From: Leptolyngbya sp. PCC 6406
Lineage (GTDB): Bacteria; Cyanobacteriota; Cyanobacteriia; Phormidesmidales; Phormidesmidaceae
Assembly: GCF_000332095.2 (NCBI RefSeq)
Contig: NZ_KI913950.1
Span: forward strand, 18,125 to 82,124
Direction: 5' to 3'
Length of the DNA stretch: 64,000 bases
A program made the position numbers and the translations under genes. Under the pieces are notes generated by a model. The model was not told the origin of the DNA. It saw nothing but the letters and a program-made list of their open reading frames with translations, and did not search any database. Shown here piece after piece: positions 1 through 64,000 of the stretch (position 1 is the first letter of the stretch; every line of letters begins with the position of its first letter).

Positions 1-80
1 TGGTGGCCCTTAAACCCCATAAACACCGCTATTTTCAGCGAGGTTTTCACGCTCTATCCCTTATCCAGCAAGCTCTCTAG

Positions 81-350
81 GGGGGTTGTCACCCTGTAAG
101 GGTAATCGCAGTAATTACAATAATTGGTGTTGTTGCTGCTATTTTAGGTGTTCGCGCTATCGATGAATCAGTGACGGCGATTAAGGGAAATAAGGTGACC
201 TATGAGATTTTGGGCAGTATTAAGCTGACGCAAAAGGAACCTAAGTTGGTGGGCAGCTTCAGCGAAGGGCAAACCATCGCTGTGACGGTTGATAGCTTGC
301 GCGATGACGGAACCCTGAAGCGCATCAAAGTGAATCCAATCAACAATTGA
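81..350 (+). pseudogene. C-terminal remnant of a membrane-anchored protein
   Basis: An open frame runs from just after an in-frame TAG (78-80) to the TGA at 348-350 and has no convincing ATG. It encodes a hydrophobic stretch (VIAVITIIGVVAAILGV), then a soluble tail with EILGSIKLTQKEPK and a stop after NPINN. The frame to its left (1-107) is also open and ends at TAA 105-107, so a frameshift near 80-107 could have split one gene; this is inference. No family recognised. Confidence 0.35.
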
Positions 351-359
351 AGGTTTACT

Positions 360-449
360 GTTTTCGTCCCCTTGCAGTGAATCCCTCTCAGACCTCCGAG
401 GTTTTCAAAACCTCGGAGGTCTTTGGTTTCCCCGTCCCTTGCGGAAAAG
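360..449. repeat. CRISPR repeat relics flanking a 33-bp palindrome
   Basis: Bases 360-379 match the first 20 bases of the CRISPR repeat of this window at 17 of 20 positions. Bases 426-445 are a second, poorer match. Between them, 390-422 is a 33-bp palindrome (AGACCTCCGAGG, a short loop, then its complement). A related palindrome lies inside the NACHT gene at 63246-63278, and a half copy sits in the decayed part of array 2 near 13200. This looks like array debris with a hairpin element inserted. Confidence 0.5.
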
Positions 450-748
450 ATGTAGGGCTTTGCCCGTGCGGAGCAGGCAGGGGAAGGCAGTCTTAATTGA
501 GTGCCCTTCTTCTCAAAGAGGACTCTCCAGCATTGAGTTCTCTTTGAGAGAACGGCAGCAATTAGCCCGGTCATTTTAATGCCGGGCGGTTGGGGACGGT
601 AGCGATCGCCCTGCTGCTACCCCGCGTGGCAATGAAATTGTGATGCTCACAGCGATCGCCCTGCTGCTACCCCGCGCCGGAATGGAATTCCGCCGCTCAT
701 AGCTACCGTCCTCTAAAAGAGGACTCCTGAATAAGAATGTAGGGTGAA
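450..748. other. Non-coding stretch with duplicated short segments
   Basis: No gene is supported. The segment AGCGATCGCCCTGCTGCTACC occurs twice (about 601-622 and 652-673). The dispersed unit GATGTAGGGCTTTGCCCGTG...GAGCAGGCAG at 449-481 recurs near 750, 12254, 13244 and, inverted, near 19055-19093. These are interspersed cyanobacterial repeats of unknown function. Confidence 0.5.
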
Positions 749-1462
749 TAAGGATGTAGGGCTGTGCCCGTGCGGAGCAGGCAGAAGGCAGAAAAGGTGG
801 CTGGTGGAGTGTTTAGGATGTTGCGACGGTTGAGACAAGTTCCTGAGTGAAAAGACTTTCAACACTCCACCCAAATCCCATTCATCCTTCTGCCTTCTGA
901 TTTCTGATTTCCCCAGGTTTCCGTCCCCTTGCGGGGTAATGGATTTGGGGAAAGGATGAACTAAAGGCAGAAGGATGAAGGATGAAGGCAGAAAAGGGGG
1001 CTGGCAGGGTGTTGGGGATACGGCAGAAATTGACTGCATGAAGAGACTTTCAAGTCCTCACCCGAGTCCCATTCATCCTTCTGCCTTCTGATTTCTGATT
1101 TCCCCAGGTTTCCGTCCCCTTGCGGGGTAATGGATTTGGGGAAAGGATGAACTAAAGGCAGAAGGTAGAAAAGTTGGCTGGTGGGGTGTTGGGGATTCTG
1201 CGGTAATTGACTGTATGAAGGACTTTCAACACTCCACCCAAATCCCATTCATCCTTCTGCCTTCTGATTTCTGATTTCCCATCGTTTCCGTCCCCTTGCG
1301 GGGTAATGGATTTGGGGAAAGGATGAAGGCAGAAGGCAGAAGGCAGAAAAGATGGCTGGTAGGGCTTTGAGGATACGGCAGAAATTGACTGTATGCAGAG
1401 ACTTTCAACACTTCACCTAAATCCCATTCATCCTTCCTCCTTCTGCCTTCTGATTTCCCCAG
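749..1462. repeat. Tandem ~180-bp palindromic units with truncated CRISPR repeats (leader-distal end of array 1)
   Basis: Truncated CRISPR repeats (first ~29 bases only, ending GGATTT then GGGG) start at 917, 1108 and 1284, a spacing of 191 and 176 bp; the first intact repeat starts at 1463. The DNA between them is not spacer-sized but repeats a unit of about 150 bp. Its ends are inverted copies of GGGGAAA...GGCAGAAGGATGAA, and its core holds an inner inverted repeat, for example GGTGGAGTGTT (803-813) and AACACTCCACC (861-871). The same unit precedes array 2. The position fits decay at the old, leader-distal end. Confidence 0.7.
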
Positions 1463-2218
1463 GTTTCCGTCCCCTTGCGGGGTAATGGATTTTGAACGAT
1501 ATCAACTCCCATTGCCTCGATAAGGCAAATACCTTTGGGTTTCCGTCCCCTTGCGGGGTAATGGATTTTGAACACGGGTAACCACGTGGGTACACAGGAT
1601 GTTCCTCATGTTTCCGTCCCCTTGCGGGGTAATGGATTTTGAACTCAGACGCTTGATGCGTCTGACCGCCGGCAAGTCACGTTTCCGTCCCCTTGCGGGG
1701 TAATGGATTTTGAACACCTAACCAATATCTAGAAGGATACCTAACTGGCTGTTTCCGTCCCCTTGCGGGGTAATAGATTTTGAACCAGTTTATCAATAGT
1801 CAGCAAGTAGTGACTGTTGTTATGGTTTCCGTCCCCTTGCGGGGTAATGGATTTTGAACCAAAAATGGAAAGCTCAAGTTAATTGGGCAAGAGACGTTTC
1901 CGTCCCCTTGCGGGGTAATGGATTTTGAACATGAGATTGTAGAGGTGTCGTCCGACTGTATATGGTTTCCGTCCCCTTGCGGGGTAATGGATTTTGAACT
2001 TGCGAGGCGCCTCAACCAGTTCAAAACTGAGTTGACCGTTTCCGTCCCCTTGCGGGGTAATGGATTTTGAACGTGTAACACGTCACGGAGGACAAACACC
2101 CTCCAAGACCAGGTTTCCGTCCCCTTGCGGGGTAATGGATTTTGAACGCCAAACTGCAGGTGTGGGGAGGTTGTAGTGGGGGGGTTTCCGTCCCCTTGCG
2201 GGGTAATGGATTTTGAAC
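1463..2218 (-). CRISPR. CRISPR array 1: 11 repeats, 10 spacers
   Basis: The 35-bp repeat reads on the + strand from GTTTCCGTCCCCTTGCGG to ATGGATTTTGAAC. Starts are 1463, 1539, 1610, 1681, 1751, 1825, 1896, 1965, 2038, 2113 and 2184; spacers are 34-41 bp. The copy at 1751 carries one change (TAATAG for TAATGG). On the minus strand the repeat starts GTTCAAAATCC and ends ACGGAAAC, the usual 3' end (8-nt handle) of cyanobacterial repeats, so transcription is inferred to run leftward. This agrees with a conserved leader at 2219-2412 and decay at the opposite end. The repeat matches that of array 2, so the RT-Cas1/Cas2 pair at 16.6-18.9 kb probably serves both. Confidence 0.97.
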
Positions 2219-2440
2219 CCCCTCGATCTGGAGCCCTTGCTGTGTAAGGGTTTCAACACCCCAAATCTGAGGGGGTCGGCTTAGGGTCAAAATAATTGAG
2301 AATTGCTGTCAATACCCCCACTTCAGATCGGGCTCAAACCCTTGCACGGAGAGGCATCTGAGGGGGTCAACGAGACTATGCGGTTTTCAAGGATCGGCAG
2401 ACCCCCTCAGATTAGCAGGGGCATTTCTCCCTGGCAATCG
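2219..2440 (-). promoter_or_regulatory. Leader of CRISPR array 1
   Basis: This segment aligns with the one beside array 2. Bases 2286-2314 are nearly identical to 14719-14747 and carry TTGACA on the minus strand, a possible -35 element. A second conserved core contains GCGGTTTTCAAGGATCGG. The 13-mer ATCTGAGGGGGTC occurs at 2265-2277 and 2356-2368 and inverted at 2400-2412, so 2356-2412 can fold into a 13-bp hairpin. In the other leader the arms have a different but still self-complementary sequence. A leader role is inferred from conservation and array polarity. Confidence 0.75.
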
Positions 2441-2493
2441 CTGAAACCCAAGCTTAACAATTCTTTCCAGCCATCCTGGCGATCTTTTTTGCC

Positions 2494-2727
2494 TCAGTAG
2501 CCATCAGCGCTGTACAGGTACCCCATGACAAAATCCTCAGCGGCAGCGGGGTCAATCTTTTCCAGGCCAGTTTTGATCTCAACGATCGCATCCCCAGCAG
2601 GATCGCGGCTCTCATTCACCCAACGACTCACATTTGTAGCGTTGATGCCCATTACCAGCGCCAACTGATTCTGGCTGATGCCATAGGTCTCCAGCACTCG
2701 TCGTAGCGATTTCCCTGCTTTACCCAT
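2494..2727 (-). CDS. XRE-family HTH regulator (antitoxin-like)
   Basis: A 77-residue protein made almost wholly of a helix-turn-helix of the Cro/C1 (XRE) type: LRRVLETYGISQNQLALVMG followed by the recognition-helix region NATNVSRWVNESRDPAGD, about residues 8-48. The acidic tail (DPAAAEDFVMGYLYSADGY) resembles small plasmid or cyanobacterial regulators. Two palindromes of the TAATGACAATTGTCATTA type (2763-2782 and 2796-2815) lie upstream and are its likely operators, implying autoregulation. The gene faces away from the small gene at 2829, so one regulator could control both. No partner toxin is evident. Confidence 0.75.
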   Translation of the reverse strand: MGKAGKSLRRVLETYGISQNQLALVMGINATNVSRWVNESRDPAGDAIVEIKTGLEKIDPAAAEDFVMGYLYSADGY

Positions 2728-2762
2728 GCCTCTGATTGTGTCAGAGGGGCATAGGCGCGTAA

Positions 2763-2815
2763 ATAATGACGATTGTCACTATATTCTATGATTTAATAAT
2801 GACAATTGTCATTAT
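2763..2815. promoter_or_regulatory. Paired palindromic operators between divergent genes
   Basis: Bases 2796-2815 form a perfect 20-bp palindrome (ATAATGACAATTGTCATTAT). Bases 2763-2782 carry a near copy with two mismatches. The centres (about 2772.5 and 2805.5) are 33 bp apart, roughly three helical turns, which suits cooperative binding by a dimeric HTH protein such as the adjacent XRE regulator. Confidence 0.65.
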
Positions 2816-2828
2816 CGGAAAATGCCCC

Positions 2829-3095
2829 ATGTCCAATGCTGTGATGTTTCTTGCTGATGGGCTGCAACAGCCTGAATTACCTGCGGTGCAGGAGACTTCA
2901 TCCTCAGAATTTCAGCCCGATCGCCTCCAAGTTCTCCTGATCGGATCGCGCCAGGGCGTTACCAGCACCATCCATACCCTGCACGTCCTGGGCTTTGCCG
3001 AGGTTGGCCAGTGGAGCCCGCTGCTTCCCGGCCCCCAGCCCGGTACCGTGGTCAGTATTCTGACCCGTCGCCTAGGCACCCCACCCCCCGCGTGA
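2829..3095 (+). CDS. Small conserved cyanobacterial protein, function unknown
   Basis: An 88-residue protein. The ATG at 2829 (MSNAVMFLADG) is preferred because the longer frame from 2766 runs through the palindromic operators. The core RLQVLLIGSRQGVTSTIHTLHVLGFAEVGQWSPLLPGPQPGTVVSILTR resembles a small protein I recall as common in cyanobacteria and their plasmids; its role is not known to me. It is divergent from the XRE regulator and only 14 bp from its second operator, so it may be regulated by it. Confidence 0.6.
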   Translation: MSNAVMFLADGLQQPELPAVQETSSSEFQPDRLQVLLIGSRQGVTSTIHTLHVLGFAEVGQWSPLLPGPQPGTVVSILTRRLGTPPPA

Positions 3096-3189
3096 GCCTG
3101 CCCGCTCCTGACCTAGTCCCTATGCTGGTAATGATGGCCCAGGGAAGTGTTCCATGATTCAGACCCTAGTGACCCCGCGATCGCGCACC

Positions 3190-3837
3190 TCATGGCAACT
3201 GGCCGCGCACCCACTGTCGCACCGCCCGCCGCAGGGCTAAGCGTCCCTGCCCTCGATATTGCTCGATGAGGGCGGGTAAGGCTGGAATTTTCAGCGCGGG
3301 AAAGACCTGACTCTGCTGTGATTCTATGTAGCGATCGCCCTGTAAGAGGTAAATGTGCAAAGCCCCCTGGTCGTAGCACCACACTTCCGGTATCCCTAGG
3401 CGGGCATAGATGGGAAAGCGGTTTAGGGATTTACTAGTGATGTCGATTTCCAAGGCCAGGTCTGGGGGTGGATCTTGGTCGAGGTCGAAGGTCAGCTTGC
3501 CGCGCACTAGGGCTTCATTTTGAAAGTAAAAGCAATTGTCCGGCTCTAGCCCCGCCTGCTGCGCCTGCTGCTTCCAGGTGGTGGAGCCGTAGCTTTCGTA
3601 GTCCTGCTCCAGAACTTCGGCAATGTCCTCAATGGCAATGCTAATCGACTGCTTGAAATATTCGTGTTCTGGTAGGGGGGTCATGATTTCGAGTAAACCG
3701 TGGTCATAGGCGATGCGGGTGCGGCGATGGTCGCCCAAGTCTGCCAAAATGGCCTCGAATTCGGCCCAGCTTACATCGTGGAGCAGGAGTCGCTGCCCTG
3801 GGGGGACATCTAGTTGGCGGAGTTGGAGGGTGACCAT
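3190..3837 (-). CDS. Uma2 family (DUF820) endonuclease-like protein
   Basis: A 215-residue protein of the Uma2 family, a PD-(D/E)XK-like fold greatly expanded in cyanobacteria. Recognisable features are the N-terminal DVSWAEFEAIL, the RIAYDHGLLEIMTPLPEHEY block, and the nuclease-like core PPPDLALEIDITSKSLNRFPIYARLGIPEVWCYD, where D, ExD and K could form the active site. Start ATG at 3837 is chosen because upstream codons encode only a minisatellite (repeated PNTPTPQH). The first 18 codons are duplicated upstream together with the minisatellite. Substrate and role are unknown for most members. Confidence 0.88.
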   Translation of the reverse strand: MVTLQLRQLDVPPGQRLLLHDVSWAEFEAILADLGDHRRTRIAYDHGLLEIMTPLPEHEYFKQSISIAIEDIAEVLEQDYESYGSTTWKQQAQQAGLEPDNCFYFQNEALVRGKLTFDLDQDPPPDLALEIDITSKSLNRFPIYARLGIPEVWCYDQGALHIYLLQGDRYIESQQSQVFPALKIPALPALIEQYRGQGRLALRRAVRQWVRGQLP

Positions 3838-4020
3838 GGGGGTAGGGGAGTGGGGGTGTTGGGGTGTTGGGGTGTTGGGGTGTTGGGGTGTTGGGGTGTA
3901 GGAGTCGCTGCCCTGGGGGGACATCTAGTTGGCGGAGTTGGAGGGTGACCATGGGGGTAGGGGAGTGGGGGTGTTGGGGTGTTGGGGTGTTGGGGTGTTG
4001 GGGTGTTGGGGTGTTGGGGT
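3785..4020. repeat. 115-bp tandem duplication containing a GGGGTGTTG minisatellite
   Basis: The segment AGGAGTCGCTGCCC...GGTGACCATGGGGG plus its following GGGGTGTTG repeats occurs at 3785-3899 and again from 3900. The second copy duplicates the first 18 codons of the Uma2 gene with its ATG. It is followed at 4019-4050 by a dispersed unit (TAGGGGCGAGCGGTGCTCGCC) that recurs at 16121 and 16170. Confidence 0.8.
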
Positions 4021-4185
4021 AGGGGCGAGCGGTGCTCGCCCTGGCAGGGAGTGGGAGTGGGGGTGAAGGGGAGATTAGGGGATCGCTAATTGCTTGGTGA
4101 CCCAAGTAGCATCTTCTTCTGACAGTGGCGGTACTGGGGGTGGGCCGTAGGCGATCGCAGCTCTCGCAACAAAGGTACCTGTACT

Positions 4186-5007
4186 CTAGCTCAGGGGTCG
4201 ATGCTCCACGCGATCGCTGTGGGCCACATAGGCTCCATTCACCACATGGCCCAGCAGCGTTACCTGATTGTTGGCGGGTAGCACATAGGCTCGCTCAAAT
4301 TTGGATTCATTCAGGTAGCTGACATTGCCCCGCACATAGACCACCAAAACAGCATGTTGAGACAGCAGGGCTCGCAGCCCATCAATTTGTGCTTTGACCA
4401 GGGTTTCACTGTCTTCAACCAGCCATCCCTTCTGGAGTTGCACTACTTTTTCCGTGGGACTCTTCATCCAGTTCTGACAGTCCAGGACAACGACATCCGT
4501 ATCCGCTAGCCGCCGCACCTCCTCTAAGCGGCTACAGAAAGACACCTGGCGAAATCCCCGCCGCCGCAATGACAGACATTCTGGGGGTTCCGCTTGCCCC
4601 TCCGGCAGGTAGTAGCTGACTAGGGTTTGTCCCACCACCCGCTCGGTGCGGGCACTCATTTCCCAATAGCGAAACTCTTCCTTGACCCGGACAGTAATGT
4701 GCTCATTCAGTTCTTTGCGCACCATCTCACTGGCGACTTTTTTGGCATCCTCTAGGTTGCTTTTGAAAAACCAGGTGAGCAGCGCCCCGATGATGCCCAG
4801 GAAGCCCAGAAAAGCACTGTTCATCTTGAGGATGAAGTCAATCTGCTTGGTCAACAGCTCCGCATCCGCAGACCCCGATTGGCCCGCCGCCGGGGGCAGT
4901 AACACCGCGAAAAAGATGACCCCAACGACGCTGACAATCAGGAACAACAGCAACAGCCCGTTGCGGATTGGGGATGGGGAAGATTGACCAAATTGCCGCG
5001 ATCGCAT
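4186..5007 (-). CDS. Membrane protein with two N-terminal helices and a soluble C-terminal domain
   Basis: A 273-residue protein. Residues 17-42 (LLLLFLIVSVVGVIFFAVLL) and 65-84 (FLGFLGIIGALLTWFF) are clear transmembrane segments with a short periplasmic loop. An amphipathic linker follows (EDAKKVASEMVRKELNEHI). The cytosolic C-terminal half has alternating beta/alpha character (ADTDVVVLDCQNW, HAVLVVYVRG), suggesting a small Rossmann-like domain. I do not recognise the family. Neighbours are unrelated; the gene stands alone between minisatellites, which offers no functional clue. Confidence 0.6.
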   Translation of the reverse strand: MRSRQFGQSSPSPIRNGLLLLFLIVSVVGVIFFAVLLPPAAGQSGSADAELLTKQIDFILKMNSAFLGFLGIIGALLTWFFKSNLEDAKKVASEMVRKELNEHITVRVKEEFRYWEMSARTERVVGQTLVSYYLPEGQAEPPECLSLRRRGFRQVSFCSRLEEVRRLADTDVVVLDCQNWMKSPTEKVVQLQKGWLVEDSETLVKAQIDGLRALLSQHAVLVVYVRGNVSYLNESKFERAYVLPANNQVTLLGHVVNGAYVAHSDRVEHRPLS

Positions 5008-5143
5008 CGGTTTTTAGGGGAGTGGAGGGGTGAGGGAGTGAGGGAGTGGGGGAGTGGGGGAGTGGAAACTTCTGCCTTCTGCCTTTCGCTCTACGGTATC
5101 GCAGGGTGGTGCAAAGGTGGCCTGTGATGAAGTCTGGTTCATC

Positions 5144-5400
5144 TTAGCCAGTGAGGGCTGATCGCAACTCTCGATACTCTATTGCTAAGGGGCTCTTCAG
5201 GGCTACCGCGATCGCCTGGTCAAAATAATCCGCCGCTCTCTCCCGGTGATCCATGGCTTGGTGCAGTAGCCCCAGATACTTGTAGGCGGCAGCTTCTAGC
5301 GATCGCGCCCCCTGTTCTTGAGAGATCCTTAGCCCGGTTTCCAGACTGGTCAAGGCTTGATCGTATTGCCCTAACTTGGTTAAGGTTTCCCCATAGTTTG
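5144..5400 (-). pseudogene. TPR-protein C-terminal fragment (duplicate of the tail of the 8.9-11.1 kb gene)
   Basis: About 5209-5395 is roughly 90% identical to 9030-9214 and encodes the same last TPR repeat (KLGQYDQALTSLETGLRISQ). It then ends with its own C-terminus (YRELRSALTG), which the full-length gene lacks. Upstream coding sequence is missing at about 5400. The two loci seem to have exchanged ends in a rearrangement. Confidence 0.75.
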
Positions 5401-5604
5401 GACGGGTTAGCCGTGGTTGCCCAAGAAGAACATCAATACAGAGTCGCGATCGCCTATATGGCAACGGCCTTGGTTGCCTACACCACCCTAGGAGATGAAG
5501 CGCAGATGGAGGAATTGAGAAGACCGCCCTGGCAAAGCCCTGACTATGCCGCACTCGCCGCCAGAACGTTCATCAAGAACCCATTGTCCATGCCCGCCCC
5601 ATAG
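5398..5604 (+). pseudogene. Gene fragment of unknown family, fused to the TPR fragment
   Basis: On the opposite strand, immediately at the breakpoint with the TPR fragment, a frame encodes AVVAQEEHQYRVAIAYMATALVAYTTLGDEAQMEELRR. This has the look of the last helices of a TPR or coiled protein. It has no start of its own and ends at 5604. The joining of two convergent fragments at about 5398 points to recombination. Confidence 0.4.
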
Positions 5605-5614
5605 CACTGCATCT

Positions 5615-6793
5615 TCAGATTAAAGGGGATTGCCCTGTCACCAAGGCTAGCAAGTGGCGGGTTCTGCAGATGCAGGGATGATCTGGCTCCAAAATTTGCA
5701 GTTGAATATCCAAGACTGGTTCCAATAAGCGTACTGCCGCGTCCCTATAACCTAGGGTCTGATACGCCACTGCGAGGTTAAACCGGCTTGTGGCTGTTTC
5801 AAGATGGCTATCCCCCAAGCACTGCTCTTTGATGACAACTGCCCGTTCCAGTAGGGTAAGCGCTTCTCTGTAGCGTCCCAACCCGCTGATCACGTTGGCA
5901 ACCTGAGTCAAGCTGACGGCAATCAAGGGGTGGTTAGCGGCAAGATATTTTTCTCGAATCTCTAAGGCGCGGATAACCAAGGGCTCTGCGGCGGTAAACC
6001 AGGTGGTAGAGGGACCACATCCTGCATCCTGATTTCGACTAGCGTAAATCTCCCCAATGGCGCTGAGTGGGGTAGCTGTTTTGAGGGGGCTATCACCCTT
6101 GGAGGCGTCGTAAAGGGCCAAACAGGCTTCATAGAGGTTGACGGCCATGGAGGAATTGCTAAATCGATATAGTCGCCCCAGAATCAATAAATCTTTGTCC
6201 CAGGGATCTAACTCGCCTGGCACTGGAGCCGAGAAAATTGGCTGGGCTTTTCTATGCCAGTAAGCCCCCGCAGGGGTCAGAAACTGGGATGGCCTGCCAG
6301 CATGGCCCTGGCGTTCAAGGATCGCTGGCTGATCAGCCCCGATCAGGGTCCCTAGCAAGGTATATATCAGGGGGAGAGCGCGTTGTTCTAAATCATGAGC
6401 CTGCTGATAACGACCCAGCAGACAATACAGGTTAACCAGGAAATAGTGGCCTGCGACGGCTGACCCAAGTTGGGTGTCTTGATGTCGCTCAACCAGCCTC
6501 ACAGACTGTTGATACTGTCGTTCTGCTTGGGTGTAGTCTCCCAAGGCGTGGTGGGCTAACCCTAAGCCCTGGAGGCTAGCAATCCTGTGGGGATGATCGG
6601 CGGTCAGGTGTTGCTCTTGCCAAGCTAAGGCTTGACCATAGGCGCTCAATGCTTCCCCATAGTTAGCCGCTTGATAATGGAGGGCACCAAGTTGATGATA
6701 GGACTCTGGCAGCTCCACCGCAGCGGGGTTCTGAGCTTCTAGGCCAGCAATCTGAACTGCGAGGGTTTCAGGAGTCTGGGTAACATCTGTCAT
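5615..6793 (-). CDS. TPR-repeat protein (kinesin-light-chain-like)
   Basis: A 392-residue protein from ATG 6793 (MTDVTQTPETLAVQI); an upstream in-frame ATG at 6814 adds seven residues. TPR repeats are visible near the N-terminus (YHQLGALHYQAANYGEALSAYGQAL, SLQGLGLAHHALGDYTQAERQYQQS) and the C-terminus (VSLTQVANVISGLGRYREALTLLERAV, SRFNLAVAYQTLGYRDAAVRLLEPVL). Each has the spacing and the xxHPxxA loops of TPR_10/TPR_12 repeats. The middle (about 150-260) is less regular. Such proteins are protein-interaction scaffolds. No enzymatic domain is fused here, and the partner cannot be inferred. Confidence 0.8.
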   Translation of the reverse strand: MTDVTQTPETLAVQIAGLEAQNPAAVELPESYHQLGALHYQAANYGEALSAYGQALAWQEQHLTADHPHRIASLQGLGLAHHALGDYTQAERQYQQSVRLVERHQDTQLGSAVAGHYFLVNLYCLLGRYQQAHDLEQRALPLIYTLLGTLIGADQPAILERQGHAGRPSQFLTPAGAYWHRKAQPIFSAPVPGELDPWDKDLLILGRLYRFSNSSMAVNLYEACLALYDASKGDSPLKTATPLSAIGEIYASRNQDAGCGPSTTWFTAAEPLVIRALEIREKYLAANHPLIAVSLTQVANVISGLGRYREALTLLERAVVIKEQCLGDSHLETATSRFNLAVAYQTLGYRDAAVRLLEPVLDIQLQILEPDHPCICRTRHLLALVTGQSPLI

Positions 6794-6913
6794 CTGTCTA
6801 GCGATCGGCCTCATGGGTCAAGTGGCTCCACCCCGATTGTCCTGCCAGCAACCATCAATAGGGAATAGGCTACGCTAGCCATCAGCGATTCACTCAACTG
6901 GGAGCAAGGCAGA

Positions 6914-7066
6914 ATGTCAAAAGCTAGCCTCAGCGAAGCAAAACTCAAAGATCCGATGAAAACTGCCCTCTTGGGAATGTTTCAGGAACGACGCGATCTA
7001 TTTGGCACGGGTCTCCAAAGAGGTGATGAACACCTGAAAGGCTCATGTTGCAAGGGTTCTAGCTGA
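6914..7066 (+). pseudogene. Truncated antitoxin-like gene fragment
   Basis: A 50-codon frame starting MSKASLSEAKLKDPMKTALLGMFQERRDLF resembles the N-terminus of small cyanobacterial type II antitoxins that I recall; this is memory, not a search. After about residue 30 the sequence turns into unrelated codons and ends at TGA 7064-7066. The following 150 bp contain no gene. Confidence 0.45.
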
Positions 7067-7217
7067 TTGCCGTAAACAGCCTGAAACGCATGTCTGGCAG
7101 GGCTTCTAGCGGCTCATCACCCGTTAACAGTCTAGTACCGTCTCGTCCATAGGGATGGCTGTCTACGATCAGCGTGAATGGTGGGCACTGCCCGCCCTAC
7201 TGTTCTAGGAGGGACTC

Positions 7218-7424
7218 ATGAATACAGCAGAGAGCATTTATGAACTCGTAAAAACGCTACCTGAAGAAGAGGCTGGCTTAGTTCTAGAGTTTGTGGAATT
7301 TGTGCGTCAACGTACTCAAGCTAAAGTGAAGTCCCTAACGGCCCCTAATGTTGGTGGGTTTCAAGCCGTATCTCTAAATACTAAAGGCTTCACATTTAAT
7401 CGAGATGAGGCAAATGAGCGCTAA
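7218..7424 (+). CDS. DUF2281-like antitoxin
   Basis: A 68-residue protein with the helical N-terminus AESIYELVKTLPEEEAGLVLEFVEFVRQR, typical of the DUF2281/VapB-like antitoxins of cyanobacteria. A flexible C-terminal tail (GFTFNRDEANER) normally wraps the toxin. A good ribosome-binding site (AGGAGGG) lies six bases before the ATG. It overlaps by 11 bp a PIN toxin start at 7414, but that toxin is truncated, so this appears to be an orphaned antitoxin. Confidence 0.75.
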   Translation: MNTAESIYELVKTLPEEEAGLVLEFVEFVRQRTQAKVKSLTAPNVGGFQAVSLNTKGFTFNRDEANER

Positions 7425-7488
7425 AGCATTCCTCGACACCAATATTATTATCTATGGCTATCTTATCAATCCATTTAAGAAAGCGTAG
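7414..7488 (+). pseudogene. Truncated VapC-type PIN toxin
   Basis: An ATG inside the end of the antitoxin opens a 24-codon frame MSAKAFLDTNIIIYGYL, which carries the hallmark first motif of PIN-domain toxins (LDTN, with the catalytic aspartate). It then ends at TAG 7486-7488 in non-homologous sequence. Normal PIN toxins have about 130 residues, so more than 80% is missing. The overlap with the antitoxin is the usual vapBC arrangement. Confidence 0.75.
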
Positions 7489-7525
7489 GATGGGCATTGA
7501 CCACGAAAAATTCAATCATTTTGAC

Positions 7526-8239
7526 TTAAACTCGCGGACCTGTAGGTTCGCGGTAGACCCCAAAAGCAGCCAGGATACCCAGCAAGAATCCAAACAGATG
7601 CCCCCACCAGGCAATCATCGGATGAGTAGGAAATACTCCCCAAATGAAAGCACTGTAGTTGATCAGAACAAAGACTGAGATAAATAGAGGAATAATTCTT
7701 TTTTCTAACCAGCCAATAAATAAAAGATAGCCAAATAGGGTATACACCACTCCACTCAAGCCATGGGCGCTCTGAGGTCCCAGTAGCCAAGTGGCAAAGC
7801 CGCCCCCTAGCCAACCGATCAAAAAGGTGATCCAGTAATCTTGCCGACTTTTAGCCAGAATTAACCAACTAAAAATCGTGAAGGCGATAGTGTTCCCGAT
7901 TAAATGGGCAAAGTTGGCATGGGAAAAAGCCGAAGTAAAAATGCCTGATATGCCATCAATAGTGCGCGGGTGGACAGGCAAATTCCAGCGCCCTTGAAAA
8001 AAGACTTGATCAATGATTTCCTGGGTCCAGGGAATCGCTAGAATTTGCAAAGGTAATAGCGCATTACCTTTGAATCGCTCTAACCATCCCAATTTTTGAT
8101 TACTGGCAACGGGTTGCTGGTCGTGCCCTTGACGGTCTGGGAGTGACGACTTTGACTCTATATCCGCCATCAATTGTTGCAATTGTCTCTGGACCTCGGC
8201 ATCCTTTGATGACATGAGCGACTCCTGACCTGATGTCAT
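7526..8239 (-). CDS. Rhomboid-family intramembrane serine protease
   Basis: A 237-residue protein from ATG 8239 (MTSGQESLM). A soluble N-terminal region of about 60 residues is followed by about six hydrophobic helices. The rhomboid signatures are present: HANFAHLIGN (residues 107-116) in helix 2, the nucleophile motif GLSG (Ser162) in helix 4 and WWGHLFGFLLG (His214) in helix 6. The protein should cleave transmembrane substrates in the inner membrane; no substrate can be inferred. An upstream TTG at 8269 is a possible alternative start. Neighbouring fragments on both sides indicate a rearranged region. Confidence 0.93.
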   Translation of the reverse strand: MTSGQESLMSSKDAEVQRQLQQLMADIESKSSLPDRQGHDQQPVASNQKLGWLERFKGNALLPLQILAIPWTQEIIDQVFFQGRWNLPVHPRTIDGISGIFTSAFSHANFAHLIGNTIAFTIFSWLILAKSRQDYWITFLIGWLGGGFATWLLGPQSAHGLSGVVYTLFGYLLFIGWLEKRIIPLFISVFVLINYSAFIWGVFPTHPMIAWWGHLFGFLLGILAAFGVYREPTGPRV

Positions 8240-8586
8240 AACCCCATTGCCAACCTCTAACGTACCCAAACTTCCAGATAGATCAACTCTTTTGACATGT
8301 CCTAGAGCAGGCTATCTTGCCTAAATTTGGCAGTAGATGCATTGGGCGTACTGATTCTAAAACACAGCAGCTCATCCAGATTCCTGACACAACTTGGAAG
8401 GTTACAGAGAACCGAGCCCGTTGACGCTGGCTGAGCGGAGTCCTATGCCTTGCAGGCAGGCTGCGCCCTAGCGTTAGCCTTAGCGTAGCCATGCCGGAGG
8501 CTATTGCCCCTTGGGCTATATGCCTTGCGTCTCTGGGCCTTGCGTCTCTGGTAGTATATTTGTTCGATGGTGTGAGCTAGTGCGTG
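8240..8586. other. Intergenic stretch with short tandem and inverted repeats
   Basis: No gene is supported. It contains a tandem of CCTTGCGTCTCTGG (about 8522-8550) and short inverted segments (GCCTTGCAGGCAGGC; GCGTTAGCCTTAGCG). These look like dispersed cyanobacterial repeat debris. Confidence 0.45.
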
Positions 8587-8685
8587 ATGATCTATATCAT
8601 TCGCCAGAGAGCGAAGCCTGAGCAGATGCGTCGGATGCTTGAGGCGCTAGGAATTTACATTGGCAATAAACTGGGACATTCTTAA
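8587..8685 (+). pseudogene. Truncated DUF5674 gene
   Basis: The frame MIYIIRQRAKPEQMRRMLEALGIYI matches, from memory, the conserved N-terminus of cyanobacterial DUF5674 proteins, which continue to about 100 residues. Here the match stops at about 8661 and the frame ends at TAA 8683-8685. The breakpoint coincides with the start of the following gene, which uses another frame. Confidence 0.55.
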
Positions 8686-9025
8686 GGGGCAGTACCTCCA
8701 AGCCAACCAAGCGACTCAGCTTGATAGTTTGGCGCTGAACTTAACGCGCATTCAACTGCTGGCCCACAGTGGCACTGATGAATCGGTAGCCCAACATCTC
8801 ATCAGGGAAAGTCAGTTCTTCATTGAGTGGACAGTGCTGGGTATCAACTTGGAAGCAGATATCGCCTTTGCCAGTGATTTAGTTGACCTGCAACGGTTGC
8901 TCAGTCGATGGAAACTGGGATGGTCTGACCTGTGGAGCCATGAAGCTAAGCGTCAGGAGATGGCGGCGCTGGCTCAGCAGTGGTGCGACCGCATTCACGG
9001 GCGGGGAGAGTTGTTGGCGAGTTAA
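8660..9025 (+). CDS. Hypothetical helical protein, 121 aa
   Basis: A 121-residue, largely alpha-helical protein (QLDSLALNLTRIQLLAHSGTDESVAQHLIRESQFFIEW). It has regularly spaced hydrophobic residues and a C-terminal helix rich in W and A. The start is a TTG at 8660 sitting on the breakpoint with the DUF5674 fragment, so the true N-terminus may have been replaced. Its 3' end overlaps the antisense tail of the large TPR gene by 80 bp, unusual for two intact genes. Family not recognised. Confidence 0.5.
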   Translation: MAINWDILKGQYLQANQATQLDSLALNLTRIQLLAHSGTDESVAQHLIRESQFFIEWTVLGINLEADIAFASDLVDLQRLLSRWKLGWSDLWSHEAKRQEMAALAQQWCDRIHGRGELLAS

Positions 9026-11141
9026 TCGCGATCGCCCGGTCAAAGCAATCTGCCGCCCTCTCCCGGTGACCCATGGCCTGGTGCAGTAGCCCCAGGTACT
9101 TGTAGGCGGCGGCCTCTAGCGATCGCGCCCCCTGTTCTTGAGAGATCCTTAGCCCGGTTTCCAGGCTGGTCAAGGCTTGATCGTATTGCCCTAACTTGGT
9201 CAGGGTCTCCCCCAGGTTAGCCCAGGTCAACCCTTCCCCCCAGCGATCGCCAATTTCCTGGGCGATGGCCAATGCTTGGTGATAATGCTCAACCGCTTCC
9301 TGATACTGGCCTAACTCACTTTGGGCATTGGCCAGGTTCACCAGGGCCGCCTCTTGGCTCCGTTTTTCACCAATCTGGCGGGCGATCGCCAGGTCTTGGC
9401 GGTGGTACTCAATCGCCTGGGCATAGTCTCCCAAGCTGTTGTACAGGTTGCCCAAGCTGCCCAGGGCTGCCCCCTCTCCAGCCCTATCCCCAAGCTGCCG
9501 CACTAGGGCTAAGTTTTGCTGGTGATAGTTGAGGGCGGCTTCATACTGCCCCAATTCTTGATAACCATTACCCAACCCCTGGAGGGCACGGCCTTGGCCG
9601 GGAAGATCGCCTAGGGTCTGGGCCAGGGCTAGGTGCCGTTGATGGTAGTCCAGGGCAGTGCGAAAGTCGCCCTGGGCTTGATAAAAGACACCCAGATAGC
9701 CCAGCCCATGGGCTTCCTGCTGGCGATTGCCCTGCTGTTGGGCCAAGGCCAGCGCCTGCTGCAAATGATCCAGTGCCGCCATCGGTTGTCCCAGGGCGCT
9801 ATAGACATTGCCCAAGGTGCTGAGAATGGCGCTTTCTTGGGGGTGGGGGTGAGCGGGGTCAGCCGCCCCCAACTGCCGGATGATCGTCAGTTGGCGATGC
9901 AGTGCCCCTAGGGCAGCGGTGTAGTCCCCCAAGGCATAGGCCACTACCCCCAGGTTGCCTTCGGCCAAGCCCAGGCCGAGGCGATCGCCGATCTGCTCCG
10001 CCATGGCCCGTTGTTGCTGATAGTAGTCCTGGGCCTGGGGATATTGCCCCAATGCACTACAGACATTGCCCAGGTTGCCCAGGGCATGGAGCAGGCTGTG
10101 GGGATGATCCAGGCTCGCGGCGATCGCTCGGTGCTGCTGGTGATATGCCAAGGCTTGGGGATAGTCCCCCAGGGCAAAGCACACATTGCCCAAGCCCCCC
10201 AGGGCATTGGCTTCGGCGAGGCGATCGCTAATGTCGTGGGCCAGTTGCCGCTGTTGTTCAAAGTATTGGTGGGCGGTGGGATAGTCCCCCAGTTCGTAGC
10301 AGGCGCTGCCCAGACCTGCCAGGGCATTACTTTCGCCGGTGCGATCGCCCAACTGTTGAGCCAAGGTCAGGTGTTGCTGATGACAAGCTTGAGCCTGGGC
10401 ATATTGACCGAGGGAATGGTAGCAACTGCCCAGGTTGCCCAGGGCGGCTCCTTCCATTTCCAGGTCGCCATCGGCACGGGCCAGGGCCAGGTGCTGGCGA
10501 TGGTAGGTCACTGCTTGGGGATAGTTGCCCTGGGCTTCGTAGATGTTGCCCAGACTACCCAGGGCGATGCCTTCACCGGGGCGGAACCCGTTGGCCCTTG
10601 AGATTTCTAGCCATTGCTGTTGCAGGGCGATCGCTTGCTCGTAGTTGCCCTGGACGTAGTGGATTTCCCCCAGGTGGCTGAGAATGGCCCCTTGATCTAC
10701 GGCATCGCCTATGGTTTGCATGATGCTGAGGCTCTGCTCTAGGTAGGTTTGGGCCTGGGCGTAGTCTCCAAGGGTGTGGTAGCTGGCCCCCAGAAATTGC
10801 CGCAGCAGTCCGTTCCATTTGGGGCTGAGGCGATCCAGCAGGGCTTTATAGAGGGTGATTTGGGTGGGGATGTGGCCCCACAGTTTGAGGTGGTAGTGCA
10901 GTTGGGCCTGGGCGGGGGTCTCCAGTTCGGTGTTGATCAAGTGATTAGCCCGTTCCCACTCTTCCAGTTCGCACAGGTGATAAAAGGCTTCTAAGTAGCC
11001 TTTTACCTGGTCTAGATTACTGGCCTCTGGGGGGGGCTGGTAGCGGGTTAGCCAGTTGACTATGGCCTGCCAGTGGGTGCGGCGGGTGCGGGGCTGTACA
11101 TGGCGAATGCGGGCTGGGTCAATGCCGAGGGCGGAGAGCAT
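8946..11141 (-). CDS. Large TPR-repeat protein with about 14 repeats
   Basis: A 731-residue protein from ATG 11141 (MLSALGIDPARIRHVQP); upstream codons are only minisatellite. After an N-terminal helical region of about 130 residues come regular 40-residue TPR repeats of the form LGxxYxxLGDYxQAxxYxQQxLxLAxxxGDRxGExxAL (TPR_12/LGN-like). They form a long superhelical scaffold for protein binding. The last about 27 residues (SPTTLPARECGRTTAEPAPPSPDA) run antisense into the 121-aa gene and differ from the tail preserved at 5144-5209. The C-terminus may therefore have been replaced. No effector domain is fused. Confidence 0.8.
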   Translation of the reverse strand: MLSALGIDPARIRHVQPRTRRTHWQAIVNWLTRYQPPPEASNLDQVKGYLEAFYHLCELEEWERANHLINTELETPAQAQLHYHLKLWGHIPTQITLYKALLDRLSPKWNGLLRQFLGASYHTLGDYAQAQTYLEQSLSIMQTIGDAVDQGAILSHLGEIHYVQGNYEQAIALQQQWLEISRANGFRPGEGIALGSLGNIYEAQGNYPQAVTYHRQHLALARADGDLEMEGAALGNLGSCYHSLGQYAQAQACHQQHLTLAQQLGDRTGESNALAGLGSACYELGDYPTAHQYFEQQRQLAHDISDRLAEANALGGLGNVCFALGDYPQALAYHQQHRAIAASLDHPHSLLHALGNLGNVCSALGQYPQAQDYYQQQRAMAEQIGDRLGLGLAEGNLGVVAYALGDYTAALGALHRQLTIIRQLGAADPAHPHPQESAILSTLGNVYSALGQPMAALDHLQQALALAQQQGNRQQEAHGLGYLGVFYQAQGDFRTALDYHQRHLALAQTLGDLPGQGRALQGLGNGYQELGQYEAALNYHQQNLALVRQLGDRAGEGAALGSLGNLYNSLGDYAQAIEYHRQDLAIARQIGEKRSQEAALVNLANAQSELGQYQEAVEHYHQALAIAQEIGDRWGEGLTWANLGETLTKLGQYDQALTSLETGLRISQEQGARSLEAAAYKYLGLLHQAMGHRERAADCFDRAIAINSPTTLPARECGRTTAEPAPPSPDA

Positions 11142-11275
11142 GGGGGGAAGGGGGAAGGCGGAAGGCAGAAGGCAGAAGGCGGAAGGCGGAAGGCAGAAGG
11201 TGGAAGGCAGAAGGCAGAAGGTGGAAGGCAGAAGGCAGAAGGTGGAAGGCAGAAGGTGGAATCGGGCGGTTGGGG
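11142..11275. repeat. Minisatellite GGAAGGCAGAAGG
   Basis: Tandem irregular copies of a 7-14 bp unit (GGCAGAAGG / GGTGGAAGGCAGAAGG) lie immediately before the start codon of the TPR gene. They resemble the STRR-type repeats of filamentous cyanobacteria. Because they lack stops they artificially extend open frames. The same unit recurs at 12146-12295 and within the RT-Cas1 gene. Confidence 0.85.
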
Positions 11276-11405
11276 ATGGCCGCGATCGCACTTCACACGA
11301 CTGCGACCCTGCGCCGGAATTGAGTTCCCTGGCTCCTAGCCTCTGGCTGGGAGCTTCCGGGGGTGGCTCTGCCGCCTAGAGCCGGAGGCAGAGCCGGGGC
11401 ACCCG
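11264..11405. repeat. Duplicated ~140-bp segment, copy 1
   Basis: From TCGGGCGGTTGGGGATGG to the GGAGGCAGAGCC palindromes this segment is nearly identical to 12298-12446, with a few indels. It carries palindromic cores (GGCTCCTAGCCTCTGGCTGGGAG; GGCTCTGCCGCC...GGAGGCAGAGCC) similar to the REP-like elements at 43.7-46.7 kb. It contains no gene. Confidence 0.75.
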
Positions 11406-11486
11406 TAATAAACGCAAGTTCAGTAAAGCTTGCATTCAGGCGCTTATTCTTCAGGCGCTTATTTGAGCAACCTTTCGACCATAGGG

Positions 11487-12107
11487 TTAAGCGGTTACCA
11501 GCGTATCGAGTTGGGCGGCGCACTGTTGAAAGATGGCGTTGACAGCAGCAAAGAGTTTGTCTAGCTCTTGGATAGTATAGAAGGTGCTATTGAGGGTGAA
11601 TTGCATCCCATCGAGCTTGCCAAATTGCCAGCGATCGCCGTTAGAGGTGATGCCAAAAATGACGATTTCGGTATGTTCATTCATGCGCTGAGCTGCCACC
11701 ATTTCGGCTAGGCATTGGCCCCAGGCGGCATCAAAGTTATCTTGCTTGGCTTCGACTAGAACAAAATAAGGTTGGTCAAAGACAATTTTGCCGAGGGGCG
11801 ATCGTCGCGCCAAAATGTATTCAGGAAAGCCTGACAGGTTGGCATCGCAGTTGAGAAATTGGTGACTCCACAAAATAAATCTGCTGTGGTACTGTTTCCA
11901 AACTTCTTTCAGAACGGGGTAGACCAGATTTTCGCAGATGGCAAACTCAGAGTTGTCCACCACGCCTTCCTGCATGGTGAACTGTAAATCTTGGCGAAAG
12001 GCTTCGGAGACTGAAAAGTCTACTGTGGTGATGAAGTTGGCTTCGGTGTAGGTGATTTGAAATGCTTGGATGGTTTTAGCCAAGCTGGTATAGGCGCTAA
12101 ATGACAT
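11487..12107 (-). CDS. Possible PD-(D/E)XK-fold protein
   Basis: A 206-residue protein. Residues 96-150 read FPEYILARRS...QPYFVLVEAKQDNFDAAWGQCLAEMVAAQ. The E-x-K (EAK) after a hydrophobic strand, followed by a helix with QCLAEM, matches the core of restriction-endonuclease-like proteins of the type I-R N-terminal kind. IVIFGITSNGDRWQFGKLD would be the next strands. A nuclease or nucleic-acid-binding role is inference only. The ATG at 12107 is well placed, since upstream is minisatellite. No partner methylase is adjacent. Confidence 0.6.
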   Translation of the reverse strand: MSFSAYTSLAKTIQAFQITYTEANFITTVDFSVSEAFRQDLQFTMQEGVVDNSEFAICENLVYPVLKEVWKQYHSRFILWSHQFLNCDANLSGFPEYILARRSPLGKIVFDQPYFVLVEAKQDNFDAAWGQCLAEMVAAQRMNEHTEIVIFGITSNGDRWQFGKLDGMQFTLNSTFYTIQELDKLFAAVNAIFQQCAAQLDTLVTA

Positions 12108-12145
12108 GGTGACCTCTGCCGCTATGAGTCATCCTAGCGGAACTA

Positions 12146-12295
12146 AAGGCAGAAGGCAGAAGGATGAAGGATGAAGGATGAAGGATGAAGGCAGAAGGAT
12201 GAAGGCAGAAGGATGAAGGCAGAAGGATGAAGGCAGAAGGCAGAAGGCAGAAGGATGTAGGGCTGTGCCCGTGCGGAGCAGGCAGAAGGCAGAAT
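12146..12295. repeat. Minisatellite AAGGATGAAGGCAG and dispersed unit
   Basis: Irregular tandem copies of AAGGATG and AAGGCAG (12146-12254) are followed by the dispersed unit GATGTAGGGCTGTGCCCGTG (12254-12290), which is also found near 449, 750 and 13244. Non-coding. Confidence 0.8.
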
Positions 12296-12297
12296 CG

Positions 12298-12446
12298 GGC
12301 GGTTGGGGATGGCCGCGATCGCACTTCACGACTGCGACCCTGCGCCGGAATGGAATTGATTTCCCTGGCTCCTAGCCTCTGGCTGGGAGCTTCCGGGGGT
12401 GGCTCTGCCGCCTAGTGCCGGAGGCAGAGCCTCGGCGGCGGGTGCC
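12298..12446. repeat. Duplicated ~140-bp segment, copy 2
   Basis: Near-identical second copy of 11264-11405. Both copies sit directly after a GGCAGAAGG minisatellite, so minisatellite and segment probably moved together. It ends within 20 bp of the DUF5615 stop codon. Confidence 0.75.
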
Positions 12447-12462
12447 CAGGCAACCTTCTTGG

Positions 12463-12780
12463 TCAGATAGAAACTTCTTCGTAGCCACCCGGCTGTACCC
12501 CATCCACCACAGCTTTGATATGGTCTGTTTGCAACTGAATGCGGGGCCAAGAGGTAGAGAGCAAAACGACAATAGCGATTTGGCGATCGGACAGATTCTG
12601 TTGATAGCGGAGATTGCGATCCGTTGTGATCATGACATCGTAGTTTTCCTGCTCAGCAATGGTGAGCAAATCCCCATTGGTAAACTGCGACCAGCCGCGC
12701 TCATAGGCGGTGTCTACCGAGTGCCCTGACAGATGGTGTCGCAATGGCGCTGGCGTCCCTTGGTCAAACAGAATTTTCAT
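12463..12780 (-). CDS. DUF5615 PIN-like toxin
   Basis: A 105-residue protein: MKILFDQGTPAPLRHHLSGHSVDTAYERGW, then NGDLLTIAEQENYDVMITTDRNLRYQQNL. This is the DUF5615 fold, a PIN-like putative ribonuclease, with the acidic residues D6, D (in NYDVMITTD) and D (TTDRN) placed as in PIN active sites. It directly follows the DUF433 gene with a one-base overlap, the common antitoxin-toxin order for this pair in cyanobacteria. The RNA target is unknown. Confidence 0.85.
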   Translation of the reverse strand: MKILFDQGTPAPLRHHLSGHSVDTAYERGWSQFTNGDLLTIAEQENYDVMITTDRNLRYQQNLSDRQIAIVVLLSTSWPRIQLQTDHIKAVVDGVQPGGYEEVSI

Positions 12781-13004
12781 TAGCCAACTGCTTGATTCAA
12801 AGCTGTCATCTCATAATCCAGCAGTGCCTCTACTTGCGCCCGCTGAACCCCTGGAAACCATTCAATGAACTGATCGACCGAAGCGCCGTCCTTCAGGTTT
12901 TCAAAGAATGCTGTCACCGGCACGCGCGTTCCCCGAAACACCCAAGCTCCACTCACGAGATCGGGGTTGCGCTCCAAAATCTTCAATAAAGCCCCATTAT
13001 CCAT
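12780..13004 (-). CDS. DUF433 antitoxin
   Basis: A 74-residue protein with the DUF433 pattern: NPDLVSGAWVFRGTRVPVTAFFENLKDGASVDQFIEWFPGVQRAQVEALLDYE. It has a small winged or HTH-like DNA-binding fold with the conserved GTRVPV motif. As first gene of the DUF433/DUF5615 pair it should neutralise the toxin and repress the operon. It is transcribed toward the toxin and starts 75 bp from the decayed end of CRISPR array 2. Confidence 0.88.
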   Translation of the reverse strand: MDNGALLKILERNPDLVSGAWVFRGTRVPVTAFFENLKDGASVDQFIEWFPGVQRAQVEALLDYEMTALNQAVG

Positions 13005-13079
13005 AGCTGCTAACAGGATGACGACTCGTCTACCACTAATTTAACGCTGAATTTAACTAGAACCACATACGACACAGTT

Positions 13080-13408
13080 GTTTCCGTCCCCTTGCGGGGA
13101 AAGGCAGAAGGTAGAAAAGTCTGCTGGTGGGGTATCGGGGATGCTGCGGTAGCTGATGGCATGAAGAGGCTTTCTGGGAGTGAGTCCCACGTCACGTCAG
13201 ACCTCGGAGGTCTAGTTTTCGCGGGGTAATGGATTTGGGGAAAGGATGTAGGGCTGTGTCCGTGCGGAGCAGGCAGAAGGCAGAAAAGGTGGCTGGTGGA
13301 ATGTTTAGGATGTTGCGACGGTTGAGACAAGTTCCTGAGTGAGAAGGCTTTCAAGTCCTCACCCGAGTCCCATTCATCCTTCATCCTTCTGATTTCTGAT
13401 TTCCCATC
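13080..13408. repeat. Decayed leader-distal end of CRISPR array 2
   Basis: 13080-13099 is the first 20 bases of a repeat and 13219-13235 the last part of one. They are separated by the same ~150-bp unit that lies beside array 1 (GGCAGAAGGTAGAAAAG...GTGGGG...). A 13243-13408 copy ends CCTTCTGATTTCTGATTTCCCATC before the first intact repeat. A half palindrome GACCTCGGAGGTC at 13200-13212 is related to the 33-bp element at 390. Both arrays thus share their far ends as well as their leaders. Confidence 0.7.
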
Positions 13409-14653
13409 GTTTCCGTCCCCTTGCGGGGTAATGGATTTTGAACGAGAACGATGTCGTCACCCCAGTTGGTGATGCATCTTCTGTTTCCGTCCCCTTGCGG
13501 GGTAATGGATTTTGAACCCCTCATGGCAAGCAAGCAGACGACGTTCCGTGGTTTCCGTCCCCTTGCGGGGTAATGGATTTTGAACCTTGCAGGCTATGAG
13601 GGAGAGTACTGAAGCCATAATGTTTCCGTCCCCTTGCGGGGTAATGGATTTTGAACTCGGTGCTGCCAACGCCTACGCTGGGACGCTCTATGGTTTCCGT
13701 CCCCTTGCGGGGTAATGGATTTTGAACTCATATACCACCGGGTGGTACTATGGGGCAGTTGGGTTTCCGTCCCCTTGCGGGGTAATGGATTTTGAACTGG
13801 TCCGGCACAGCTGAGCGCAGCTGCCCAGGCTAGTTTCCGTCCCCTTGCGGGGTAATGGATTTTGAACCGGGGTATTCCCCTCGCCGCTGCTCGCTGCCGC
13901 GTTTCCGTCCCCTTGCGGGGTAATGGATTTTGAACGTTCTGGATCACAGCATCCAGCTTTACGACCATCGCCATGCGTTTCCGTCCCCTTGCGGGGTAAT
14001 GGATTTTGAACAGGGACAGACACCTTCACCCAAGCGGATATCGATCGTTTCCGTCCCCTTGCGGGGTAATGGATTTTGAACCAGATGCAAACCTGCATTG
14101 ATGTGCGAACGCACATTGAGTTTCCGTCCCCTTGCGGGGTAATGGATTTTGAACGTTGGAAGGCAATTATGCTAGACAAGGCATTTCTGGCGTTTCCGTC
14201 CCCTTGCGGGGTAATGGATTTTGAACGATGCTATCCTGGCTGGTAAAGTCGTCGGGAGGTGTCGTTTCCGTCCCCTTGCGGGGTAATGGATTTTGAACTG
14301 AAAAATTTGATGCGTTTCTAAAAACATCTGGAGGTTTCCGTCCCCTTGCGGGGTAATGGATTTTGAACCTGACCAGATGATGGATCCAATGAGATACCAC
14401 GACCCGTTTCCGTCCCCTTGCGGGGTAATGGATTTTGAACGGCTTACGTGGCTCAGGCAGAGCTAGAACAGCTTGTGCAGTTTCCGTCCCCTTGCGGGGT
14501 AATGGATTTTGAACAGGAGGGAGTGCTATTTTACACCGACCTGGCTCTGTTTCCGTCCCCTTGCGGGGTAATGGATTTTGAACCAAGTCCGACTCCAAGC
14601 CCAAGCCCGATCCCAAGCGTTTCCGTCCCCTTGCGGGGTAATGGATTTTGAAC
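13409..14653 (-). CRISPR. CRISPR array 2: 18 repeats, 17 spacers
   Basis: The same 35-bp repeat as array 1. Starts are 13409, 13483, 13551, 13622, 13693, 13763, 13833, 13901, 13977, 14047, 14120, 14192, 14264, 14334, 14406, 14480, 14549 and 14619; all copies appear intact. Spacers are 33-41 bp and differ from those of array 1. Transcription is inferred leftward from the leader at 14654-14850, in the same direction as the adaptation operon. The leader-proximal (newest) spacer 14584-14618 is itself repetitive (CAAGCCCAAGCCCGATCCC). Targets cannot be named without a search. Confidence 0.98.
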
Positions 14654-14850
14654 CCCCGGCTTCTGGAAGCCTTACGGAGCAAGGGTTTCAGAAGCCGTTT
14701 TCGCTAGGGTTCAACGGAAGTCAAAATAATTGCGAATTGCTGTCAATAAACCCCTGTGGAAAACGGCTGAAAGCGTTGCAGGGTAAGCGATTCGCTAGGG
14801 TTGACGAGATAATGCGGTTTTCAAGGATCGGTAGACCCTAGCGAAAGCGC
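14654..14850 (-). promoter_or_regulatory. Leader of CRISPR array 2
   Basis: It aligns with the leader of array 1, sharing the ~29-bp block 14719-14747 (containing TTGACA on the minus strand) and the core GCGGTTTTCAAGGATCGG. The arm TTCGCTAGGG occurs at 14700-14709 and 14791-14800 and inverted (CCCTAGCGAA) at 14836-14845, so 14791-14845 can form a 10-bp hairpin at the place of the 13-bp hairpin in leader 1. A longer imperfect inverted repeat (GCCGTTTT / AAAACGGC) lies in its first half. Confidence 0.75.
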
Positions 14851-14871
14851 TAGCTCTTGGTAGAGAATAAC

Positions 14872-14889
14872 CCCAGAATTGGTTCTGGG
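14872..14889 (-). terminator. Hairpin after the DUF2325 gene
   Basis: CCCAGAA, four-base loop, TTCTGGG, 13 bp beyond the DUF2325 stop codon. It lacks a clear T-run, so it is only a possible terminator or RNA-end stabiliser separating the adaptation operon from the array leader. Confidence 0.4.
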
Positions 14890-14902
14890 TGACAAAAACG
14901 AA

Positions 14903-15634
14903 TTATTTCTCCATATTTTGGCGATTCACATGGTAGAGGATGTCGCGCAGGACACCGCTTTTGCCGTGGCAGTTCAGCAAAACGACTTCTCCCTTGAGAG
15001 ATCCGGAGGCTTGTAAGCCATAGATGGCATGGGTGAGTGGGTGGCTCATATAGTCTGCAATGATCACGATCAGGTCGCAGCGGCTAAGTTTTTTCTTGAG
15101 TTTGTGCTTGCGGATGCTGGCCTCATGTAAAGGGGGAATGGTGACCCAGTGCTTGAGGCCGTAATGGGTGGTGAGGGCTTCAATCACACCGCGTCGGGTG
15201 GCGGGGTGGCCCCCCACTAGGCCCAACACCAGCATCGATAAATCGGGGAGTGGGGCTGTGGGAATAGCCTCAGTTGGGGGTAGGAGGGTCGTAGTCTGGG
15301 GCTGTTGCTGGTCAGTATGGGTTTGGGTGATGTATCCCAACAACTCCTGGACTTGCTGCTCTAGTTCCCACACCTGGAGTTGGAGGTCGTCCCGTTCATC
15401 CTCCGCCTGTTTTTTCAGGGTGGTTAGCCCCCGTATTTCCAGATGGGTCAGACGTTGGTTTTCTGTCGCTTTTTGTTGCATCAGGTTTTGCTCAGCCTGC
15501 AAGGTCGAGAGATGCTTCATCAGGCGACGCTTGTCACGGCGATCTTGCCCTGAGAGGCTACGGATCAGGCATTGAAGGGATGCTTGTAATGCCCAAAAGC
15601 CTTGGCTGAGCCAGGTTAGGAGCGGTTTTAGCAT
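14903..15634 (-). CDS. Coiled-coil DUF2325 protein, CRISPR-adaptation neighbour
   Basis: A 243-residue protein. A short hydrophobic N-terminus (LTWLSQGFWALQASLQCLI) is followed by a long coiled coil (about residues 35-115: HLSTLQAEQNLMQQKATENQRL...DDLQLQVWELEQQVQELL) and a Pro/Thr linker. The C-terminal DUF2325 domain (about 135-243: LVLGLVGGHPATRRGVIEAL, DLIVIIADYMSHPLTHAIY, EVVLLNCHGKSGVLRDILYHV) is a small Rossmann-like fold. It is the last gene of the adaptation operon, five bases after the four-helix protein, so it is probably co-expressed. Its biochemical function is not known to me; a role in adaptation is inference from position. Confidence 0.8.
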   Translation of the reverse strand: MLKPLLTWLSQGFWALQASLQCLIRSLSGQDRRDKRRLMKHLSTLQAEQNLMQQKATENQRLTHLEIRGLTTLKKQAEDERDDLQLQVWELEQQVQELLGYITQTHTDQQQPQTTTLLPPTEAIPTAPLPDLSMLVLGLVGGHPATRRGVIEALTTHYGLKHWVTIPPLHEASIRKHKLKKKLSRCDLIVIIADYMSHPLTHAIYGLQASGSLKGEVVLLNCHGKSGVLRDILYHVNRQNMEK

Positions 15635-15638
15635 GGGG

Positions 15639-16025
15639 TTACTCCAGAGGCTTAATCCAAACAGTGGCGTTGTCGGCTAATCGTTCTAGGGCGGCAAAAA
15701 TGGTTCGGTAATGGCCAAACAATTCTTGGCCCCGTTCGGGATCCAGGTACCCACATCGAATGGCGACTTGGACCCAGGTCTGCATTTCCGCCGCCTCTGC
15801 TTGGGCATCGCTAAGCTTGGCCACAAATGCCTTGCGATAGCGGCGCTTGCCCCAGGCTTCGGCGATGCTGGCACAGACCGATCGCGATGCCGTCAAGGAT
15901 TGCCGAGTCAGGAGCGCTTGCTCCTCGGAAGGAAATCGACGAGATACCTCAAAGATCTGAGCTGAGCACTCGAAGGCCAATTGATAAACCTGGAGTTCTT
16001 GGTAGCTGTGGATGAAGTCTTGCAT
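15639..16025 (-). CDS. Four-helix-bundle protein (S23/Avd-like), copy 1
   Basis: A 128-residue protein from ATG 16025; upstream codons are minisatellite. The family signature is clear: ELQVYQLAFECSAQIFEVSRRFPSEEQALLTRQSLTASRSVCASIAEAWGKRRYRKAFVAKLSDAQAEAAEMQTWVQVAIRCGYL. This is the 23S-rRNA-intervening-sequence-protein family (PF05635/TIGR02436), the fold shared by the accessory protein Avd of diversity-generating retroelements. Avd is a basic pentameric bundle that binds the DGR reverse transcriptase and RNA. Here the gene lies downstream of RT-cas1 and cas2, so an RT-accessory role is an attractive but unproven inference. Confidence 0.85.
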   Translation of the reverse strand: MQDFIHSYQELQVYQLAFECSAQIFEVSRRFPSEEQALLTRQSLTASRSVCASIAEAWGKRRYRKAFVAKLSDAQAEAAEMQTWVQVAIRCGYLDPERGQELFGHYRTIFAALERLADNATVWIKPLE

Positions 16026-16200
16026 GGGGGGAGTGGGGGAGATGGGGGGTGGGGAGATGGGGAGTGGGGTGTTGGGGTATTGGGGTGTTGGGGTGTTGGG
16101 GTGTTGGGGTATTGGGGACATTGGTAGGGGCGAGCGGTGCTCGCCTTGCCAGGGATCGGGGGACATTGGTAGAGGCGAGCGGTGCTCGCCCTGTCAGGGC
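16026..16200. repeat. GGGGTGTTG minisatellite and twin dispersed units
   Basis: Repeats of GGGGTGTTGGGGTATTG (16060-16118) are followed by two copies of GGTAGGGGCGAGCGGTGCTCGCC (about 16122 and 16169), each with an 18-bp GGCGAGC...GCTCGCC hairpin. They separate the two four-helix genes without closing the operon. Confidence 0.75.
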
Positions 16201-16221
16201 ATGGGGAGATCGCTGTTCCCC

Positions 16222-16641
16222 TTAGGCTGTGGCGGGCAAGTCGTCTGGGGTGTCTGCAATGGGTTGCGTTTTCTCAGCTAGGGCGCTTTCCATTAGGTGA
16301 TCAAGGACGGTGTAGAGGTGGCGATAGCGGTCATGGAGATCTTGGGCGGCCTCTGGGCTGAGGTATCCGGTGGCAACTGCCGCCTCAATCCAGGTCTGCA
16401 TTTCCGCCGCTTGCAGTTGGGCGGTACTGAGTTGCTCGATCAAGGCAGCCCGCTGTCGCCGCGTGCCCCAGGCGGCGGCAATGTGGGCGCGGACGCTATG
16501 GGCGGTGGCTAAAAGGCGGCGGGGCACATCGTCATCGCGATGGGTGGGAAAGTCTAGGGCTAGGGCGTATACGTCAATTGAGCAACGCCGCGCCAACTGA
16601 TAGACAGCCAAGTCTCGGAAGCTTTGGGTAGAACTTTGCAT
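16222..16641 (-). CDS. Four-helix-bundle protein (S23/Avd-like), copy 2
   Basis: A 139-residue paralogue of the protein at 15639-16025, with the same blocks: FRDLAVYQLARRCSIDVYALALDFPTH, LLATAHSVRAHIAAAWGTRRQRAALIEQLSTAQLQAAEMQTWIEAAVATGYL. A polar tail (TQPIADTPDDLPATA) is added. ATG 16641 is chosen; a TTG at 16659 would overlap the cas2 stop. The two copies are clearly diverged, so they may form hetero-oligomers or have separate partners. It starts 15 bp after cas2 in the same direction. Confidence 0.85.
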   Translation of the reverse strand: MQSSTQSFRDLAVYQLARRCSIDVYALALDFPTHRDDDVPRRLLATAHSVRAHIAAAWGTRRQRAALIEQLSTAQLQAAEMQTWIEAAVATGYLSPEAAQDLHDRYRHLYTVLDHLMESALAEKTQPIADTPDDLPATA

Positions 16642-16655
16642 GGTGAAGTCTCCGG

Positions 16656-16934
16656 TCAAACAATAAAGGCAACGTCGTCCACTTCTCGTTGGGGTTGTAG
16701 GCCCAAAACGAGCACCTTTTTGCGGTAGCGAGGGGATAGGGGATAAAACCGCACTTGGTCTTCGTCGGGATTGATGTATCGGTTCAGCCTGCGGTGCAAC
16801 ATGTCTCGCTGATCAGGACTCAGCACGCATTCAAAGACCGACTTCTGCACCCTCATGCCATAGCCTTCGAGTAGGTGGGCGACCTTGTTGCGACGGCGAT
16901 CGAGGGTGATGTCGTAGGTGATGAGGTAGAACAT
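16656..16934 (-). CDS. cas2: CRISPR-associated protein Cas2
   Basis: A 92-residue protein, normal length for Cas2. The N-terminal ferredoxin-like strand and catalytic-type aspartate are seen in MFYLITYDITLDRRRNKVAHLLEGYGMRVQKSVFECVLS. The C-terminal strands include DEDQVRFYPLSPRYRKKVLVLG. Cas2 dimers bridge two Cas1 dimers in the integrase complex that inserts spacers at the leader-proximal repeat. The start codon overlaps the last base of the RT-Cas1 gene, implying translational coupling. Confidence 0.97.
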   Translation of the reverse strand: MFYLITYDITLDRRRNKVAHLLEGYGMRVQKSVFECVLSPDQRDMLHRRLNRYINPDEDQVRFYPLSPRYRKKVLVLGLQPQREVDDVAFIV

Positions 16935-18913
16935 TATTTCTCCATCCTCATTGGCCTATACACCGACTGTTCCCCCGTTAGGCAGGCCACATATTCCCAA
17001 ACCTGAAGCTCAAAACAGCGGCGGTAGCTGACCTTGTAACCTGTATGGGGATGGGTGACGGTGTGCTGCAACTTCTCCTCCCAGTGCTTGAGAAATCGCT
17101 TCATAGCATCGGGATAGAGGTATACCCCGCCCCGTTCGTCCGGGGGGGTAAAGTCATCGGCCTTGAAAATGTTGGAGTTGATCAGGTAGGCCACGAGGGA
17201 ATCGACGACCACGGCCCGAAACTCCTCTACCAGGTCACAGACTAGGGACGGGCGGTTTTCCCGTGGCACGTGGAGATTGCCAAAGTGGGTGTGTAACCCC
17301 ACCCCTTCGACCATGGCGTGGACATTTTGCGACAGCAGCGTGTAGCCCAGACTCAGCAGGCTATTGATCGGATCCGTCGGGGGGCGACGGGTGCGCTTTT
17401 CAAACTCAAATTCCCCCTTCAACAGAGAGGCATAGGCTTGAAAATAGGCACTGGCTCCGGTGCCCTCATAGCCCAACATCGCCTCCACCGACTCAACGCT
17501 GGGCACCGTCTGCATCAACTCCGCTAGGGTGTCGATGGCTTGGGTGGCCAGTTCCGTTTTGCGCCGTCGGTTCAGCCGTTGCAACAAAATGCGGGAGTTG
17601 TGCAACTTGCCCACAATAATGCTGGCCGCCTGGGTGCGAATAAACTCAGGGTCTTGAGCTTTGTATACCTGCTGGGTCAAGTAATCGAGCTTGGCTTGAC
17701 CCGTCGTCTGCAATCGGCCAAAATAGCGCCCCTTGTTGGATAAATACAGCAACGGGATGCGCCGCTGTAGGGCCAGCCTCACCGCCCCATGGGAGACATT
17801 GCAACAGCCAAATAGCACCACATGGCTGATGCGGCTAGCGGGGACAGAACACCGCAATTCCTGCTGATGAAAAACCTGAAACTGCTGATGTTGAACCCGC
17901 AGATAGGCCCCTTGATCCGTCACGTATAACGTCGTCATACCGTCCCTCCAATATTCGTCAGTGGATGTAGCGAGAATGCGTTTCGGGGGTTTCACGATGC
18001 TGCACACCATGGGCGGCCCCCACCTCGCCCCAGGCTTGCTTGCCCTTCGACTCCGCTCAGGGCCTTCTGCCTTCTGCCTTTCTGGCCCTTCCACCTCGCC
18101 GTTGTGAAACCGATGGCCTAGAAAGACAAACGCCTCCCCCGGCGGAATAATCTGCGTCTTTTCGGGGTGCAGGCTGAGGTATAGATCCTCGATCCAGTCC
18201 TGCATCAGCGCTAGGGACCGGGTTGCTTCCAAATAGCTCTGGCACACCGCCACGCAATCATCGCCATAGCGCACCAGGTCAATGTCAGCGGCGAGACAGC
18301 GGCGGTCAAAATCGTTCAGATACAGATTGGCCAGGGCACCGGACAAAATGCTGCCCTGGAGCACCCCTTGATTAGGGCGCTGGAAGTGGCCGCGAATGAC
18401 AATGCCTGCTTTGAGCTGTTGCTCAATCCACCGCATCCAAACGGGCGGCAATGGCAATTGATCTAATTGATGGAGCAACAGCGGCCACGATAGGCGGTCA
18501 AAAAACTGCTGAATGTCCGCCTTAATCACCCAAGCGGGTTGGTGACGATAGCGTGTCATCACCTGCGCCACAGCGGTATAAATCGAGAGGCCGGGACGAT
18601 AGGCAAAGGTTGCCTCACTGAACGTGTTTTCTAGGTGGGGATAGATCCCTTGCAGCAGATACCGCTGCACAATGCGATCCTTTACCGTGGGGATGCCAAT
18701 GAGGCGATCGCCCCCGGTCTTTTTCGGTAGATAAAAGCCCTTGGCGGGGCTAGCGACATACCGCTCCTGCCGCATCTGCTGATGCAGCAGCCGAATTTGT
18801 TCTTGGGCAATGCCCTTAAACAAATCCACGGTGATGCCATCAACCCCAGCGGCAGGACTGCCGCGCTGCACTAGGTGCCAAGCAGTCGCGAGTTGTTCTG
18901 GATAAAGCTGCAT
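16934..18913 (-). CDS. cas1: Reverse transcriptase-Cas1 fusion protein
   Basis: A 659-residue fusion. Residues 15-275 are a group-II-intron-like RT: AGVDGIT (22-28), the fingers GIPTVKDRIVQR, catalytic KADIQQFFD (131-139), QGSILSG (186-192) and YGDD (216-219; the common form is YADD). Residues 327-659 are Cas1, with the metal ligands E483 (GYEGTG), the HTHFGN histidines (541-543) and D560/E563-564. Such fusions can acquire spacers from RNA by copying it to DNA and usually accompany type III systems. No separate Cas6 domain is present. The linker, about 275-300 (EGPERQKAEGPERSRRASK), is encoded by an inserted minisatellite. It heads the leftward operon with cas2. Confidence 0.97.
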   Translation of the reverse strand: MQLYPEQLATAWHLVQRGSPAAGVDGITVDLFKGIAQEQIRLLHQQMRQERYVASPAKGFYLPKKTGGDRLIGIPTVKDRIVQRYLLQGIYPHLENTFSEATFAYRPGLSIYTAVAQVMTRYRHQPAWVIKADIQQFFDRLSWPLLLHQLDQLPLPPVWMRWIEQQLKAGIVIRGHFQRPNQGVLQGSILSGALANLYLNDFDRRCLAADIDLVRYGDDCVAVCQSYLEATRSLALMQDWIEDLYLSLHPEKTQIIPPGEAFVFLGHRFHNGEVEGPERQKAEGPERSRRASKPGARWGPPMVCSIVKPPKRILATSTDEYWRDGMTTLYVTDQGAYLRVQHQQFQVFHQQELRCSVPASRISHVVLFGCCNVSHGAVRLALQRRIPLLYLSNKGRYFGRLQTTGQAKLDYLTQQVYKAQDPEFIRTQAASIIVGKLHNSRILLQRLNRRRKTELATQAIDTLAELMQTVPSVESVEAMLGYEGTGASAYFQAYASLLKGEFEFEKRTRRPPTDPINSLLSLGYTLLSQNVHAMVEGVGLHTHFGNLHVPRENRPSLVCDLVEEFRAVVVDSLVAYLINSNIFKADDFTPPDERGGVYLYPDAMKRFLKHWEEKLQHTVTHPHTGYKVSYRRCFELQVWEYVACLTGEQSVYRPMRMEK

Positions 18914-19112
18914 GGTGGTTCCCGATTACGATGTCGGACATCCGGCTCAGGAAGAGTCCTGATATCCTTTGAAGTTCACGAGGTCATCGTCGCAATCGGG
19001 TATCTGTGCTCAACCCTGAGTTGCACCTGAGTTCATTGCTGAGTTCGTATCTGAGTTTCTGCCTACTCCGCACGGGCAAAGCCCTACATCCTTCTGCCTT
19101 CCCCCACCCCCC
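18914..19112. other. Divergent promoter region of RT-cas1 and the NB-ARC gene
   Basis: About 200 bp between divergent genes. It holds four spaced TGAGTT units (19016-19058), then an inverted copy of the dispersed GATGTAGGGCTTTGCCCGTG unit. No confident sigma-70 element is seen. Confidence 0.4.
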
Positions 19113-20519
19113 ATGCCTCGTTCTGTTGCGGTTCACCCTGTCCATAGACAAACGGTTGCGTTAGCCCTCCAGCGCAATGGCTTTCTGACGCAAGGGGATT
19201 TGGCGGCTCACCTAGAGATTGCGCTGTCAACGGTGAGTAACTTTTGCCGAGGGGTGAGGGTTTCGATCGCAAAATTTGAGGAGATTTCTGACGCCCTAGG
19301 GCTAGATGCCAGAACCTTGATTCAGGCCCAGGGGAGGGATGCTGCGGTTTCTGAAACTGAAGCCCCGCCTGCTTTCTATGCCTATGACGAGGGCTGGGTG
19401 GGGCGGGAAACTTGGGTGGAAATCCTGCAACAGCAGGTGTCTGCTGGGTGTCGCCTTCTGTTTATTACGGGCATTGCTGGGGTGGGAAAAACGGCCTTGG
19501 CGGAGCGGTTGTTGATGGCCTTGGCTGATTGGGGGCCACCCCTACGGGAGAATTTTGATGCTCAGGATCAGGGGGCCGACTTTGCCAGTGTGGCCGCCCG
19601 TTGGCTAGAAAAGCTGGGGCAGGGGGTAACCCCTTGCGATCGCGCCGATGTCCCCCAGTTATTGAACCGCCTGAGCGAGGCTTTGCAGGGGACTCGGCGA
19701 CTGGTGCTGATTGATTCCCTAGAGGAAATCCTGTGGGGGAGTGAGGCAGCGGAGGGCAGTGAGTTTCAAGACCCGGTGTTTCTGCAATTTTTTCAACGAC
19801 TGCTGGCGGCAGAGTCCTGCCAGAGTTGTGTGGTGGTGACCACCCAGACGTTGCCCACCCAACTGCTGACCTATGGCACCCGGTACCGCAACTTTTGGGC
19901 CACCCACCTGTTGCCCGGATTGTCCGCCCCTGAGCAGTTGGCGCTGTTTGCTAAGACAGGTTTGGCGGTGAGTCCCGATACGGAGGCCCACGGTTACTTG
20001 GTGCGATTGGGGCAAGCCTATGAGGGCCATCCCCTGGCCTTGCGGGTGATGGCTGGGGAGATGGGCAGTCGTCCGTTTTATGGCAATGTGGTCGCCTATT
20101 GGCAGCGCTATGGTCAGGAAATTGAGCAAGTGGAGCAGGCGATCGCTGAGGCAGCGGCAGGGCAGGCGGTTGGGGCTGAGGACAAGTGGCGGCTGGATCG
20201 CTTTACCCGCACCCTGCGCCGGAATGTGCGGGCGCGATTAGAACAGACCTTCCTGCGCCTGCGCCAGGAGGCAAAATTTGCCTATGTGTTGCTGTGCGAA
20301 GCTGCTGTTTATCGCTGTGCTGTGCCGGAAGATTGGTGGCTGAGCCATTTGGACTACTGGGACTGTGATGGTGAGACGGCCACAGCAGCGTTGGATGCCC
20401 TGCGCGATCGCTTTGTGGTGGAGGAAGCGATCGCCGCCGGTCAATATACTCTGCGGCAACATACCCTGATTCGTAGCTTGGCCTTAGACCACTTCCAGCA
20501 CCTGGATCAGCTGTCTTGA
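19113..20519 (+). CDS. HTH / NB-ARC STAND ATPase without sensor repeats
   Basis: A 468-residue protein. Residues 13-70 form an XRE-like HTH (VALALQRNGFLTQGDLAAHLEIALSTVSNFCRG). An NB-ARC ATPase follows (about 95-350) with Walker A GIAGVGKTAL, Walker B RLVLIDSLEE and the GHPLALRVMAGEM block (the GxPLA motif). The C-terminal winged-helix-like region ends at TLRQHTLIRSLALDHF. STAND proteins normally carry TPR or WD40 sensors after this point, but none are present, so the protein is either a short form or truncated. Such proteins act as ligand-gated switches in defence or regulation. It diverges from the RT-cas1 operon. Confidence 0.82.
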   Translation: MPRSVAVHPVHRQTVALALQRNGFLTQGDLAAHLEIALSTVSNFCRGVRVSIAKFEEISDALGLDARTLIQAQGRDAAVSETEAPPAFYAYDEGWVGRETWVEILQQQVSAGCRLLFITGIAGVGKTALAERLLMALADWGPPLRENFDAQDQGADFASVAARWLEKLGQGVTPCDRADVPQLLNRLSEALQGTRRLVLIDSLEEILWGSEAAEGSEFQDPVFLQFFQRLLAAESCQSCVVVTTQTLPTQLLTYGTRYRNFWATHLLPGLSAPEQLALFAKTGLAVSPDTEAHGYLVRLGQAYEGHPLALRVMAGEMGSRPFYGNVVAYWQRYGQEIEQVEQAIAEAAAGQAVGAEDKWRLDRFTRTLRRNVRARLEQTFLRLRQEAKFAYVLLCEAAVYRCAVPEDWWLSHLDYWDCDGETATAALDALRDRFVVEEAIAAGQYTLRQHTLIRSLALDHFQHLDQLS

Positions 20520-20524
20520 CACAA

Positions 20525-21028
20525 TTACCCCACCTCGTCCTCCTCCTCCGGGGGTGGGGTGGATAGGGCCTTGTTGTACTCCACCAGCATCTTGCGCAGA
20601 GCCTGCACCCGTTGATACTCCTCCTTCGGGCCATGGGGATTAGCGACAAAAGAGAGCACCCAGACCACTTGGCTGGGAAGGACCCGCTGCAACTGCGCCG
20701 CAGTATTAAGGGGCCGGAGTTGCCCGTCTAGGTCATCCGGGTCCACGAAATAGCGCTTAGCCCCAGGGACGGGGAACCGGAAATGAATGTGAACGGCGAG
20801 CACCACATCCCGGCGATTGTCACGACTGAGCTTAGGGGGTTGTAGCTCCCAATAGTCTGCCTGGGCGAGGTTATAGACCCGATTCTCAACACGAAAGTGG
20901 AGCCCAGTGGAGGCCCACTGCACGCCATGCTTGTGGCCGCGCACCTGGTTATTGAGAAGGGCGAGGGCAAATTCAGGGTAGACATCAGGGTCCACGGGGG
21001 ATAGATCATCGAGGCGTTGGATCACCAT
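20525..21028 (-). CDS. Unknown protein, last gene of the conjugation-like operon
   Basis: A 167-residue soluble protein (IQRLDDLSPVDPDVYPEFALALLNNQVRGHKHGVQWASTGLHFRVENRVYNL; VVLAVHIHFRFPVPGAKRYFVD). It has a strong ribosome-binding site (TAGGAGG) before the ATG. The mixed beta content with acidic tail EEEDEVG gives no family match that I recognise. Placement after the VirB-like genes suggests a transfer-associated role only by association. Confidence 0.55.
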   Translation of the reverse strand: MVIQRLDDLSPVDPDVYPEFALALLNNQVRGHKHGVQWASTGLHFRVENRVYNLAQADYWELQPPKLSRDNRRDVVLAVHIHFRFPVPGAKRYFVDPDDLDGQLRPLNTAAQLQRVLPSQVVWVLSFVANPHGPKEEYQRVQALRKMLVEYNKALSTPPPEEEDEVG

Positions 21029-21069
21029 TGTCAGCCTCCTAAGGTGAGGGTTAAACTAGAACAAATGAA

Positions 21070-21333
21070 CTATATTCGATTGGGTTTGGGGTCGGCAAGG
21101 GTCAGGACTCGCTTCTTGTGAACTTTTTCAGCCTCGTCAATAAAGTCCTTGAACCAACAGGCGGGTGTGCTGCCGATATTGCGGCCCAGGCTGATGCAGG
21201 CCAACTTCAGGGCAATGAGCAAAATGCGTTCCCGATCGCCGATGGTGTAGGCCAGGGAAAGGTACTTCTCCACCGCCTGGAAAAGGTCCATACGGGGCTG
21301 GCGGGAGGGTTGTTGTTGGCTTAGGTGAGTCAT
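21070..21333 (-). CDS. Small helical protein in the conjugation-like operon
   Basis: An 87-residue protein from ATG 21333 (MTHLSQQQPSRQPRMDLFQAVEKYLSLAYTIGDRERILLIALKLACISLGRNIG). The N-terminus is polar and the middle is a long helix with a CISLGRNIGSTPACWFKDFIDEA tail. No family recognised. It lies between the secreted protein and the unknown 167-aa gene, all leftward. Confidence 0.5.
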   Translation of the reverse strand: MTHLSQQQPSRQPRMDLFQAVEKYLSLAYTIGDRERILLIALKLACISLGRNIGSTPACWFKDFIDEAEKVHKKRVLTLADPKPNRI

Positions 21334-21365
21334 GGTTCTGTTTGGGGTGGGGTTGGCATCGCGGA

Positions 21366-22031
21366 TTAGGGAACTGGGGTCAGGGTGGCTAAGGCGACCA
21401 GGACATCCCAAGGCACGCCCTGGGCTTGGGCCGCAGCCCTGAGGTCAGAGCCGGACAACTCCTGGTGGATCAGGGCTTCAAGGGTAGCCACCAAGGGATC
21501 TTGGGGGGTAACAATGCCGCGCTCGATGGCGATCGCCAGCCCCTGGGCCAAGGTTTGGGCCGTAGGGATAGCCGTCTGAGTGGGGGGACGGGATGGGGAG
21601 ACTGGGGTGATGCGCACGGCAGCGTAGGGCGCGGCCCGGTTTTGGTGGCGCACATTGAAGCTATAGAGCCGCAGTTGACCTTGGGGGTCGAGGGTTTGGA
21701 CTTGCAGGGTGGTGACGACATTGGTGGTAGCCCCAGGGAAAGCCAGGGGTTGAATTGGGGTGAGAAATAGGGTGGTGGCATTGCCGGAGTCAATGGGGGC
21801 ATTGCTGGTAAAGACGGTGCGGGAGGGGTCAGCCAAATTGACAAAGACGATGCGCTCTTGAACCAGGTTAAAGTCCAGGGCAGTGGAGCGTCCCGGTCCC
21901 AGAACCAGGTCTAGCCAAGAGGAGGTGGCCTGGTCCTGGGGGATGGTTTGGTAGGCGCTGGCCTGGGCCGGTTGCACCAGGGCTATGGGGACGAGGGGGA
22001 CAAGGGTGAGGGCGAGGGGTGAATAGGACAT
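21366..22031 (-). CDS. Secreted VirB9/TrbG-like candidate
   Basis: A 221-residue protein from ATG 22031; upstream codons are minisatellite. Residues 1-24 form a signal peptide (LALTLVPLVPIALVQPAQA, cleavage after AQA). The mature part is beta-rich (TALDFNLVQERIVFVNLADPSRTVFTSNAP; TTLQVQTLDPQGQLRLYSFNVR), as in periplasmic T4SS proteins that pair with VirB10. A helical tail follows. The VirB9/TrbG assignment is inferred from its place after the VirB10-like gene, the signal peptide and strand pattern, not from a firm motif. Confidence 0.5.
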   Translation of the reverse strand: MSYSPLALTLVPLVPIALVQPAQASAYQTIPQDQATSSWLDLVLGPGRSTALDFNLVQERIVFVNLADPSRTVFTSNAPIDSGNATTLFLTPIQPLAFPGATTNVVTTLQVQTLDPQGQLRLYSFNVRHQNRAAPYAAVRITPVSPSRPPTQTAIPTAQTLAQGLAIAIERGIVTPQDPLVATLEALIHQELSGSDLRAAAQAQGVPWDVLVALATLTPVP

Positions 22032-22296
22032 GGGGGATAGGGGACAGGTTTTAGGGGATAGGGGATAGGGGATAGGGGATAGGGGATAGGGGGGGTTGAG
22101 TTTTGAGTTTTGAGTTTTGAATTGAATTTCCTTAGGGAATAGGACGGTTGCCTGGTGGGCAGGGGAGAGGGGATAGGGAACAGGGGATAGGGAACAGGGG
22201 ATAGGGAACAGGGGATAGGGAACAGGGGATAGGGAAACCCTTTTGCCTTTTGCCTTTTGCCTTCTGCCTTCTGCTCTCATCCTTCTGCCTTGCGGT
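22032..22296. repeat. GGGATAGG minisatellite with AT spacer
   Basis: Tandem GGGATAGG (22036-22090), a TTTTGAGTTTTGAGTTTTGA run (22098-22120), then GGGATAGGGAACAG (22160-22230) and CCTTTTGCCTTTTGCC (22238-22262). It separates two genes of the conjugation-like operon without a gene of its own. Confidence 0.85.
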
Positions 22297-22297
22297 A

Positions 22298-23899
22298 CTA
22301 GGGTGTGACTTGGAAGAAGCTGTTGACGAGGACGGTGACGGGGGTGCCTTGGGGCAGGATGGCGATGGTATTGGCCTCAATCAGGGCTTGGGTATTGGCT
22401 TCGGAGCGGCGCTCGATGCGACTAGAGACGGCAGTGCCAAAGCCCTCTAGGAGACCCCCCAGTAGGTTGGGGGCACGGGTGGTGCGGGTGACGGTGGTGC
22501 TGGTACCTATTCCCGTTGCAGTGCTGGAGAAGGCTTCACTGGGTTGGTTGAGGACTTGCCCAAGCTGACCTAGGGCGCTTAGGGACCCCACCAACAGGTC
22601 TTGGGCCAGCAGGTCGGGGCCGACATCATTGAGGCGTTGGGCCACGAGGGGTTGCCCCGCTTCGCCCTGGATCACTAAAGCGCCCGGAGGTAAGACCTGC
22701 TGCTGGGGGCGACCCTGGGCATCGGGGTAGACCAGGGCAATGGCACTGGCTTGAATGAGTTGATTGTTGGGGTTGACGGCAGTGGCCTGGGCAATCAGGG
22801 TGGTGCCTTGGGGGAGAACGATGTGACCGGAAGGAGTGGTCAAATCCTGGCTCAGTTGGAGGGTAAAGCGGCCTGCCCCCAGTTCTGGGTGTTGCTCCGC
22901 TTGGTCTAAATCCCAGGCCATGGGCAGGGTGACGGTGGCGGCCACCGTTGTGCCTAAGGGAACAGAGATTGGTCCAGGGGTCTGGAGTGTTTGGGCGCGC
23001 TGCCAATCCAGGAGGTTTTGGGCACCAGGACTAAGGGGAAATGGGGTGTCCTCAGTTTCAAGTTCGCTCTCAGACTCAGTTTCAGCTTGCCCCTTGGGTT
23101 GCACCTGTGCGCCCCCAATGGAGACGGTTTGAAAGGGTGGCGGGGTGCTGTTCCCTGGCGTGGGGAAGGCTTCAGGGTTGGCGCTGGTGGTGGGCGTTGC
23201 TCCAGCGTTTTCTTGGCCTGGGGTTCCGAGTTGGGCTAACTGTGCCCAGCGCTCGTAGGGGTCTACGGCAGCGGGGGCTGGGGTCGCCGGGGCTGGTGGC
23301 GCTGATACCCGTACAGGGGGTGGTGGTGTGCGCACGGGCGGCGGTGAGGGTGGCGGTGGCGGTGGGGTGGCGGTGACTGGTTCAGGGTTCTCCGTTTCGT
23401 CTAGAACGACTAATTCGCTGTCTGGGGGTTGGGTTTCTTCGGCAATCCTGGCCTGCTGGTCTTGAAAGGCAAGCTGACTTCTGAGGACAGGGGAATCATC
23501 CTCAATTAGGGGTACTTCCCCGACGTTCTCCTCCGGTTCTGCCTCGGCCTGCTGGGGTGGTCGAGCGCTAAAGCTGTGCCAGAGGAGAAAGATGAGTCCG
23601 ACGGTAGAGAAGACGGAGATCGCGGCAAATAGGGTTTTACGGGTGGGCTTATGGGTGGCGGTGTGGGGCCGTTGTTCTTCTAGGTCAAGGGCATCGTCAT
23701 CTCCCTCGGCTTCCTGGGGTGAGGGGGTGGCATCGGGGTCAGCGCCCGACTGGAATAGAAAGGTATCGGGTAGCGGAGAATCGCCCCACCCGGCTAACTG
23801 TCGTTCTTGGTGGGGGTCTACCTTGGTGTCAGCGGGGGCGGGCTCTGCCCATAAATCGGGGTTGAGATCGGGGTTAGATCCTGACTTGGAGTCACTCAT
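22298..23899 (-). CDS. VirB10/TrbI-like type IV secretion protein
   Basis: A 533-residue protein from ATG 23899 with the VirB10 plan. An acidic cytosolic N-terminus (1-85) is followed by a single transmembrane helix (about 90-108, FAAISVFSTVGLIFLLW), a long periplasmic Pro-rich linker (about 178-211, PPPPPPSPPPVRTPPPP) and a beta-rich C-terminal domain (about 310-533). The C-terminal domain has the repeated VPLGTTVAATVTLP and VLPQGTTLIAQATAVN strands. VirB10 spans both membranes and links the core complex to the outer membrane pore. It lies between VirB8- and VirB9-like candidates. Confidence 0.75.
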   Translation of the reverse strand: MSDSKSGSNPDLNPDLWAEPAPADTKVDPHQERQLAGWGDSPLPDTFLFQSGADPDATPSPQEAEGDDDALDLEEQRPHTATHKPTRKTLFAAISVFSTVGLIFLLWHSFSARPPQQAEAEPEENVGEVPLIEDDSPVLRSQLAFQDQQARIAEETQPPDSELVVLDETENPEPVTATPPPPPPSPPPVRTPPPPVRVSAPPAPATPAPAAVDPYERWAQLAQLGTPGQENAGATPTTSANPEAFPTPGNSTPPPFQTVSIGGAQVQPKGQAETESESELETEDTPFPLSPGAQNLLDWQRAQTLQTPGPISVPLGTTVAATVTLPMAWDLDQAEQHPELGAGRFTLQLSQDLTTPSGHIVLPQGTTLIAQATAVNPNNQLIQASAIALVYPDAQGRPQQQVLPPGALVIQGEAGQPLVAQRLNDVGPDLLAQDLLVGSLSALGQLGQVLNQPSEAFSSTATGIGTSTTVTRTTRAPNLLGGLLEGFGTAVSSRIERRSEANTQALIEANTIAILPQGTPVTVLVNSFFQVTP

Positions 23900-23904
23900 G
23901 GCAT

Positions 23905-24654
23905 TTAGGGCGTGTAGGGGGTAATGTCGGTGATTTGCAAACCGGCCCCCAGGGTGTCGTAGACCAGTTGCTCCACGAGGGAAGCCTGATCTCCGAGGGG
24001 GGATTGGGGAATTTCTACCGCTTGTAGGGTGAAGGTGCGGTTGAAGGCCAAGGGTTGACTGGCACCGTCCCGGCGGTCGATGAGGCGACGGGTGGCGAGC
24101 ATATCCACCTGCCAACGGCCCTCAGCGATTTGTCGGGGTTCGGAGAGATACTCGATGGTGACGACTTGGCGGAGGTCGCCGGTGAACACCCCAGATGGGA
24201 CGAGTTCTTCAGCAAAGAGCCGGAGGGTGGCAGCCCCAAAGTCTGGCTCCAGCATCAGGGCGGCGACGGACATGGAAAAGGGGACTCTGGCGCGACTCTC
24301 GGGTACCCCTACGCCTTCATCGGGCTCATCGCTGCCGGGGAGGGTGCCGTCCCAGTTAAAGGTGAGTAGGGTCCAATCGTTGACGGTTTTGCGAATTACC
24401 TCGGGGTGGCGATAGTTGCGATCGCGCTCACTGATATAGAGGGTTTCGCCATTGGTGAGTTGGGCGAAGGTGGGTCTGCGGGTAACGATGGCATTAACCC
24501 GCAGCGTTAGAAAGAGCGTGAACAGTAAACTGAGGCCGCTGAGGCCCAGGATAGCCAGTTGCAGAATGGCCAATAGGCTCTTGTCATTGCCATCCAAAAG
24601 ACGGCGGCGGGAGAGTAAGCTCCCTGAGCCCTTGGGAGCCCGTCGAATTACCAT
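23905..24654 (-). CDS. VirB8/TrbF-like membrane protein
   Basis: A 249-residue protein with a cytosolic N-terminus, one transmembrane helix (about 26-50, LLAILQLAILGLSGLSLLFTLFLTL) and a periplasmic domain of about 190 residues alternating helices and strands. This is the VirB8/TrbF layout. It has a consensus ribosome-binding site (TAGGAGG). It precedes the VirB10-like gene by five bases and follows the TrbL-like gene, the normal order in cyanobacterial plasmid transfer operons. The assignment is from topology and context. Confidence 0.6.
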   Translation of the reverse strand: MVIRRAPKGSGSLLSRRRLLDGNDKSLLAILQLAILGLSGLSLLFTLFLTLRVNAIVTRRPTFAQLTNGETLYISERDRNYRHPEVIRKTVNDWTLLTFNWDGTLPGSDEPDEGVGVPESRARVPFSMSVAALMLEPDFGAATLRLFAEELVPSGVFTGDLRQVVTIEYLSEPRQIAEGRWQVDMLATRRLIDRRDGASQPLAFNRTFTLQAVEIPQSPLGDQASLVEQLVYDTLGAGLQITDITPYTP

Positions 24655-24670
24655 GATGTCCTCCTAAGTC

Positions 24671-25255
24671 CTATCCACCGGTGGCGGTGGGGTCATTACT
24701 GTTGGGGTTTGCCGGGGGCTGGCTGGCGGCGGTGAGGGCAGCGGCACTGCCCGCGCCGCCCGCGCCACTTGCGATCGCGCCGGTGAGGGCGGCCCCGGCC
24801 AAGGTTGCGGTCAATCCCCCCACGGTGCGGGCAATAGATTTGCCCGTGCCACTCAACCCCCGGTAAATGGCCACCCCACCCCCCGCTGAAATCAGCGTGG
24901 CAAAGAGGGGAGCCCCGATGGCCAAAAGCATGGAAAAGCCCAAATCTGCTGCGGTTGCGCCATCACTAGCGGCGATACGATTGGCCACCAAACCGGTGAT
25001 GAGGTTATAGCCAAACTGAATCCCGAAGAGGGTAATAAACCCCGTCAGCCACGCCAGGATGGGTCGGCCTTGGAAGGGCAGTAGGGAAAGGCCCATGGCC
25101 ACGGGGGCAAAGAGAGCAGTCAGGAGTAGGGCAGCCTCCAGCAAATTGACCACCATCCATTGCAGGGCAAAAAGGAGGGCACGAATCAGAGCAATGGAGC
25201 TATCGCGCACCGCACTGGCAAAAAAGCCAGGATCCCCCCCAATGACCCCATCCAC
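24671..25255 (-). CDS. VirB6/TrbL-like polytopic membrane protein
   Basis: A 194-residue protein with about five hydrophobic segments (IRALLFALQWMVVNLLEAALLLTALFAPVAMGLSLL; ILAWLTGFITLFGIQFGYNLI; LGFSMLLAIGAPLFATLISAGGGVAIY) and a Gly/Ala-rich tail, matching the inner-membrane VirB6/TrbL class. GTG 25255 is a formal start. The open frame continues upstream (AEAQAGFDFDALRQGL) without ATG, so the true N-terminus may lie further up or be lost. The preceding gene is only a fragment. Confidence 0.55.
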   Translation of the reverse strand: MDGVIGGDPGFFASAVRDSSIALIRALLFALQWMVVNLLEAALLLTALFAPVAMGLSLLPFQGRPILAWLTGFITLFGIQFGYNLITGLVANRIAASDGATAADLGFSMLLAIGAPLFATLISAGGGVAIYRGLSGTGKSIARTVGGLTATLAGAALTGAIASGAGGAGSAAALTAASQPPANPNSNDPTATGG

Positions 25256-25298
25256 TAGCCCTTGCCGGAGGGCATCAAAATCAAAACCCGCCTGCGCT

Positions 25299-25421
25299 TC
25301 AGCGGAAATTGCCCATGGCCCGGTCGATGCGAGCCTGTTGGGCTTCGGTTGACAGGTTTTCGCTATCTACCTTTCTACCCCTTTGCCCGTCCTGGGTGAA
25401 GGGGTGTGAGAATGGTGGACA
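25299..25421 (-). pseudogene. C-terminal fragment of the next upstream transfer gene
   Basis: A 40-codon frame ending VDSENLSTEAQQARIDRAMGNFR, with a stop at 25299-25301, looks like a genuine protein end located where a VirB5/TrbJ-type gene would stand. It has no start and is preceded by an in-frame TAG at 25422-25424. The operon is therefore cut here. VirB4, VirB11 and coupling-protein genes are absent from the window. Confidence 0.5.
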
Positions 25422-25481
25422 CTACACTGGCTTTACCCATTCCGTCATGAGCTGAGGCTACCCCCCAAGGGAATAGCGCTG

Positions 25482-27710
25482 TTAACAGGGGTTCCGGGGG
25501 GCAGAAGCTACGGTAAGTTCCGCTGGGATTGCAGCCTCTGGGGGGGGCGGGCTCTCACTGGTGGGCCAAGGGGTTGGGGGGACTTGGAGCTGATCGCCCG
25601 CCAACGCCCCTTCAACTCCCACCGCCAACCCCCCTGGGCCACCAATCCTGAAGCTACTGTTTTGATCATTAGAACCTGCCGCAGTCCTACCCTCCCCACA
25701 GCTATTACTGGGCGCAAAGGGCTCAATGAAGCTATCGGGCAACTCTTCCGCTGGCGCTTCATCCAAGGGGCGAATACTGACAGTGCCATCTTGACCTGAT
25801 ATCGAGCGGGCTGTGAAGTCACTCTCTGGTGTTTCCCCTGGCACCAGAAATTGAAAATTGTAGGGTTCGCCAGAGTTGAGCAAGTCCAGCAAGTTAACCA
25901 ATGCAATGTGACCTCCACTGCCAGCTTCAGCATTAGCAATCACATCGTTGTTGTAGTTCAAGGGATAGGGAGACGTAATGATCCCCCCCGAAGGATTGAA
26001 CGTGAAATAAATATTGCCCCCGTTAGCCGCTCCAAAGGCTCTCGCAGAGATGCGGTTATTGCGATCCAGCATCACAATTAACCGCTGTCCGTTAAAAAAT
26101 AGGTTGCCCCCAGTGGCCGCCTGAATTTCCGTGCTGATGGAACTGCCATTGCGGAGAATGACCACATCAGAATGGATCGTGACGTTGCCAGCGGCTCCTG
26201 CATCCTCACCATTGGCCGTAATTGTAGCCCCATGGCGCAACTCAAGGATTGGTGTGTGCAGGGTGATGTCGCCTGCATTCCCCGGCCCCCTAGATTGGGT
26301 GCCGATGCCGCTACTGGTGACCAAGTTCGCGGAAACACCATCAAGGGTGATGGACTCAGAAGCATTGATTTCAATAATGCCCCCAGATCCACCAGTGCGA
26401 GTAGATGTCAGAATCCCAGCACCATTCGAGACCCATAAATGTCCAGTCTGAATTTGGATCCTGCCCGCGTTCCCCACCGACACCAAGGGGTATAGAAGCT
26501 CGCGGGACTGGCTACCAATACCAGTATTGAAGGCTCCATTGGGGCTGGAGTCTCCCAGGATATCCAACCTATCCGCCGCCACAATATCAATGTTGCCCGC
26601 CGCCGCTGTACCCAGGGTAGAGACTGAAATCACAGCCCCCTCAGCTAATCGCAACCGCTGGGTTCTAACGGTGATGTCGCCGCCACGATTAATGGCACTA
26701 GGGGCCAGAGAATTAGGGCGCACCTGGGAAAAGAGCCCCCCCGGTGCAGTTGTTTTACCGCTAATCTCCACCGATTCAGATGCCCCCAAGTAGATGCTCC
26801 CTCCCTGGATTGCCCCTGATGTACTGGCATCAATAAATGAGCCTTCTGTGAGGGTAATGGCTCTCCCTTGCAAGCGAATATCCTGGCTGCCATTGGCGGC
26901 AATGTTGGCACTCAACGCCTCAGTCAGGCCCACCTGGCTGAAGTTTGCCAGCTCAATGTCACGGAAATTGAGGGTATTGCCATAGTCTAAGTGCCACTGC
27001 TGATTGGCCACCGTCAGGGAAACTTGGGCTCCAGCCCCCACACTACCTAGCTCAACCCGCCCCCGAGGTGCGCTAAGCTCTGCCCCCCTCAATGTCAACC
27101 CACCTCCCACTAGAGCCAGGGTTCTACCGGCCCTGGTTTCCAGTTGAGCATCTTGCACCTGAATAGCCCCTGGATTGTCGCCAAAGCGGAGGCTGACGGG
27201 TAGGTTGATCGCTAGCAACGGCGGAGCTTGGGGATTGCTAGCACTGAACTCTAGGCCATTAGCAAAGGTAATACTGTCGGCGGTGCTGGCAATAAAGGAA
27301 CCGCCAATATTCAACTCAGCCCCGGCCCCGACGATAATGCCGTTGGGGTTTAGCAAAAAGAGATTGGCCGCACCATTAGCAGTAATCCGACCATCAATGG
27401 TTGATACATTACTTGGGTCTAGCCAGGTGACGCGGGTAATGATGTTTTGAATACCAGGATCATTGTCAAACCCAACAGTATGGCCAGAGGGTACCTGAAA
27501 TTCTCTAAAGCTATGGAAAAGAATACCCCCTCGGGTAGCACCACCGGTAACAATACAGTCTGTGGTGCAGGGCAACACCACGGTATTTTCTCCTGGCAGA
27601 GTGGTATCTGGAACGAGATGCTGAGCCAGGGTAGGCATTGCTGTGTAGAGGGTCGCTACAATGCCACAGGCTATGGAGCCAATGGGTTTTGCAGTAGTAA
27701 ATAACCTCAT
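25482..27710 (-). CDS. Filamentous-haemagglutinin-type secreted protein 2
   Basis: A 742-residue protein with a signal peptide (residues 1-29, ending MPTLAQ). It has a complete TPS secretion domain (about 45-190), recognised by GGATRGGILFHSFREFQV, ITRVTW and NLFLLNPNGIIVGAGAELNIGGSFIAST. The rest is a right-handed beta-helix of short repeats (GGSIYLGASESVEISG; AGNIDIVAADRLDILG). TPS proteins are exported by a TpsB/Omp85 partner, which is not seen here. The gene overlaps the upstream paralogue by four bases, so the two are co-translated. Likely a surface adhesin or matrix protein. Confidence 0.9.
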   Translation of the reverse strand: MRLFTTAKPIGSIACGIVATLYTAMPTLAQHLVPDTTLPGENTVVLPCTTDCIVTGGATRGGILFHSFREFQVPSGHTVGFDNDPGIQNIITRVTWLDPSNVSTIDGRITANGAANLFLLNPNGIIVGAGAELNIGGSFIASTADSITFANGLEFSASNPQAPPLLAINLPVSLRFGDNPGAIQVQDAQLETRAGRTLALVGGGLTLRGAELSAPRGRVELGSVGAGAQVSLTVANQQWHLDYGNTLNFRDIELANFSQVGLTEALSANIAANGSQDIRLQGRAITLTEGSFIDASTSGAIQGGSIYLGASESVEISGKTTAPGGLFSQVRPNSLAPSAINRGGDITVRTQRLRLAEGAVISVSTLGTAAAGNIDIVAADRLDILGDSSPNGAFNTGIGSQSRELLYPLVSVGNAGRIQIQTGHLWVSNGAGILTSTRTGGSGGIIEINASESITLDGVSANLVTSSGIGTQSRGPGNAGDITLHTPILELRHGATITANGEDAGAAGNVTIHSDVVILRNGSSISTEIQAATGGNLFFNGQRLIVMLDRNNRISARAFGAANGGNIYFTFNPSGGIITSPYPLNYNNDVIANAEAGSGGHIALVNLLDLLNSGEPYNFQFLVPGETPESDFTARSISGQDGTVSIRPLDEAPAEELPDSFIEPFAPSNSCGEGRTAAGSNDQNSSFRIGGPGGLAVGVEGALAGDQLQVPPTPWPTSESPPPPEAAIPAELTVASAPRNPC

Positions 27711-30397
27711 TCCAAAACCTCAGTAGAGAATTCCTCAATAGAGTCACTGACTTCTCCCGGTTCGCTTTCTAACTCTTCGTCTTCAGTTTCTAAGTCGGGA
27801 GACGAACCAGAGTTGATAAATTCGCTGATAGTGCCAACAGATTGAGCATTACTTGCAGATCTAGATGTATTAAGAAACGCATCAAAGGAGCAATAACTAT
27901 TCCTGTTAGTGCAAATATCTGAGTAAGGAGAGTTGCTCACTTGCAATTGAGTAACCTGACGAATAGCTTCAATACCAGGTTCATTGACTCGACTAAGGCC
28001 AGAGAAAGAAATAATACCGATAATGTTACTACTGGGAGTGATCCTGTCACCGGGGACAAATCCTTGATATAAGCGACCTGTAGTTAGATCTTCCAAATCA
28101 TTAATATATATATTGCCACCGTAACCATTCTCAGCAATTGCAATTACATCGTTATTCACTGTCAAGCTTCCAGGGGAATCAATTCTACCCCTACCGAGGA
28201 TGGGACTAGTCTGAAGTGAAAAGTTGAAGAAAATGTTGCCGCCATTGGCATCTAACTCGGCAGTCGCAGAGATTGTATTGTCGCAGCACATCATGTCAAT
28301 CTGCCGCACATTATTGAAGGTAATTGCGCCACCAGTGACGGTGCCATCTCCCTCAACAGTGGCCAAAATTCGGTTGCCCCCTCGACTCAGGGGGCGATCT
28401 TGAATATTGTTGATATCCCCCAGTTCTATCGAAGTCTGATTATTAAACGTGATATTGCCCCCATTGGCCCCCGTGGATGATGCAGAAATCAGCCCCCCAT
28501 CCAACATCAACAGCCGATTAGACGTAATCGTAATATCCCCCGCATCCGCTCCAACAGAGAAAGCAACAATCTCACTGCCGTCAGTTACCGTCACCTGATT
28601 AGCCGCAACAACAAGGTTGCCCGCATTCCCCGTCCCTGCCGTACTGACCGTAATGCTAGCGCCATCGGTGAGATTAATGTCTCCATTGGTACTGCGAACT
28701 TGAACGCCCCCAGCTAAGCCATTCCCGGTTGATTCTGAAGTGATGCGGCTATTAGTACCTAGGGCAATATCGCCACTAGTGACAATATCAATCGTGCCTC
28801 CCTGACCATTAACTGCCTCTGTGGTGATGCGACCGCCATTATCCAAGGTCAAAGTTCCAACATTTTCCAGGCGAATGCTGCCCCCTTGGCTATTGGTGGT
28901 TTCTGCCGCAGTAATCCGGCCCTGATTGTCCAGCCTAACCGTGGTGGCCTCCAGGACAATATTGCCTGCAATCCCCGCCGCAAAGGTCTCGGTAGTTATC
29001 TGACTCAGGCTGTTAACCGTAATCGCAGAAGGGACACCGGGTTGCAGGGGGCGAACAGCAATATTGCCCCCTGCTGCGTTACTAGCAGTAGCGGCTGAAA
29101 TTCTGGATCCAAATTGCAAACTTAAGTTCTGTGAGAACAAATTGATGTTCCCTGCCTCTTGGGTAGAACTCGGAAGAGATTCCGAGCGAATTTGACTGTC
29201 AGATAAATCAATATTTTGAGCATATATATTGATATCTCCGACTCGACCATCACCAGATGTTGTGCTACGAATAGATGTGCCGGGATCTAGCAGCAAGTTG
29301 CCAGTTCTAATTTCGATGAATCCTACATCTTGAGCAAGTCCCCCATTCTCCAAAAATAAATCTGTTCCACTGTCACGTAACTGAACAGATTCAGAGGTTT
29401 CAATCACGAGACTGCCAGATGCTTGAACGGGTGTAGGACTCAGATCAAAATAAGCTTGCTCTTCTATAATTAAATTTCTAGCTTGAACCTGAATATTGCC
29501 ACCAGTAGAAACAACTGCTCCTCTCTGAGAAAGAAGAATGTCCTGAAAATCTGATACATTGCTGTAATCAAAAATCCAACCTGTAGGAACCGTAATCAAA
29601 TTGACAGTGCTTTGCGGAGCAACACTACCTAGAGCAATTTGGCCATGGGTTGCACTAATATCACCAGACCTTATCTCAAGATCACCACCAATTAGAGCAA
29701 GCGTGCGATCAAAATCAACAGCCAACCTGGGAAAAATATTAAACCCAACTTGTACTCCATTAACCTGGATGCTTTCAGCCCTATTCCCAAATTGGAGGGA
29801 AACAGGAAGATTAATCGTCAGAAGTGGAACATCTGGAGATGCACTAGAGAAGACTTCTCCGTTATCAAATATCACACTTTCCGCAGTACTAGCAATGAAA
29901 GAACCTCCCAAATCTAAAGCTGCATTAGGTCCAAACACAATTCCATTGGGATTAATTAAGAATAAATCAGCACTACCAGTAAAGCCATTGCTAGATACTC
30001 CTAAAACCCCATTAATGTTGGAAGCATTACCACCCGTAACACGGGCAATAATATAATTGACAGTATTACCATGATCAAAATAAACACGCTGACCAGCACC
30101 AACATTAAACTCTGTAAAACTGTGAAGAAGGTTAGTTCCTCGAATGGCACCACCCTCAATTAAGGTGGCGGGTTGGGCATTAATAATGCCGTTGGGGTTA
30201 ACAATGGATAACTCTGGCCCCAGCGTGCCATCGGGGAGAATCCAGGGAGTGGGAGGGGCTCCCCCGCCGGGGCCAGTCTGGGCACTGGCAGCTAGGGGGG
30301 CGAGTAGGGTGCCGAGTAGTAGGCCGCAGGTGAGGGGAATCGGGCTCAGCCATTGAAAAGGATTCTGGCTGGGGTCGTGAGGGAGGGGGTAGAGCAT
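27707..30397 (-). CDS. Filamentous-haemagglutinin-type secreted protein 1
   Basis: An 896-residue protein from ATG 30397 (MLYPLPHDPS; a GTG at 30415 is possible) with a signal peptide ending PLAASAQ. The TPS domain (about 60-210) shows GGAIRGTNLLHSFTEFNVGAGQRVYFDH and ADLFLINPNGIVFGPNAALDLGGSFIAST. A long beta-helix follows, with repeats such as GGSIRLENVGTLTLDNGGRITTE. A Cys-containing segment (YSDICTNRNSYCSFDAF) and an acidic C-terminus close the protein. It is the first of two overlapping paralogous genes, both lacking an adjacent TpsB transporter. Confidence 0.9.
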   Translation of the reverse strand: MLYPLPHDPSQNPFQWLSPIPLTCGLLLGTLLAPLAASAQTGPGGGAPPTPWILPDGTLGPELSIVNPNGIINAQPATLIEGGAIRGTNLLHSFTEFNVGAGQRVYFDHGNTVNYIIARVTGGNASNINGVLGVSSNGFTGSADLFLINPNGIVFGPNAALDLGGSFIASTAESVIFDNGEVFSSASPDVPLLTINLPVSLQFGNRAESIQVNGVQVGFNIFPRLAVDFDRTLALIGGDLEIRSGDISATHGQIALGSVAPQSTVNLITVPTGWIFDYSNVSDFQDILLSQRGAVVSTGGNIQVQARNLIIEEQAYFDLSPTPVQASGSLVIETSESVQLRDSGTDLFLENGGLAQDVGFIEIRTGNLLLDPGTSIRSTTSGDGRVGDINIYAQNIDLSDSQIRSESLPSSTQEAGNINLFSQNLSLQFGSRISAATASNAAGGNIAVRPLQPGVPSAITVNSLSQITTETFAAGIAGNIVLEATTVRLDNQGRITAAETTNSQGGSIRLENVGTLTLDNGGRITTEAVNGQGGTIDIVTSGDIALGTNSRITSESTGNGLAGGVQVRSTNGDINLTDGASITVSTAGTGNAGNLVVAANQVTVTDGSEIVAFSVGADAGDITITSNRLLMLDGGLISASSTGANGGNITFNNQTSIELGDINNIQDRPLSRGGNRILATVEGDGTVTGGAITFNNVRQIDMMCCDNTISATAELDANGGNIFFNFSLQTSPILGRGRIDSPGSLTVNNDVIAIAENGYGGNIYINDLEDLTTGRLYQGFVPGDRITPSSNIIGIISFSGLSRVNEPGIEAIRQVTQLQVSNSPYSDICTNRNSYCSFDAFLNTSRSASNAQSVGTISEFINSGSSPDLETEDEELESEPGEVSDSIEEFSTEVLE

Positions 30398-30546
30398 CCG
30401 GTTAAATCCAGTCACTACTCTGTAGTCTCACCTAAGCTTCCGTATTTTTATGTAAAATGACGCGGCTTTATAGAAAATTTATACGAATGTATTTCCCGTG
30501 AAGCTACGTCCTTTTACCTCACCCTTGTTCCGCATCTCGACCTGAG

Positions 30547-30879
30547 TTGGAGGTAAGGTTGGCCAGCCTTGCTGCAATTACGGAGGGCCAAAAACCGAGG
30601 GTGACGTTGCGCTTTGAGGGCATGCTGCTGTTGCTGCAACGGGAAGACAGTGAGGTGAAGGCCCAACAGAGTTTGGTGGCCCACGTTGATGAAGCGTGTC
30701 AAGGGTTTGCCATTGGCCTCAACCTGTTCCTTTTCCTCCAGATGGTCAAGGCTCTGGATTCCAGTGACCTGATGATGAAGATGGGGACAACCACCAGTTT
30801 GATTCAGGTGGTGGCTACCGGGGAGGTGAAGGATGCGGAGACCACCTTCTACCTGATGCCCATGGAGATCAAGGGTTGA
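30547..30879 (+). CDS. Hypothetical protein, possibly N-terminally truncated
   Basis: A 110-residue frame from a TTG at 30547. Regular strand/helix content (PRVTLRFEGMLLLLQRE; QVVATGEVKDAETTFYLMPMEIKG) and good codon use suggest real coding sequence. The frame stays open upstream to a TGA at 30499-30501 with no ATG, so the original start may be lost. No family recognised. Confidence 0.4.
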   Translation: MEVRLASLAAITEGQKPRVTLRFEGMLLLLQREDSEVKAQQSLVAHVDEACQGFAIGLNLFLFLQMVKALDSSDLMMKMGTTTSLIQVVATGEVKDAETTFYLMPMEIKG

Positions 30880-30972
30880 CGCGATATGCGTTGGCGTAAG
30901 ACAGCCGTAGGCATAGCGTGGCTGTCGGAAGTATGTCACATAAGATAGGAGCATAGATCGCCTAAGCCAGCG

Positions 30973-31275
30973 ATGAGCGTTAACGCTTCCATCCAAACCG
31001 ATATTTTGAATCAGTTGAAACAACGCCAAGCCGATTTGCAAGAGCGCTATGGCGTGACTCGCATTGGGATTTTTGGTTCCGTTGCCCGTGGGGAAGCCAC
31101 CCCTGACAGTGACATCGACATCGTGGTTTACATGATGCCCGATCTGCTCCAGCGCGTGCGCCTCAAAGCCGAACTGGAATCACTTTTTGGCAGATCTGTT
31201 GATGTGATCCGCTATCGCCCTACCATGAACCCCTACCTCAAGTCTCGGATCGACAAAGAGGCTCGGTATGTATAA
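30973..31275 (+). CDS. mntA: MNT-type nucleotidyltransferase antitoxin
   Basis: A 100-residue protein with the minimal nucleotidyltransferase signature GIFGSVARGEATPDSDIDIVV (GSxxRGxxxxxSDxDhxV; both catalytic aspartates present). In MntA/HepT pairs the MntA protein adenylylates the HepT toxin at the tyrosine of its RX4HXY motif and inactivates it. The downstream hepT gene overlaps by eight bases, confirming the pair. Symbol given by family. Confidence 0.9.
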   Translation: MSVNASIQTDILNQLKQRQADLQERYGVTRIGIFGSVARGEATPDSDIDIVVYMMPDLLQRVRLKAELESLFGRSVDVIRYRPTMNPYLKSRIDKEARYV

Positions 31276-31642
31276 CCGCTCTCTCTTGTTGGAATTGTTT
31301 CTTGAAATCGAAGAAGCTATCCGTAGAATCGAGCGTCGCTTTTCGGGTGTGCGCTCCCCCACTGACTTTACCCGCAACGACGAAGGGCTCGATCGCCTGG
31401 ATGGCATTGGCATGATGCTGATCTCTATCAGCGAAAATATCCGTCGCATCGAGAAAACGGCTGGAAATGAACTGTTAAATGAGGAGTCTAGTGTTGACTG
31501 GGAAAGTGTCAAAGGCATCCGCAATATCCTGGTCCACGACTACTTCAATATCGACGCCGATGAGATTTATGCTATTTGCAGTCGTGACCTGATCAATCTG
31601 AAGCAGGCAATTGCTCAGCTTCGGCAAGATATTTTCAATTAG
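31268..31642 (+). CDS. hepT: HepT-type (DUF86) RNase toxin
   Basis: A 124-residue all-helical HEPN protein. The catalytic motif RX4HXY is seen as RNILVHDY near residues 92-99, in the context VKGIRNILVHDYFNID. The tyrosine is the expected AMPylation site of its MNT partner. HepT homologues cleave RNA as dimers. Overlap with the MNT gene indicates translational coupling. No truncation is seen. Confidence 0.92.
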   Translation: MYNRSLLLELFLEIEEAIRRIERRFSGVRSPTDFTRNDEGLDRLDGIGMMLISISENIRRIEKTAGNELLNEESSVDWESVKGIRNILVHDYFNIDADEIYAICSRDLINLKQAIAQLRQDIFN

Positions 31643-31857
31643 GGACGGCGAGATCCTGGTGAAGGAAATGGAGTAATTCGGGGAGTTGGGCGATGGTCAT
31701 CGACGGGAAAATAGCAGTAGTGCCGATAGTGTAGTACAAGAGATCCCAATTGCCAGGGGGGGGATACCCCTCCTAAGGCATCGGATCACTGGGGATTCAG
31801 TGGGGATGGGGGGGCGCGGCGGCAGTTGGAACAGTAGCGCCCCTAGAGAGCCCAGGT

Positions 31858-32937
31858 CTACGGCACTTCGGGATCTGGCAGATCCTGGGCTTCAACGTCC
31901 TGAACCTCAATCGTTTGCAGGGCAGTTTCAAGCTGCGCTTCCAGTTCCTCGACGGAGGGGAGCTGTTGTTGAAGCTGCTTGGGCAAGCTGTGGGTGGATA
32001 CTGCGATGGGGGTGTTGATGTTGCGCAGGGCGTATTCTGCCGTGGTTTTACGTTTGTCCTTGCAGAGAATCAAACCAATGGTGGGTTGGTCATCCCCGCG
32101 TCGCATCAGGTCATCGATCGCAGAAACCAGGAAGTTCATTGTGCCGGCAAAGGCGGGCTCGAACGCCCCCATCTTCAAATCAATGACCACGTAACAGCGG
32201 AGCTGGGTATGGTAGAACAGCAAATCGATGGAGTAGTCCTGCCCATCGACAGTGAGGGGATAGCGGCTACCCATAAAGGCAAACCCCACCCCTAGCTCCA
32301 GTAAAAAATCACGAATATGGGTGACCAGTGCCGTTTCCAGCTCCCTTTCTTGGGCATCTTTCCCAATCGTCAGAAAGTCAAAATTGTAGGGGTCTTTGAT
32401 CAGTTGCTGGGCCAGATCCGATTGATAGGTGGGTAAGGTGCGCTCAAAGTTGGTGATGGCACTGCCCTGATTTTGATAGAGACCAGCCTCAATTTGCAGC
32501 ACCAGAACATTGCGACTCCAGCCATTTTCAATGGTTTGTCGAATATACCAGCGGCGAGCCTGGGGGTCTTTGACCTTCTCTAGGATGATGCAGTTATGTC
32601 GCCAGGGAATTTGTGCACCAGCCTGGTGCACAAACGCTTCATCGGGATAAGCTTCGGCAAATGCCCGCATATATTTCAGGCTGCGGGCACCAAACCCCTT
32701 CATATCTGGGAATGACTGTTTTAGGTCTTTGGCAAGGCGATCGATCACCTTGCTGCCCCATCCTTCCAGGGCTTGGCGCTGCAAAATCTCTTGGCCAATG
32801 TGCCAATAGAGCAGCAACATCTCCTGATTAACTGCGATCGCAGCCTTCAGTTGCGACGATTGGATGCGCTGCTTCAGCCCTTCCAGCAGGGCAATGTAGT
32901 TTTTGTTCTGGGAAAACAGGGGAGAGGAATCTGTCAT
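31858..32937 (-). CDS. DUF1016 (YhcG-type) PD-(D/E)XK nuclease
   Basis: A 359-residue protein from ATG 32937 (an ATG at 32946 adds three residues). The N-terminal half is the winged/helical DUF1016_N domain (LLLYWHIGQEILQRQALEGWGSKVIDRLAKDLKQSFPDMKGFGARSLKYM). The C-terminal nuclease has the core YSIDLLFYHTQLRCYVVIDLKMGAFEPAFAGTMNFLVS, where D...DLK supplies the PD-(D/E)XK residues. Members are found with restriction systems and mobile elements. No other restriction gene is adjacent, so it acts alone or with distant partners. Confidence 0.9.
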   Translation of the reverse strand: MTDSSPLFSQNKNYIALLEGLKQRIQSSQLKAAIAVNQEMLLLYWHIGQEILQRQALEGWGSKVIDRLAKDLKQSFPDMKGFGARSLKYMRAFAEAYPDEAFVHQAGAQIPWRHNCIILEKVKDPQARRWYIRQTIENGWSRNVLVLQIEAGLYQNQGSAITNFERTLPTYQSDLAQQLIKDPYNFDFLTIGKDAQERELETALVTHIRDFLLELGVGFAFMGSRYPLTVDGQDYSIDLLFYHTQLRCYVVIDLKMGAFEPAFAGTMNFLVSAIDDLMRRGDDQPTIGLILCKDKRKTTAEYALRNINTPIAVSTHSLPKQLQQQLPSVEELEAQLETALQTIEVQDVEAQDLPDPEVP

Positions 32938-33003
32938 AGGAACCATGGTAAGGCTAGGGTGGGCAGACCCATCAGATCCGGCCCAGAATTTAGCTAGAAC
33001 GGG

Positions 33004-34701
33004 CTAAAGGAGGTCATTGAGGCGGTCGGGGTGGGCCTGAAGCCACTGCAACGCCTCCGCCATCAAGATGGGGTCACCGGAGGCTAGATATTGCCTCATA
33101 CGGGCAATATGGGCCTGCTGGGAGGCCGCTGCCTGCTGCTGGCGGTGGGACTCCAGTTGGGCTTGGCGCTGGGCAGCGGCTTGTTTTTGCTGGTCTTTGG
33201 CGGCTGCGATCGCACTCTCGATATCAAAGAGGGGAATCTGAGCTTCATTACAGGACTCGACACCTGGGTTTTGGTTTTCTCTGGAGCTGGGATCCTTTTC
33301 TGGTAAGCCGTTACAGCTATTCTGATCCAATAAGCTTGTGTGACCTTCTGGGGACGGCGCTGCTTCATAGCAGCCGTCCCCAGAAGGCGCACTAATTCGT
33401 GGGGGGTCTGGGGGGAATTCTGGCGGAGCGGCCTCCGTTAGGTGATCGGGATGCCAGAGATCTCGGTGCTTATATAGGGTGGGGCCACCGATGTGAAATC
33501 GTTGGCACAATAATCGAAACCGCTCCCCCACCTTCATGGGTAGATGCCCTTCGTTTAGGAGGGTGGCAATGGCAAGGCGGATCTTTTCTCGCGCCTCGGC
33601 GGCGAGTTGGCTGTGGTATGACGGAGCTTCCTGGGGGGTGGCAGCATCACTGGTCTCAGAGGCTAGTGATGGCTTGGGGGTGCCGTAGGGAAAATAGCGG
33701 TCGGTGCGTTCCACTGCCCTGGCCCAGTCTTGGGCTTTTTTCTCTAGCTCTTGGACGTGGTTGCTCCACTCGTAGAACCCCGGTAGGTTTTGCGCGGTAC
33801 GAACAATATCCCCTACTAGGGCTGCTCCCGTTAAGGGTTCGGCAGCGTAGAGAATATGGCCAAAGATATAGCTGCGTAGGGTAATGCGTCCCAGCAGGCG
33901 ATTGGTCATTCCCGCCCCTGTCCAGCCCCGTTCAATTTCCGCATTGAGGTCATTGAGGAATTTCTCTGCCCGTTGGGTAACTCGATAGTCCCGGCGGCGG
34001 CAGGCTTTTAAGATGCGCTTCAGGGTGGCTTGATCCAGGCTATTTTTGGCCTGACTGGCATGCCACCGTTGGACAAATAAATCTAGAGAGGAGGATACGG
34101 GAATGTGGTCTTCGTTGAGTAGGTATGAGCCTGCTTGTAGGGGTAAGCGATGCCCTCGATACAGCGTGTTTTCCCCTTTGACGGCAAAGTTGCGGGGGTT
34201 AGGATAAATTTCTAGGTGGCCAGGGGCTTGCTTAAAGCCTTGGTTTTCTAGGACTGTTGCTACTGCCAGGGCAATTTCCCACGTTTTCTGGGCTTCTTGA
34301 AAGGGGAAATAGAGGTGGAGGCCGCCGCTGTAACTGGAGGTGCAGAGAATTCCCCGTAGGAGTCCTAATTCTTCTAAAGCACCTTGAATCTTGGGTAGAG
34401 CGAGGGAATCCTGGGCGGGATGGTAGAGACTACCTCGGTCGATGTCCAACATGACGTAATGGGTCATGGCTCCGAAACGAACCCCGTACAGATGGCTGCC
34501 TTGTTGGATCAAGCGATCGCTGAGGGGATGCCGAGATTCCGTTTGCCACTGGGGTTTTTCCCCTGGGTTCGGGTGGGGAGCCCAGAGATAGTCATAGCGA
34601 TGGGGCCATAGTTGTAAAAAAGGGTCTTGGTAGTCTACGACATACTTAGAGATGGAAGCCTGTTGGTTTGTAGTCTGGGCCATAGCCTCAAAATCCCGCA
34701 T
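33004..34701 (-). CDS. PrimPol/AEP-like plasmid replication protein
   Basis: A 565-residue protein (alternative ATG 34683). The N-terminal about 200 residues show archaeo-eukaryotic primase motifs: motif 1 YVMLDIDRG (D86, D88), motif 2 SYSGGLHLYFPF (SGGLH, 125-129) and motif 3 HLEIYPNPR (E164). A central helical region and a C-terminal coiled, Gln-rich region (AAKDQQKQAAAQRQAQLESHRQQQAAA) follow. AEP proteins prime and initiate replication of many plasmids. The iteron field starts about 550 bp upstream. Primer synthesis at that origin is the most economical inference; no helicase domain is fused. Confidence 0.75.
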   Translation of the reverse strand: MRDFEAMAQTTNQQASISKYVVDYQDPFLQLWPHRYDYLWAPHPNPGEKPQWQTESRHPLSDRLIQQGSHLYGVRFGAMTHYVMLDIDRGSLYHPAQDSLALPKIQGALEELGLLRGILCTSSYSGGLHLYFPFQEAQKTWEIALAVATVLENQGFKQAPGHLEIYPNPRNFAVKGENTLYRGHRLPLQAGSYLLNEDHIPVSSSLDLFVQRWHASQAKNSLDQATLKRILKACRRRDYRVTQRAEKFLNDLNAEIERGWTGAGMTNRLLGRITLRSYIFGHILYAAEPLTGAALVGDIVRTAQNLPGFYEWSNHVQELEKKAQDWARAVERTDRYFPYGTPKPSLASETSDAATPQEAPSYHSQLAAEAREKIRLAIATLLNEGHLPMKVGERFRLLCQRFHIGGPTLYKHRDLWHPDHLTEAAPPEFPPDPPRISAPSGDGCYEAAPSPEGHTSLLDQNSCNGLPEKDPSSRENQNPGVESCNEAQIPLFDIESAIAAAKDQQKQAAAQRQAQLESHRQQQAAASQQAHIARMRQYLASGDPILMAEALQWLQAHPDRLNDLL

Positions 34702-34796
34702 GGATAGGTGAACCTGCGGGATATCGCTGTTTCTATGCCGAGCCCTTTAAGTCTCAAGGTCCATCGCCGGATCTTTCAGGGTGCTTGTATCTCCCC

Positions 34797-34818
34797 CACA
34801 ACCAGATTCCTGGTTGTG
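34797..34818. repeat. Nine-bp-stem hairpin upstream of the PrimPol gene
   Basis: CACAACCAG, loop ATTC, CTGGTTGTG: a perfect inverted repeat about 100 bp before the PrimPol start. It could be an operator or an RNA hairpin in the leader of that mRNA; no direct evidence separates these. Confidence 0.5.
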
Positions 34819-34908
34819 GTTGTTCACAGCCCCTAGTTCTTGACTAGTTCTCTGCGGCGCAAATACTCTAACCGTTTCATCGTGCTACACCTCGGCCCCT
34901 CACCCTAG

Positions 34909-34931
34909 CCCTCTCCCAGGAAGGGAGAGGG
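34909..34931. repeat. Dispersed CCCTCTCCC/GGGAGAGGG hairpin
   Basis: CCCTCTCCC, loop AGGAA, GGGAGAGGG, preceded by CCCCTCACCCTAGC. This short palindromic repeat is of a kind widespread in bacterial intergenic DNA. Probably not specific to the replicon. Confidence 0.6.
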
Positions 34932-35016
34932 GACCGGAAAATATTGGGCTAGTGCGGCAGAATCGTAGGCTTATTTCCGCCAAGCAGTACTAGCTGCTTC
35001 CTCAAGACACAAAACC

Positions 35017-35046
35017 TTGTGGAAACCTAGCTTGGGCTCCTAGAAT
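35017..35046 (+). promoter_or_regulatory. Candidate sigma-70 promoter for a small RNA
   Basis: TTGTGG (35017-35022), 18-bp spacer, TAGAAT (35041-35046). It would start transcription near 35053, just before a run of three hairpins ending in an intrinsic terminator. Confidence 0.5.
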
Positions 35047-35052
35047 GAATGG

Positions 35053-35182
35053 GCATAGAAATACGGAGCGATACTAGTCTTGCTCGCCAAAGCATTAGGG
35101 ACTAGTGTGGCCCTTGCGATATCCCACAGAGGGATGTGCAATTTCGAGAAGCCCCAGCCGCGCCAACGGCTGGGGCTTTTTG
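35053..35182 (+). ncRNA. Candidate structured small RNA in the replication region
   Basis: About 130 nt with no open frame of note but three successive hairpins: ACTAGTC/GACTAGT (35073-35106, with inner TGCT/AGCA), ATCCC/GGGAT (35121-35135) and the terminator (35149-35182). A promoter fits at 35017-35046. It lies between the PrimPol gene (divergent) and the iterons. Copy-number control would be a natural role, but there is no overlap with a rep mRNA, so a cis-antisense mechanism is not indicated. Not matched to a known RNA family. Confidence 0.5.
35149..35182 (+). terminator. Strong intrinsic terminator
   Basis: A 12-bp perfect stem AAGCCCCAGCCG / CGGCTGGGGCTT with a six-base loop, followed by T residues. 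No protein gene precedes it on this strand, which is the main reason to propose a small RNA upstream. Confidence 0.85.
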
Positions 35183-35244
35183 CGATTTGTCCGTCTTTTA
35201 TAGCTTGGGGAATGATTACATCAGAACGAATGAACCATCTGGTT

Positions 35245-35943
35245 TGTAATCATTTTCAGGGTTCAGTGGGGTGATCCCTGGGGATAGGGCTTGAAAACTC
35301 GTGACAGCTTTCTGGGATCGGGGTGGGGGGACTAGGGCGATCGGGGATGGGGGTCTCGAATTTTTGAGTCCTGGGTTCTAGACTGTGGCTGTAATCATGA
35401 CCCTTTGGCTGGGTCAATGTAATCACAGCCCATTGCAGGGGGTGGACTATCAATCCCTGGAGCGAGCCTAACCGCAGATCTAGTGTGGTATGGCGTAGGG
35501 GTGGCGGTAGTATCCCCTAGCCTTAGGGTTAGTATCTATGGCGGTGGGTTCGGGGATGATTCAGTAATCATGGGTGGGGGGATCTAGATGACGGTGTAAT
35601 CACCTGCGATCGCGGGATCTCAGTCCCTCAAATCCCCCGCCCGATCCCCACTATTGGAGTATGGGTTCTAGAAAATAATGTAATCAGGTCTGGGGGTCTG
35701 AAGGCGATTGTAATCGTCCTTCTGAAAAGGGTAATCCCTTGCTGCATAAGGCTTTGAGGGAGGCCAAACAGATTCTAGGGTGACGACAGGTATGGGGGTC
35801 TAGGATTAGCTGTAATCACAGCATCTCCTGAGGATTGCATGTAATCAGGGATTCCCCAAGACAGTGATTGCTAAGACGATACTCTAGGTTTGGGGTGGGG
35901 GGTCTAGAGAAAAATGTCATCATTACGGCCTTACATGTAATCA
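35245..35943. other. Composite iteron field, candidate replication origin
   Basis: Six copies of TCTAGA-N6-TGTAATCA, all in one orientation: 35377-35397 (seven-base gap), 35583-35602, 35667-35686, 35697-35716 (TCTGAA / TGTAATCG), 35799-35818 (TCTAGG) and 35903-35922 (TGTCATCA). Most are preceded by GGGG. Additional TGTAATCA half sites lie at 35245, 35418, 35840 and 35936 and inverted at 35213; TCTAGG half sites lie at 35774 and 35883. About 700 bp without a protein gene between two replication-type genes is the classic place for an iteron origin. Confidence 0.75.
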
Positions 35944-37325
35944 AAAACACGCCTCAGGATCAGCTCATTGTCAGGCGTAACCGATCGGCTATTGTTTTCC
36001 ATCATTGAAATTAAGCCCTGGCTGAGGCCAGTCAACACGGCGAGCTTACGCTGGCTCCAGCCCTTTTCTAGACGTAATGCTTTCACCTCGTCCCCGGTCA
36101 GTGTGGGGTTAGGGTCAGAGCCGCCCACACTGATTTCCGAGGGGGCGTCTGGCCCCTCGCTAGGGAGCGGTTGGGCCACCCAATCATCGGGGGGACTAAT
36201 CCAGAGTTGGGCCGTGAGCAAGGTCTCAAAGAAGCCACGGGGTCGCCGGGTATCGGTGCGGCCAAAGCCCACGGGTTGAATTTCTGGGGGATAGAGGGCC
36301 GGATCAAAATGGAGTTTCCAGCCCCGATCATGGAGGGTAAACAGATCCTCGTCCCAGGTGTTGGCTAATTTCTTCCGCAGTTGCAGGTCATTCTTAGCGG
36401 CCTCCACCTTGGCTGGCCCATAGGCCACCTCCATCAGGGTTTGCACACTCAGAGCCTGTTTCTTGGCCGTTTGGGTTTTGAACAACAGCCACACCATCAG
36501 CCGCGCTGCCCCCTCTCGATGTTGCCAGATGCTCATGACGCTCTCTAGCAGCGCCTTAGAGAGGGTGCTTTGTTGGGCGGAGAGATTTTGGTCTTGACTG
36601 CCATCCTCACTGAGGAAATACTTGGCCCACAATCCCGCTTTGAGGATGAAAGAGATCCCGGACAGTTCCTTATTGCCGAACAGATCCTGTTGGTAGTGAT
36701 ACCGGGTACCCAGGATGTGCCAGAGGCGGCCTTCTTCAACGGTGAACCCCTTGCGCCGTCCCTGTTTGGGCCAGGAAATATAGGTTGTGATTTTGCAGGG
36801 CTGCTTCGCAATCTCCTCAATTAACGCTAGCTTTTCCTTGCGGGACTTATCGGTGCGCTTTTGCAGCCCCAGGTAAGCTTCGATCTGGCGATCGTCGATC
36901 ACAATTTCCTCTTCCCAGGGGCGCTCTACCTGGGTGGCATGGGCGGCATAGATCAAGTGCATACAGGCCGCCCGGATATCAAAGTTGTCAATCACCGCCA
37001 GAGCTGCTGCCCCGGCCAGGGTCGCGGGATGCTCGTCCTCGGTGTTTTCTGCCACCCAAAAGTAAATGGCCCCTTGGCCTTCATTGACATCACGGGTGTA
37101 ACAGAGCTTGCCATCGGGATCCATTACCCAGGGGAGATGGCGGCGCTGGGTCAGAATATTGCTGGCTTCCCATAGGGGCAAAGAAGAGTTGACCGGGACC
37201 GTTCCCCCTTCTGTAAAGAGATCGGGGTTAGTGCGGGGCCGCTCTTTGGAGGGGGGTGGGGAAACGGGTTTAGGGCTGGCCTCGTTTGGCCCTGAGTCAG
37301 GATTCTGGGGGGTAGGATAAGTCAT
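35931..37325 (-). CDS. Putative iteron-binding protein with C-terminal HTH
   Basis: A 464-residue protein from ATG 37325. A Pro/Ser-rich N-terminus is followed by a large domain of unknown family (about 45-370; PWEEEIVIDDRQIEAYLGLQKRTDKSRKEKLALIEEIAK; GISFILKAGLWAKYFL). A C-terminal XRE HTH (about 410-464) reads LTGDEVKALRLEKGWSQRKLAVLTGLSQGLISMMEN. The last codons overlap the final TGTAATCA half site of the iteron field. A role as origin-binding initiator or regulator is inferred from the HTH and this position. Confidence 0.65.
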   Translation of the reverse strand: MTYPTPQNPDSGPNEASPKPVSPPPSKERPRTNPDLFTEGGTVPVNSSLPLWEASNILTQRRHLPWVMDPDGKLCYTRDVNEGQGAIYFWVAENTEDEHPATLAGAAALAVIDNFDIRAACMHLIYAAHATQVERPWEEEIVIDDRQIEAYLGLQKRTDKSRKEKLALIEEIAKQPCKITTYISWPKQGRRKGFTVEEGRLWHILGTRYHYQQDLFGNKELSGISFILKAGLWAKYFLSEDGSQDQNLSAQQSTLSKALLESVMSIWQHREGAARLMVWLLFKTQTAKKQALSVQTLMEVAYGPAKVEAAKNDLQLRKKLANTWDEDLFTLHDRGWKLHFDPALYPPEIQPVGFGRTDTRRPRGFFETLLTAQLWISPPDDWVAQPLPSEGPDAPSEISVGGSDPNPTLTGDEVKALRLEKGWSQRKLAVLTGLSQGLISMMENNSRSVTPDNELILRRVFDYM

Positions 37326-37386
37326 AGAAGAAGAAGCAGGGGCGGACAAACCGAATCCATGCCTAAGAGTTTATCGCTTGGCTGAA

Positions 37387-37492
37387 TATAGCGGTTCCCT
37401 ACTGTATGAGGGACGCCTCAACTTAATGACACTTCGGCGAACAAGAGGCTTAAGCCCCTTGCCTGTCCTTAACCCGAGGGAGAACCGCTATA
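37387..37492. mobile_element. Possible ~106-bp MITE
   Basis: Terminal inverted repeats TATAGCGGTTCCCT (37387-37400) and AGGGAGAACCGCTATA (37477-37492, two extra bases) bound a short non-coding segment. Ends of the TATAGCGGTT type are, from memory, frequent in cyanobacterial miniature elements. No transposase lies inside and no clear target duplication is visible. Confidence 0.5.
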
Positions 37493-37566
37493 AACAGAGG
37501 CCGGATCACCCCAATCCCCTTGCTATCCCCTCCTGCATTGGGCGCGGAAACTGCGCCTCTACGGAA

Positions 37567-37609
37567 ACAATTGTCAATTAACAATTGTCAATTAACAATT
37601 GTCAATTGT
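37567..37609. repeat. 14-bp AT-rich palindromic tandem repeat
   Basis: Three tandem copies of ACAATTGTCAATTA, each containing the palindrome CAATTG. Copy number is probably variable. Located upstream of the conflict operon; effect unknown. Confidence 0.8.
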
Positions 37610-37772
37610 TAATTTAAAACTTCCAACACCCCATCACCCCATCACTCCCCAACTGACCCCGTGGCTGCCTCTGCTTTTTGCATTGAGGTTATATCTTTCC
37701 AGAATCCCCCATTTTCGGCTTGAAGTGTTGTAAAAGTAGCAATATTGTCCATCTTTGGTTGAACAGAGCAGC

Positions 37773-38108
37773 ATGAACGAAGATCGGGTATTAGCTGAGT
37801 TTCTTCTGGAAGATGGCACCGCTGTCCGGGTTGAGGTGCCTAAGCCGCTAGATAGCAGTGCTGTAGAAGAAGTTTCAATCTTGGATGAAACCCTTTACAA
37901 GAGCGGGCAGAGCATCAAATCTGCCCTAAACAAAGCAGCCTCCATTGCTACCTCGGTGATGTCGAGCCTGAAGGCGGGAGCTGCCGATGAGGTGGAGGTC
38001 AAGTTTGGGCTGGATCTGAGCGTGGAATCTGGCGTTATCATTTCCACGGTAGGTGGCAAAGTGAATTTTGAAGTTACTCTCAAGTGGACAGGTAAAGGGG
38101 CTGAGTAA
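37773..38108 (+). CDS. Trypsin-co-occurring (Trypco1/CU044_2847-like) protein
   Basis: A 111-residue protein from ATG 37773 (a TTG 18 bases upstream is less likely). The beta-strand start VLAEFLLEDGTAVRVEV, the central helix KSALNKAASIATSVMSSLKAG and the closing strands DEVEVKFGLDLSVESGVIISTVGGKVNFEVTLKW match the small domain that accompanies trypsin-like proteases in bacterial conflict operons. It sits five bases before the protease gene. It may be the substrate or the activated partner of the protease; this is inference from published system descriptions. Confidence 0.75.
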   Translation: MNEDRVLAEFLLEDGTAVRVEVPKPLDSSAVEEVSILDETLYKSGQSIKSALNKAASIATSVMSSLKAGAADEVEVKFGLDLSVESGVIISTVGGKVNFEVTLKWTGKGAE

Positions 38109-38113
38109 CTGGT

Positions 38114-39943
38114 ATGGCTGACTTCAGCGTCAAGCCTAATACACCAGGCAAGAGTGCGATCGCCCGCATCTACAAAGGCAATACGGTGGTTGGGGCTGGC
38201 TTTTGGATGGAGGGTGGCTACCTGCTCACCTGTGCCCACGTCATTCGTGATGCCCTGGCCCTCAAGGCAGGGGAATCAGCCCTGGGGCAGACGGTAAAAA
38301 TCAACTTCCCCTTCGTGTCTTTGAGCCAGAAGCTCACCGCTGAGGTGCTGCTCTATCGCTACGACAAGGGTGAAGAAACCCCTGATGATGACATTGCTGG
38401 GTTGCAAGTGCTAGAGCCACTGCCGGCGGCGGTCTGCCAGGCCAGGGTCGTGGGTAGCTATCAATTCCGTAACCCTTACCAGGTGCTGGGGTTTCCCAAG
38501 GGCCATGCCAAGGGAATTGGCTCCTATGGTCAGCTTCTTGAAGAATTACCCAATGGCCTGGTGCAGATGGAAGATACCAAGGCCGAAGGGATAGCAATTT
38601 TACCTGGGTTTAGTGGTACTCCCGTCTGGGATGAGGCCGCTGGAGCGGTGGTGGGTATGGTGGTGGCCCGTGAAAAAGATCAGCCCGCAGCCAAGATCGG
38701 TTTTATGGTGACCGGTCGGCAACTCCTCGCCGTGCGCCGTGAGTTGGAGAGTCTGGGGCTAATGGCCCTGCTGACCGAGGGTGCAGAAACCCTGGCTGAT
38801 GGGATTAAGCTTGCCTATCGCCTCTGTTGTCCTCAGGGTTGGGAGATGCCCGAGAGCCTAGAGAGCAAACTTGCCAACCTTCAGGATGTAAAGCGGGGCG
38901 ATCGCCCCTTTGAGGCCATCGATCAGTTTGTGGGGTTGCTGAGTCTGCCCGACTTAAACCCCAATGTTGACCTGAGGGAACGCCTACAGAGCTGGGTGCA
39001 GCAGCGAGTCGAGGATGTCCAGCCTCTACTGGATCAGGCCCAGCGCTTGTTGAATCAGCACCAGGCGGCCCAGGCCATCGATGCCCCTTCCCACCTGCTG
39101 ATCTACGTCAAGGATGAATCGACGGAGGCGCGTTCTGTCTCTGCCCTGTTTGTGCGAGATGCCAGCCAGTACACCATTAGCTCTGGCATGGGCGCTGAAC
39201 CGGTGCGGGCTCCTGGACAAGATCCCTTTCATGAAAAGGTCACCCTGGCCACCCTCCCGGCCCTGGTTCAGACTTGTGTCGCTGAGGTGTTGAATAAATC
39301 TCCCCAGCGGCTAATGTTGCATTTGATCTTGCCCTTGGCGTGGCTCCATCAAGCCTGCGATCGCTGGCCCTTGGCGGATTGTTCCAGCAGTGAGGTACTG
39401 GCCCTGCTAGACGACGAAATCCGTATTGGCGAGCGCTTTTGCTGTGCGGTGCGCATTACCGAAAGGCTGAACCCTGACATTCTCAAACTGTTTCGAGAGC
39501 CTTGGCAAGACAAATGGCAGCAGCTTGAGTCTCTGAAAAGCAGCGATATCTGCACAGCCTTTGTGCCGGGGGATGGGGTCGCTCCGGGGCCAGAACTCAG
39601 AGCCAAGCTGAACCCATTGACCAGTGTTGGCCTCAAGCTATCAACGGTCCATGAAGAGAGCCAGTATCCAAAGCTGTTCGCTACCCTGATCGCCACCGGC
39701 ACCCCCGCCGCCCTGTGGCTGAGATCTGACCAGTTTGCTGCCACGGTTTCTGCCGCGACCGATCTAGACAGGGTGCTCAACTGTAGAATCTCTACGTTGC
39801 CCGAAGCCATCAAGCAATGCCGTTCTGCTGCCCTGGCTGTGGCCGAAGACGCTCACATTGGTCATCACTTGTCTTTCCTGCTGGATGACCCTAACCTGGT
39901 TCCGCCCAGCACTCAACTGTCCCTTGCTATGCCCCAGCTATGA
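38114..39943 (+). CDS. Trypsin-like protease with VMAP-type C-terminal domain
   Basis: A 609-residue protein. The N-terminal about 215 residues are a trypsin-like serine protease with the triad H42 (LTCAHVI), D93 (DDDIAGLQV) and S167 (LPGFSGTPVWD). No signal peptide is present, so it acts in the cytoplasm. The C-terminal about 370 residues (from RPFEAIDQFVGLLSLPDLNP; HLILPLAWLHQACDRWPL; RLNPDILKLFREPWQ) resemble the vWA-MoxR-associated protein (VMAP) C-terminal domain. In ternary conflict systems the MoxR ATPase and VMAP scaffold are thought to gate such a protease. It overlaps the MoxR gene by four bases. Confidence 0.85.
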   Translation: MADFSVKPNTPGKSAIARIYKGNTVVGAGFWMEGGYLLTCAHVIRDALALKAGESALGQTVKINFPFVSLSQKLTAEVLLYRYDKGEETPDDDIAGLQVLEPLPAAVCQARVVGSYQFRNPYQVLGFPKGHAKGIGSYGQLLEELPNGLVQMEDTKAEGIAILPGFSGTPVWDEAAGAVVGMVVAREKDQPAAKIGFMVTGRQLLAVRRELESLGLMALLTEGAETLADGIKLAYRLCCPQGWEMPESLESKLANLQDVKRGDRPFEAIDQFVGLLSLPDLNPNVDLRERLQSWVQQRVEDVQPLLDQAQRLLNQHQAAQAIDAPSHLLIYVKDESTEARSVSALFVRDASQYTISSGMGAEPVRAPGQDPFHEKVTLATLPALVQTCVAEVLNKSPQRLMLHLILPLAWLHQACDRWPLADCSSSEVLALLDDEIRIGERFCCAVRITERLNPDILKLFREPWQDKWQQLESLKSSDICTAFVPGDGVAPGPELRAKLNPLTSVGLKLSTVHEESQYPKLFATLIATGTPAALWLRSDQFAATVSAATDLDRVLNCRISTLPEAIKQCRSAALAVAEDAHIGHHLSFLLDDPNLVPPSTQLSLAMPQL

Positions 39944-40977
39944 CCAACCCAGACTGGCGAATTTTTCAGGGAACTCACACTCCCCACGAGAATCAGGACT
40001 ATGTGGTAGAACGGCTGCCCAACCCGCCCAGTTGGCGGCCCTTTGGCACCGAACTGGCGGCCCACGAAACCGTCGCCAATCTCAAAAAACAACAGCGAGG
40101 AGCTACCTTTCAGGCCACCGACGATGAAATTGACATGGTCAATGCCGCCCTGTATCTGCGCCGTCCCCTGCTGATTACGGGTAAACCGGGTACGGGTAAA
40201 ACCTCTCTGGCCTATGCCGTGGCCTATGAGCTAAATCTAGGAGAGGTGCTGTACTGGCCGATTACCACCCGCACCACCCGCAAAGATGGTCTCTACGGCT
40301 ACGATGCCATCGCCCGTTTGCGCGATGCCCAGCTACAAAAAGAAAAGGACATTGGCAGCTACATTACCCTTGGCCCCTTGGGAACGGCGCTGTTGCCCAC
40401 AGACCATGCCAAGCGCCCTCGGGTGCTGTTGATCGATGAGATCGACAAGAGTGATATCGACCTGCCTAACGACCTGCTCCATCTGTTTGAAGACGGGGAA
40501 TTTGAGATTCCTGAGGTGGTGCGTCTAGCCGAAGAGATTAAACAATCTCAGCAGCCCGTTCGCATTCGCACCGCCTATACCGAGGCGGATGAGTTGCAGT
40601 GGGTAGAAAGCACTACGGGGCGCTTTCCCTGTGGGGCCTTTCCCTTTGTGGTGATGACCAGCAATGGCGAGCGCGACTTTCCGCCTGCTTTTTTGCGGCG
40701 CTGCCTGCGGCTGAATATGGGCGAACCCAAACCCGATCGCCTCAAGCGCATTGTTGAAGCTCACCTGCAAGACGACTTGAACAGTAAGGCCAAGGTAGCT
40801 GAGGCCAGTAAGCTAATTGAACAGTTCTGTGCTCGCAGCAAGAACGGTGACCTATCTACCGATCAGTTGCTCAATGCCATCTACTTTGTCACCCGCGAGC
40901 GAGTACCGGAGCAAAAGACCAAAGATAAGCTGGTTGAGTCGTTACTGAAATATCTCTCCAGTACCGAGGATGCATGA
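39940..40977 (+). CDS. MoxR-family AAA+ ATPase
   Basis: A 345-residue AAA+ protein. Walker A is GKPGTGKT (81-88), Walker B VLLIDEID (162-169), sensor 1 VVMTSNGER, and an arginine finger is expected in PAFLRRCLRL. An acidic-loop insertion (AEEIKQSQQPVRIRTAYTEADEL) precedes sensor 1, as in MoxR relatives. MoxR proteins act as ATP-driven switches on partner proteins. Here it overlaps both neighbours by four bases, so the protease, ATPase and SAV_2336-FGE protein are made together. Confidence 0.92.
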   Translation: MTNPDWRIFQGTHTPHENQDYVVERLPNPPSWRPFGTELAAHETVANLKKQQRGATFQATDDEIDMVNAALYLRRPLLITGKPGTGKTSLAYAVAYELNLGEVLYWPITTRTTRKDGLYGYDAIARLRDAQLQKEKDIGSYITLGPLGTALLPTDHAKRPRVLLIDEIDKSDIDLPNDLLHLFEDGEFEIPEVVRLAEEIKQSQQPVRIRTAYTEADELQWVESTTGRFPCGAFPFVVMTSNGERDFPPAFLRRCLRLNMGEPKPDRLKRIVEAHLQDDLNSKAKVAEASKLIEQFCARSKNGDLSTDQLLNAIYFVTRERVPEQKTKDKLVESLLKYLSSTEDA

Positions 40978-43634
40978 GGCCCGGTAAGCCCAAGGTGGAA
41001 GACATCGATGGTCTGGCCACGCTGCTCAAGCAGGCGGGGGTGGATTTTGGTGCCGAAGATGTGGCCGATGCCCTGTGGCTGGCCGCGCACATGGGCGATC
41101 TCGCTGGAGCAGGGCAGAACCAGGAGAGAGACTCGGGCAACAGGGGCACCCAACTCAACATCCGAGAAGAGTTTATTGATGCTGCTGACAACGACGACGA
41201 GGCTAGGCGCGCCCAAGTATCGTTGCCCACCCGTCAGAGCCAGGGCCGGGGTGGCAGCCCGTCTAAATCAGGGATTGCGATTAAGGCTCCCGCCGCTCCG
41301 GCCCTGCGCATTCGGTTAGATCTTGCCCGCGCCCTGCGGCCCCTGCGCCGCCAGGTGCCCTCCCCCGGCCAGCTAGAGTTTGACGAAGCGGCCACCCTCG
41401 ACCAAATCGCCGACCAGCAGGTCTGGTTTCCGGTGCTGAAGCCTGCCCTAGAGCGCTGGTTAGAGGTGGCCTTGGTGGTCGAAGCCATGGACTCCCTGCC
41501 CCTGTGGCAGGAGACCATTGCCGAGTTTCAAACCCTGCTAGAGCGGCAGGGGGCCTTTCGGCGGGTGACCACCTGGCGGCTAGAGACCGAGGGTAAGCTC
41601 CAGCTCTTTCCCCACTGGCGGCGTCCATCCCAGCGTCAGCGCCCCCGACGGGCCAATCACCTGTGGGATGCCGCTGGGCGACGATTAATTTTGCTGGTGA
41701 GTGATTGCACCTCTGATGCTTGGTATAACGGCTCGATGGTGCGGTGGCTAGAAAAAAGTGGCCACCAAGCCCCCACGGCTGTCGTTCAGCTTTTGCCTGA
41801 ACGGCTCTGGCCCCAAAGCGCTCTGGCCCAGGGCACTTCAATGTGGTTAAGTGCCCTCGAACCCGGAACTGTCAGTGCCAAGCTCACCACTCGGCATCGG
41901 GTGCCTCTGCTCCAGCAGTTGCTGGCATTGACCGAGGCTAAGCCTACCCAAGGGATAACGGTGCCCATGGTGACCCTGGAGGCAGAGCCCCTCAAGCAGT
42001 GGGCCAGGGTGGTGGCCGGGGCAGGCGATAGCCAAACCCTGGGGGTACAGTTTGACCGGGCTACCTTCAGAACCCCTGAGGCGGGCTCTCCACCCCCGGT
42101 TACTTCCCAACCCTCTGAGGCGAGCCCTTCACCCCCGGCTGCACCCTCCCCAGAGGAACGGGTGCAGCGTTTTAGAACCACAGCTTCGTTGACGGCTCAG
42201 CGGCTGGCCGAGTTGATGGCCGCTGCCCCGGTGAGTCCGCCCATTGTCGATTTAATTCGTCAGACGTTGCTGCGGGGGGCGGAGCCAGTGCATGTGGCGG
42301 AGGTCTATATGGGGGGGCTGATGGCAGCCCGTGAGATGGCGGTTCAGGACGGCGAGCAGCCTGCCCTGGAGTATGACTTTGCCCCTGGGGTGCGGCCCCT
42401 TTTGGCTGATGCCCTCTCTAGAACAAAAACAGGGTCGGTGCTGGATGCCGTGTCGCGGTACATCTCAGAGCGCCTGGGGCTAAATACCAGAAGCTTTGAA
42501 GCCCTGCTGCGGTTTGATTTTCAGGGCGACCCCTCAGCGCAAGATCTGGTGTTGCCTTTTGCTGAAATTGCTATCCCTACCCTGCAACGTATGGGAGGCG
42601 AGTACGCTGAGATCGCTGAGCAGTTGGGGACTGTGCCCAAGGTCACGCCACCGCCGCCACCCCCCGACCCTGATGACCTGTATCCGCTACTGCAAATCTA
42701 TACGTTCAGGGAAGCCACCCTGGTCTTTGCACCAGCTCCAGATCCGGACCTAGGGGAATCTAGGGATGAACTGCATTCGTTTGAGTTTGAAACCGCGACT
42801 TTGCAGGTGCAGTCTGGCCAGTCTCAACTGCTGATACAGCGCCGTTCACGGACTGCCCAGCAGTTTATTGAAGACTTAGGCCAGGGGATAGACCTAGCCA
42901 TGGTGCTCATCCCCCCAGGAGCTTTTGTGATGGGCTCCCCTGAGGATGAGCAAGGGCATCGAAACAGCGAAAGCCCTCAGCATGAGGTGACTTTTGCGGA
43001 GCCCTTCTTCATGGCTAAGTACCCCATTACCCAGGCCCAGTGGCGAGGGGTGGCGGCAATGCCCCAGGTGGAGCGCCAACTGGAGCCAGACCCATCCAGA
43101 TTCAAAGGTAATGACCGCCCGGTAGAGAAGGTTTCTTGGCTGGATGCAGTGGAGTTTTGTGCCCGCCTCAGTCAGCACACGGGGCGAGACTATCGCCTGC
43201 CCAGCGAGGCCGAGTGGGAATATGCCTGTCGGGCTGGGACGACTACTCCATTCCACTTTGGTGAAACAATGACCTCTGCCCTAGCCAACTATGATGCTAC
43301 TAGGACTTATGGTTCAGGCTCTGAAGGCGAGTACCGCCAGCAAACTACTGAGGTCGGCAGCTTTCCTGCGAACAGCGTTGGTCTCTACGATATGCATGGC
43401 AACCTCTGGGAGTGGTGTCAGGATTGGTGGCATGACAACTACGAAGGATCTCCTGTTGATGGCAGTGCCTGGTTAACCCATGAGGAAGACGCTGAAGAAA
43501 AGCGCGTACTGCGGGGCGGTTCCTGGCTCGACAATCCTGTGGTCTGCCGGTCGGCGAACCGTTACTGGGTCGCGCCCGACTACGTCAACAGCCTCGTTGG
43601 TTTTCGGGTGGCGTGCGGCCTCGCAAGGACATAG
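40974..43634 (+). CDS. SAV_2336-type / FGE-sulfatase-domain protein with DGR-like variable C-terminus
   Basis: An 886-residue protein. About residues 100-340 form a SAV_2336-type N-terminal module (LRIRLDLARALRPLRRQ; LILLVSDCTSDAWYNGSMVRWLEKSGHQAPTAVVQLLPERLW), related to vWA-like domains of conflict systems. Pro-rich linkers follow. Residues about 640-886 are an FGE-sulfatase domain (C-type-lectin-like fold: MVLIPPGAFVMGSPEDE, PITQAQWRGVA, RLPSEAEWEYACRAGTTTPFHFG, GLYDMHGNLWEWCQDWW, RVLRGGSW). The last 35 residues (852-883) are the variable region described separately. The domain is thought to bind diverse ligands rather than make formylglycine. Confidence 0.9.
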   Translation: MRPGKPKVEDIDGLATLLKQAGVDFGAEDVADALWLAAHMGDLAGAGQNQERDSGNRGTQLNIREEFIDAADNDDEARRAQVSLPTRQSQGRGGSPSKSGIAIKAPAAPALRIRLDLARALRPLRRQVPSPGQLEFDEAATLDQIADQQVWFPVLKPALERWLEVALVVEAMDSLPLWQETIAEFQTLLERQGAFRRVTTWRLETEGKLQLFPHWRRPSQRQRPRRANHLWDAAGRRLILLVSDCTSDAWYNGSMVRWLEKSGHQAPTAVVQLLPERLWPQSALAQGTSMWLSALEPGTVSAKLTTRHRVPLLQQLLALTEAKPTQGITVPMVTLEAEPLKQWARVVAGAGDSQTLGVQFDRATFRTPEAGSPPPVTSQPSEASPSPPAAPSPEERVQRFRTTASLTAQRLAELMAAAPVSPPIVDLIRQTLLRGAEPVHVAEVYMGGLMAAREMAVQDGEQPALEYDFAPGVRPLLADALSRTKTGSVLDAVSRYISERLGLNTRSFEALLRFDFQGDPSAQDLVLPFAEIAIPTLQRMGGEYAEIAEQLGTVPKVTPPPPPPDPDDLYPLLQIYTFREATLVFAPAPDPDLGESRDELHSFEFETATLQVQSGQSQLLIQRRSRTAQQFIEDLGQGIDLAMVLIPPGAFVMGSPEDEQGHRNSESPQHEVTFAEPFFMAKYPITQAQWRGVAAMPQVERQLEPDPSRFKGNDRPVEKVSWLDAVEFCARLSQHTGRDYRLPSEAEWEYACRAGTTTPFHFGETMTSALANYDATRTYGSGSEGEYRQQTTEVGSFPANSVGLYDMHGNLWEWCQDWWHDNYEGSPVDGSAWLTHEEDAEEKRVLRGGSWLDNPVVCRSANRYWVAPDYVNSLVGFRVACGLART
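43527..43622 (+). other. Diversity-generating-retroelement-like variable region 1
   Basis: Compared with 45580-45675, the 12 differing codons change only at positions 1 and 2 (17 base differences). At 13 of the 17 sites one copy has A; the other four sit where an AAC-type template codon is expected. Flanks are identical from 43487 through the codons CGGTCGGCG, GTCGCGCCC and to beyond the stop codon. This is the footprint of adenine-specific mutagenic homing into the surface loop of the FGE fold. Confidence 0.8.
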
Positions 43635-43658
43635 CTCTTTACCCTTTTTCCCTCCCAC

Positions 43659-43905
43659 CTGGCACCCAGGCTCCGCCTGGGCGCATTCCCCGAGGCTCCG
43701 CCTCGATTGTGGAGGCAGAGCCTCCTGAGGAGTTCCCTGGCTCTGCCAGGGAACCAGAGTTTCAGAGTCTGGCACCCAGGCTCCGCCTGGGCGCATTCCC
43801 CGAGGCTCTGCCTCGATTGATGGAGGCAGAGCCTCCTGAGGAGTTCCCAGGCGGAGCCAGGGAACCAGAGGCAGCTATTCCCCGAGGCTCCGCCTCGATT
43901 CAGGC
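43659..43905. repeat. REP-like palindrome cluster A
   Basis: Short palindromes in series: CCCAGGCTCCGCCTGGG, CGAGGCTCCGCCTCG, GAGGCAGAGCCTCC and TTCCCTGGCTCTGCCAGGGAA, repeated twice with minor changes. The same set recurs in clusters at 44528, 45737 and 46640. The adjacent RAYT transposase is the likely agent of spread. Confidence 0.85.
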
Positions 43906-43911
43906 CATCAA

Positions 43912-44442
43912 TCACAATATCGTCACCGGCAACAACCCGACCTCACCCATATAATTCCGATAACTTGAATATCGCCAATGGGCCGGATCATCCACATAGC
44001 CCCGCTTCACCGGATTATTGTGAATATACTCCAGCTTTTGCCGCAACATATCTTCAGAAGAGATCATCTGGGGATGACTCCCCTCTTGCCAAAGCTGATA
44101 CCGCTGCCCCGACTTATGCGCTAGTTTGGCCGCCTCCAAGCGGGCTAGCCAATAGCTGTTGGGCTGTTCCTCGTGTAGCCAATCAACGATAGATCGAGCG
44201 GTAAATGATTTGAAATTGCCCATCTCCTTCGACAAATCCTCCGCTGAGGCTATCAAGTGAAGGTGGTTTTCCATGATCACGTAGCTGTACAGGGTGAGCC
44301 GCTGCTGAACTTGCAGAAACTGAAGAGAATCCAGTGCGATCGCAACCAGCTCTGGCTGGCTAAAAATGGGCATCCACTCAACGGTGGAGCAGGTGACAAA
44401 ATGTGGTTGAGAACCAAGTACTTGGTAACGAGAACGCCCCAT
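43912..44442 (-). CDS. REP-associated tyrosine transposase (RAYT, Y1/TnpA_REP)
   Basis: A 176-residue Y1 HUH nuclease: PHFVTCSTVEWMPIF, the HUH motif MENHLHLIASA, and the conserved C-terminal block KLEYIHNNPVKRGYVDDPAHWRYSSYRNY. RAYTs cut single-stranded REP hairpins and are held responsible for their dispersal. This one is bracketed by REP clusters and lies, inverted, between the two FGE genes of the conflict system, so it has split what was probably one operon. Confidence 0.93.
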   Translation of the reverse strand: MGRSRYQVLGSQPHFVTCSTVEWMPIFSQPELVAIALDSLQFLQVQQRLTLYSYVIMENHLHLIASAEDLSKEMGNFKSFTARSIVDWLHEEQPNSYWLARLEAAKLAHKSGQRYQLWQEGSHPQMISSEDMLRQKLEYIHNNPVKRGYVDDPAHWRYSSYRNYMGEVGLLPVTIL

Positions 44443-44527
44443 AGTAAGTTAGCGTCAGTACCCTGTCTAGGGTTCCCATTTCCTGACTTTGAGGTGCATC
44501 CCCTGACTGGAATTGCCAGCCCACTTG

Positions 44528-44775
44528 GCACCCCGGCTCTGCCCATCTGGCACCCCGGCTCTGCCTGGGCGCATTTGCCGAGGCTCTGCCTCGATTGATG
44601 GAGGCAGAGCCTCCTGAGGAGTTCCCAGGCGGAGCCAGGGAACCAGAGTTTCAGAGTCTGGCACCCTGGCTCTGCCTGGGCGCATTCCCCGAGGCTCCGC
44701 CTCGATTGTGGAGGCAGAGCCTCCTGGGGAGTTCCCAGGCGGAGCCAGGGGACCAGAGTTTCAGAGTCTGGGCAC
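44528..44775. repeat. REP-like palindrome cluster B
   Basis: Two rounds of the palindromes seen in cluster A (CTGGCACCCCGGCTCTGCC..., GCCGAGGCTCTGCCTCG, GGAGGCAGAGCCTCC, TTCCCAGGCGGAGCC). It ends 30 bp before the second FGE gene and may contain its promoter or disrupt the original one. Confidence 0.85.
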
Positions 44776-44805
44776 CAGAGTTCCACCCCCTTTTTCTAGG
44801 TTTCT

Positions 44806-45687
44806 ATGGCAGCACCTTCGACGGCTAAACCAGAGCCCATCATCCAGTATCGAGAGCGCACCGCCCAGTTTTTCACCGAAGGCAAGCTGGAACTATCGAA
44901 GGGACAAACACCGCTGGATATGGTCTACATCCCCCCTGACAGCTTCCTGATGGGCTCTCCAGAGGATGAGTTAGGCCGATATAAGGATGAAGGCCCTCAG
45001 CACCCTGTGGCGATTACTCAGCCCTTCTTCATGGCCAAGCACCCTATCACCCAGGCCCAGTGGAGAGGTGTGGCGGCAATGCCTCAGGTGGAGCGTGAAC
45101 TCAAGTCAGATCCATCTAAATTTAAGGGGGATAATCGCCCAGTCGAGCAGGTTTCTTGGCTTGATGCGGTTGAGTTTTGCCGTCGTTTAGAAAAGGCCAC
45201 GGGCCGCCCCTATCGCCTGCCTAGCGAGGCTGAATGGGAGTATGCCTGTCGAGCTGGCACTACCACCCCGTTTCACTTTGGTGACTCGATCACCACCGAC
45301 CTGGCTAACTACCGGGGCACTGATTGGGAATATGAAGGTAAAACCTACTCTGGAGCCTATGGCGATGGCCCCCACGGACAGTTTCGGGAAGAGACGACAG
45401 ACGTAGGCAGCTTTGAAGTGGCCAATGCCTTTGGTCTGTATGACATGCACGGGAACGTGTGGGAGTGGTGCCAGGACTGGTGGCATGAGAGCTATGAGGG
45501 TGCGCCCGGTGATGGCACCCCCTGGCTAGCCCATGAGGAAGACGCTGAAGAAAAGCGCGTACTGCGGGGCGGTTCCTGGGACTTCTATCCTGAGGGCTGC
45601 CGGTCGGCGTACCGTCTCAGGGTCGCGCCCGACAGCATCGGCAGCCTCGTTGGTTTTCGGGTGGCGTGCGGCATCGCAAGGACATAG
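44806..45687 (+). CDS. Second FGE-sulfatase-domain protein with DGR-like variable C-terminus
   Basis: A 293-residue protein consisting of a short helical leader (IQYRERTAQFFTEGKLEL) and one FGE domain (about 38-293), colinear with that of the 886-aa protein: MVYIPPDSFLMGSPEDE, PITQAQWRGVAAMPQVERELKSD, RLPSEAEWEYACRAGTTTPFHFG, GLYDMHGNVWEWCQDWW, RVLRGGSW. The variable region covers residues 259-290. It lacks the SAV_2336 module, so it could be a stand-alone ligand-binding partner. REP clusters on both sides suggest that the flanks were remodelled. Confidence 0.92.
   Translation: MAAPSTAKPEPIIQYRERTAQFFTEGKLELSKGQTPLDMVYIPPDSFLMGSPEDELGRYKDEGPQHPVAITQPFFMAKHPITQAQWRGVAAMPQVERELKSDPSKFKGDNRPVEQVSWLDAVEFCRRLEKATGRPYRLPSEAEWEYACRAGTTTPFHFGDSITTDLANYRGTDWEYEGKTYSGAYGDGPHGQFREETTDVGSFEVANAFGLYDMHGNVWEWCQDWWHESYEGAPGDGTPWLAHEEDAEEKRVLRGGSWDFYPEGCRSAYRLRVAPDSIGSLVGFRVACGIART
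45580..45675 (+). other. Diversity-generating-retroelement-like variable region 2
   Basis: The counterpart of 43527-43622. Residues read WDFYPEG..SAYRLR..DSIG here versus WLDNPVV..SANRYW..DYVN there, with identical invariant codons between them. The identity continues about 18 bp past the stop codon. The upstream parts of the two genes are much less alike, so the 3' identity needs homing or gene conversion to explain it. Confidence 0.8.
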
Positions 45688-45736
45688 CTCTTTACCCTTT
45701 TCCCCTCTTGCCCTCTGGCGATTTCACCGGACTCAT

Positions 45737-45862
45737 CTGGCACCCAGGCTCCGCCTGGGCGCATTCCCCGAGGCTCCGCCTCGATTCAGGTCTGCGCCGC
45801 GATCAGGTACGGGAGGCAGAGCCTCCTCGGGAGTTCCCAGGCAGAGCCAGGGAACCAGGAAA
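45737..45862. repeat. REP-like palindrome cluster C
   Basis: Palindromes of the cluster A type (CACCCAGGCTCCGCCTGGG, CGAGGCTCCGCCTCG) are joined to AGGTCTGCGCCGCGATCAGGTACGGGAGGCAGAGCCTCC. It directly abuts the next open frame, whose original start it may have replaced. Confidence 0.8.
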
Positions 45863-45864
45863 AT

Positions 45865-46065
45865 TTGTCAGACCCCGATGGCGTCCCCGAAGATTGGGAT
45901 GAGCCTATTCTGGCCGATGGACAGCAGCAGGCTAGGCGAAAGTGTAAGGCAATGGCCGACGACTATACTGAGCAGGGTCGTTCAGAGATTGAGTTGATCG
46001 ACGTCATCAAGGCCAGTACCAAGACCCGCAACCGCTACCTTTGTCGATTCAGGAGTCAGCCATGA
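45865..46065 (+). CDS. Small acidic protein of unknown function, start uncertain
   Basis: A 66-residue frame from a TTG (SDPDGVPEDWDEPILADGQQQARRKCKAMADDYTEQGRSEIELIDVIKASTKTRNRYLCRF). Its stop overlaps the ATG of the next gene (ATGA), the coupling expected in an operon. The frame stays open into the REP cluster upstream, so the natural start may have been lost. Family unknown. Confidence 0.45.
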   Translation: MSDPDGVPEDWDEPILADGQQQARRKCKAMADDYTEQGRSEIELIDVIKASTKTRNRYLCRFRSQP

Positions 46066-46562
46066 ATGTTACCCAGCTTGTGTTTTCTTGGCCTCGGGAG
46101 GCTCAATACTCCTGTGAACCTGACACCTACCAAGGGTGGGCTATTGAAGACTACGACTTCGAGATGAGTGGTGTTGCTCCTGCGGCTGGCGATGTCCGCT
46201 CCTGGGAAGGACGGCAGTGGACAGTCGCTCAGGTTGAGAATTATTCCCCCGCCGATGGTTCTGAAAACAGTTTTAGTGTGGCTGTGTTGACCATGAATGG
46301 CCAAGTCCCCGATCGCGACCCGTGGGACAGTTCAGGGCAGCGGCTAATGTATGTTTGCATCTCTCCAGACGATGTGCTGTTTGGTCTACCTGAGCATTCT
46401 GAGGCACTTCCTAAAGTAGGTTCTGAAGTCCACGATATGCCAGGTTGGGTGGCGAGCACCGTTAGGGAATTTGAGCCTGTCACCGAGGGCACCTATGACC
46501 AGGTATTGGTCTACTGGTGTGCTGCGGCAGTAGTGCCCCAGCAACAGGCGATCGCCGCTTAG
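46062..46562 (+). CDS. Hypothetical protein at the end of the conflict operon
   Basis: A 166-residue, mainly beta protein from ATG 46062 (MNVTQLVFSWPREAQYSCEPDTYQGWAIEDYDFEMSGVAPAAGDVRSWEGRQWTVAQVENY...). Aromatic-rich short strands suggest a small SH3- or OB-like barrel, but no family is recognised. It is translationally coupled to the preceding small frame. Its link to the FGE genes is by position only. Confidence 0.55.
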   Translation: MNVTQLVFSWPREAQYSCEPDTYQGWAIEDYDFEMSGVAPAAGDVRSWEGRQWTVAQVENYSPADGSENSFSVAVLTMNGQVPDRDPWDSSGQRLMYVCISPDDVLFGLPEHSEALPKVGSEVHDMPGWVASTVREFEPVTEGTYDQVLVYWCAAAVVPQQQAIAA

Positions 46563-46884
46563 AGACTGCGATCGCACCTCCTAGCTAAAAGCCCTTGCCG
46601 TCTGGTGGTGGTGATGTTCCCTCTTGCCCTCTGGCGATTCCACCGGGCACCCAGGCTCCATTCCCCGAGGCTCCGCCTCGATTCAGGTCTGCGCCGCGAT
46701 CAGGTACGGGAGGCAGAGCTTCCTGGAGAGTTCCCAGGCAGAGCCAGAAAGGAAAAACGTGCACTCCTAGCAAAGGTTTAAGAGTGACCGAAGCCTAGAG
46801 GAATCTGGGGGTACGGATTAGTCGAACATTATCCCTGCCCAAACAAACCCAACATCCCAAGCCCCGACTATCACGGCTCCAAGG
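46563..46884. repeat. REP-like cluster D and non-coding DNA
   Basis: 46640-46745 repeats the composite unit of cluster C (CGAGGCTCCGCCTCGATTCAGG...CAGAGC). The rest, to the RHH gene at 46885, shows no gene. The duplicated lead-in CCCTCTTGCCCTCTGGCGATT (46619; also 45705) shows that clusters C and D are copies of one longer segment. Confidence 0.75.
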
Positions 46885-47082
46885 TCAGTCCATCTCTTCT
46901 AGTTGATCAAGATTGAATTTTTTGATGATGTCCCGTTGCTCTGCCTCCGCTAGCCAGTGGTCGATGGCTTCATTGGCGATCGCATTTACCGAGGAGTCTT
47001 TGATACCCGCAATCGCCTTCAGCAGACGATCCTTTTCCTCGGTGATATAGACCCTGATCTGTGGCTTAGCTGGCTTAGACAC
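46885..47082 (-). CDS. Ribbon-helix-helix DNA-binding protein
   Basis: A 65-residue protein with an RHH (CopG/Arc-like) pattern: the basic strand KPQIRVYITEEKDRLLKAIA, then helix-turn-helix DSSVNAIANEAIDHWLAEAEQRDIIKKF. Such proteins act as antitoxins, partition regulators or copy-control repressors on plasmids. A perfect 22-bp palindrome at 47153-47174 between this gene and the divergent small gene is a plausible operator. No toxin lies downstream. Confidence 0.75.
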   Translation of the reverse strand: MSKPAKPQIRVYITEEKDRLLKAIAGIKDSSVNAIANEAIDHWLAEAEQRDIIKKFNLDQLEEMD

Positions 47083-47152
47083 TCGTGCTCTGTCTTTAAG
47101 GCTACCTCCTTATGTTGATGGTTTACATTACGCAAATCTAGGGATATTGCCG

Positions 47153-47174
47153 CTATAAGGCGATTGCCTTATAG
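47153..47174. promoter_or_regulatory. 22-bp palindromic operator candidate
   Basis: CTATAAGGC-GATT-GCCTTATAG, with a further TAAGGC directly downstream (47175-47180). It is centred between the RHH gene (start 47082) and the small + strand gene (start 47239). Confidence 0.6.
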
Positions 47175-47238
47175 TAAGGCCATTATTATCATGCCCGCTC
47201 TGGCGAACCCAGGTGAGGCGTACTGCTAGGAGAAAACC

Positions 47239-47403
47239 ATGATTACCCTAACTCCTGACGAAGTTGTCCGCATCAAAGCGATTTTGACGGCTCTGAGGGG
47301 CATCAAAGTCCGAGATATCGACAGTGCACTGGTTATCCTCAGTAAACATGACCCATCCCGAGGGGACGGTGCCCAGCAGCCTGACTCCACTAAGGAAGTC
47401 TAA
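47239..47403 (+). CDS. Small 54-aa protein, unknown
   Basis: ATG 47239 follows a strong ribosome-binding site (TAGGAG, 47228-47233). The product MITLTPDEVVRIKAILTALRGIK...VRDIDSALVILSKHDPSRG is compact and helical, with a polar tail (GDGAQQPDSTKEV). Good start context, placement opposite the RHH regulator and an operator-like palindrome upstream support a real gene. Family unknown. Confidence 0.55.
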   Translation: MITLTPDEVVRIKAILTALRGIKVRDIDSALVILSKHDPSRGDGAQQPDSTKEV

Positions 47404-47551
47404 TCAAGACCAGGCCCAGCGGGAGCCCTGTTGTTGTCGGGGTAAAGCTTAAGCAACCTGACCCGTACCACCGGGTGGGGTCATCTGACTCGAGGGCAAA
47501 GGCTCTGAACCGGCATATAGCGAGTTGCTGGCTACGGCACCCTATCCCTAA

Positions 47552-47642
47552 CTGTTCTGCAACAGATCGGCAACAGAACCTGTTGCCAACCGCATCGGTT
47601 CAGTCGCAGTAAGTGTTGCAACTATTGCATGTTGTTGCAACA
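47552..47642. promoter_or_regulatory. Cluster of TGTTGC/GCAACA sites, candidate centromere or operator
   Basis: At least seven GCAAC(A)/(T)GTTGC half sites in 90 bp. They include the palindromes GGCAACAG-AAC-CTGTTGCC (47569-47587), GTTGCAAC (47615-47622) and TGTTGCAACA (47633-47642). The cluster is upstream of a small gene and parAB, on a replicon where no standard parS (TGTTTCACGTGAAACA) was seen. Confidence 0.5.
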
Positions 47643-47696
47643 ATGCACGTCATGTTATCACTGCGGTGTACCCCTTACCCATCTAGGAGTCCGCCC

Positions 47697-47912
47697 ATGA
47701 TCTCCCCCCACTCCACCCCTGGCACCGCCCACCACCGTCGTCTCCGTAGCGTTGTAAAACAGCTTGTGATTGAACTGGCCCATCTGGAATATTGCCTTGC
47801 CGCTGGGGTACAAGCCCCGCCGATACAAGGCGCTGTAACGGATATTGACCAGGCTATTGATCGCCTGAATGACTATCTCGGCAACGAATCCCAGGCCCAG
47901 AAAGCGGCCTAG
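47697..47912 (+). CDS. Small 71-aa protein upstream of parA
   Basis: ATG 47697 is preferred (preceded by TAGGAG at 47683); in-frame upstream codons run through the GTTGCAAC site cluster. The product, HHRRLRSVVKQLVIELAHLEYCLAAGVQAPPIQGAVTDIDQAIDRLNDYLGN, is two helices with a basic first half. It could be a small DNA- or ParB-binding protein, but no family is recognised. Confidence 0.5.
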   Translation: MISPHSTPGTAHHRRLRSVVKQLVIELAHLEYCLAAGVQAPPIQGAVTDIDQAIDRLNDYLGNESQAQKAA

Positions 47913-47986
47913 GGCCAATTCCATGGGCCTACCCCCAGAGTCTTTCCCTGGCTCGCGATCGCACCTGAGGGTAGGCCCACCATCGT

Positions 47987-48087
47987 CGATAAAAATGGCC
48001 GATAAAAATAGCAGGTAAAATCTAAGCCTGTTTTCGGTAAAAAGCAGGCAAAATTTTATAGAAATTCCCTCCGTTTTCCTAACGGAG
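47987..48087 (+). promoter_or_regulatory. parAB upstream region with AT-rich repeats and hairpin
   Basis: CGATAAAAAT occurs at 47987-47996 and 48000-48009 (13-bp period). Related GGTAAAA units lie at 48014 and 48036. A hairpin CTCCGTT-TTCCT-AACGGAG lies at 48069-48087, about 95 bp before parA. It may hold the parAB promoter and binding sites for ParA or ParB. Confidence 0.4.
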
Positions 48088-48182
48088 ACCTATAGTTATG
48101 GAGATGCCCTGTAGGCACAGATAAAAGATCTCCTGAAAGCAGTCCTGCCCGCCCCTCTGCCGCTCTTCACCCGTGCTACGCC

Positions 48183-48965
48183 ATGAGCCAAATCATCGCC
48201 CTATTCAATATGTCTGGTGGGGTTGGCAAATCTACGCTAACCATGAATTTAGGGTTTCATTTGGCGGCTCAGGAAAAGAACCGCGTTCTCCTGGTAGACA
48301 TGGATCCCCAAGCCTCCCTCACCACCTTTATGGGGCTGGGGCCTTTCGACTTACAGCAGACCATTTACGATAGTCTCTTGAAACGAGATCCCCTAGCCAT
48401 AATCCCTGACCTGCTGGGCTGTGACTTGGCTCCGGCGAATATTTTCCTGTCTCAAGCAGAGTTGCAGTTGGCCTCGGAACTGCGTCGGGAGTATCGATTG
48501 GCTGAGACCTTGAAAGCCGTTCAGCCCAACTATGATTTTGTCCTCATCGATTGCCCGCCTTCCCTAGGGCTCTTATCCGTCAACTGCCTGGTGGCGGCTC
48601 AATACCTGCTGATCCCAATTCAAACTGAATATAAGTCCGTAGAGGCAACGGTGAACCTGCTGCAAACAACCCATGAGATTGCTCAGGTGGTGAACCCAAC
48701 CCTAAAAATTGCCGGGGCTGTACCCACCATGTACGACGAGCGTACCTCTCAGGCCAAGCGGGCACTACAAACGATCACAGAAGTGTTTCTCTCTCTCAAG
48801 ACAAACAAAAGCTTTGCGGACACGATTGTGTTTCCCCCCATCCCCAGGCGCACCGACTTTGCCAATGCCACTGCGGAACATTTACCCCTGGCCCAGTATT
48901 CTCCCCGGCACCCAGCCCTAGAGTCCCTGGAAATCATTACCCAAGCTATTCAGCAGTTGCCATGA
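48183..48965 (+). CDS. parA: ParA partition ATPase
   Basis: A 260-residue ParA of the short (type Ib/Soj) form without an N-terminal HTH. Deviant Walker A is MSGGVGKST (10-18), with the signature lysine; Walker A' is LLVDMDPQASLT and Walker B VLIDCPPSLG. It binds DNA nonspecifically with ATP and moves ParB-parS complexes, ensuring replicon inheritance. It overlaps parB by four bases. Confidence 0.95.
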   Translation: MSQIIALFNMSGGVGKSTLTMNLGFHLAAQEKNRVLLVDMDPQASLTTFMGLGPFDLQQTIYDSLLKRDPLAIIPDLLGCDLAPANIFLSQAELQLASELRREYRLAETLKAVQPNYDFVLIDCPPSLGLLSVNCLVAAQYLLIPIQTEYKSVEATVNLLQTTHEIAQVVNPTLKIAGAVPTMYDERTSQAKRALQTITEVFLSLKTNKSFADTIVFPPIPRRTDFANATAEHLPLAQYSPRHPALESLEIITQAIQQLP

Positions 48966-49927
48966 GTAAGCAGTCTACTAACTCCACCTTTAACTTGGCA
49001 GGCCGGGGGATTCTCCAGGGATTAGTTTCTCAACCGGGGATTCCAGAGTCGCCCGCCCAGGATCAAGCGGCCAAATTTATTCCCGTTGACCAAATTCAAC
49101 CGGGCGCTTGTCAGCCACGGCAATACTTTTCCGAATCAAGCATCGATAGCCTAGCCCAGTCTTTTCAACAACAGGGGTTCCGAGGGGCGATCAATGTCCG
49201 GCCCTTGGCCAATGGCTCCTATGAGATCGTCGCTGGAGAACGCCGTTGGCGAGCGGCTAAAAAGGCTGGACTGTCAGAGGTGCGCTGCATTGTCGATAAT
49301 TACAGCGATGCCGATGCCCTAGAGTTTGCGCTGCTGGAAAATCTCCAACGGGAAGACCTCAGTAAGCTAGAGGAAACTGAAGGCATCTTGCAGCTCATCG
49401 AAATCAAAGTTGGCCTGGATCGAGATGCGGCGATCGCCCTCATTGGTCGAGAGGGGCACAGCGATCGCCAGTCTCGGAGCGACGTCGCTCCGAGCGCTGA
49501 ACTTCAGCAAATCGAAGCCATTCTGTCCCAGCTCAATATCGGCTTGCAAACCTTTAGAACCAAGAATCTGCGGACACTACGGCTACCCGATGATCTCAAG
49601 CAGGCTCACTTGACCGGCAAATTGTCCTATTCTGCGGCCTTCGAGCTAGACAAGATTAAGGATGCAACTCTACGGGATGTTCTGTTGCAAGAGGCGCTAG
49701 GCAATCAGCTTTCATTCCGTGAGATTCGCGATCGCGTTAAAACCACTGCCCAGCCAATCCATCCGGTTCCGTCCCCGCCAGAACCCTCTTTGTTAGATCG
49801 CCTAGAAAATAATGTGAAACGAGCGAAGAAGGCCAAAGCTTTTTTTGAGAGAACCCAAAAGCGGAAGCGGCTGGAGCGCCTACTCCGCGACTTGGAATCT
49901 TTGCTCGATGAAAGCGAGGCTGAGTAG
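48962..49927 (+). CDS. parB: ParB partition protein
   Basis: A 321-residue ParB. The N-terminal CTPase/ParB-N domain (about 39-140) shows IPVDQIQPGACQPRQYF, the GERRWRAAKKAGL box and ENLQREDLSKLEETEG. A central HTH region and a basic coiled C-terminus follow (NNVKRAKKAKAFFERTQKRKRLERLLRDLESLLDE). An in-frame 22-bp palindrome (49473-49494) encodes SRSDVAPSAE after the first HTH helix, which looks like an inserted repeat. The centromere may be one of the repeat clusters upstream. Confidence 0.93.
   Translation: MSKQSTNSTFNLAGRGILQGLVSQPGIPESPAQDQAAKFIPVDQIQPGACQPRQYFSESSIDSLAQSFQQQGFRGAINVRPLANGSYEIVAGERRWRAAKKAGLSEVRCIVDNYSDADALEFALLENLQREDLSKLEETEGILQLIEIKVGLDRDAAIALIGREGHSDRQSRSDVAPSAELQQIEAILSQLNIGLQTFRTKNLRTLRLPDDLKQAHLTGKLSYSAAFELDKIKDATLRDVLLQEALGNQLSFREIRDRVKTTAQPIHPVPSPPEPSLLDRLENNVKRAKKAKAFFERTQKRKRLERLLRDLESLLDESEAE
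49473..49494. repeat. 22-bp perfect palindrome inside parB
   Basis: CTCGGAGCGAC followed by its exact complement GTCGCTCCGAG. Within a gene of otherwise ordinary composition this looks like an inserted palindromic element kept in frame. A bound-protein site (for example an internal parS) is the alternative. Confidence 0.6.
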
Positions 49928-50019
49928 AGAGGATGCCCTCTCTGATCGCCGCCACTTATCCTAGGGAGATTGGGGATCCGCTATCGCTTGTTGTGGGGAG
50001 AGTTTAGCAACCCAGCCCC

Positions 50020-51384
50020 ATGAGCCAACCCTTACATTTGAAATATCGCCCCCAGCGCCTAGTGGACTTGGTCGGGCAGAACTTGATTCGAGACTGCTTA
50101 ACCGTAGCCCTGAACCAGAACCAGATTGCCCCCGCCTACCTGTTCTATGGGCCACGGGGGACGGGGAAGACCTCCACCGCGCGCATCCTTGCCAAGTCAT
50201 TGAACTGCTTGAAGCGTGAAGGCCCAACAGCGACCCCCTGCGGCGAGTGTGGCACCTGTCGCAGTATCGCCAACGGATCAGCCTTAGACGTAATTGAGAT
50301 TGATGCAGCCAGCCATGGCGGGGTAGAGGATGCCCGAGAGTTGGTGCAGAGTAGCCAGCTTTCCCCTGCCCAAAGTCGCTACAAGGTGGTCATTCTCGAC
50401 GAATGCCACATGCTGACGACCCAGGCCCAAAATGCCCTGCTGAAGGTGATTGAAGAACCGCCCCTACGAGTAGTCTTTATTCTGGCCACCACCGAACCCC
50501 ACAAAGTGTTGCCCACCATTAGTAGCCGTTGCTTGACCTTCGAGTTTCGGCCCCTGAGTGCTAAGGCGCTGAAAGCATACCTGGGCCGCATCGCCCAGGC
50601 AGAAGGGATTGCTATTACCGGAGATGGGATTGAAGCGATGGCGAAGCTGTGTCAGGGCGGACTAAGAGATGCCCTGCAACTGCTGGCCAAAGTGGCATTG
50701 CTTGATAGCGATGAAGTAGATGGCCCCCAGGTATACGCCATGACGGGGCAAGTGGGTGGCCATCAGGTGCTGCCGGTGTTGGAATCGGTCTTGAGCAGAG
50801 CCGTACTAGAGCTGCTGCAAAGGGCCAGAACCTTGATAGAAACAGGCCACACACCCATGGAACTGCACCTAGCCCTGCTAGCGGTGTACCACGACCTGAT
50901 GGTGGTGAAGCAAACCCCTAAGGCCGAGTCCCTGCTGAGTGGACCCCTGAGCCCATCACAACTAGAGCCCCTAGCCGGGAGCCTGAGTCTAGAGCAGATT
51001 TATCAGAGCTTGGAGGTTCTGGGGGAATCAGAACGGCAACTGCGCTTCAGCCCCAATCCCCAACCCTGGCTAGAGGTGGTGCTGATGAAACTGATGCCAG
51101 AGACTGTCATCACGCCCCGTCCCCTCCCCTCCGATGCCCTAAGTTGCACCGAAGTATGGGAACAGGTTTTGGCCCAAGCGCAACCCAAAGCCCAAGGCAT
51201 CCTGAAGCGCTACTGCCAATTGAGTCACCTGGACGTGGATAGGGGCAAAGCCACCCTAATTGTGGACCAATGCCGGCAAAACACCCTGGTGAAGCACAAG
51301 GCGAAGGTAGAAGCCCTCTTGGAGCAGGTGTTGGGACAGCCCGTGAGGTTAAAGCTGCAAATCACTGACCCAGTAGGAGTCTAG
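50020..51384 (+). CDS. dnaX: DNA polymerase III gamma/tau-like clamp-loader ATPase
   Basis: A 454-residue DnaX homologue. Walker A is GPRGTGKTS (44-52); a zinc module is CLKREGPTATPCGECGTC; Walker B is VVILDECHML (DECH), followed by LLKVIEEPP and the SRC motif SSRCLTFEF. Domain III and a short C-terminal region follow; the length fits a gamma-like form without a long tau tail. Clamp loaders place the beta clamp on primed DNA. A second dnaX on an accessory replicon next to a holA-like gene suggests a dedicated loader, since the chromosome must encode its own. Confidence 0.9.
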   Translation: MSQPLHLKYRPQRLVDLVGQNLIRDCLTVALNQNQIAPAYLFYGPRGTGKTSTARILAKSLNCLKREGPTATPCGECGTCRSIANGSALDVIEIDAASHGGVEDARELVQSSQLSPAQSRYKVVILDECHMLTTQAQNALLKVIEEPPLRVVFILATTEPHKVLPTISSRCLTFEFRPLSAKALKAYLGRIAQAEGIAITGDGIEAMAKLCQGGLRDALQLLAKVALLDSDEVDGPQVYAMTGQVGGHQVLPVLESVLSRAVLELLQRARTLIETGHTPMELHLALLAVYHDLMVVKQTPKAESLLSGPLSPSQLEPLAGSLSLEQIYQSLEVLGESERQLRFSPNPQPWLEVVLMKLMPETVITPRPLPSDALSCTEVWEQVLAQAQPKAQGILKRYCQLSHLDVDRGKATLIVDQCRQNTLVKHKAKVEALLEQVLGQPVRLKLQITDPVGV

Positions 51385-51458
51385 GGTGCTATCGCCGGGT
51401 GGGGGAAGCGTTCTGGTGCTACATCAGAACTCCTGTCTTCATTCCCCCTTCCCCATCC

Positions 51459-52424
51459 ATGACCCTAGAACTTTTGATTGGTGATGACCCCTACCAAATC
51501 CAGCAGCGGATTGCCGCCCACCGAGATCGCCTAGAGCCCGAATGGCGCAGTCTTAACACCCATAGCGTTGATGCCGAGGGGCTTAAGGCAGAGCAGTTGG
51601 GGCGATTGTTGCTGTACACCGTCGCCCCCCTAGCCCGGAGCTTGCCCATGGCGGGTGCAGGCAAAGTGGTCGTGGTTAAACACTGCACCTTCAACGCCAG
51701 CCTGCTAGCGGCCCTAGACTGGCTGCCCGCCATGCCCGCCGCCAACACCCTACTGCTGTGTGCCCCCAGACTAGATCGGCGTACCAAGCTGAGTAAGTTT
51801 CTGCTGAAGCAAGGCCAATGGCATGACTGTAGCGGCCTCAGCCCCTGGGACCGGCAGGGCATGACTGACGCCATTGGCAGCCAAGCTGAAGAGCTGGGTT
51901 TGGTATTAGCACCATCAGTCGTAGGGTACCTAGTAGAGGCCATCGGTAATGATCGCCAACGAATGTTTGGAGAACTAGGCAAGCTGACCCTAGCCCCCCA
52001 GCCCGTGACCTTGAAGGTCGTGAAACAGCTCGTGCCAAATCAAACCCAAAATGCCCTTCAGCTTGCCGATGCCATTCGTCAAGGGGATAGGGCACGAGTG
52101 ATAGCCCAATTCCATGGGATGGCCACGGTCTATAGCGGGGTGCTGGTGGCGACGGTGTTGACCCAGTGCCGCACCTGGTTGTGGGTGAAAGCAGCCCTGG
52201 AGGAACGCCTTAGGTATAAAGATGCTGAGATTGCCCAACGCTGCGGCCTCAATAATCCCAAGCGGTTGTATTACCTTAAGCAAGAGGTAGAGCCCCTGAG
52301 CCTAGAGGGATTGATGCAGGCCGTCTGTCGGTTGCAAGCCCTGAGTCTGCACCTAAAGACAGGCTGGCCCCGGCGTAGGGTACTGCCGGAACTGCTGCAA
52401 GCGGCCCAAGAACTGCAAGCTTAG
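51459..52424 (+). CDS. holA: DNA polymerase III delta (HolA)-like subunit
   Basis: A 321-residue protein from ATG 51459. Delta-type features are the N-terminal TLELLIGDDPYQIQQRIAAHRDRL, the Rossmann-like core (KVVVVKH, ANTLLLCAPRLDRRTKLSKFL), then QGMTDAIGSQAEELGLVLAPSVVGYLVEAIGNDRQRMFGELGKLTL and a C-terminal helical collar (LRYKDAEIAQRCGLNNPKRLYYLKQ). Delta opens the sliding clamp. It follows dnaX by 74 bp in the same direction, supporting the pair. Confidence 0.82.
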   Translation: MTLELLIGDDPYQIQQRIAAHRDRLEPEWRSLNTHSVDAEGLKAEQLGRLLLYTVAPLARSLPMAGAGKVVVVKHCTFNASLLAALDWLPAMPAANTLLLCAPRLDRRTKLSKFLLKQGQWHDCSGLSPWDRQGMTDAIGSQAEELGLVLAPSVVGYLVEAIGNDRQRMFGELGKLTLAPQPVTLKVVKQLVPNQTQNALQLADAIRQGDRARVIAQFHGMATVYSGVLVATVLTQCRTWLWVKAALEERLRYKDAEIAQRCGLNNPKRLYYLKQEVEPLSLEGLMQAVCRLQALSLHLKTGWPRRRVLPELLQAAQELQA

Positions 52425-52529
52425 GTGAGGGGAATGGGTGGCCCGATGCCGCCCGAATCTTGACCCCCGAATCCTGAGCCCGAGATACCCCCGATGGGGG
52501 TGGGGGGTGGTTTTTTAAGGAGAGCGGCC

Positions 52530-55187
52530 ATGAGCCCACCTAACTTTGCTCAACTCCTGGGGTCAGCTTGGTACGACAGTCCAACCCCAGAGGCACCTGC
52601 TGCTGCCGCCCTACCCTCACCCGCCGCTGCTAGGGTCGAAACTGGCGTTGCGGTAGAGACCACCCTGGAACAACTCACCGACTGGGAAACGACTTGGCCC
52701 GCCCAAGCCCCTACCCTGGTGCCGATTCCAGAGACAGTGCCCGCAGCGCTGCGCCAAGCTCTAGAGCGCATTGGTATTGAGCAGCTCTACAGCCACCAGG
52801 CCAAAGCCTATGGCGTGATTCGCAAGGGCAAAGACCTGGTCCTAACGCCCCCCACCGCAGCGGGCAAGACCCTAGCGGCCTACGTGCCGGTGCTAGAAGG
52901 CGCAATTTTACAAGGACATCGGTGTCTATCGCTCTATGGCTTGAAGGCCCTGGCCAGCGACCAAGCTGCCAAGCTCGAAACCTTGCTGGGGGAGATAGAA
53001 GGTCCTGAGGTGGGTTTAGTCAAGCTGACGGGGGATGTGAAGGGCCGAGAGACCCGTGATGCCCTATTGGCCAGGAACCCCCACCTGTTGGCGATGACCC
53101 CAGACCTGCTACACCACGAACTGCGCCGGGTCTACTGGTCGCAGCCCTGGCAAAGCTTCCTGGCCCAGTTGCGCTATGTGGTGATTGACGAGCTGCATAC
53201 CTATCAAGGGGTGTTTGGAGCCAACCTGTGCTGGTTACTGAGGCGGCTGCGGCTAGCGATAGATGCCTGTGGTGGCCATAGCGATCACCTGCAATTCATT
53301 TGCCTCTCTGCCACCATTGGTAACCCCCGAGAGCTGGCGGGTAGTTTGATCTCCCGGCCTGCGGTGAATCTAGATGGGAGTAAAAATACCCGCTTGACTT
53401 GGATTCATCGCAGTGGCGCAGCGGCTCCGGAAAAGCGCTTAATTGTAGCCAAAGCCAGTCGCAACATTGATGGGGATGTGGCGAAGGTGATGGTGAGCTT
53501 GATGGTCGAAGGGATGCAGGGGATTACCTTTTGCAATTCACGGGAGGCAACCAAACGAATTGTGCAATTGCTATCAGAGGAAGCGCAACATCGGGGTTGG
53601 GGCCACCTCCAAAGTCAGGTCGCAAGCTTCTATGGCTCCTTGGATGAATCGCGCCGTCGGGATATTGTGGCTCAGCTAGAGTCGGGAGCGGTGCGGTGGA
53701 TTGTGGCCACCGAAGCCCTAGAGGCGGGCATTGATCTACCCCAACTGGATTGCTGCATCTTGAGGGGCTTTCCCGGTAGTGTGATGAGCTTCCTGCAACG
53801 CATCGGTCGAGCCGGACGACAACAGGGCGGTCTTGCCATCTTGATTCCCATGGCCACCAGTTTGCTGGACACCCACTTCAGCCAACCGGAACCCTTGCTG
53901 AGTCCTTCCGAAGCGATTCACTTCAATCCCGATTACCCCGTGATGGTGGCGAAACACCTGCTGTGCAGCGCCTCTGAATCAGGGATTAAAGCCGACCAGG
54001 TGAAAGCGTACTTTGGCCCCGATGCGGTAGGGATTGCCCAGCTTTTGCGCCAGCAAGGGGAGCTGAAGTCTCGCCGGGATGGGACACTGTACGCCACAGG
54101 CTACCCCCATGGCAGCGTCAACTTTCGGGGGGGGACGAGTGTCGGCATGGTGGACTTGATTGACCTGGGGACAGGTCGAACCGTGGAGTCGATGTCCAAA
54201 GATATCGCCCACCGGGAAGTATTTGCCGGAGCGATCTACCGCCGCCAGGACGAATCGGGCCAGATGCAGACCTTTCGGGTGAAGGCATTTCATGGGGATA
54301 AAGCGGACTTAGAAGCCTACCCCCTTGAGACCCGGTTCACCGCAGTCCAGGGCACCACGGACATCCAGGGAAGTCAGCCCCTCACTGCGCCGGTAACGGT
54401 ACCGCTGCATTGGCCCCCGGCCCAGGGCACCCCCGCGCTGACCCTGACTCTAAACTATGGCCCCATCGTGCAACAGATGGAGGGCTATGACGTGCAAGAG
54501 CGTCGTTATGAGCGCACCTGCTTGAGCAGAAAATGTAGCCAGTTCAAAAAGCCCCTGCTGGACTATGGCCAATGCCCCCAATGCCGTCAGACCACCCGTC
54601 GAGCAGAGATTGTGGAGGTGATTGAGACCCGCAGTCTAGAGCCAAAGGTGTATCGCACCAGCTTCGAGAGTCCGATTCTGGAGCTGAGCTTGAATGGGGC
54701 GGCGAAGGACTACCTGGAGGGCTATAACCGTCGCTTGAGGAAGCAATTTCAGGAGCACGAGCAGCGGGGGGCGTATCAAGCCCTATGGGACCACCCCAGC
54801 GACTTGGTTGCCATTCATAGCCTGGGTCATCAGTTGATGTTGGCGCTGCCCTTGGTGGTTTTGCACAGCCAAGGGGATTTGGAGTTTATTTGCCAGCAAC
54901 CGAGGGTGGGACAGGTGAGTGGGGCTTGGTTTGATACCAGTGATGGGGGCAATGGGGCCACAGAGGCGATTCTGCGCTATTGGGATCAGCTGGTGCCCCA
55001 GGCGATCTCCCTAGCGGAGGGCTGTGATTGTGTTGCGGGTTGTCCCAAGTGCTTGGCCCAATGGCATTGCCCAGATAAGAACCAGGGCTTGATTAAGCAG
55101 ATGGGGCTGGCGGTGTTGCAGGGAGCCCTAAACCCTGGAAGGGGCCAAGGGGATAGGGCTATCGCCGGGGAGGGTGTTCCCCTATAG
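52530..55187 (+). CDS. MrfA/Hrq1-like DExH helicase with C-terminal zinc domain
   Basis: An 885-residue superfamily 2 helicase from ATG 52530 (ribosome-binding site AAGGAGAG). Motifs: Q-type SHQAKAYGVI, Walker A TPPTAAGKT, DELH (VVIDELHTY), SAT (LSATIGN), EALEAGIDLPQ and motif VI QRIGRAGR. The C-terminus carries two cysteine clusters (CLSRKCSQFKKPLLDYGQCPQC; CDCVAGCPKCLAQWHC), as in DUF1998/MrfA-type repair helicases. MrfA/Hrq1 relatives act 3'-5' in crosslink repair. Here it lies in a partition/replication cluster, so a replication-fork or transfer role is possible. Confidence 0.88.
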   Translation: MSPPNFAQLLGSAWYDSPTPEAPAAAALPSPAAARVETGVAVETTLEQLTDWETTWPAQAPTLVPIPETVPAALRQALERIGIEQLYSHQAKAYGVIRKGKDLVLTPPTAAGKTLAAYVPVLEGAILQGHRCLSLYGLKALASDQAAKLETLLGEIEGPEVGLVKLTGDVKGRETRDALLARNPHLLAMTPDLLHHELRRVYWSQPWQSFLAQLRYVVIDELHTYQGVFGANLCWLLRRLRLAIDACGGHSDHLQFICLSATIGNPRELAGSLISRPAVNLDGSKNTRLTWIHRSGAAAPEKRLIVAKASRNIDGDVAKVMVSLMVEGMQGITFCNSREATKRIVQLLSEEAQHRGWGHLQSQVASFYGSLDESRRRDIVAQLESGAVRWIVATEALEAGIDLPQLDCCILRGFPGSVMSFLQRIGRAGRQQGGLAILIPMATSLLDTHFSQPEPLLSPSEAIHFNPDYPVMVAKHLLCSASESGIKADQVKAYFGPDAVGIAQLLRQQGELKSRRDGTLYATGYPHGSVNFRGGTSVGMVDLIDLGTGRTVESMSKDIAHREVFAGAIYRRQDESGQMQTFRVKAFHGDKADLEAYPLETRFTAVQGTTDIQGSQPLTAPVTVPLHWPPAQGTPALTLTLNYGPIVQQMEGYDVQERRYERTCLSRKCSQFKKPLLDYGQCPQCRQTTRRAEIVEVIETRSLEPKVYRTSFESPILELSLNGAAKDYLEGYNRRLRKQFQEHEQRGAYQALWDHPSDLVAIHSLGHQLMLALPLVVLHSQGDLEFICQQPRVGQVSGAWFDTSDGGNGATEAILRYWDQLVPQAISLAEGCDCVAGCPKCLAQWHCPDKNQGLIKQMGLAVLQGALNPGRGQGDRAIAGEGVPL

Positions 55188-55197
55188 AGAGCAAGCG

Positions 55198-56043
55198 ATG
55201 CTTCGATATCCTGCCCGTTATCGCCGTTCCTGCCTATCCCCATCAGGCCGCGCGGCTGTCACCCCTTGGTATGCCGCGCATGAACCCCATTTGCATCTGT
55301 CTAGTTTTGCCACGGGCCTCGACCCCCTCGATGCCATTCTGGGGGGTGGCCTACCCCAGGGCCGGATTACAGAGTTGTCGGGTTATGGGGGCAGTGGCAA
55401 GACCACCTTGGCGCTGCACCTGTTGGCTCGGGCTCAGGGTTTGGGACAATTGGCGGTATTGATTGATAGCGACCGCACCTTCAATGGTGACCGTGCCCAA
55501 GCCCTAGGGTGTGATCTGACCCGACTGCGGGTATCCCAGGTAAATGAGGTTAGCCAAGTCTTTAGCCTATTGCGCCTATTGGTGCGCCGTCCATTGGGAG
55601 GCGTGGTGGTGGTGGACTCCTTGGCCAGTTTGCTGCCCGAACCCTGGCCAGAGGAGCCGGAAGCCTTTACCCAAGGTCAAACCTTAGCCCTAGACCAAGC
55701 CCTGACCTATCTGATTGCCCAGCTCAATCGCAGCCGCAGCCGGTGGGTGGTGCTGTTCACGAATCAACTGCGACGGCGAGCTGGGGTGCTCTACGGTAAC
55801 CCTAATTTTCCCGTTGCCGATGGCATTCTCAGCTATCGGGCCTCCTTACGCCTCACCTTAAATCGGATCCTAGGGCTGAAGCATCCAGGAGAGCCCTGGG
55901 AATATGGCTTCCAGGTGAAGGCCAAGGTGGATAAGCATTGTCTTGCGGCTCCCTATACCCATTGCCATTTAACCCTCTCCTTTGCCCAGGGATTTCAAGA
56001 CCTAGAGCCAGAGGATGAGGAATACGAACTGGATGAAGATTAG
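55198..56043 (+). CDS. RecA-like ATPase
   Basis: A 281-residue protein from ATG 55198. A RecA/RadA core is clear: FATGLDPLDAILGGGLPQGRITELSGYGGSGKTTLALHLL (Walker A GYGGSGKT), Walker B GVVVVDSLASLLP, and TNQLRRRAGVLYGNP. The acidic C-terminus (LEPEDEEYELDED) resembles that of RecA. RecA's full-length C-terminal domain is absent and the protein is about 70 residues shorter than RecA. It is probably a plasmid or phage-type recombinase paralogue or an ImuA-like accessory protein. It follows the helicase gene closely. Confidence 0.82.
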   Translation: MLRYPARYRRSCLSPSGRAAVTPWYAAHEPHLHLSSFATGLDPLDAILGGGLPQGRITELSGYGGSGKTTLALHLLARAQGLGQLAVLIDSDRTFNGDRAQALGCDLTRLRVSQVNEVSQVFSLLRLLVRRPLGGVVVVDSLASLLPEPWPEEPEAFTQGQTLALDQALTYLIAQLNRSRSRWVVLFTNQLRRRAGVLYGNPNFPVADGILSYRASLRLTLNRILGLKHPGEPWEYGFQVKAKVDKHCLAAPYTHCHLTLSFAQGFQDLEPEDEEYELDED

Positions 56044-56095
56044 GGGAACAGTTCCCTAACGGGGGATGGGGAGCTGTTCTTGGCCCTGATTCCCC

Positions 56096-56758
56096 ATGGT
56101 TCTTCCCCCCATCATTACCCTCCAGGATATTTGCCCAGGGCGCTATGCCCTCCAGCGCCGCCCCCAACATTTCTCAGAACACCTCAGCACCCGCACCTTG
56201 CAGGACCGATTGATGCTGGTGATGCGGCAGGCGCAGTTGGGGCTCGATTATCGTCCCATGGTGTCCACAGATCCGAAGCTGGCCCGATTGATTGGCCAAT
56301 TGCAAGGGGTGATGCCCCAATCGTTGTCAACTCCCCGCCGTTACTTGCATCTGGGGATGGAACTCCAGGCTCCCTTGACGGTGGCGGGCCAAGGGGTACA
56401 AGTGCAGGTGTCGGTGAATGTGGGCTATCGCCAAGGGCTACCCAAACTATTAGACTGGGCCATCCGCAGACCCCAGATCACCCAGAGTGACCGGGTGAAA
56501 CTATGGGTCGCGACTCAGCACTTTCAGCAGGTGTTGGGGATAGCCCCAGGGCAACTGAAATTGGTGGTGGTGGCGCTGACCTTGAAGCATCCGCCTCAAA
56601 CAATGGTCATTCCCTGGCACCCCCGGCAGCAGCACCAGACCGGGGCATGGATTCAGCAGCAACTCTTGAGACAGTCTCCAACCCCAACCACCGTTGAACC
56701 AGAGAGGAGGATACCAGGGGTGCCTGACTTTGATGAGATTCCAGAAGTCGCCCTTTAA
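56096..56758 (+). CDS. Unknown protein in the DNA-metabolism cluster
   Basis: A 220-residue protein (MVLPPIITLQDICPGRYALQRRPQHFSEHLSTRTLQDRLMLVMRQAQLGL...). The second half has alternating strands and helices (VKLWVATQHFQQVLGIAPGQLKLVVVALTLKHPPQTMVIPW). The order helix, strand KLVVVAL, helix with QQHQTGAWIQQQLL faintly recalls RecB/Cas4-like nucleases, but the catalytic DEK set is not evident. Function unassigned. It sits 53 bp after the RecA-like gene. Confidence 0.55.
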   Translation: MVLPPIITLQDICPGRYALQRRPQHFSEHLSTRTLQDRLMLVMRQAQLGLDYRPMVSTDPKLARLIGQLQGVMPQSLSTPRRYLHLGMELQAPLTVAGQGVQVQVSVNVGYRQGLPKLLDWAIRRPQITQSDRVKLWVATQHFQQVLGIAPGQLKLVVVALTLKHPPQTMVIPWHPRQQHQTGAWIQQQLLRQSPTPTTVEPERRIPGVPDFDEIPEVAL

Positions 56759-56893
56759 CTGGCTAGGAACCCCGCATTCTTGCCCCGCGCCAAAAGCTTG
56801 TCGTAGTCGTTCAACCCCAAACTGTGCTCACCCTTCGGTGACAGGTAGGGATTGCCGCTATCGCCGGTAGGGGTGATGCGTTGTCCCCAATCC

Positions 56894-57736
56894 ATGTCCT
56901 ATGCCCACGGCTGGTTGTTGCCCCAGTGGCTAACGCTAGATGCCACCTACCAAGGTCGCTATGAACTGTGGCGACTTGCCTTGACCCAAAGCACAGTCTC
57001 GTTGCTGCCCCCAGAACCGGTGCCGTTCTTGAATCCAAAGGATGCGGGATTTGAGCGCACCTTAAAGATGATAGAAGCCTGTATCAAGGCATTGGGAGGA
57101 TACGGCAGGGGGGGCATTACCGAGGTCAGCTTCTTGGCCCGGTGGTTGCTCTACGGCCTAGGCCATCCCTATCAAGGCACCCCGCCAGTGCAGCCCTATA
57201 GCGGTTCAGACATTACCCCTAAGCTGGCCCAGACTCTGGATCTAGAACTGCTGATGCGTTGCCCCAGTGATTATTTTGGTCACATCCTGGCCCAGGGGAA
57301 GTATGGCCAGAAGCACAGCCGCTTTTACCCGACCCTGCCGTCGGTGGCTGAGGCGATGGCGGCAATGGGGCATCAGGTGGGCGGTCGTTCAGGGCAAAGA
57401 ATGCGGGCCTTTGACCCCTGCCTGGGGACGGGACGGTTGAGCCTTGCGGCCTCGAACTATTGCAGGGCAATGGTGGGGTGGGAGCGGGACAAGCGGTTGC
57501 TGGAGAGTGCGATCGCTAACTTTATGCTCTATGCCCCGGACTTGGCGTTGCCGATTCCCAAGCTAGGCGGGGACTTGATTTGGGGGGATGCCCTAGAGCA
57601 AAGGGGCACGTCTTTGATTAGCGGCGCGCCCTTGGACTCAAGGTGGGCCAAGGTGCCTGAAGTCCCCACCCTGGTTAAAGCCACCGTGAATTCACCCCAG
57701 GAAGGAGAAACCCGTGATCAACTCACTTTGTTCTGA
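56894..57736 (+). CDS. N6-adenine methyltransferase, SAM-binding part (split enzyme)
   Basis: A 280-residue protein from ATG 56894 (56876 also possible). After an N-terminal helical region (about 50-130, FERTLKMIEACIKALGGYGRGGITEVSFLARWLLYGLG) comes the methyltransferase motif I, MRAFDPCLGTGRLSLAASNY, with motif II-like VGWERDKRLLESAIANFML and DLIWGDAL. The catalytic NPPF motif, normally about 50-100 residues further on, is missing here but present in the next gene. The two genes overlap by 23 bp in different frames. Confidence 0.75.
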   Translation: MSYAHGWLLPQWLTLDATYQGRYELWRLALTQSTVSLLPPEPVPFLNPKDAGFERTLKMIEACIKALGGYGRGGITEVSFLARWLLYGLGHPYQGTPPVQPYSGSDITPKLAQTLDLELLMRCPSDYFGHILAQGKYGQKHSRFYPTLPSVAEAMAAMGHQVGGRSGQRMRAFDPCLGTGRLSLAASNYCRAMVGWERDKRLLESAIANFMLYAPDLALPIPKLGGDLIWGDALEQRGTSLISGAPLDSRWAKVPEVPTLVKATVNSPQEGETRDQLTLF

Positions 57737-58328
57737 ATGGCTAGAGCTATTCGATAACTGTGCGGCGGCGGCCCCGATTGACCCGGCGGAGATCTTGCCT
57801 ATGGGGACTCTGGCGATCCTTAATCCGCCCTTTGGCAAAGGAACGCTGTGGCCTGAGGTGGGGGAGAAATTCTATCTGGCCCACCGCTGGCGTTCGGAAG
57901 GCAAAGATTCAACCCAGTGGAGTCGGACGAATCGGGTTAAGCAGAGTGCCGCCCTGGAGGCATTGTTTCTAGAGTTGTGTGTGCGCTCCCTGGCCCCTGG
58001 AGAGGTGGTGGTGATGCTGACCCCCAATGGATTGTTGTCGGACCAGAAGTCGGGGGCAGATCGCTGCTGGTTGCTAGAGCAGGCTCGACTTTGGGCCAGC
58101 ATTCAACTGCCGCCAGAGGTGTGGCAAGCGGAGTGCAAGGTGGGCATTGTCACCAGTATTGTGGTGCTGGAGCGCCTTGTCCCTCAGGAGTTGGTAGCGC
58201 AAGGAGATTACGACATCTTTATGGCGATGGTGAAGGGTTGTGGCTTCGATAGTCGAGGCCGTCGGGCTGGGGTGGATGAGTTGCCCCAGGTGGTAGACAA
58301 GTTTATGGCGCTGGGTTGGGAAGGCTGA
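57714..58328 (+). CDS. N6-adenine methyltransferase, catalytic part (split enzyme)
   Basis: A 204-residue protein from GTG 57714 with its own strong ribosome-binding site (AGGAAGGAG), so it is a true cistron. It carries motif IV as LAILNPPFGKGTLW, then ALEALFLELCVRSLAPGEVVVMLTPNGLLSDQKS and IVTSIVVLERL, the later strands of class I N6-MTases. With the preceding SAM-binding gene it would complete one catalytic domain, so the active enzyme should be a heterodimer. Possible roles are replicon self-marking or anti-restriction. No cognate endonuclease is adjacent. Confidence 0.75.
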   Translation: MINSLCSEWLELFDNCAAAAPIDPAEILPMGTLAILNPPFGKGTLWPEVGEKFYLAHRWRSEGKDSTQWSRTNRVKQSAALEALFLELCVRSLAPGEVVVMLTPNGLLSDQKSGADRCWLLEQARLWASIQLPPEVWQAECKVGIVTSIVVLERLVPQELVAQGDYDIFMAMVKGCGFDSRGRRAGVDELPQVVDKFMALGWEG

Positions 58329-58641
58329 TCATGAAGTCGCGCTAGGGAGATGGGTTGGCGCGATTTCACCGAATACCCCCCTGGCTTCAGCCGTGCGCTG
58401 GCCCATGCACGGTACCCTCAAGTTGGGCAGACAATAGCATTAGTTCATGGGCGAAGAGGTGATTCACTCTGGAGTTTGCCCAAGACCCAATTGGTGATCT
58501 GTTGGGAAATAGGCAGGGGCGGGTGTTGGGGGCAGGGGGCGATCGCCTTCTGTAATCTGTAACGCCCAAGGTGCAGTAGCATAGCGATTGAGCCGCCTGA
58601 CGAGCTTTGCCGAGGTTGCTTGACCTATTGGGGGAACTGCT
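58329..58641. other. Intergenic region after the methyltransferase
   Basis: No firm gene. A 70-codon frame at 58350-58562 (MGWRDFTEYPPGFSRALAHAR) lacks a recognisable family and a good start context and is left uncalled. No terminator hairpin with a T-run was found. Confidence 0.4.
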
Positions 58642-59553
58642 ATGCCTCATCTTTGGCCACCGCTGAGTTTGGACGATTGGCAAGACACCTGCACGACCCT
58701 GCACCTGTGGACGCAGATTGTAGGCAAAATTCGCCTGGTACAAACGCCGTGGATTAACCACTCCTGGCATGTACCGCTGTATGTGACGGCCCGGGGGCTG
58801 ACGACGGGCACCATTCCCCACGATGATCAGATCTTTCAGCTTGGCTTCGACTTTTTTGATCACCAGTTGCGCATCGTTACCAGTGCAGGGCAGGAACGAA
58901 CGGTGGCCCTACGCCCTCGCTCGGTGGCAGACTTTTATCAGGCCGTGATGGCAGCCCTGGGGGAGTTGGGCGTTGCCGTGTGCATCCACACCACCCCGAA
59001 CGAAATTCCAAACGCGATCCCCTTTGAGCAAGATGAAACCCATGGAGCCTACGATGCCGAGGCGGCCCAACAGTTTTGGCGGGTGCTGTTGCAATCTGAG
59101 CGCGTCTTCCGCGAGTTTCGCGCTCACTTTTGTGGCAAGGTCAGCCCAGTCCATTTTTTCTGGGGCAGCTTTGACCTAGCGGTGACGCGGTTTTCGGGAC
59201 GCCCCGCGCCGTTACATCCTGGGGGGGTGCCCAACCTGCCCGACGATGTGGCTCAAGAAGCCTACTGTCAGGAGGTCAGCAGTGCTGGGTTTTGGCCCGG
59301 TACTGGCCTGGGCTATCCGGCTTTTTATTCCTACGCCTACCCGATGCCGGAGGGGTTCAAAGATGCAGCCGTGCAGCCGGAGGCGGCGTTTTTCCATGAG
59401 GGGCTGGGGGAGTTTGTTTTGCCCTACGCGGCGGTGCGCGAAGCGGCTGACCCTGACCAGGCACTGCTGGGGTTTCTCCACAGCACCTACGAGGCCGCCG
59501 CTGAACTGGCAGGGTGGGATGTCGCTGGGCTGAAGCAGACCTGGTTTAAGTAG
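58642..59553 (+). CDS. DUF5996 family protein
   Basis: A 303-residue protein of the DUF5996 family: the N-terminal LWPPLSLDDWQDTCTTLHLWTQIVGKIRLVQTPWINHSWHVPLYVTARGLTT, GFDFFDHQLRI, then KVSPVHFFWGSFDLAVTRFSGR and GFWPGTGLGYPAFYSYAYP. The whole domain is present at normal length. The reaction is unknown; the ordered aromatic and histidine residues suggest a small-molecule or metal pocket. Not obviously part of the preceding DNA-metabolism module. Confidence 0.85.
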   Translation: MPHLWPPLSLDDWQDTCTTLHLWTQIVGKIRLVQTPWINHSWHVPLYVTARGLTTGTIPHDDQIFQLGFDFFDHQLRIVTSAGQERTVALRPRSVADFYQAVMAALGELGVAVCIHTTPNEIPNAIPFEQDETHGAYDAEAAQQFWRVLLQSERVFREFRAHFCGKVSPVHFFWGSFDLAVTRFSGRPAPLHPGGVPNLPDDVAQEAYCQEVSSAGFWPGTGLGYPAFYSYAYPMPEGFKDAAVQPEAAFFHEGLGEFVLPYAAVREAADPDQALLGFLHSTYEAAAELAGWDVAGLKQTWFK

Positions 59554-59667
59554 GGGCGGTTGGCGGGGATGGCGAGGGAGCGTGAAGGGGAAGTGTGCGA
59601 TCGCGCTGGCTTGAGAAGAGCTAGCGAGACTGTGATGGGATAAAGCTGCGTTGAAGCAATTGGGCGG

Positions 59668-60171
59668 TTGGTGAATGAAGTGAATATTCCGCTGGATAGC
59701 TATGTGGAATGTAAGTCAAATAGCAAACAAGAAGCTAAATATCAGTTGGCTGGAGAGCTGGAAGAGTTGCGACAAGCAAGAAACAATATTGAGCATAAGG
59801 AAGCTTCTCTTGATAAAGATGCAGTTAATAAATTTCTGGGTGTCGCATTCCGCTTCTTAGATGATTTCGTGAGTTTAGAGCTAGGATTAAGTTTGTCTGA
59901 GAAGCTAGAAGAACTTGATGAACTTAGAAAAGAAGCAGTTGTTCTACCCGATCCAAGGTCATACTCTACGATCATTTACTGCTACAATTGCTGCGCTAAA
60001 TATGAAGGTTGTCAGTGTGCAAAATGTGAGCAAACTTACATAGAATATTTAGGTGAATGGGAAAAAGGCGATAACCCACCTGAGCATCCTGATTTGGAAA
60101 GTCTTTTGAACTCTGAAGAAGCAGATGTCTCTTTTTGCGAGGTGTGTCAAGATTGGATTGCGGATCAGTGA
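59668..60171 (+). pseudogene. N-terminally truncated, AT-rich gene with zinc-finger-like tail
   Basis: The frame opens at a TAA (59641-59643) and can start only at TTG 59668. The text VEAIGRLVNEVNIPLDSYVECKSNSKQEAKYQLAGELEELRQARNNIEHKEASL reads like the middle of a HEPN-like helical domain. The C-terminus has CYNCCAKYEGCQCAKCEQTYIEY and a second CEVCQDW, possible zinc ligands. Codon use is clearly more AT-rich than the neighbours, which suggests recent transfer. The first part of the gene is probably missing. Confidence 0.5.
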
Positions 60172-60317
60172 TAGTGCAAATGCCGCATAACAACCCCAAC
60201 GCAGCAGACGGACGGAAGTCACTGTGCCGCTTTCAAAGTTGTCTACCGCCGCTGGTTGAGAACGTTAGATATTTTTGCAGAGCAGTGAGTAACTAAAATA
60301 AGATTTTTAATTTTGAT

Positions 60318-61115
60318 ATGACAATCATCGGAACCATTGAAAGCTTGTGGTGCTACCCCGTTAAAAGTATGCGCGGCGTGGAAATGCCCGAAATCTTTAT
60401 GGGATTTTCTGGTATCTACGGTGATCGCTGCTATGCCTTCAAAAGTTCCACTGCCCGCAAAGGATTTCCTTATTTGAACGCGAATGTGCAGCACCAAATG
60501 TTGCAGTATCGTCCGCAATATCGCTACCCGGAACGAGCCTCGAAACCACCAAATTTAATCGAAGCAACGAGCATAGTACCTGGGGTGACACCTGCTAATA
60601 GTGACCCAGAAGACATGATTTTGGACATTGTCACTCCGGCAGGCAAAACTGTTTCTGTCGATGACCCAGAACTGATACAACTACTGAGTGAAGGACTTGA
60701 CGAAAAGACCCAACTGAAGCTTGTGCGTTCAGACCGGGCTTTAACCGATTGTCGCCCGATTTCCTTAATCAGCTTATCCACGATTCGACAAATTGAATCA
60801 GAATGCTCAATCCCAATTGATAAGCGGCGTTTTCGAGCAAACGTCTACTTTGACTTTGCGTCAGACGAAATCGGATTTTCTGAAGATAATTTTGTCGGTC
60901 GCCGTCTACGGATTGGTTCAACTGCGACGGTCATGGTTCTTGAGCGCGACCCGCGTTGTAAGATGATTTCGCTCGATCCAGATACGGGTGAACATAACCC
61001 GGAAGTTTCGCAGAAGGTTGCCCAATCACACGGCAACTTTGCTGGAATTTACTGTGCGGTTTTAGTAGAAGGAATCTTAAAAAAAGGTGATTTCATCGAA
61101 TTGGAAGCGACTTGA
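60318..61115 (+). CDS. MOSC domain protein
   Basis: A 265-residue protein: N-terminal MOSC_N barrel (IESLWCYPVKSMRGVEM...FSGIYGDRCYAFKSS) and C-terminal MOSC domain with RRFRANVYFDF, ERDPRCKMISLDPDTGEHNPEV and GIYCAVLVEGILKKGDFIELE. The conserved cysteine in DPRCKM is the expected molybdenum or sulfur-carrier ligand. MOSC proteins handle sulfur for molybdenum-cofactor enzymes or reduce N-hydroxylated compounds. Composition is AT-richer than the window, like the gene before it. Confidence 0.9.
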   Translation: MTIIGTIESLWCYPVKSMRGVEMPEIFMGFSGIYGDRCYAFKSSTARKGFPYLNANVQHQMLQYRPQYRYPERASKPPNLIEATSIVPGVTPANSDPEDMILDIVTPAGKTVSVDDPELIQLLSEGLDEKTQLKLVRSDRALTDCRPISLISLSTIRQIESECSIPIDKRRFRANVYFDFASDEIGFSEDNFVGRRLRIGSTATVMVLERDPRCKMISLDPDTGEHNPEVSQKVAQSHGNFAGIYCAVLVEGILKKGDFIELEAT

Positions 61116-61968
61116 TTTCAGTCTGTGAATTTGATTTGGGTGATGGGGTAATACGAATCGCACATAATCGTACCTTACAGCCGTAGTATGAAGATTGAAT
61201 GTGTAGGGTCTGGTGCTTGAGCGTCAAGGCGCGGTCGATCTCGATTTGGCTCAAAAAGTCGAGGTCGTGGGAAATCACCCATAACGCTCCCCGATAGTCA
61301 TTAATGGCCCCAATAATTGTCTCAACCGTTTCAATATCCAGATTGTTAGTAGGTTCATCTAGAATCAGCAGATCGATGGTCGCAACACTGATCATGGCCA
61401 TAGCCAACCGCGCCAGTTCGCCCCCACTCAGGACTGAGGCCGGTTTATCCACCGCCTGGTTAAAGAATAGGAAGTGGCCCAGTTGCTGGCGTAACTGCTG
61501 ATAAGGCAGCCCTGGGTTAGCGACTTGCAGGTTGTCCAGTACGCCGTGGTGTATCTCGATCAATCCATAGGTCTGATCGAGATACACCACGGCGAGCGGA
61601 TCGGCTAGGCGTAGATCTGCGGCTTCGAGCCGGACTGCCTCAGCCTCAGCAAAGATGGCTTTGACCAGACTGGACTTACCAGAGCCGTTGGCCCCTGCGA
61701 TCGCAATACGATCTCCCGCCACCACCTGTAGCTGAATATTCCGAATCAGGATGCTGTCCCCAACCCTGAGGCGGCCATCTCGAATTTCCAGTAACGTTCG
61801 GCGCTTCTGACTGGTTTCTGCCAGTTGAACCGTGGTGGCTTTTGCGGTTCTCACCTTGGTTTCGGCCACCTGGTGGGCAGCTTGGGCAACCGCCGCCTGG
61901 TTGCGCTTCGCGGCATGGCCTGCGGTGCTAGAGGCCCGGTTGGCAAAATAGTAGAGTATTTTTGCCAT
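61093..61968 (-). CDS. ABC-F ATPase, N-terminally truncated (one ATPase domain)
   Basis: A 291-residue protein with a basic linker-like N-terminus (RNQAAVAQAAHQVAETKVRTAKATTVQLAETSQKRR) and one full ABC domain: Walker A GANGSGKSS, Q-loop, LSGGELARLAMAM, Walker B LLILDEPTNNLD, and the H-loop WVISHDLDFL. ABC-F proteins normally have two such domains (about 530 residues). This equals linker plus second half, so the gene is probably broken at its 5' end. The last about 25 residues run past the usual end and overlap the convergent MOSC gene. Confidence 0.75.
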   Translation of the reverse strand: MAKILYYFANRASSTAGHAAKRNQAAVAQAAHQVAETKVRTAKATTVQLAETSQKRRTLLEIRDGRLRVGDSILIRNIQLQVVAGDRIAIAGANGSGKSSLVKAIFAEAEAVRLEAADLRLADPLAVVYLDQTYGLIEIHHGVLDNLQVANPGLPYQQLRQQLGHFLFFNQAVDKPASVLSGGELARLAMAMISVATIDLLILDEPTNNLDIETVETIIGAINDYRGALWVISHDLDFLSQIEIDRALTLKHQTLHIQSSYYGCKVRLCAIRITPSPKSNSQTEIKSLPIR

Positions 61969-62317
61969 GCTGACGTCTAAGCCTACTCACCTGAACGTTG
62001 TGAAGGGGTGAAGGGTCGTAGCTTAGAAAAGACTTCATGGCGTTGAACTGGGGAACCAGTGAAGATTTAGACCTGCATTAGCATAATAACAAGTCCCGAG
62101 GGCGAGATTCCCCGCTGCGCCGAGCTGCCGCCGTTAGCTTGATCTATGGTCTGCGGCGAGGACTTCTGCTGGCAGAGGCATTGATGGTAGCGGAATGCCT
62201 GCTAGAGGAAGAGGTAGCGCAGGGTTGCCTATTGTGGCGGGAGCTTGAAATCTCTGGCATCTCCCCAACATGGATGCGATATTAGAGGGAGTGCTGGGTG
62301 ATGATTGAAACCTCAAT
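61969..62317. other. Intergenic region before the NACHT gene
   Basis: No gene is supported. A frame around 62115-62300 (GGAAGAGGTAGCGCAGGGTTGC region) has coding-like texture but no full reading frame, and may be a gene fragment. No promoter is assigned with confidence. Confidence 0.35.
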
Positions 62318-64000
62318 ATGCTGGAATGGTTGGCAGCTACAACCGGAATAGAGCTCGGCAAGTTAGTGCTAGAGCAGGTTCTCGACTTGAGCAAACCTGT
62401 CCTGGAGGGGTATGTTCAAGACTTTTTTAAGGATTGCCTAAGTAGCGGAGTCAGCCAACTCAATGCCTCAGCATTGAAGACGCCAATGGCAGAGGCAGTT
62501 GGTTACTTTATCAAGCGATTTATTAAAGAACTTCAGATTAACGACGTTCCTGAAACCAGTATTCAGCATCACTATCAGGCAGAAATCAAGAAGTTTGTGC
62601 AGGATAAGACAGTGCGTCCCATCCTGGGAAAAGCCTTTGACAAGGATTGCAAAAACATCAATTATGGGCAGTTAGAGCAAATTTGGGTACAACAGTATCA
62701 AGATTCTAAATGGCAATTTCCTTCAGAAGAGTTTGATTGGCGGGGGGTCTGCAAAGAATATGTGTATGAGGTCAGGGGTATTGTTAAAGCGAATTCAGAG
62801 TTGCGGGAAGTTCTGAACTCTGACCTGCTAGAAGACATTGCTCGCAATACGGCCCAACTCTCGCCCGGATTTGATGTTGAAACCTATCGAGCCAGCTTGC
62901 AGTCCAGCTATGGCTACCTGAAGCTGTATACCCTCGACAGTACTGACCGAGTTGATGCCATCAAGCTTTGGGCAATGTTCATTGAACAAACGGTGCGAGA
63001 AGCCTTGCCCCCCATGCGCTACGACCTGCCTTCGGACTTGAAACGGCAACTGCAAGCCGAAGGGCGACTTGAAGCAGATCTATCTCCTGAAGCCCTAGAG
63101 TATGACCGTCGTGAATACTTTCAGCAACCTGCTCGAAAGGTTTTAGAAGTGGTAGCTGACTCGCAGCGGGCAGTGATTTTAGGCGATCCAGGCTCGGGCA
63201 AATCCAGTCTGTTGCAATACCTAGCCCTGGAATGGGCTGAGGCTCAGACCTCGGAGGGTTTCAAAACCTCCGAGGTCTTAAGGCTGCCGCTATTGATTGA
63301 GTTGCGGGAGTTTGCCATTACTCCATCTGCGAACTTTCTGGAATTCTTGCATCGCGGTCGCGGTGTAGATTGGCAGTTTGATCAGCAGCAACTTCATCAG
63401 CATTTGCTGGAGTCTCCTACGCTGGTCATGTTTGATGGATTGGACGAGGTATTCGATCGCGCCACTCAATCGACTGTCATTGATGACATCATTCGCTTTT
63501 CCCAGCAATACCCTAAAGCTCAGGTGTTGGTCACGTCTCGCATCATTGGCTACAATCCCGATCGCCTCCAACATAGTGACTTCCGACACTTCACAATTCA
63601 ATCCCTAGATACCGACGAAATTCATGAATTCATCGATCGCTGGTATGACCTTTCTATGGGCAGCGATCCGGATAAAGTGCGGCTGAAACAGCGATTGAAG
63701 GATGCGATCGCAAATTCCAAAGCGATCGCTAACCTGGCAGACAATCCGCTGTTGTTGACAATGATGGCAATTCTGAATCGGCGGCAAGAGTTACCCCGCG
63801 ACAGAGCCGACCTGTATGACCAAGCTTCGCGGGTGTTGCTCTACCACTGGGATGTGGATCACAAGCGATTGCAGATTCCGATGGATGCGATCGGGCGACG
63901 GGAAAAGCAGGAAATGCTGCGTCTGATTGCCTATGAGATGCAGGCCGGGGAAGACGGGCTGAAAGGAAATCTCATCAGTGCAGAATGCCTCACTCGAATT
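62318..64000 (+). CDS. NACHT STAND ATPase, 5' part, runs off the window
   Basis: ATG 62318 opens a frame that is still open at 64000 (561 codons). The N-terminal about 285 residues are helical (MLEWLAATTGIELGKLVLEQVLDLSKPVLEGYVQDFF), possibly a NACHT-associated effector or sensor domain. The NACHT core follows: Walker A ILGDPGSGKSSLLQYLALEW, then LRLPLLIELREFA, Walker B LVMFDGLDEVFDR, VLVTSRIIGY and LADNPLLLTMMAIL. Bacterial NACHT proteins (bNACHT) include antiphage sensors. The sensor repeats would lie beyond the window. A 33-bp palindrome encodes 11 in-frame residues just after Walker A. Confidence 0.9.
   Translation, partial: MLEWLAATTGIELGKLVLEQVLDLSKPVLEGYVQDFFKDCLSSGVSQLNASALKTPMAEAVGYFIKRFIKELQINDVPETSIQHHYQAEIKKFVQDKTVRPILGKAFDKDCKNINYGQLEQIWVQQYQDSKWQFPSEEFDWRGVCKEYVYEVRGIVKANSELREVLNSDLLEDIARNTAQLSPGFDVETYRASLQSSYGYLKLYTLDSTDRVDAIKLWAMFIEQTVREALPPMRYDLPSDLKRQLQAEGRLEADLSPEALEYDRREYFQQPARKVLEVVADSQRAVILGDPGSGKSSLLQYLALEWAEAQTSEGFKTSEVLRLPLLIELREFAITPSANFLEFLHRGRGVDWQFDQQQLHQHLLESPTLVMFDGLDEVFDRATQSTVIDDIIRFSQQYPKAQVLVTSRIIGYNPDRLQHSDFRHFTIQSLDTDEIHEFIDRWYDLSMGSDPDKVRLKQRLKDAIANSKAIANLADNPLLLTMMAILNRRQELPRDRADLYDQASRVLLYHWDVDHKRLQIPMDAIGRREKQEMLRLIAYEMQAGEDGLKGNLISAECLTRI
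63246..63278. repeat. 33-bp palindrome inserted in frame in the NACHT gene
   Basis: AGACCTCGGAGG, GTTTCAAAA, CCTCCGAGGTCT: same length and nearly the same sequence as 390-422, with the inner CCG/CGG exchanged on both arms so that pairing is kept. It encodes TSEGFKTSE between the Walker A helix and the next strand. Confidence 0.75.

Follow-up and report, generated by a model that had tools for sequence, protein, structure and literature searches.

The way in which RT-Cas1 systems select their RNA and deal with it is an open question, and the locus studied here raises it in a specific form: do the two four-helix proteins encoded directly behind rt-cas1 and cas2 take part in spacer acquisition and, if so, in which way? 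The window, i.e. the whole 64,000-nucleotide stretch of DNA from Leptolyngbya sp. PCC 6406 that was analysed, carries on its minus strand, closely packed and in this order, rt-cas1 (16934..18913), cas2 (16656..16934; PF09827, 5.5e-26), S23A at the first position after cas2 (16222..16641), S23B at the second (15639..16025), a gene for a DUF2325-like protein consisting of a coiled coil and a Rossmann-type domain, which is the operon's fourth accessory gene (14903..15634), a segment presumed to be the leader from its position between operon and array (14654..14902) and a CRISPR array comprising 18 repeats of GTTCAAAATCCATTACCCCGCAAGGGGACGGAAAC (13409..14653). The minus-strand repeat ends in ACGGAAAC, which we take to be a type III-like 5' handle, so that operon, leader and array are co-directional. 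As the DUF2325-like gene starts about 5 bases past S23B, the unit is longer than the segment 15639-18913 to which the original prediction had referred. Translation of S23B probably starts at the ATG at 16025; in the longest open reading frame of this gene the N-terminal 47 residues correspond to a translated proline-rich repeat. An Rfam scan of the window gave zero matches, hence it contains no known RNA element. Divergent from rt-cas1, a gene encoding a helix-turn-helix and a STAND-type ATPase is present at 19113-20519 on the plus strand.

RT-Cas1 is a fusion of a group II-intron-like reverse transcriptase with Cas1 (RVT_1 3e-32, Cas_Cas1 4e-90 in Pfam/NCBIfam) in which both the YGDD motif of the reverse transcriptase (aa 216) and the Cas1 catalytic motifs are intact, while the Pfam/NCBIfam domain annotation reveals no Cas6 domain. 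With active-site motifs, cas2 and array all present, the locus constitutes an RT-Cas1 CRISPR adaptation module. The linker of RT-Cas1 harbours an in-frame repeat of the GAAGGCAGAAGG type (18010-18085), which is also found elsewhere in the window.

The description of the two small genes as co-directional, diverged genes for S23/IVP-type four-helix proteins is borne out by their PF05635 scores of 56.6 bits (S23A; 3.5e-15) and 86.4 bits (S23B; 1.9e-24) compared to a curated cut-off of 33.8. S23B is a conserved member of this family and detects the S23 structures 2gsc (4e-10) and 2rld (1e-9) in the PDB by sequence, while S23A is divergent and fast-evolving, its AEAW motif being changed to AAAW. 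The AF2 single-chain model of S23A (pLDDT 89) displays four helices. Thus, the four-helix fold of solved S23/IVP proteins is present in S23A according to the model and in S23B according to its sequence. In VIA-align the S23A model best matches BT_0352 (2rld, Z 18.4) and XCC0516 (2gsc, Z 17.0), followed by Avd of diversity-generating retroelements (DGRs), both in the DGR ribonucleoprotein (8ub8, Z 15.9) and alone (4dwl, Z 14.8), with unrelated bundles reaching Z values of up to about 14; on this ranking the fold of S23A is that of S23 first and that of Avd second. The designation "Avd-like" hence holds for the fold (8ub8, Z 15.9) and fails for the family. Of the Avd sequence models, PF22296 gives S23B 17 bits (cut-off 40) and NF033474 gives it 14.6 bits (cut-off 80), both at noise level, and S23A yields zero matches, so that membership of S23A and S23B in the Avd family was rejected.

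The crystal structures 2gsc and 2rld contain five chains each, for which reason a pentameric assembly of S23A/S23B appears likely by analogy; a reference entry in PMC10053308 describes XCC0516 as five four-helix bundles. The net charge amounts to about -3 for S23A and about -1 for S23B compared to +3 for solo S23 proteins, i.e. the mildly positive net charge seen in the solo proteins is gone from the linked ones. Avd, in contrast, which binds its reverse transcriptase and the template RNA and is needed for RT activity, is a basic nucleic-acid binder, and since the linked S23 proteins lack a positive net charge, the notion of RNA capture by a positively charged ring is unsupported in its simple form. 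In their net charge these proteins are unlike a generally basic nucleic-acid binder, which counts against the reading as accessory subunits favoured below.

To assess how far the gene arrangement extends, RT-Cas1 loci were gathered by several searches and annotated with custom-built profiles. Recurrence of the linkage in other genomes, named beforehand as one of the points on which the proposal would stand or fall, is indeed observed: within one RT-Cas1 clade all 20 loci that can be judged (20 of 20) have a co-directional S23 gene directly behind cas2, whereas the 23 sister-clade sequences have none at this position. Seventeen of the linked loci are contiguous, including L027 and L038 whose S23 gene is broken or cut, and three are split over contig ends (L007+L155, L012+L158 and L084+L157), the contig breaking after rt-cas1 or cas2 and the missing S23 genes being located at the start or end of another contig of the same genome. 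Two S23 copies are present in 11 loci. At two further loci, L024 and L103, the sequence ends too early for the presence of S23 to be judged, and at L156, which encodes cas2 and both S23 proteins, a run of Ns starts at cas2 and rt-cas1 was not found. In the RT-Cas1 tree every S23-bearing sequence falls into one clade with a support of 1.0, from which we conclude that the linkage has one origin, not many. This clade includes Pseudanabaena galeata, whose plasmid pPg_04 shows the order RT-cas1, cas2, four-helix protein, DUF2325-domain protein. L030, considered as a counterexample, was rejected as such because it groups with the sister clade in a tree built from Cas1 only. Around some 95 other cas1 genes in 386 cyanobacterial genomes, compared by coordinates with an E cut-off of 1e-30 for the S23 search, the sole nearby S23 gene is an antisense solo copy in one genome (G229). 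Based on the 6 PF05635 genes in the 5.78-Mb genome, counted from search matches, about 0.001 same-strand S23 genes are expected by chance within 1.5 kb downstream of a given locus, which, in view of 20 out of 20 testable loci, excludes chance. S23 genes of the solo lineage were also encountered antisense beside rt-cas1 in three loci (L007:12012-12476, L010:4-435 and L116:7006-7629, all on the minus strand), which is above chance expectation.

In an IQ-TREE analysis of 54 domains the linked S23 proteins are separate from the solo S23 proteins of the same genomes (solo clade 94/100, S23A clade 100/100), with the S23A' proteins of the Phormidesmis group forming one further clade (100/100). Constraining all linked S23 proteins to group together entails zero likelihood cost, the FastTree support for this clade amounting to only 0.69. 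In two-copy loci the divergent S23 invariably comes first and the conserved one second. A single duplication giving rise to both S23A and S23A' is not cleanly rejected (p-AU 0.056), with two duplications being preferred. The distances among S23B proteins closely follow those among the RT-Cas1 proteins (r 0.93, p 0.0001, 11 loci), and a weaker correlation is found for S23A (r 0.41, p 0.012, 7 loci). Both genes are under purifying selection, dN/dS being 0.08-0.25 for S23A, 0.07-0.15 for S23B and 0.07-0.09 for rt-cas1, with dS near saturation in several pairs. Since the linkage arose once, distances and selection indicate retention and coevolution, not repeated recruitment. The RT-Cas1 proteins of the S23-linked clade are in turn marked by a linker that is 10 residues shorter owing to a deletion after residue 287; most of them also carry the exchange F220C, which places a cysteine directly after YGDD. 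Clade-specific substitutions number 7 in the reverse transcriptase, 1 in the linker and 10 in Cas1; as they are not enriched in the reverse transcriptase, coevolution focused on this domain was rejected. No S23 relatives were confirmed in viral contigs.

The DUF2325-like gene is conserved in sibling loci and is the fourth gene in most of them. Its product matches PF10087 weakly, below the cut-off, and the fold search with its AF2 model (pLDDT 81) returned generic Rossmann-type matches only (E 0.007 or worse). In Pseudanabaena the fourth gene encodes the DUF2325 domain alone, without the coiled coil. A subclade formed by L013, L014, L027, L085, L087 and L157 has as its fourth gene one for a protein made up of a zinc-ribbon (DUF7682) and a ParE-like domain; genes of this type follow S23B at L014:12652-13125, L097:11238-11702, L102:7497-8039 and L013:12675-13238. 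Should it be an RNA binder or nuclease of the RelE/ParE fold, its presence next to RT-Cas1 would merit attention in its own right. Where an array was detected, repeats of DUF2325 loci end in CCCCGCAAGGGGACGGAAAC or close variants within the clade, while ParE-like loci use another cyanobacterial repeat family, CTCAAAACTTC.TCGGAAGTTGAACTAATGGAAAC or close variants. This may hint at the fourth protein meeting the repeat or the leader, the independent switches being few. In L092 (7714-8484) and L155 (4396-5199) S23A and S23B are nearly identical while the DUF2325-like alleles are far apart (dN 0.62), which suggests an exchange of the DUF2325-like gene alone. Away from RT-Cas1, the DUF2325-like domain forms the C-terminus of TPR proteins of about 740 residues in other cyanobacteria (L159:8251-10461, L160:6147-8348, L161:7508-9730), one such protein being encoded on a conjugative Scytonema plasmid (L177). 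In Gloeothece verrucosa, which belongs to the sister clade, a small gene lies directly behind rt-cas1 and cas2 (L178:7360-7668 and L179), whose product looks RelE/ParE-like by eye and has no significant match in Pfam.

What, then, do the two S23 proteins do? As they always lie directly behind the integrase genes in this clade they are probably dedicated parts of the module; recurrence in one clade, absence from the sister clade and coevolution make it very probable that these parts are functional. We favour, with a probability of roughly 0.6, the reading that the RT-Cas1/Cas2 spacer-acquisition module has S23A and S23B as its dedicated accessory subunits, which help with RNA or cDNA prespacers. 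That they belong to the adaptation complex we regard as likely, and the help with prespacers as plausible. The original prediction had seen in them possible accessory factors of the Cas1-fused reverse transcriptase that capture or present RNA; of this, a part in the adaptation module is rendered likely by recurrent linkage, separate lineage, coevolution and purifying selection, and an Avd-like action on the reverse transcriptase or its RNA is a conjecture. The trees support a course of events in which the rt-cas1-cas2 operon acquired, on a single occasion, an S23 (PF05635) gene of the ordinary cyanobacterial kind that became fixed in one clade, followed by duplication, probably twice, into a conserved S23B and a fast diverging S23A. 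By analogy to S23 and Avd structures the proteins probably form a five-membered helical ring, perhaps of mixed A/B composition, which would probably dock on RT-Cas1/Cas2 and may help it to bind RNA or RNA/cDNA prespacers before their integration into the adjacent array. The existence of sister-clade RT-Cas1 proteins lacking S23 partners counts against accessory subunits, as do the single origin of the linkage and the lack of a concentration of clade-specific substitutions in the reverse transcriptase. A more far-reaching version, which we consider possible rather than probable, assumes an independent recruitment, by the CRISPR system, of a ring with the Avd fold which its reverse transcriptase requires as a cofactor, with mixed S23A/S23B binding RT-Cas1 and RNA and thereby making RNA-templated acquisition possible or selective, in parallel to RT and Avd of DGRs. 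The linker deletion and F220C point weakly to the reverse transcriptase as the target of the S23 proteins, as against substitutions spread over reverse transcriptase and Cas1.

These Cas1 changes, together with an operon that leads straight into leader and array and a fourth gene whose type changes with the repeat family inside the clade, would equally suit a ring which serves Cas1/Cas2 instead of the reverse transcriptase by holding or trimming prespacers or by positioning the complex at leader and repeat. Csn2 or IHF-type factors play such roles in other systems. Yet S23 proteins accompany only RT-bearing Cas1, not the other cas1 genes of the phylum, and Avd, the nearest functional precedent of the fold, serves a reverse transcriptase, so that we consider this arrangement rather unlikely. 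The ParE-like toxin domain, joined to a zinc-ribbon, in the protein encoded after S23B in one subclade, and the solo S23 genes elsewhere in these genomes, could further suggest that the additional genes represent a toxin-antitoxin-like or regulatory extension which guards the module or limits autoimmunity and has no role in acquisition. This appears improbable in view of S23 being retained in most loci, where the DUF2325-like gene takes the place of the ParE-like one, and of S23B distances closely following those of RT-Cas1; moreover, no S23 protein is known to us to act as a toxin or an antitoxin. That the S23 genes are mobile or hitchhiking and sit in the operon by accident could draw on the antisense solo-clade copies near rt-cas1 in L007, L010 and L116. 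The co-directional genes, however, form a separate lineage which is found in all 20 testable loci, evolves under purifying selection and is congruent with RT-Cas1, and mere hitchhiking, disfavoured and highly improbable, was rejected along with chance.

Like the cyanobacterial and Marinomonas MMB-1 RT-Cas1/Cas2 modules, the present one combines RT-Cas1 with an intact YxDD motif, cas2, an adjacent array and, within one replicon, a type III effector; it differs in that cas2 is followed by one or two S23 genes and by a gene of the DUF2325-like or zinc-ribbon/ParE-like type. The nearest cyanobacterial modules presumably correspond to clade RT-CRISPR-3 of Toro 2017. The RT-CRISPR papers examined do not mention S23, DUF2325-like or zinc-ribbon/ParE-like genes behind cas2, and in the open-access literature, with subscription papers lying outside the search, we found no report of PF05635 or other four-helix proteins tied to RT-Cas1. 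The S23 proteins are therefore probably undescribed parts of the spacer-acquisition machine. The MMB-1 adaptation operon holds an extra gene of unknown function, Marme_0670 (PMC5576922). Marinomonas RT-Cas1/Cas2 is active in vitro without S23-like partners, which counts against the reading as accessory subunits, and it is in its native host only that MMB-1 RT-Cas1 takes up spacers from RNA, for which host-specific factors have been proposed (PMC11014452). Being conserved, encoded in the operon and folded like a well-known bacterial RT cofactor, the S23 proteins are concrete candidates, and the unit of four to five genes lends itself to transfer into a laboratory strain and to examination gene by gene. 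With DGR Avd (bAvd; 4dwl, 8ub7/8ub8) they share the four-helix fold (Z 14.8-15.9, 1.7 Å rmsd) and, as small proteins, their encoding beside a reverse transcriptase; they differ by a sequence identity of 11%, by sub-threshold Avd sequence models and by a net charge that is not positive. No DGR template/variable repeat cassette was seen here; PF05635 is the commonest Pfam family near DGR reverse transcriptases (PMC10053308). With S23/IVP proteins (PF05635, TIGR02436; 2gsc, 2rld) they share the sequence family and the best structural match (Z 17-18), and differ in being encoded outside a 23S rRNA intervening sequence, in forming a lineage of their own that is bound to the operon, and in having a divergent paralogue.

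A type III-D effector (Cas10, Csx10, RAMPs, TIGR03985), with a cas1, cas2 and array of its own, is encoded on the same contig just outside the window (G000:C2, 5.5-17.8 kb), with matches to Cas10/Cmr2 (2e-40), Csx10 (3e-133) and further RAMPs at 9.2-17.3 kb, so that the genome harbouring RT-Cas1 also contains a type III effector. Near its end a second array in the window (1463..2218, minus strand) contains 11 copies of the main array's repeat in the same orientation, about 15 kb from rt-cas1. Judging from the shared repeat and contig, this effector would use the crRNAs resulting from acquisition. In L099 the array is followed, within a few kb downstream, by a similar module, and in Pseudanabaena a Csm module is located nearby. 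The array spacers gave zero matches to a phage collection. The contig, one of three in the genome, measures about 196 kb and is probably a plasmid. The same cas1 is present at both of its ends (1231-2133 and 191731-192633), probably reflecting the assembly overlap of a circular plasmid.
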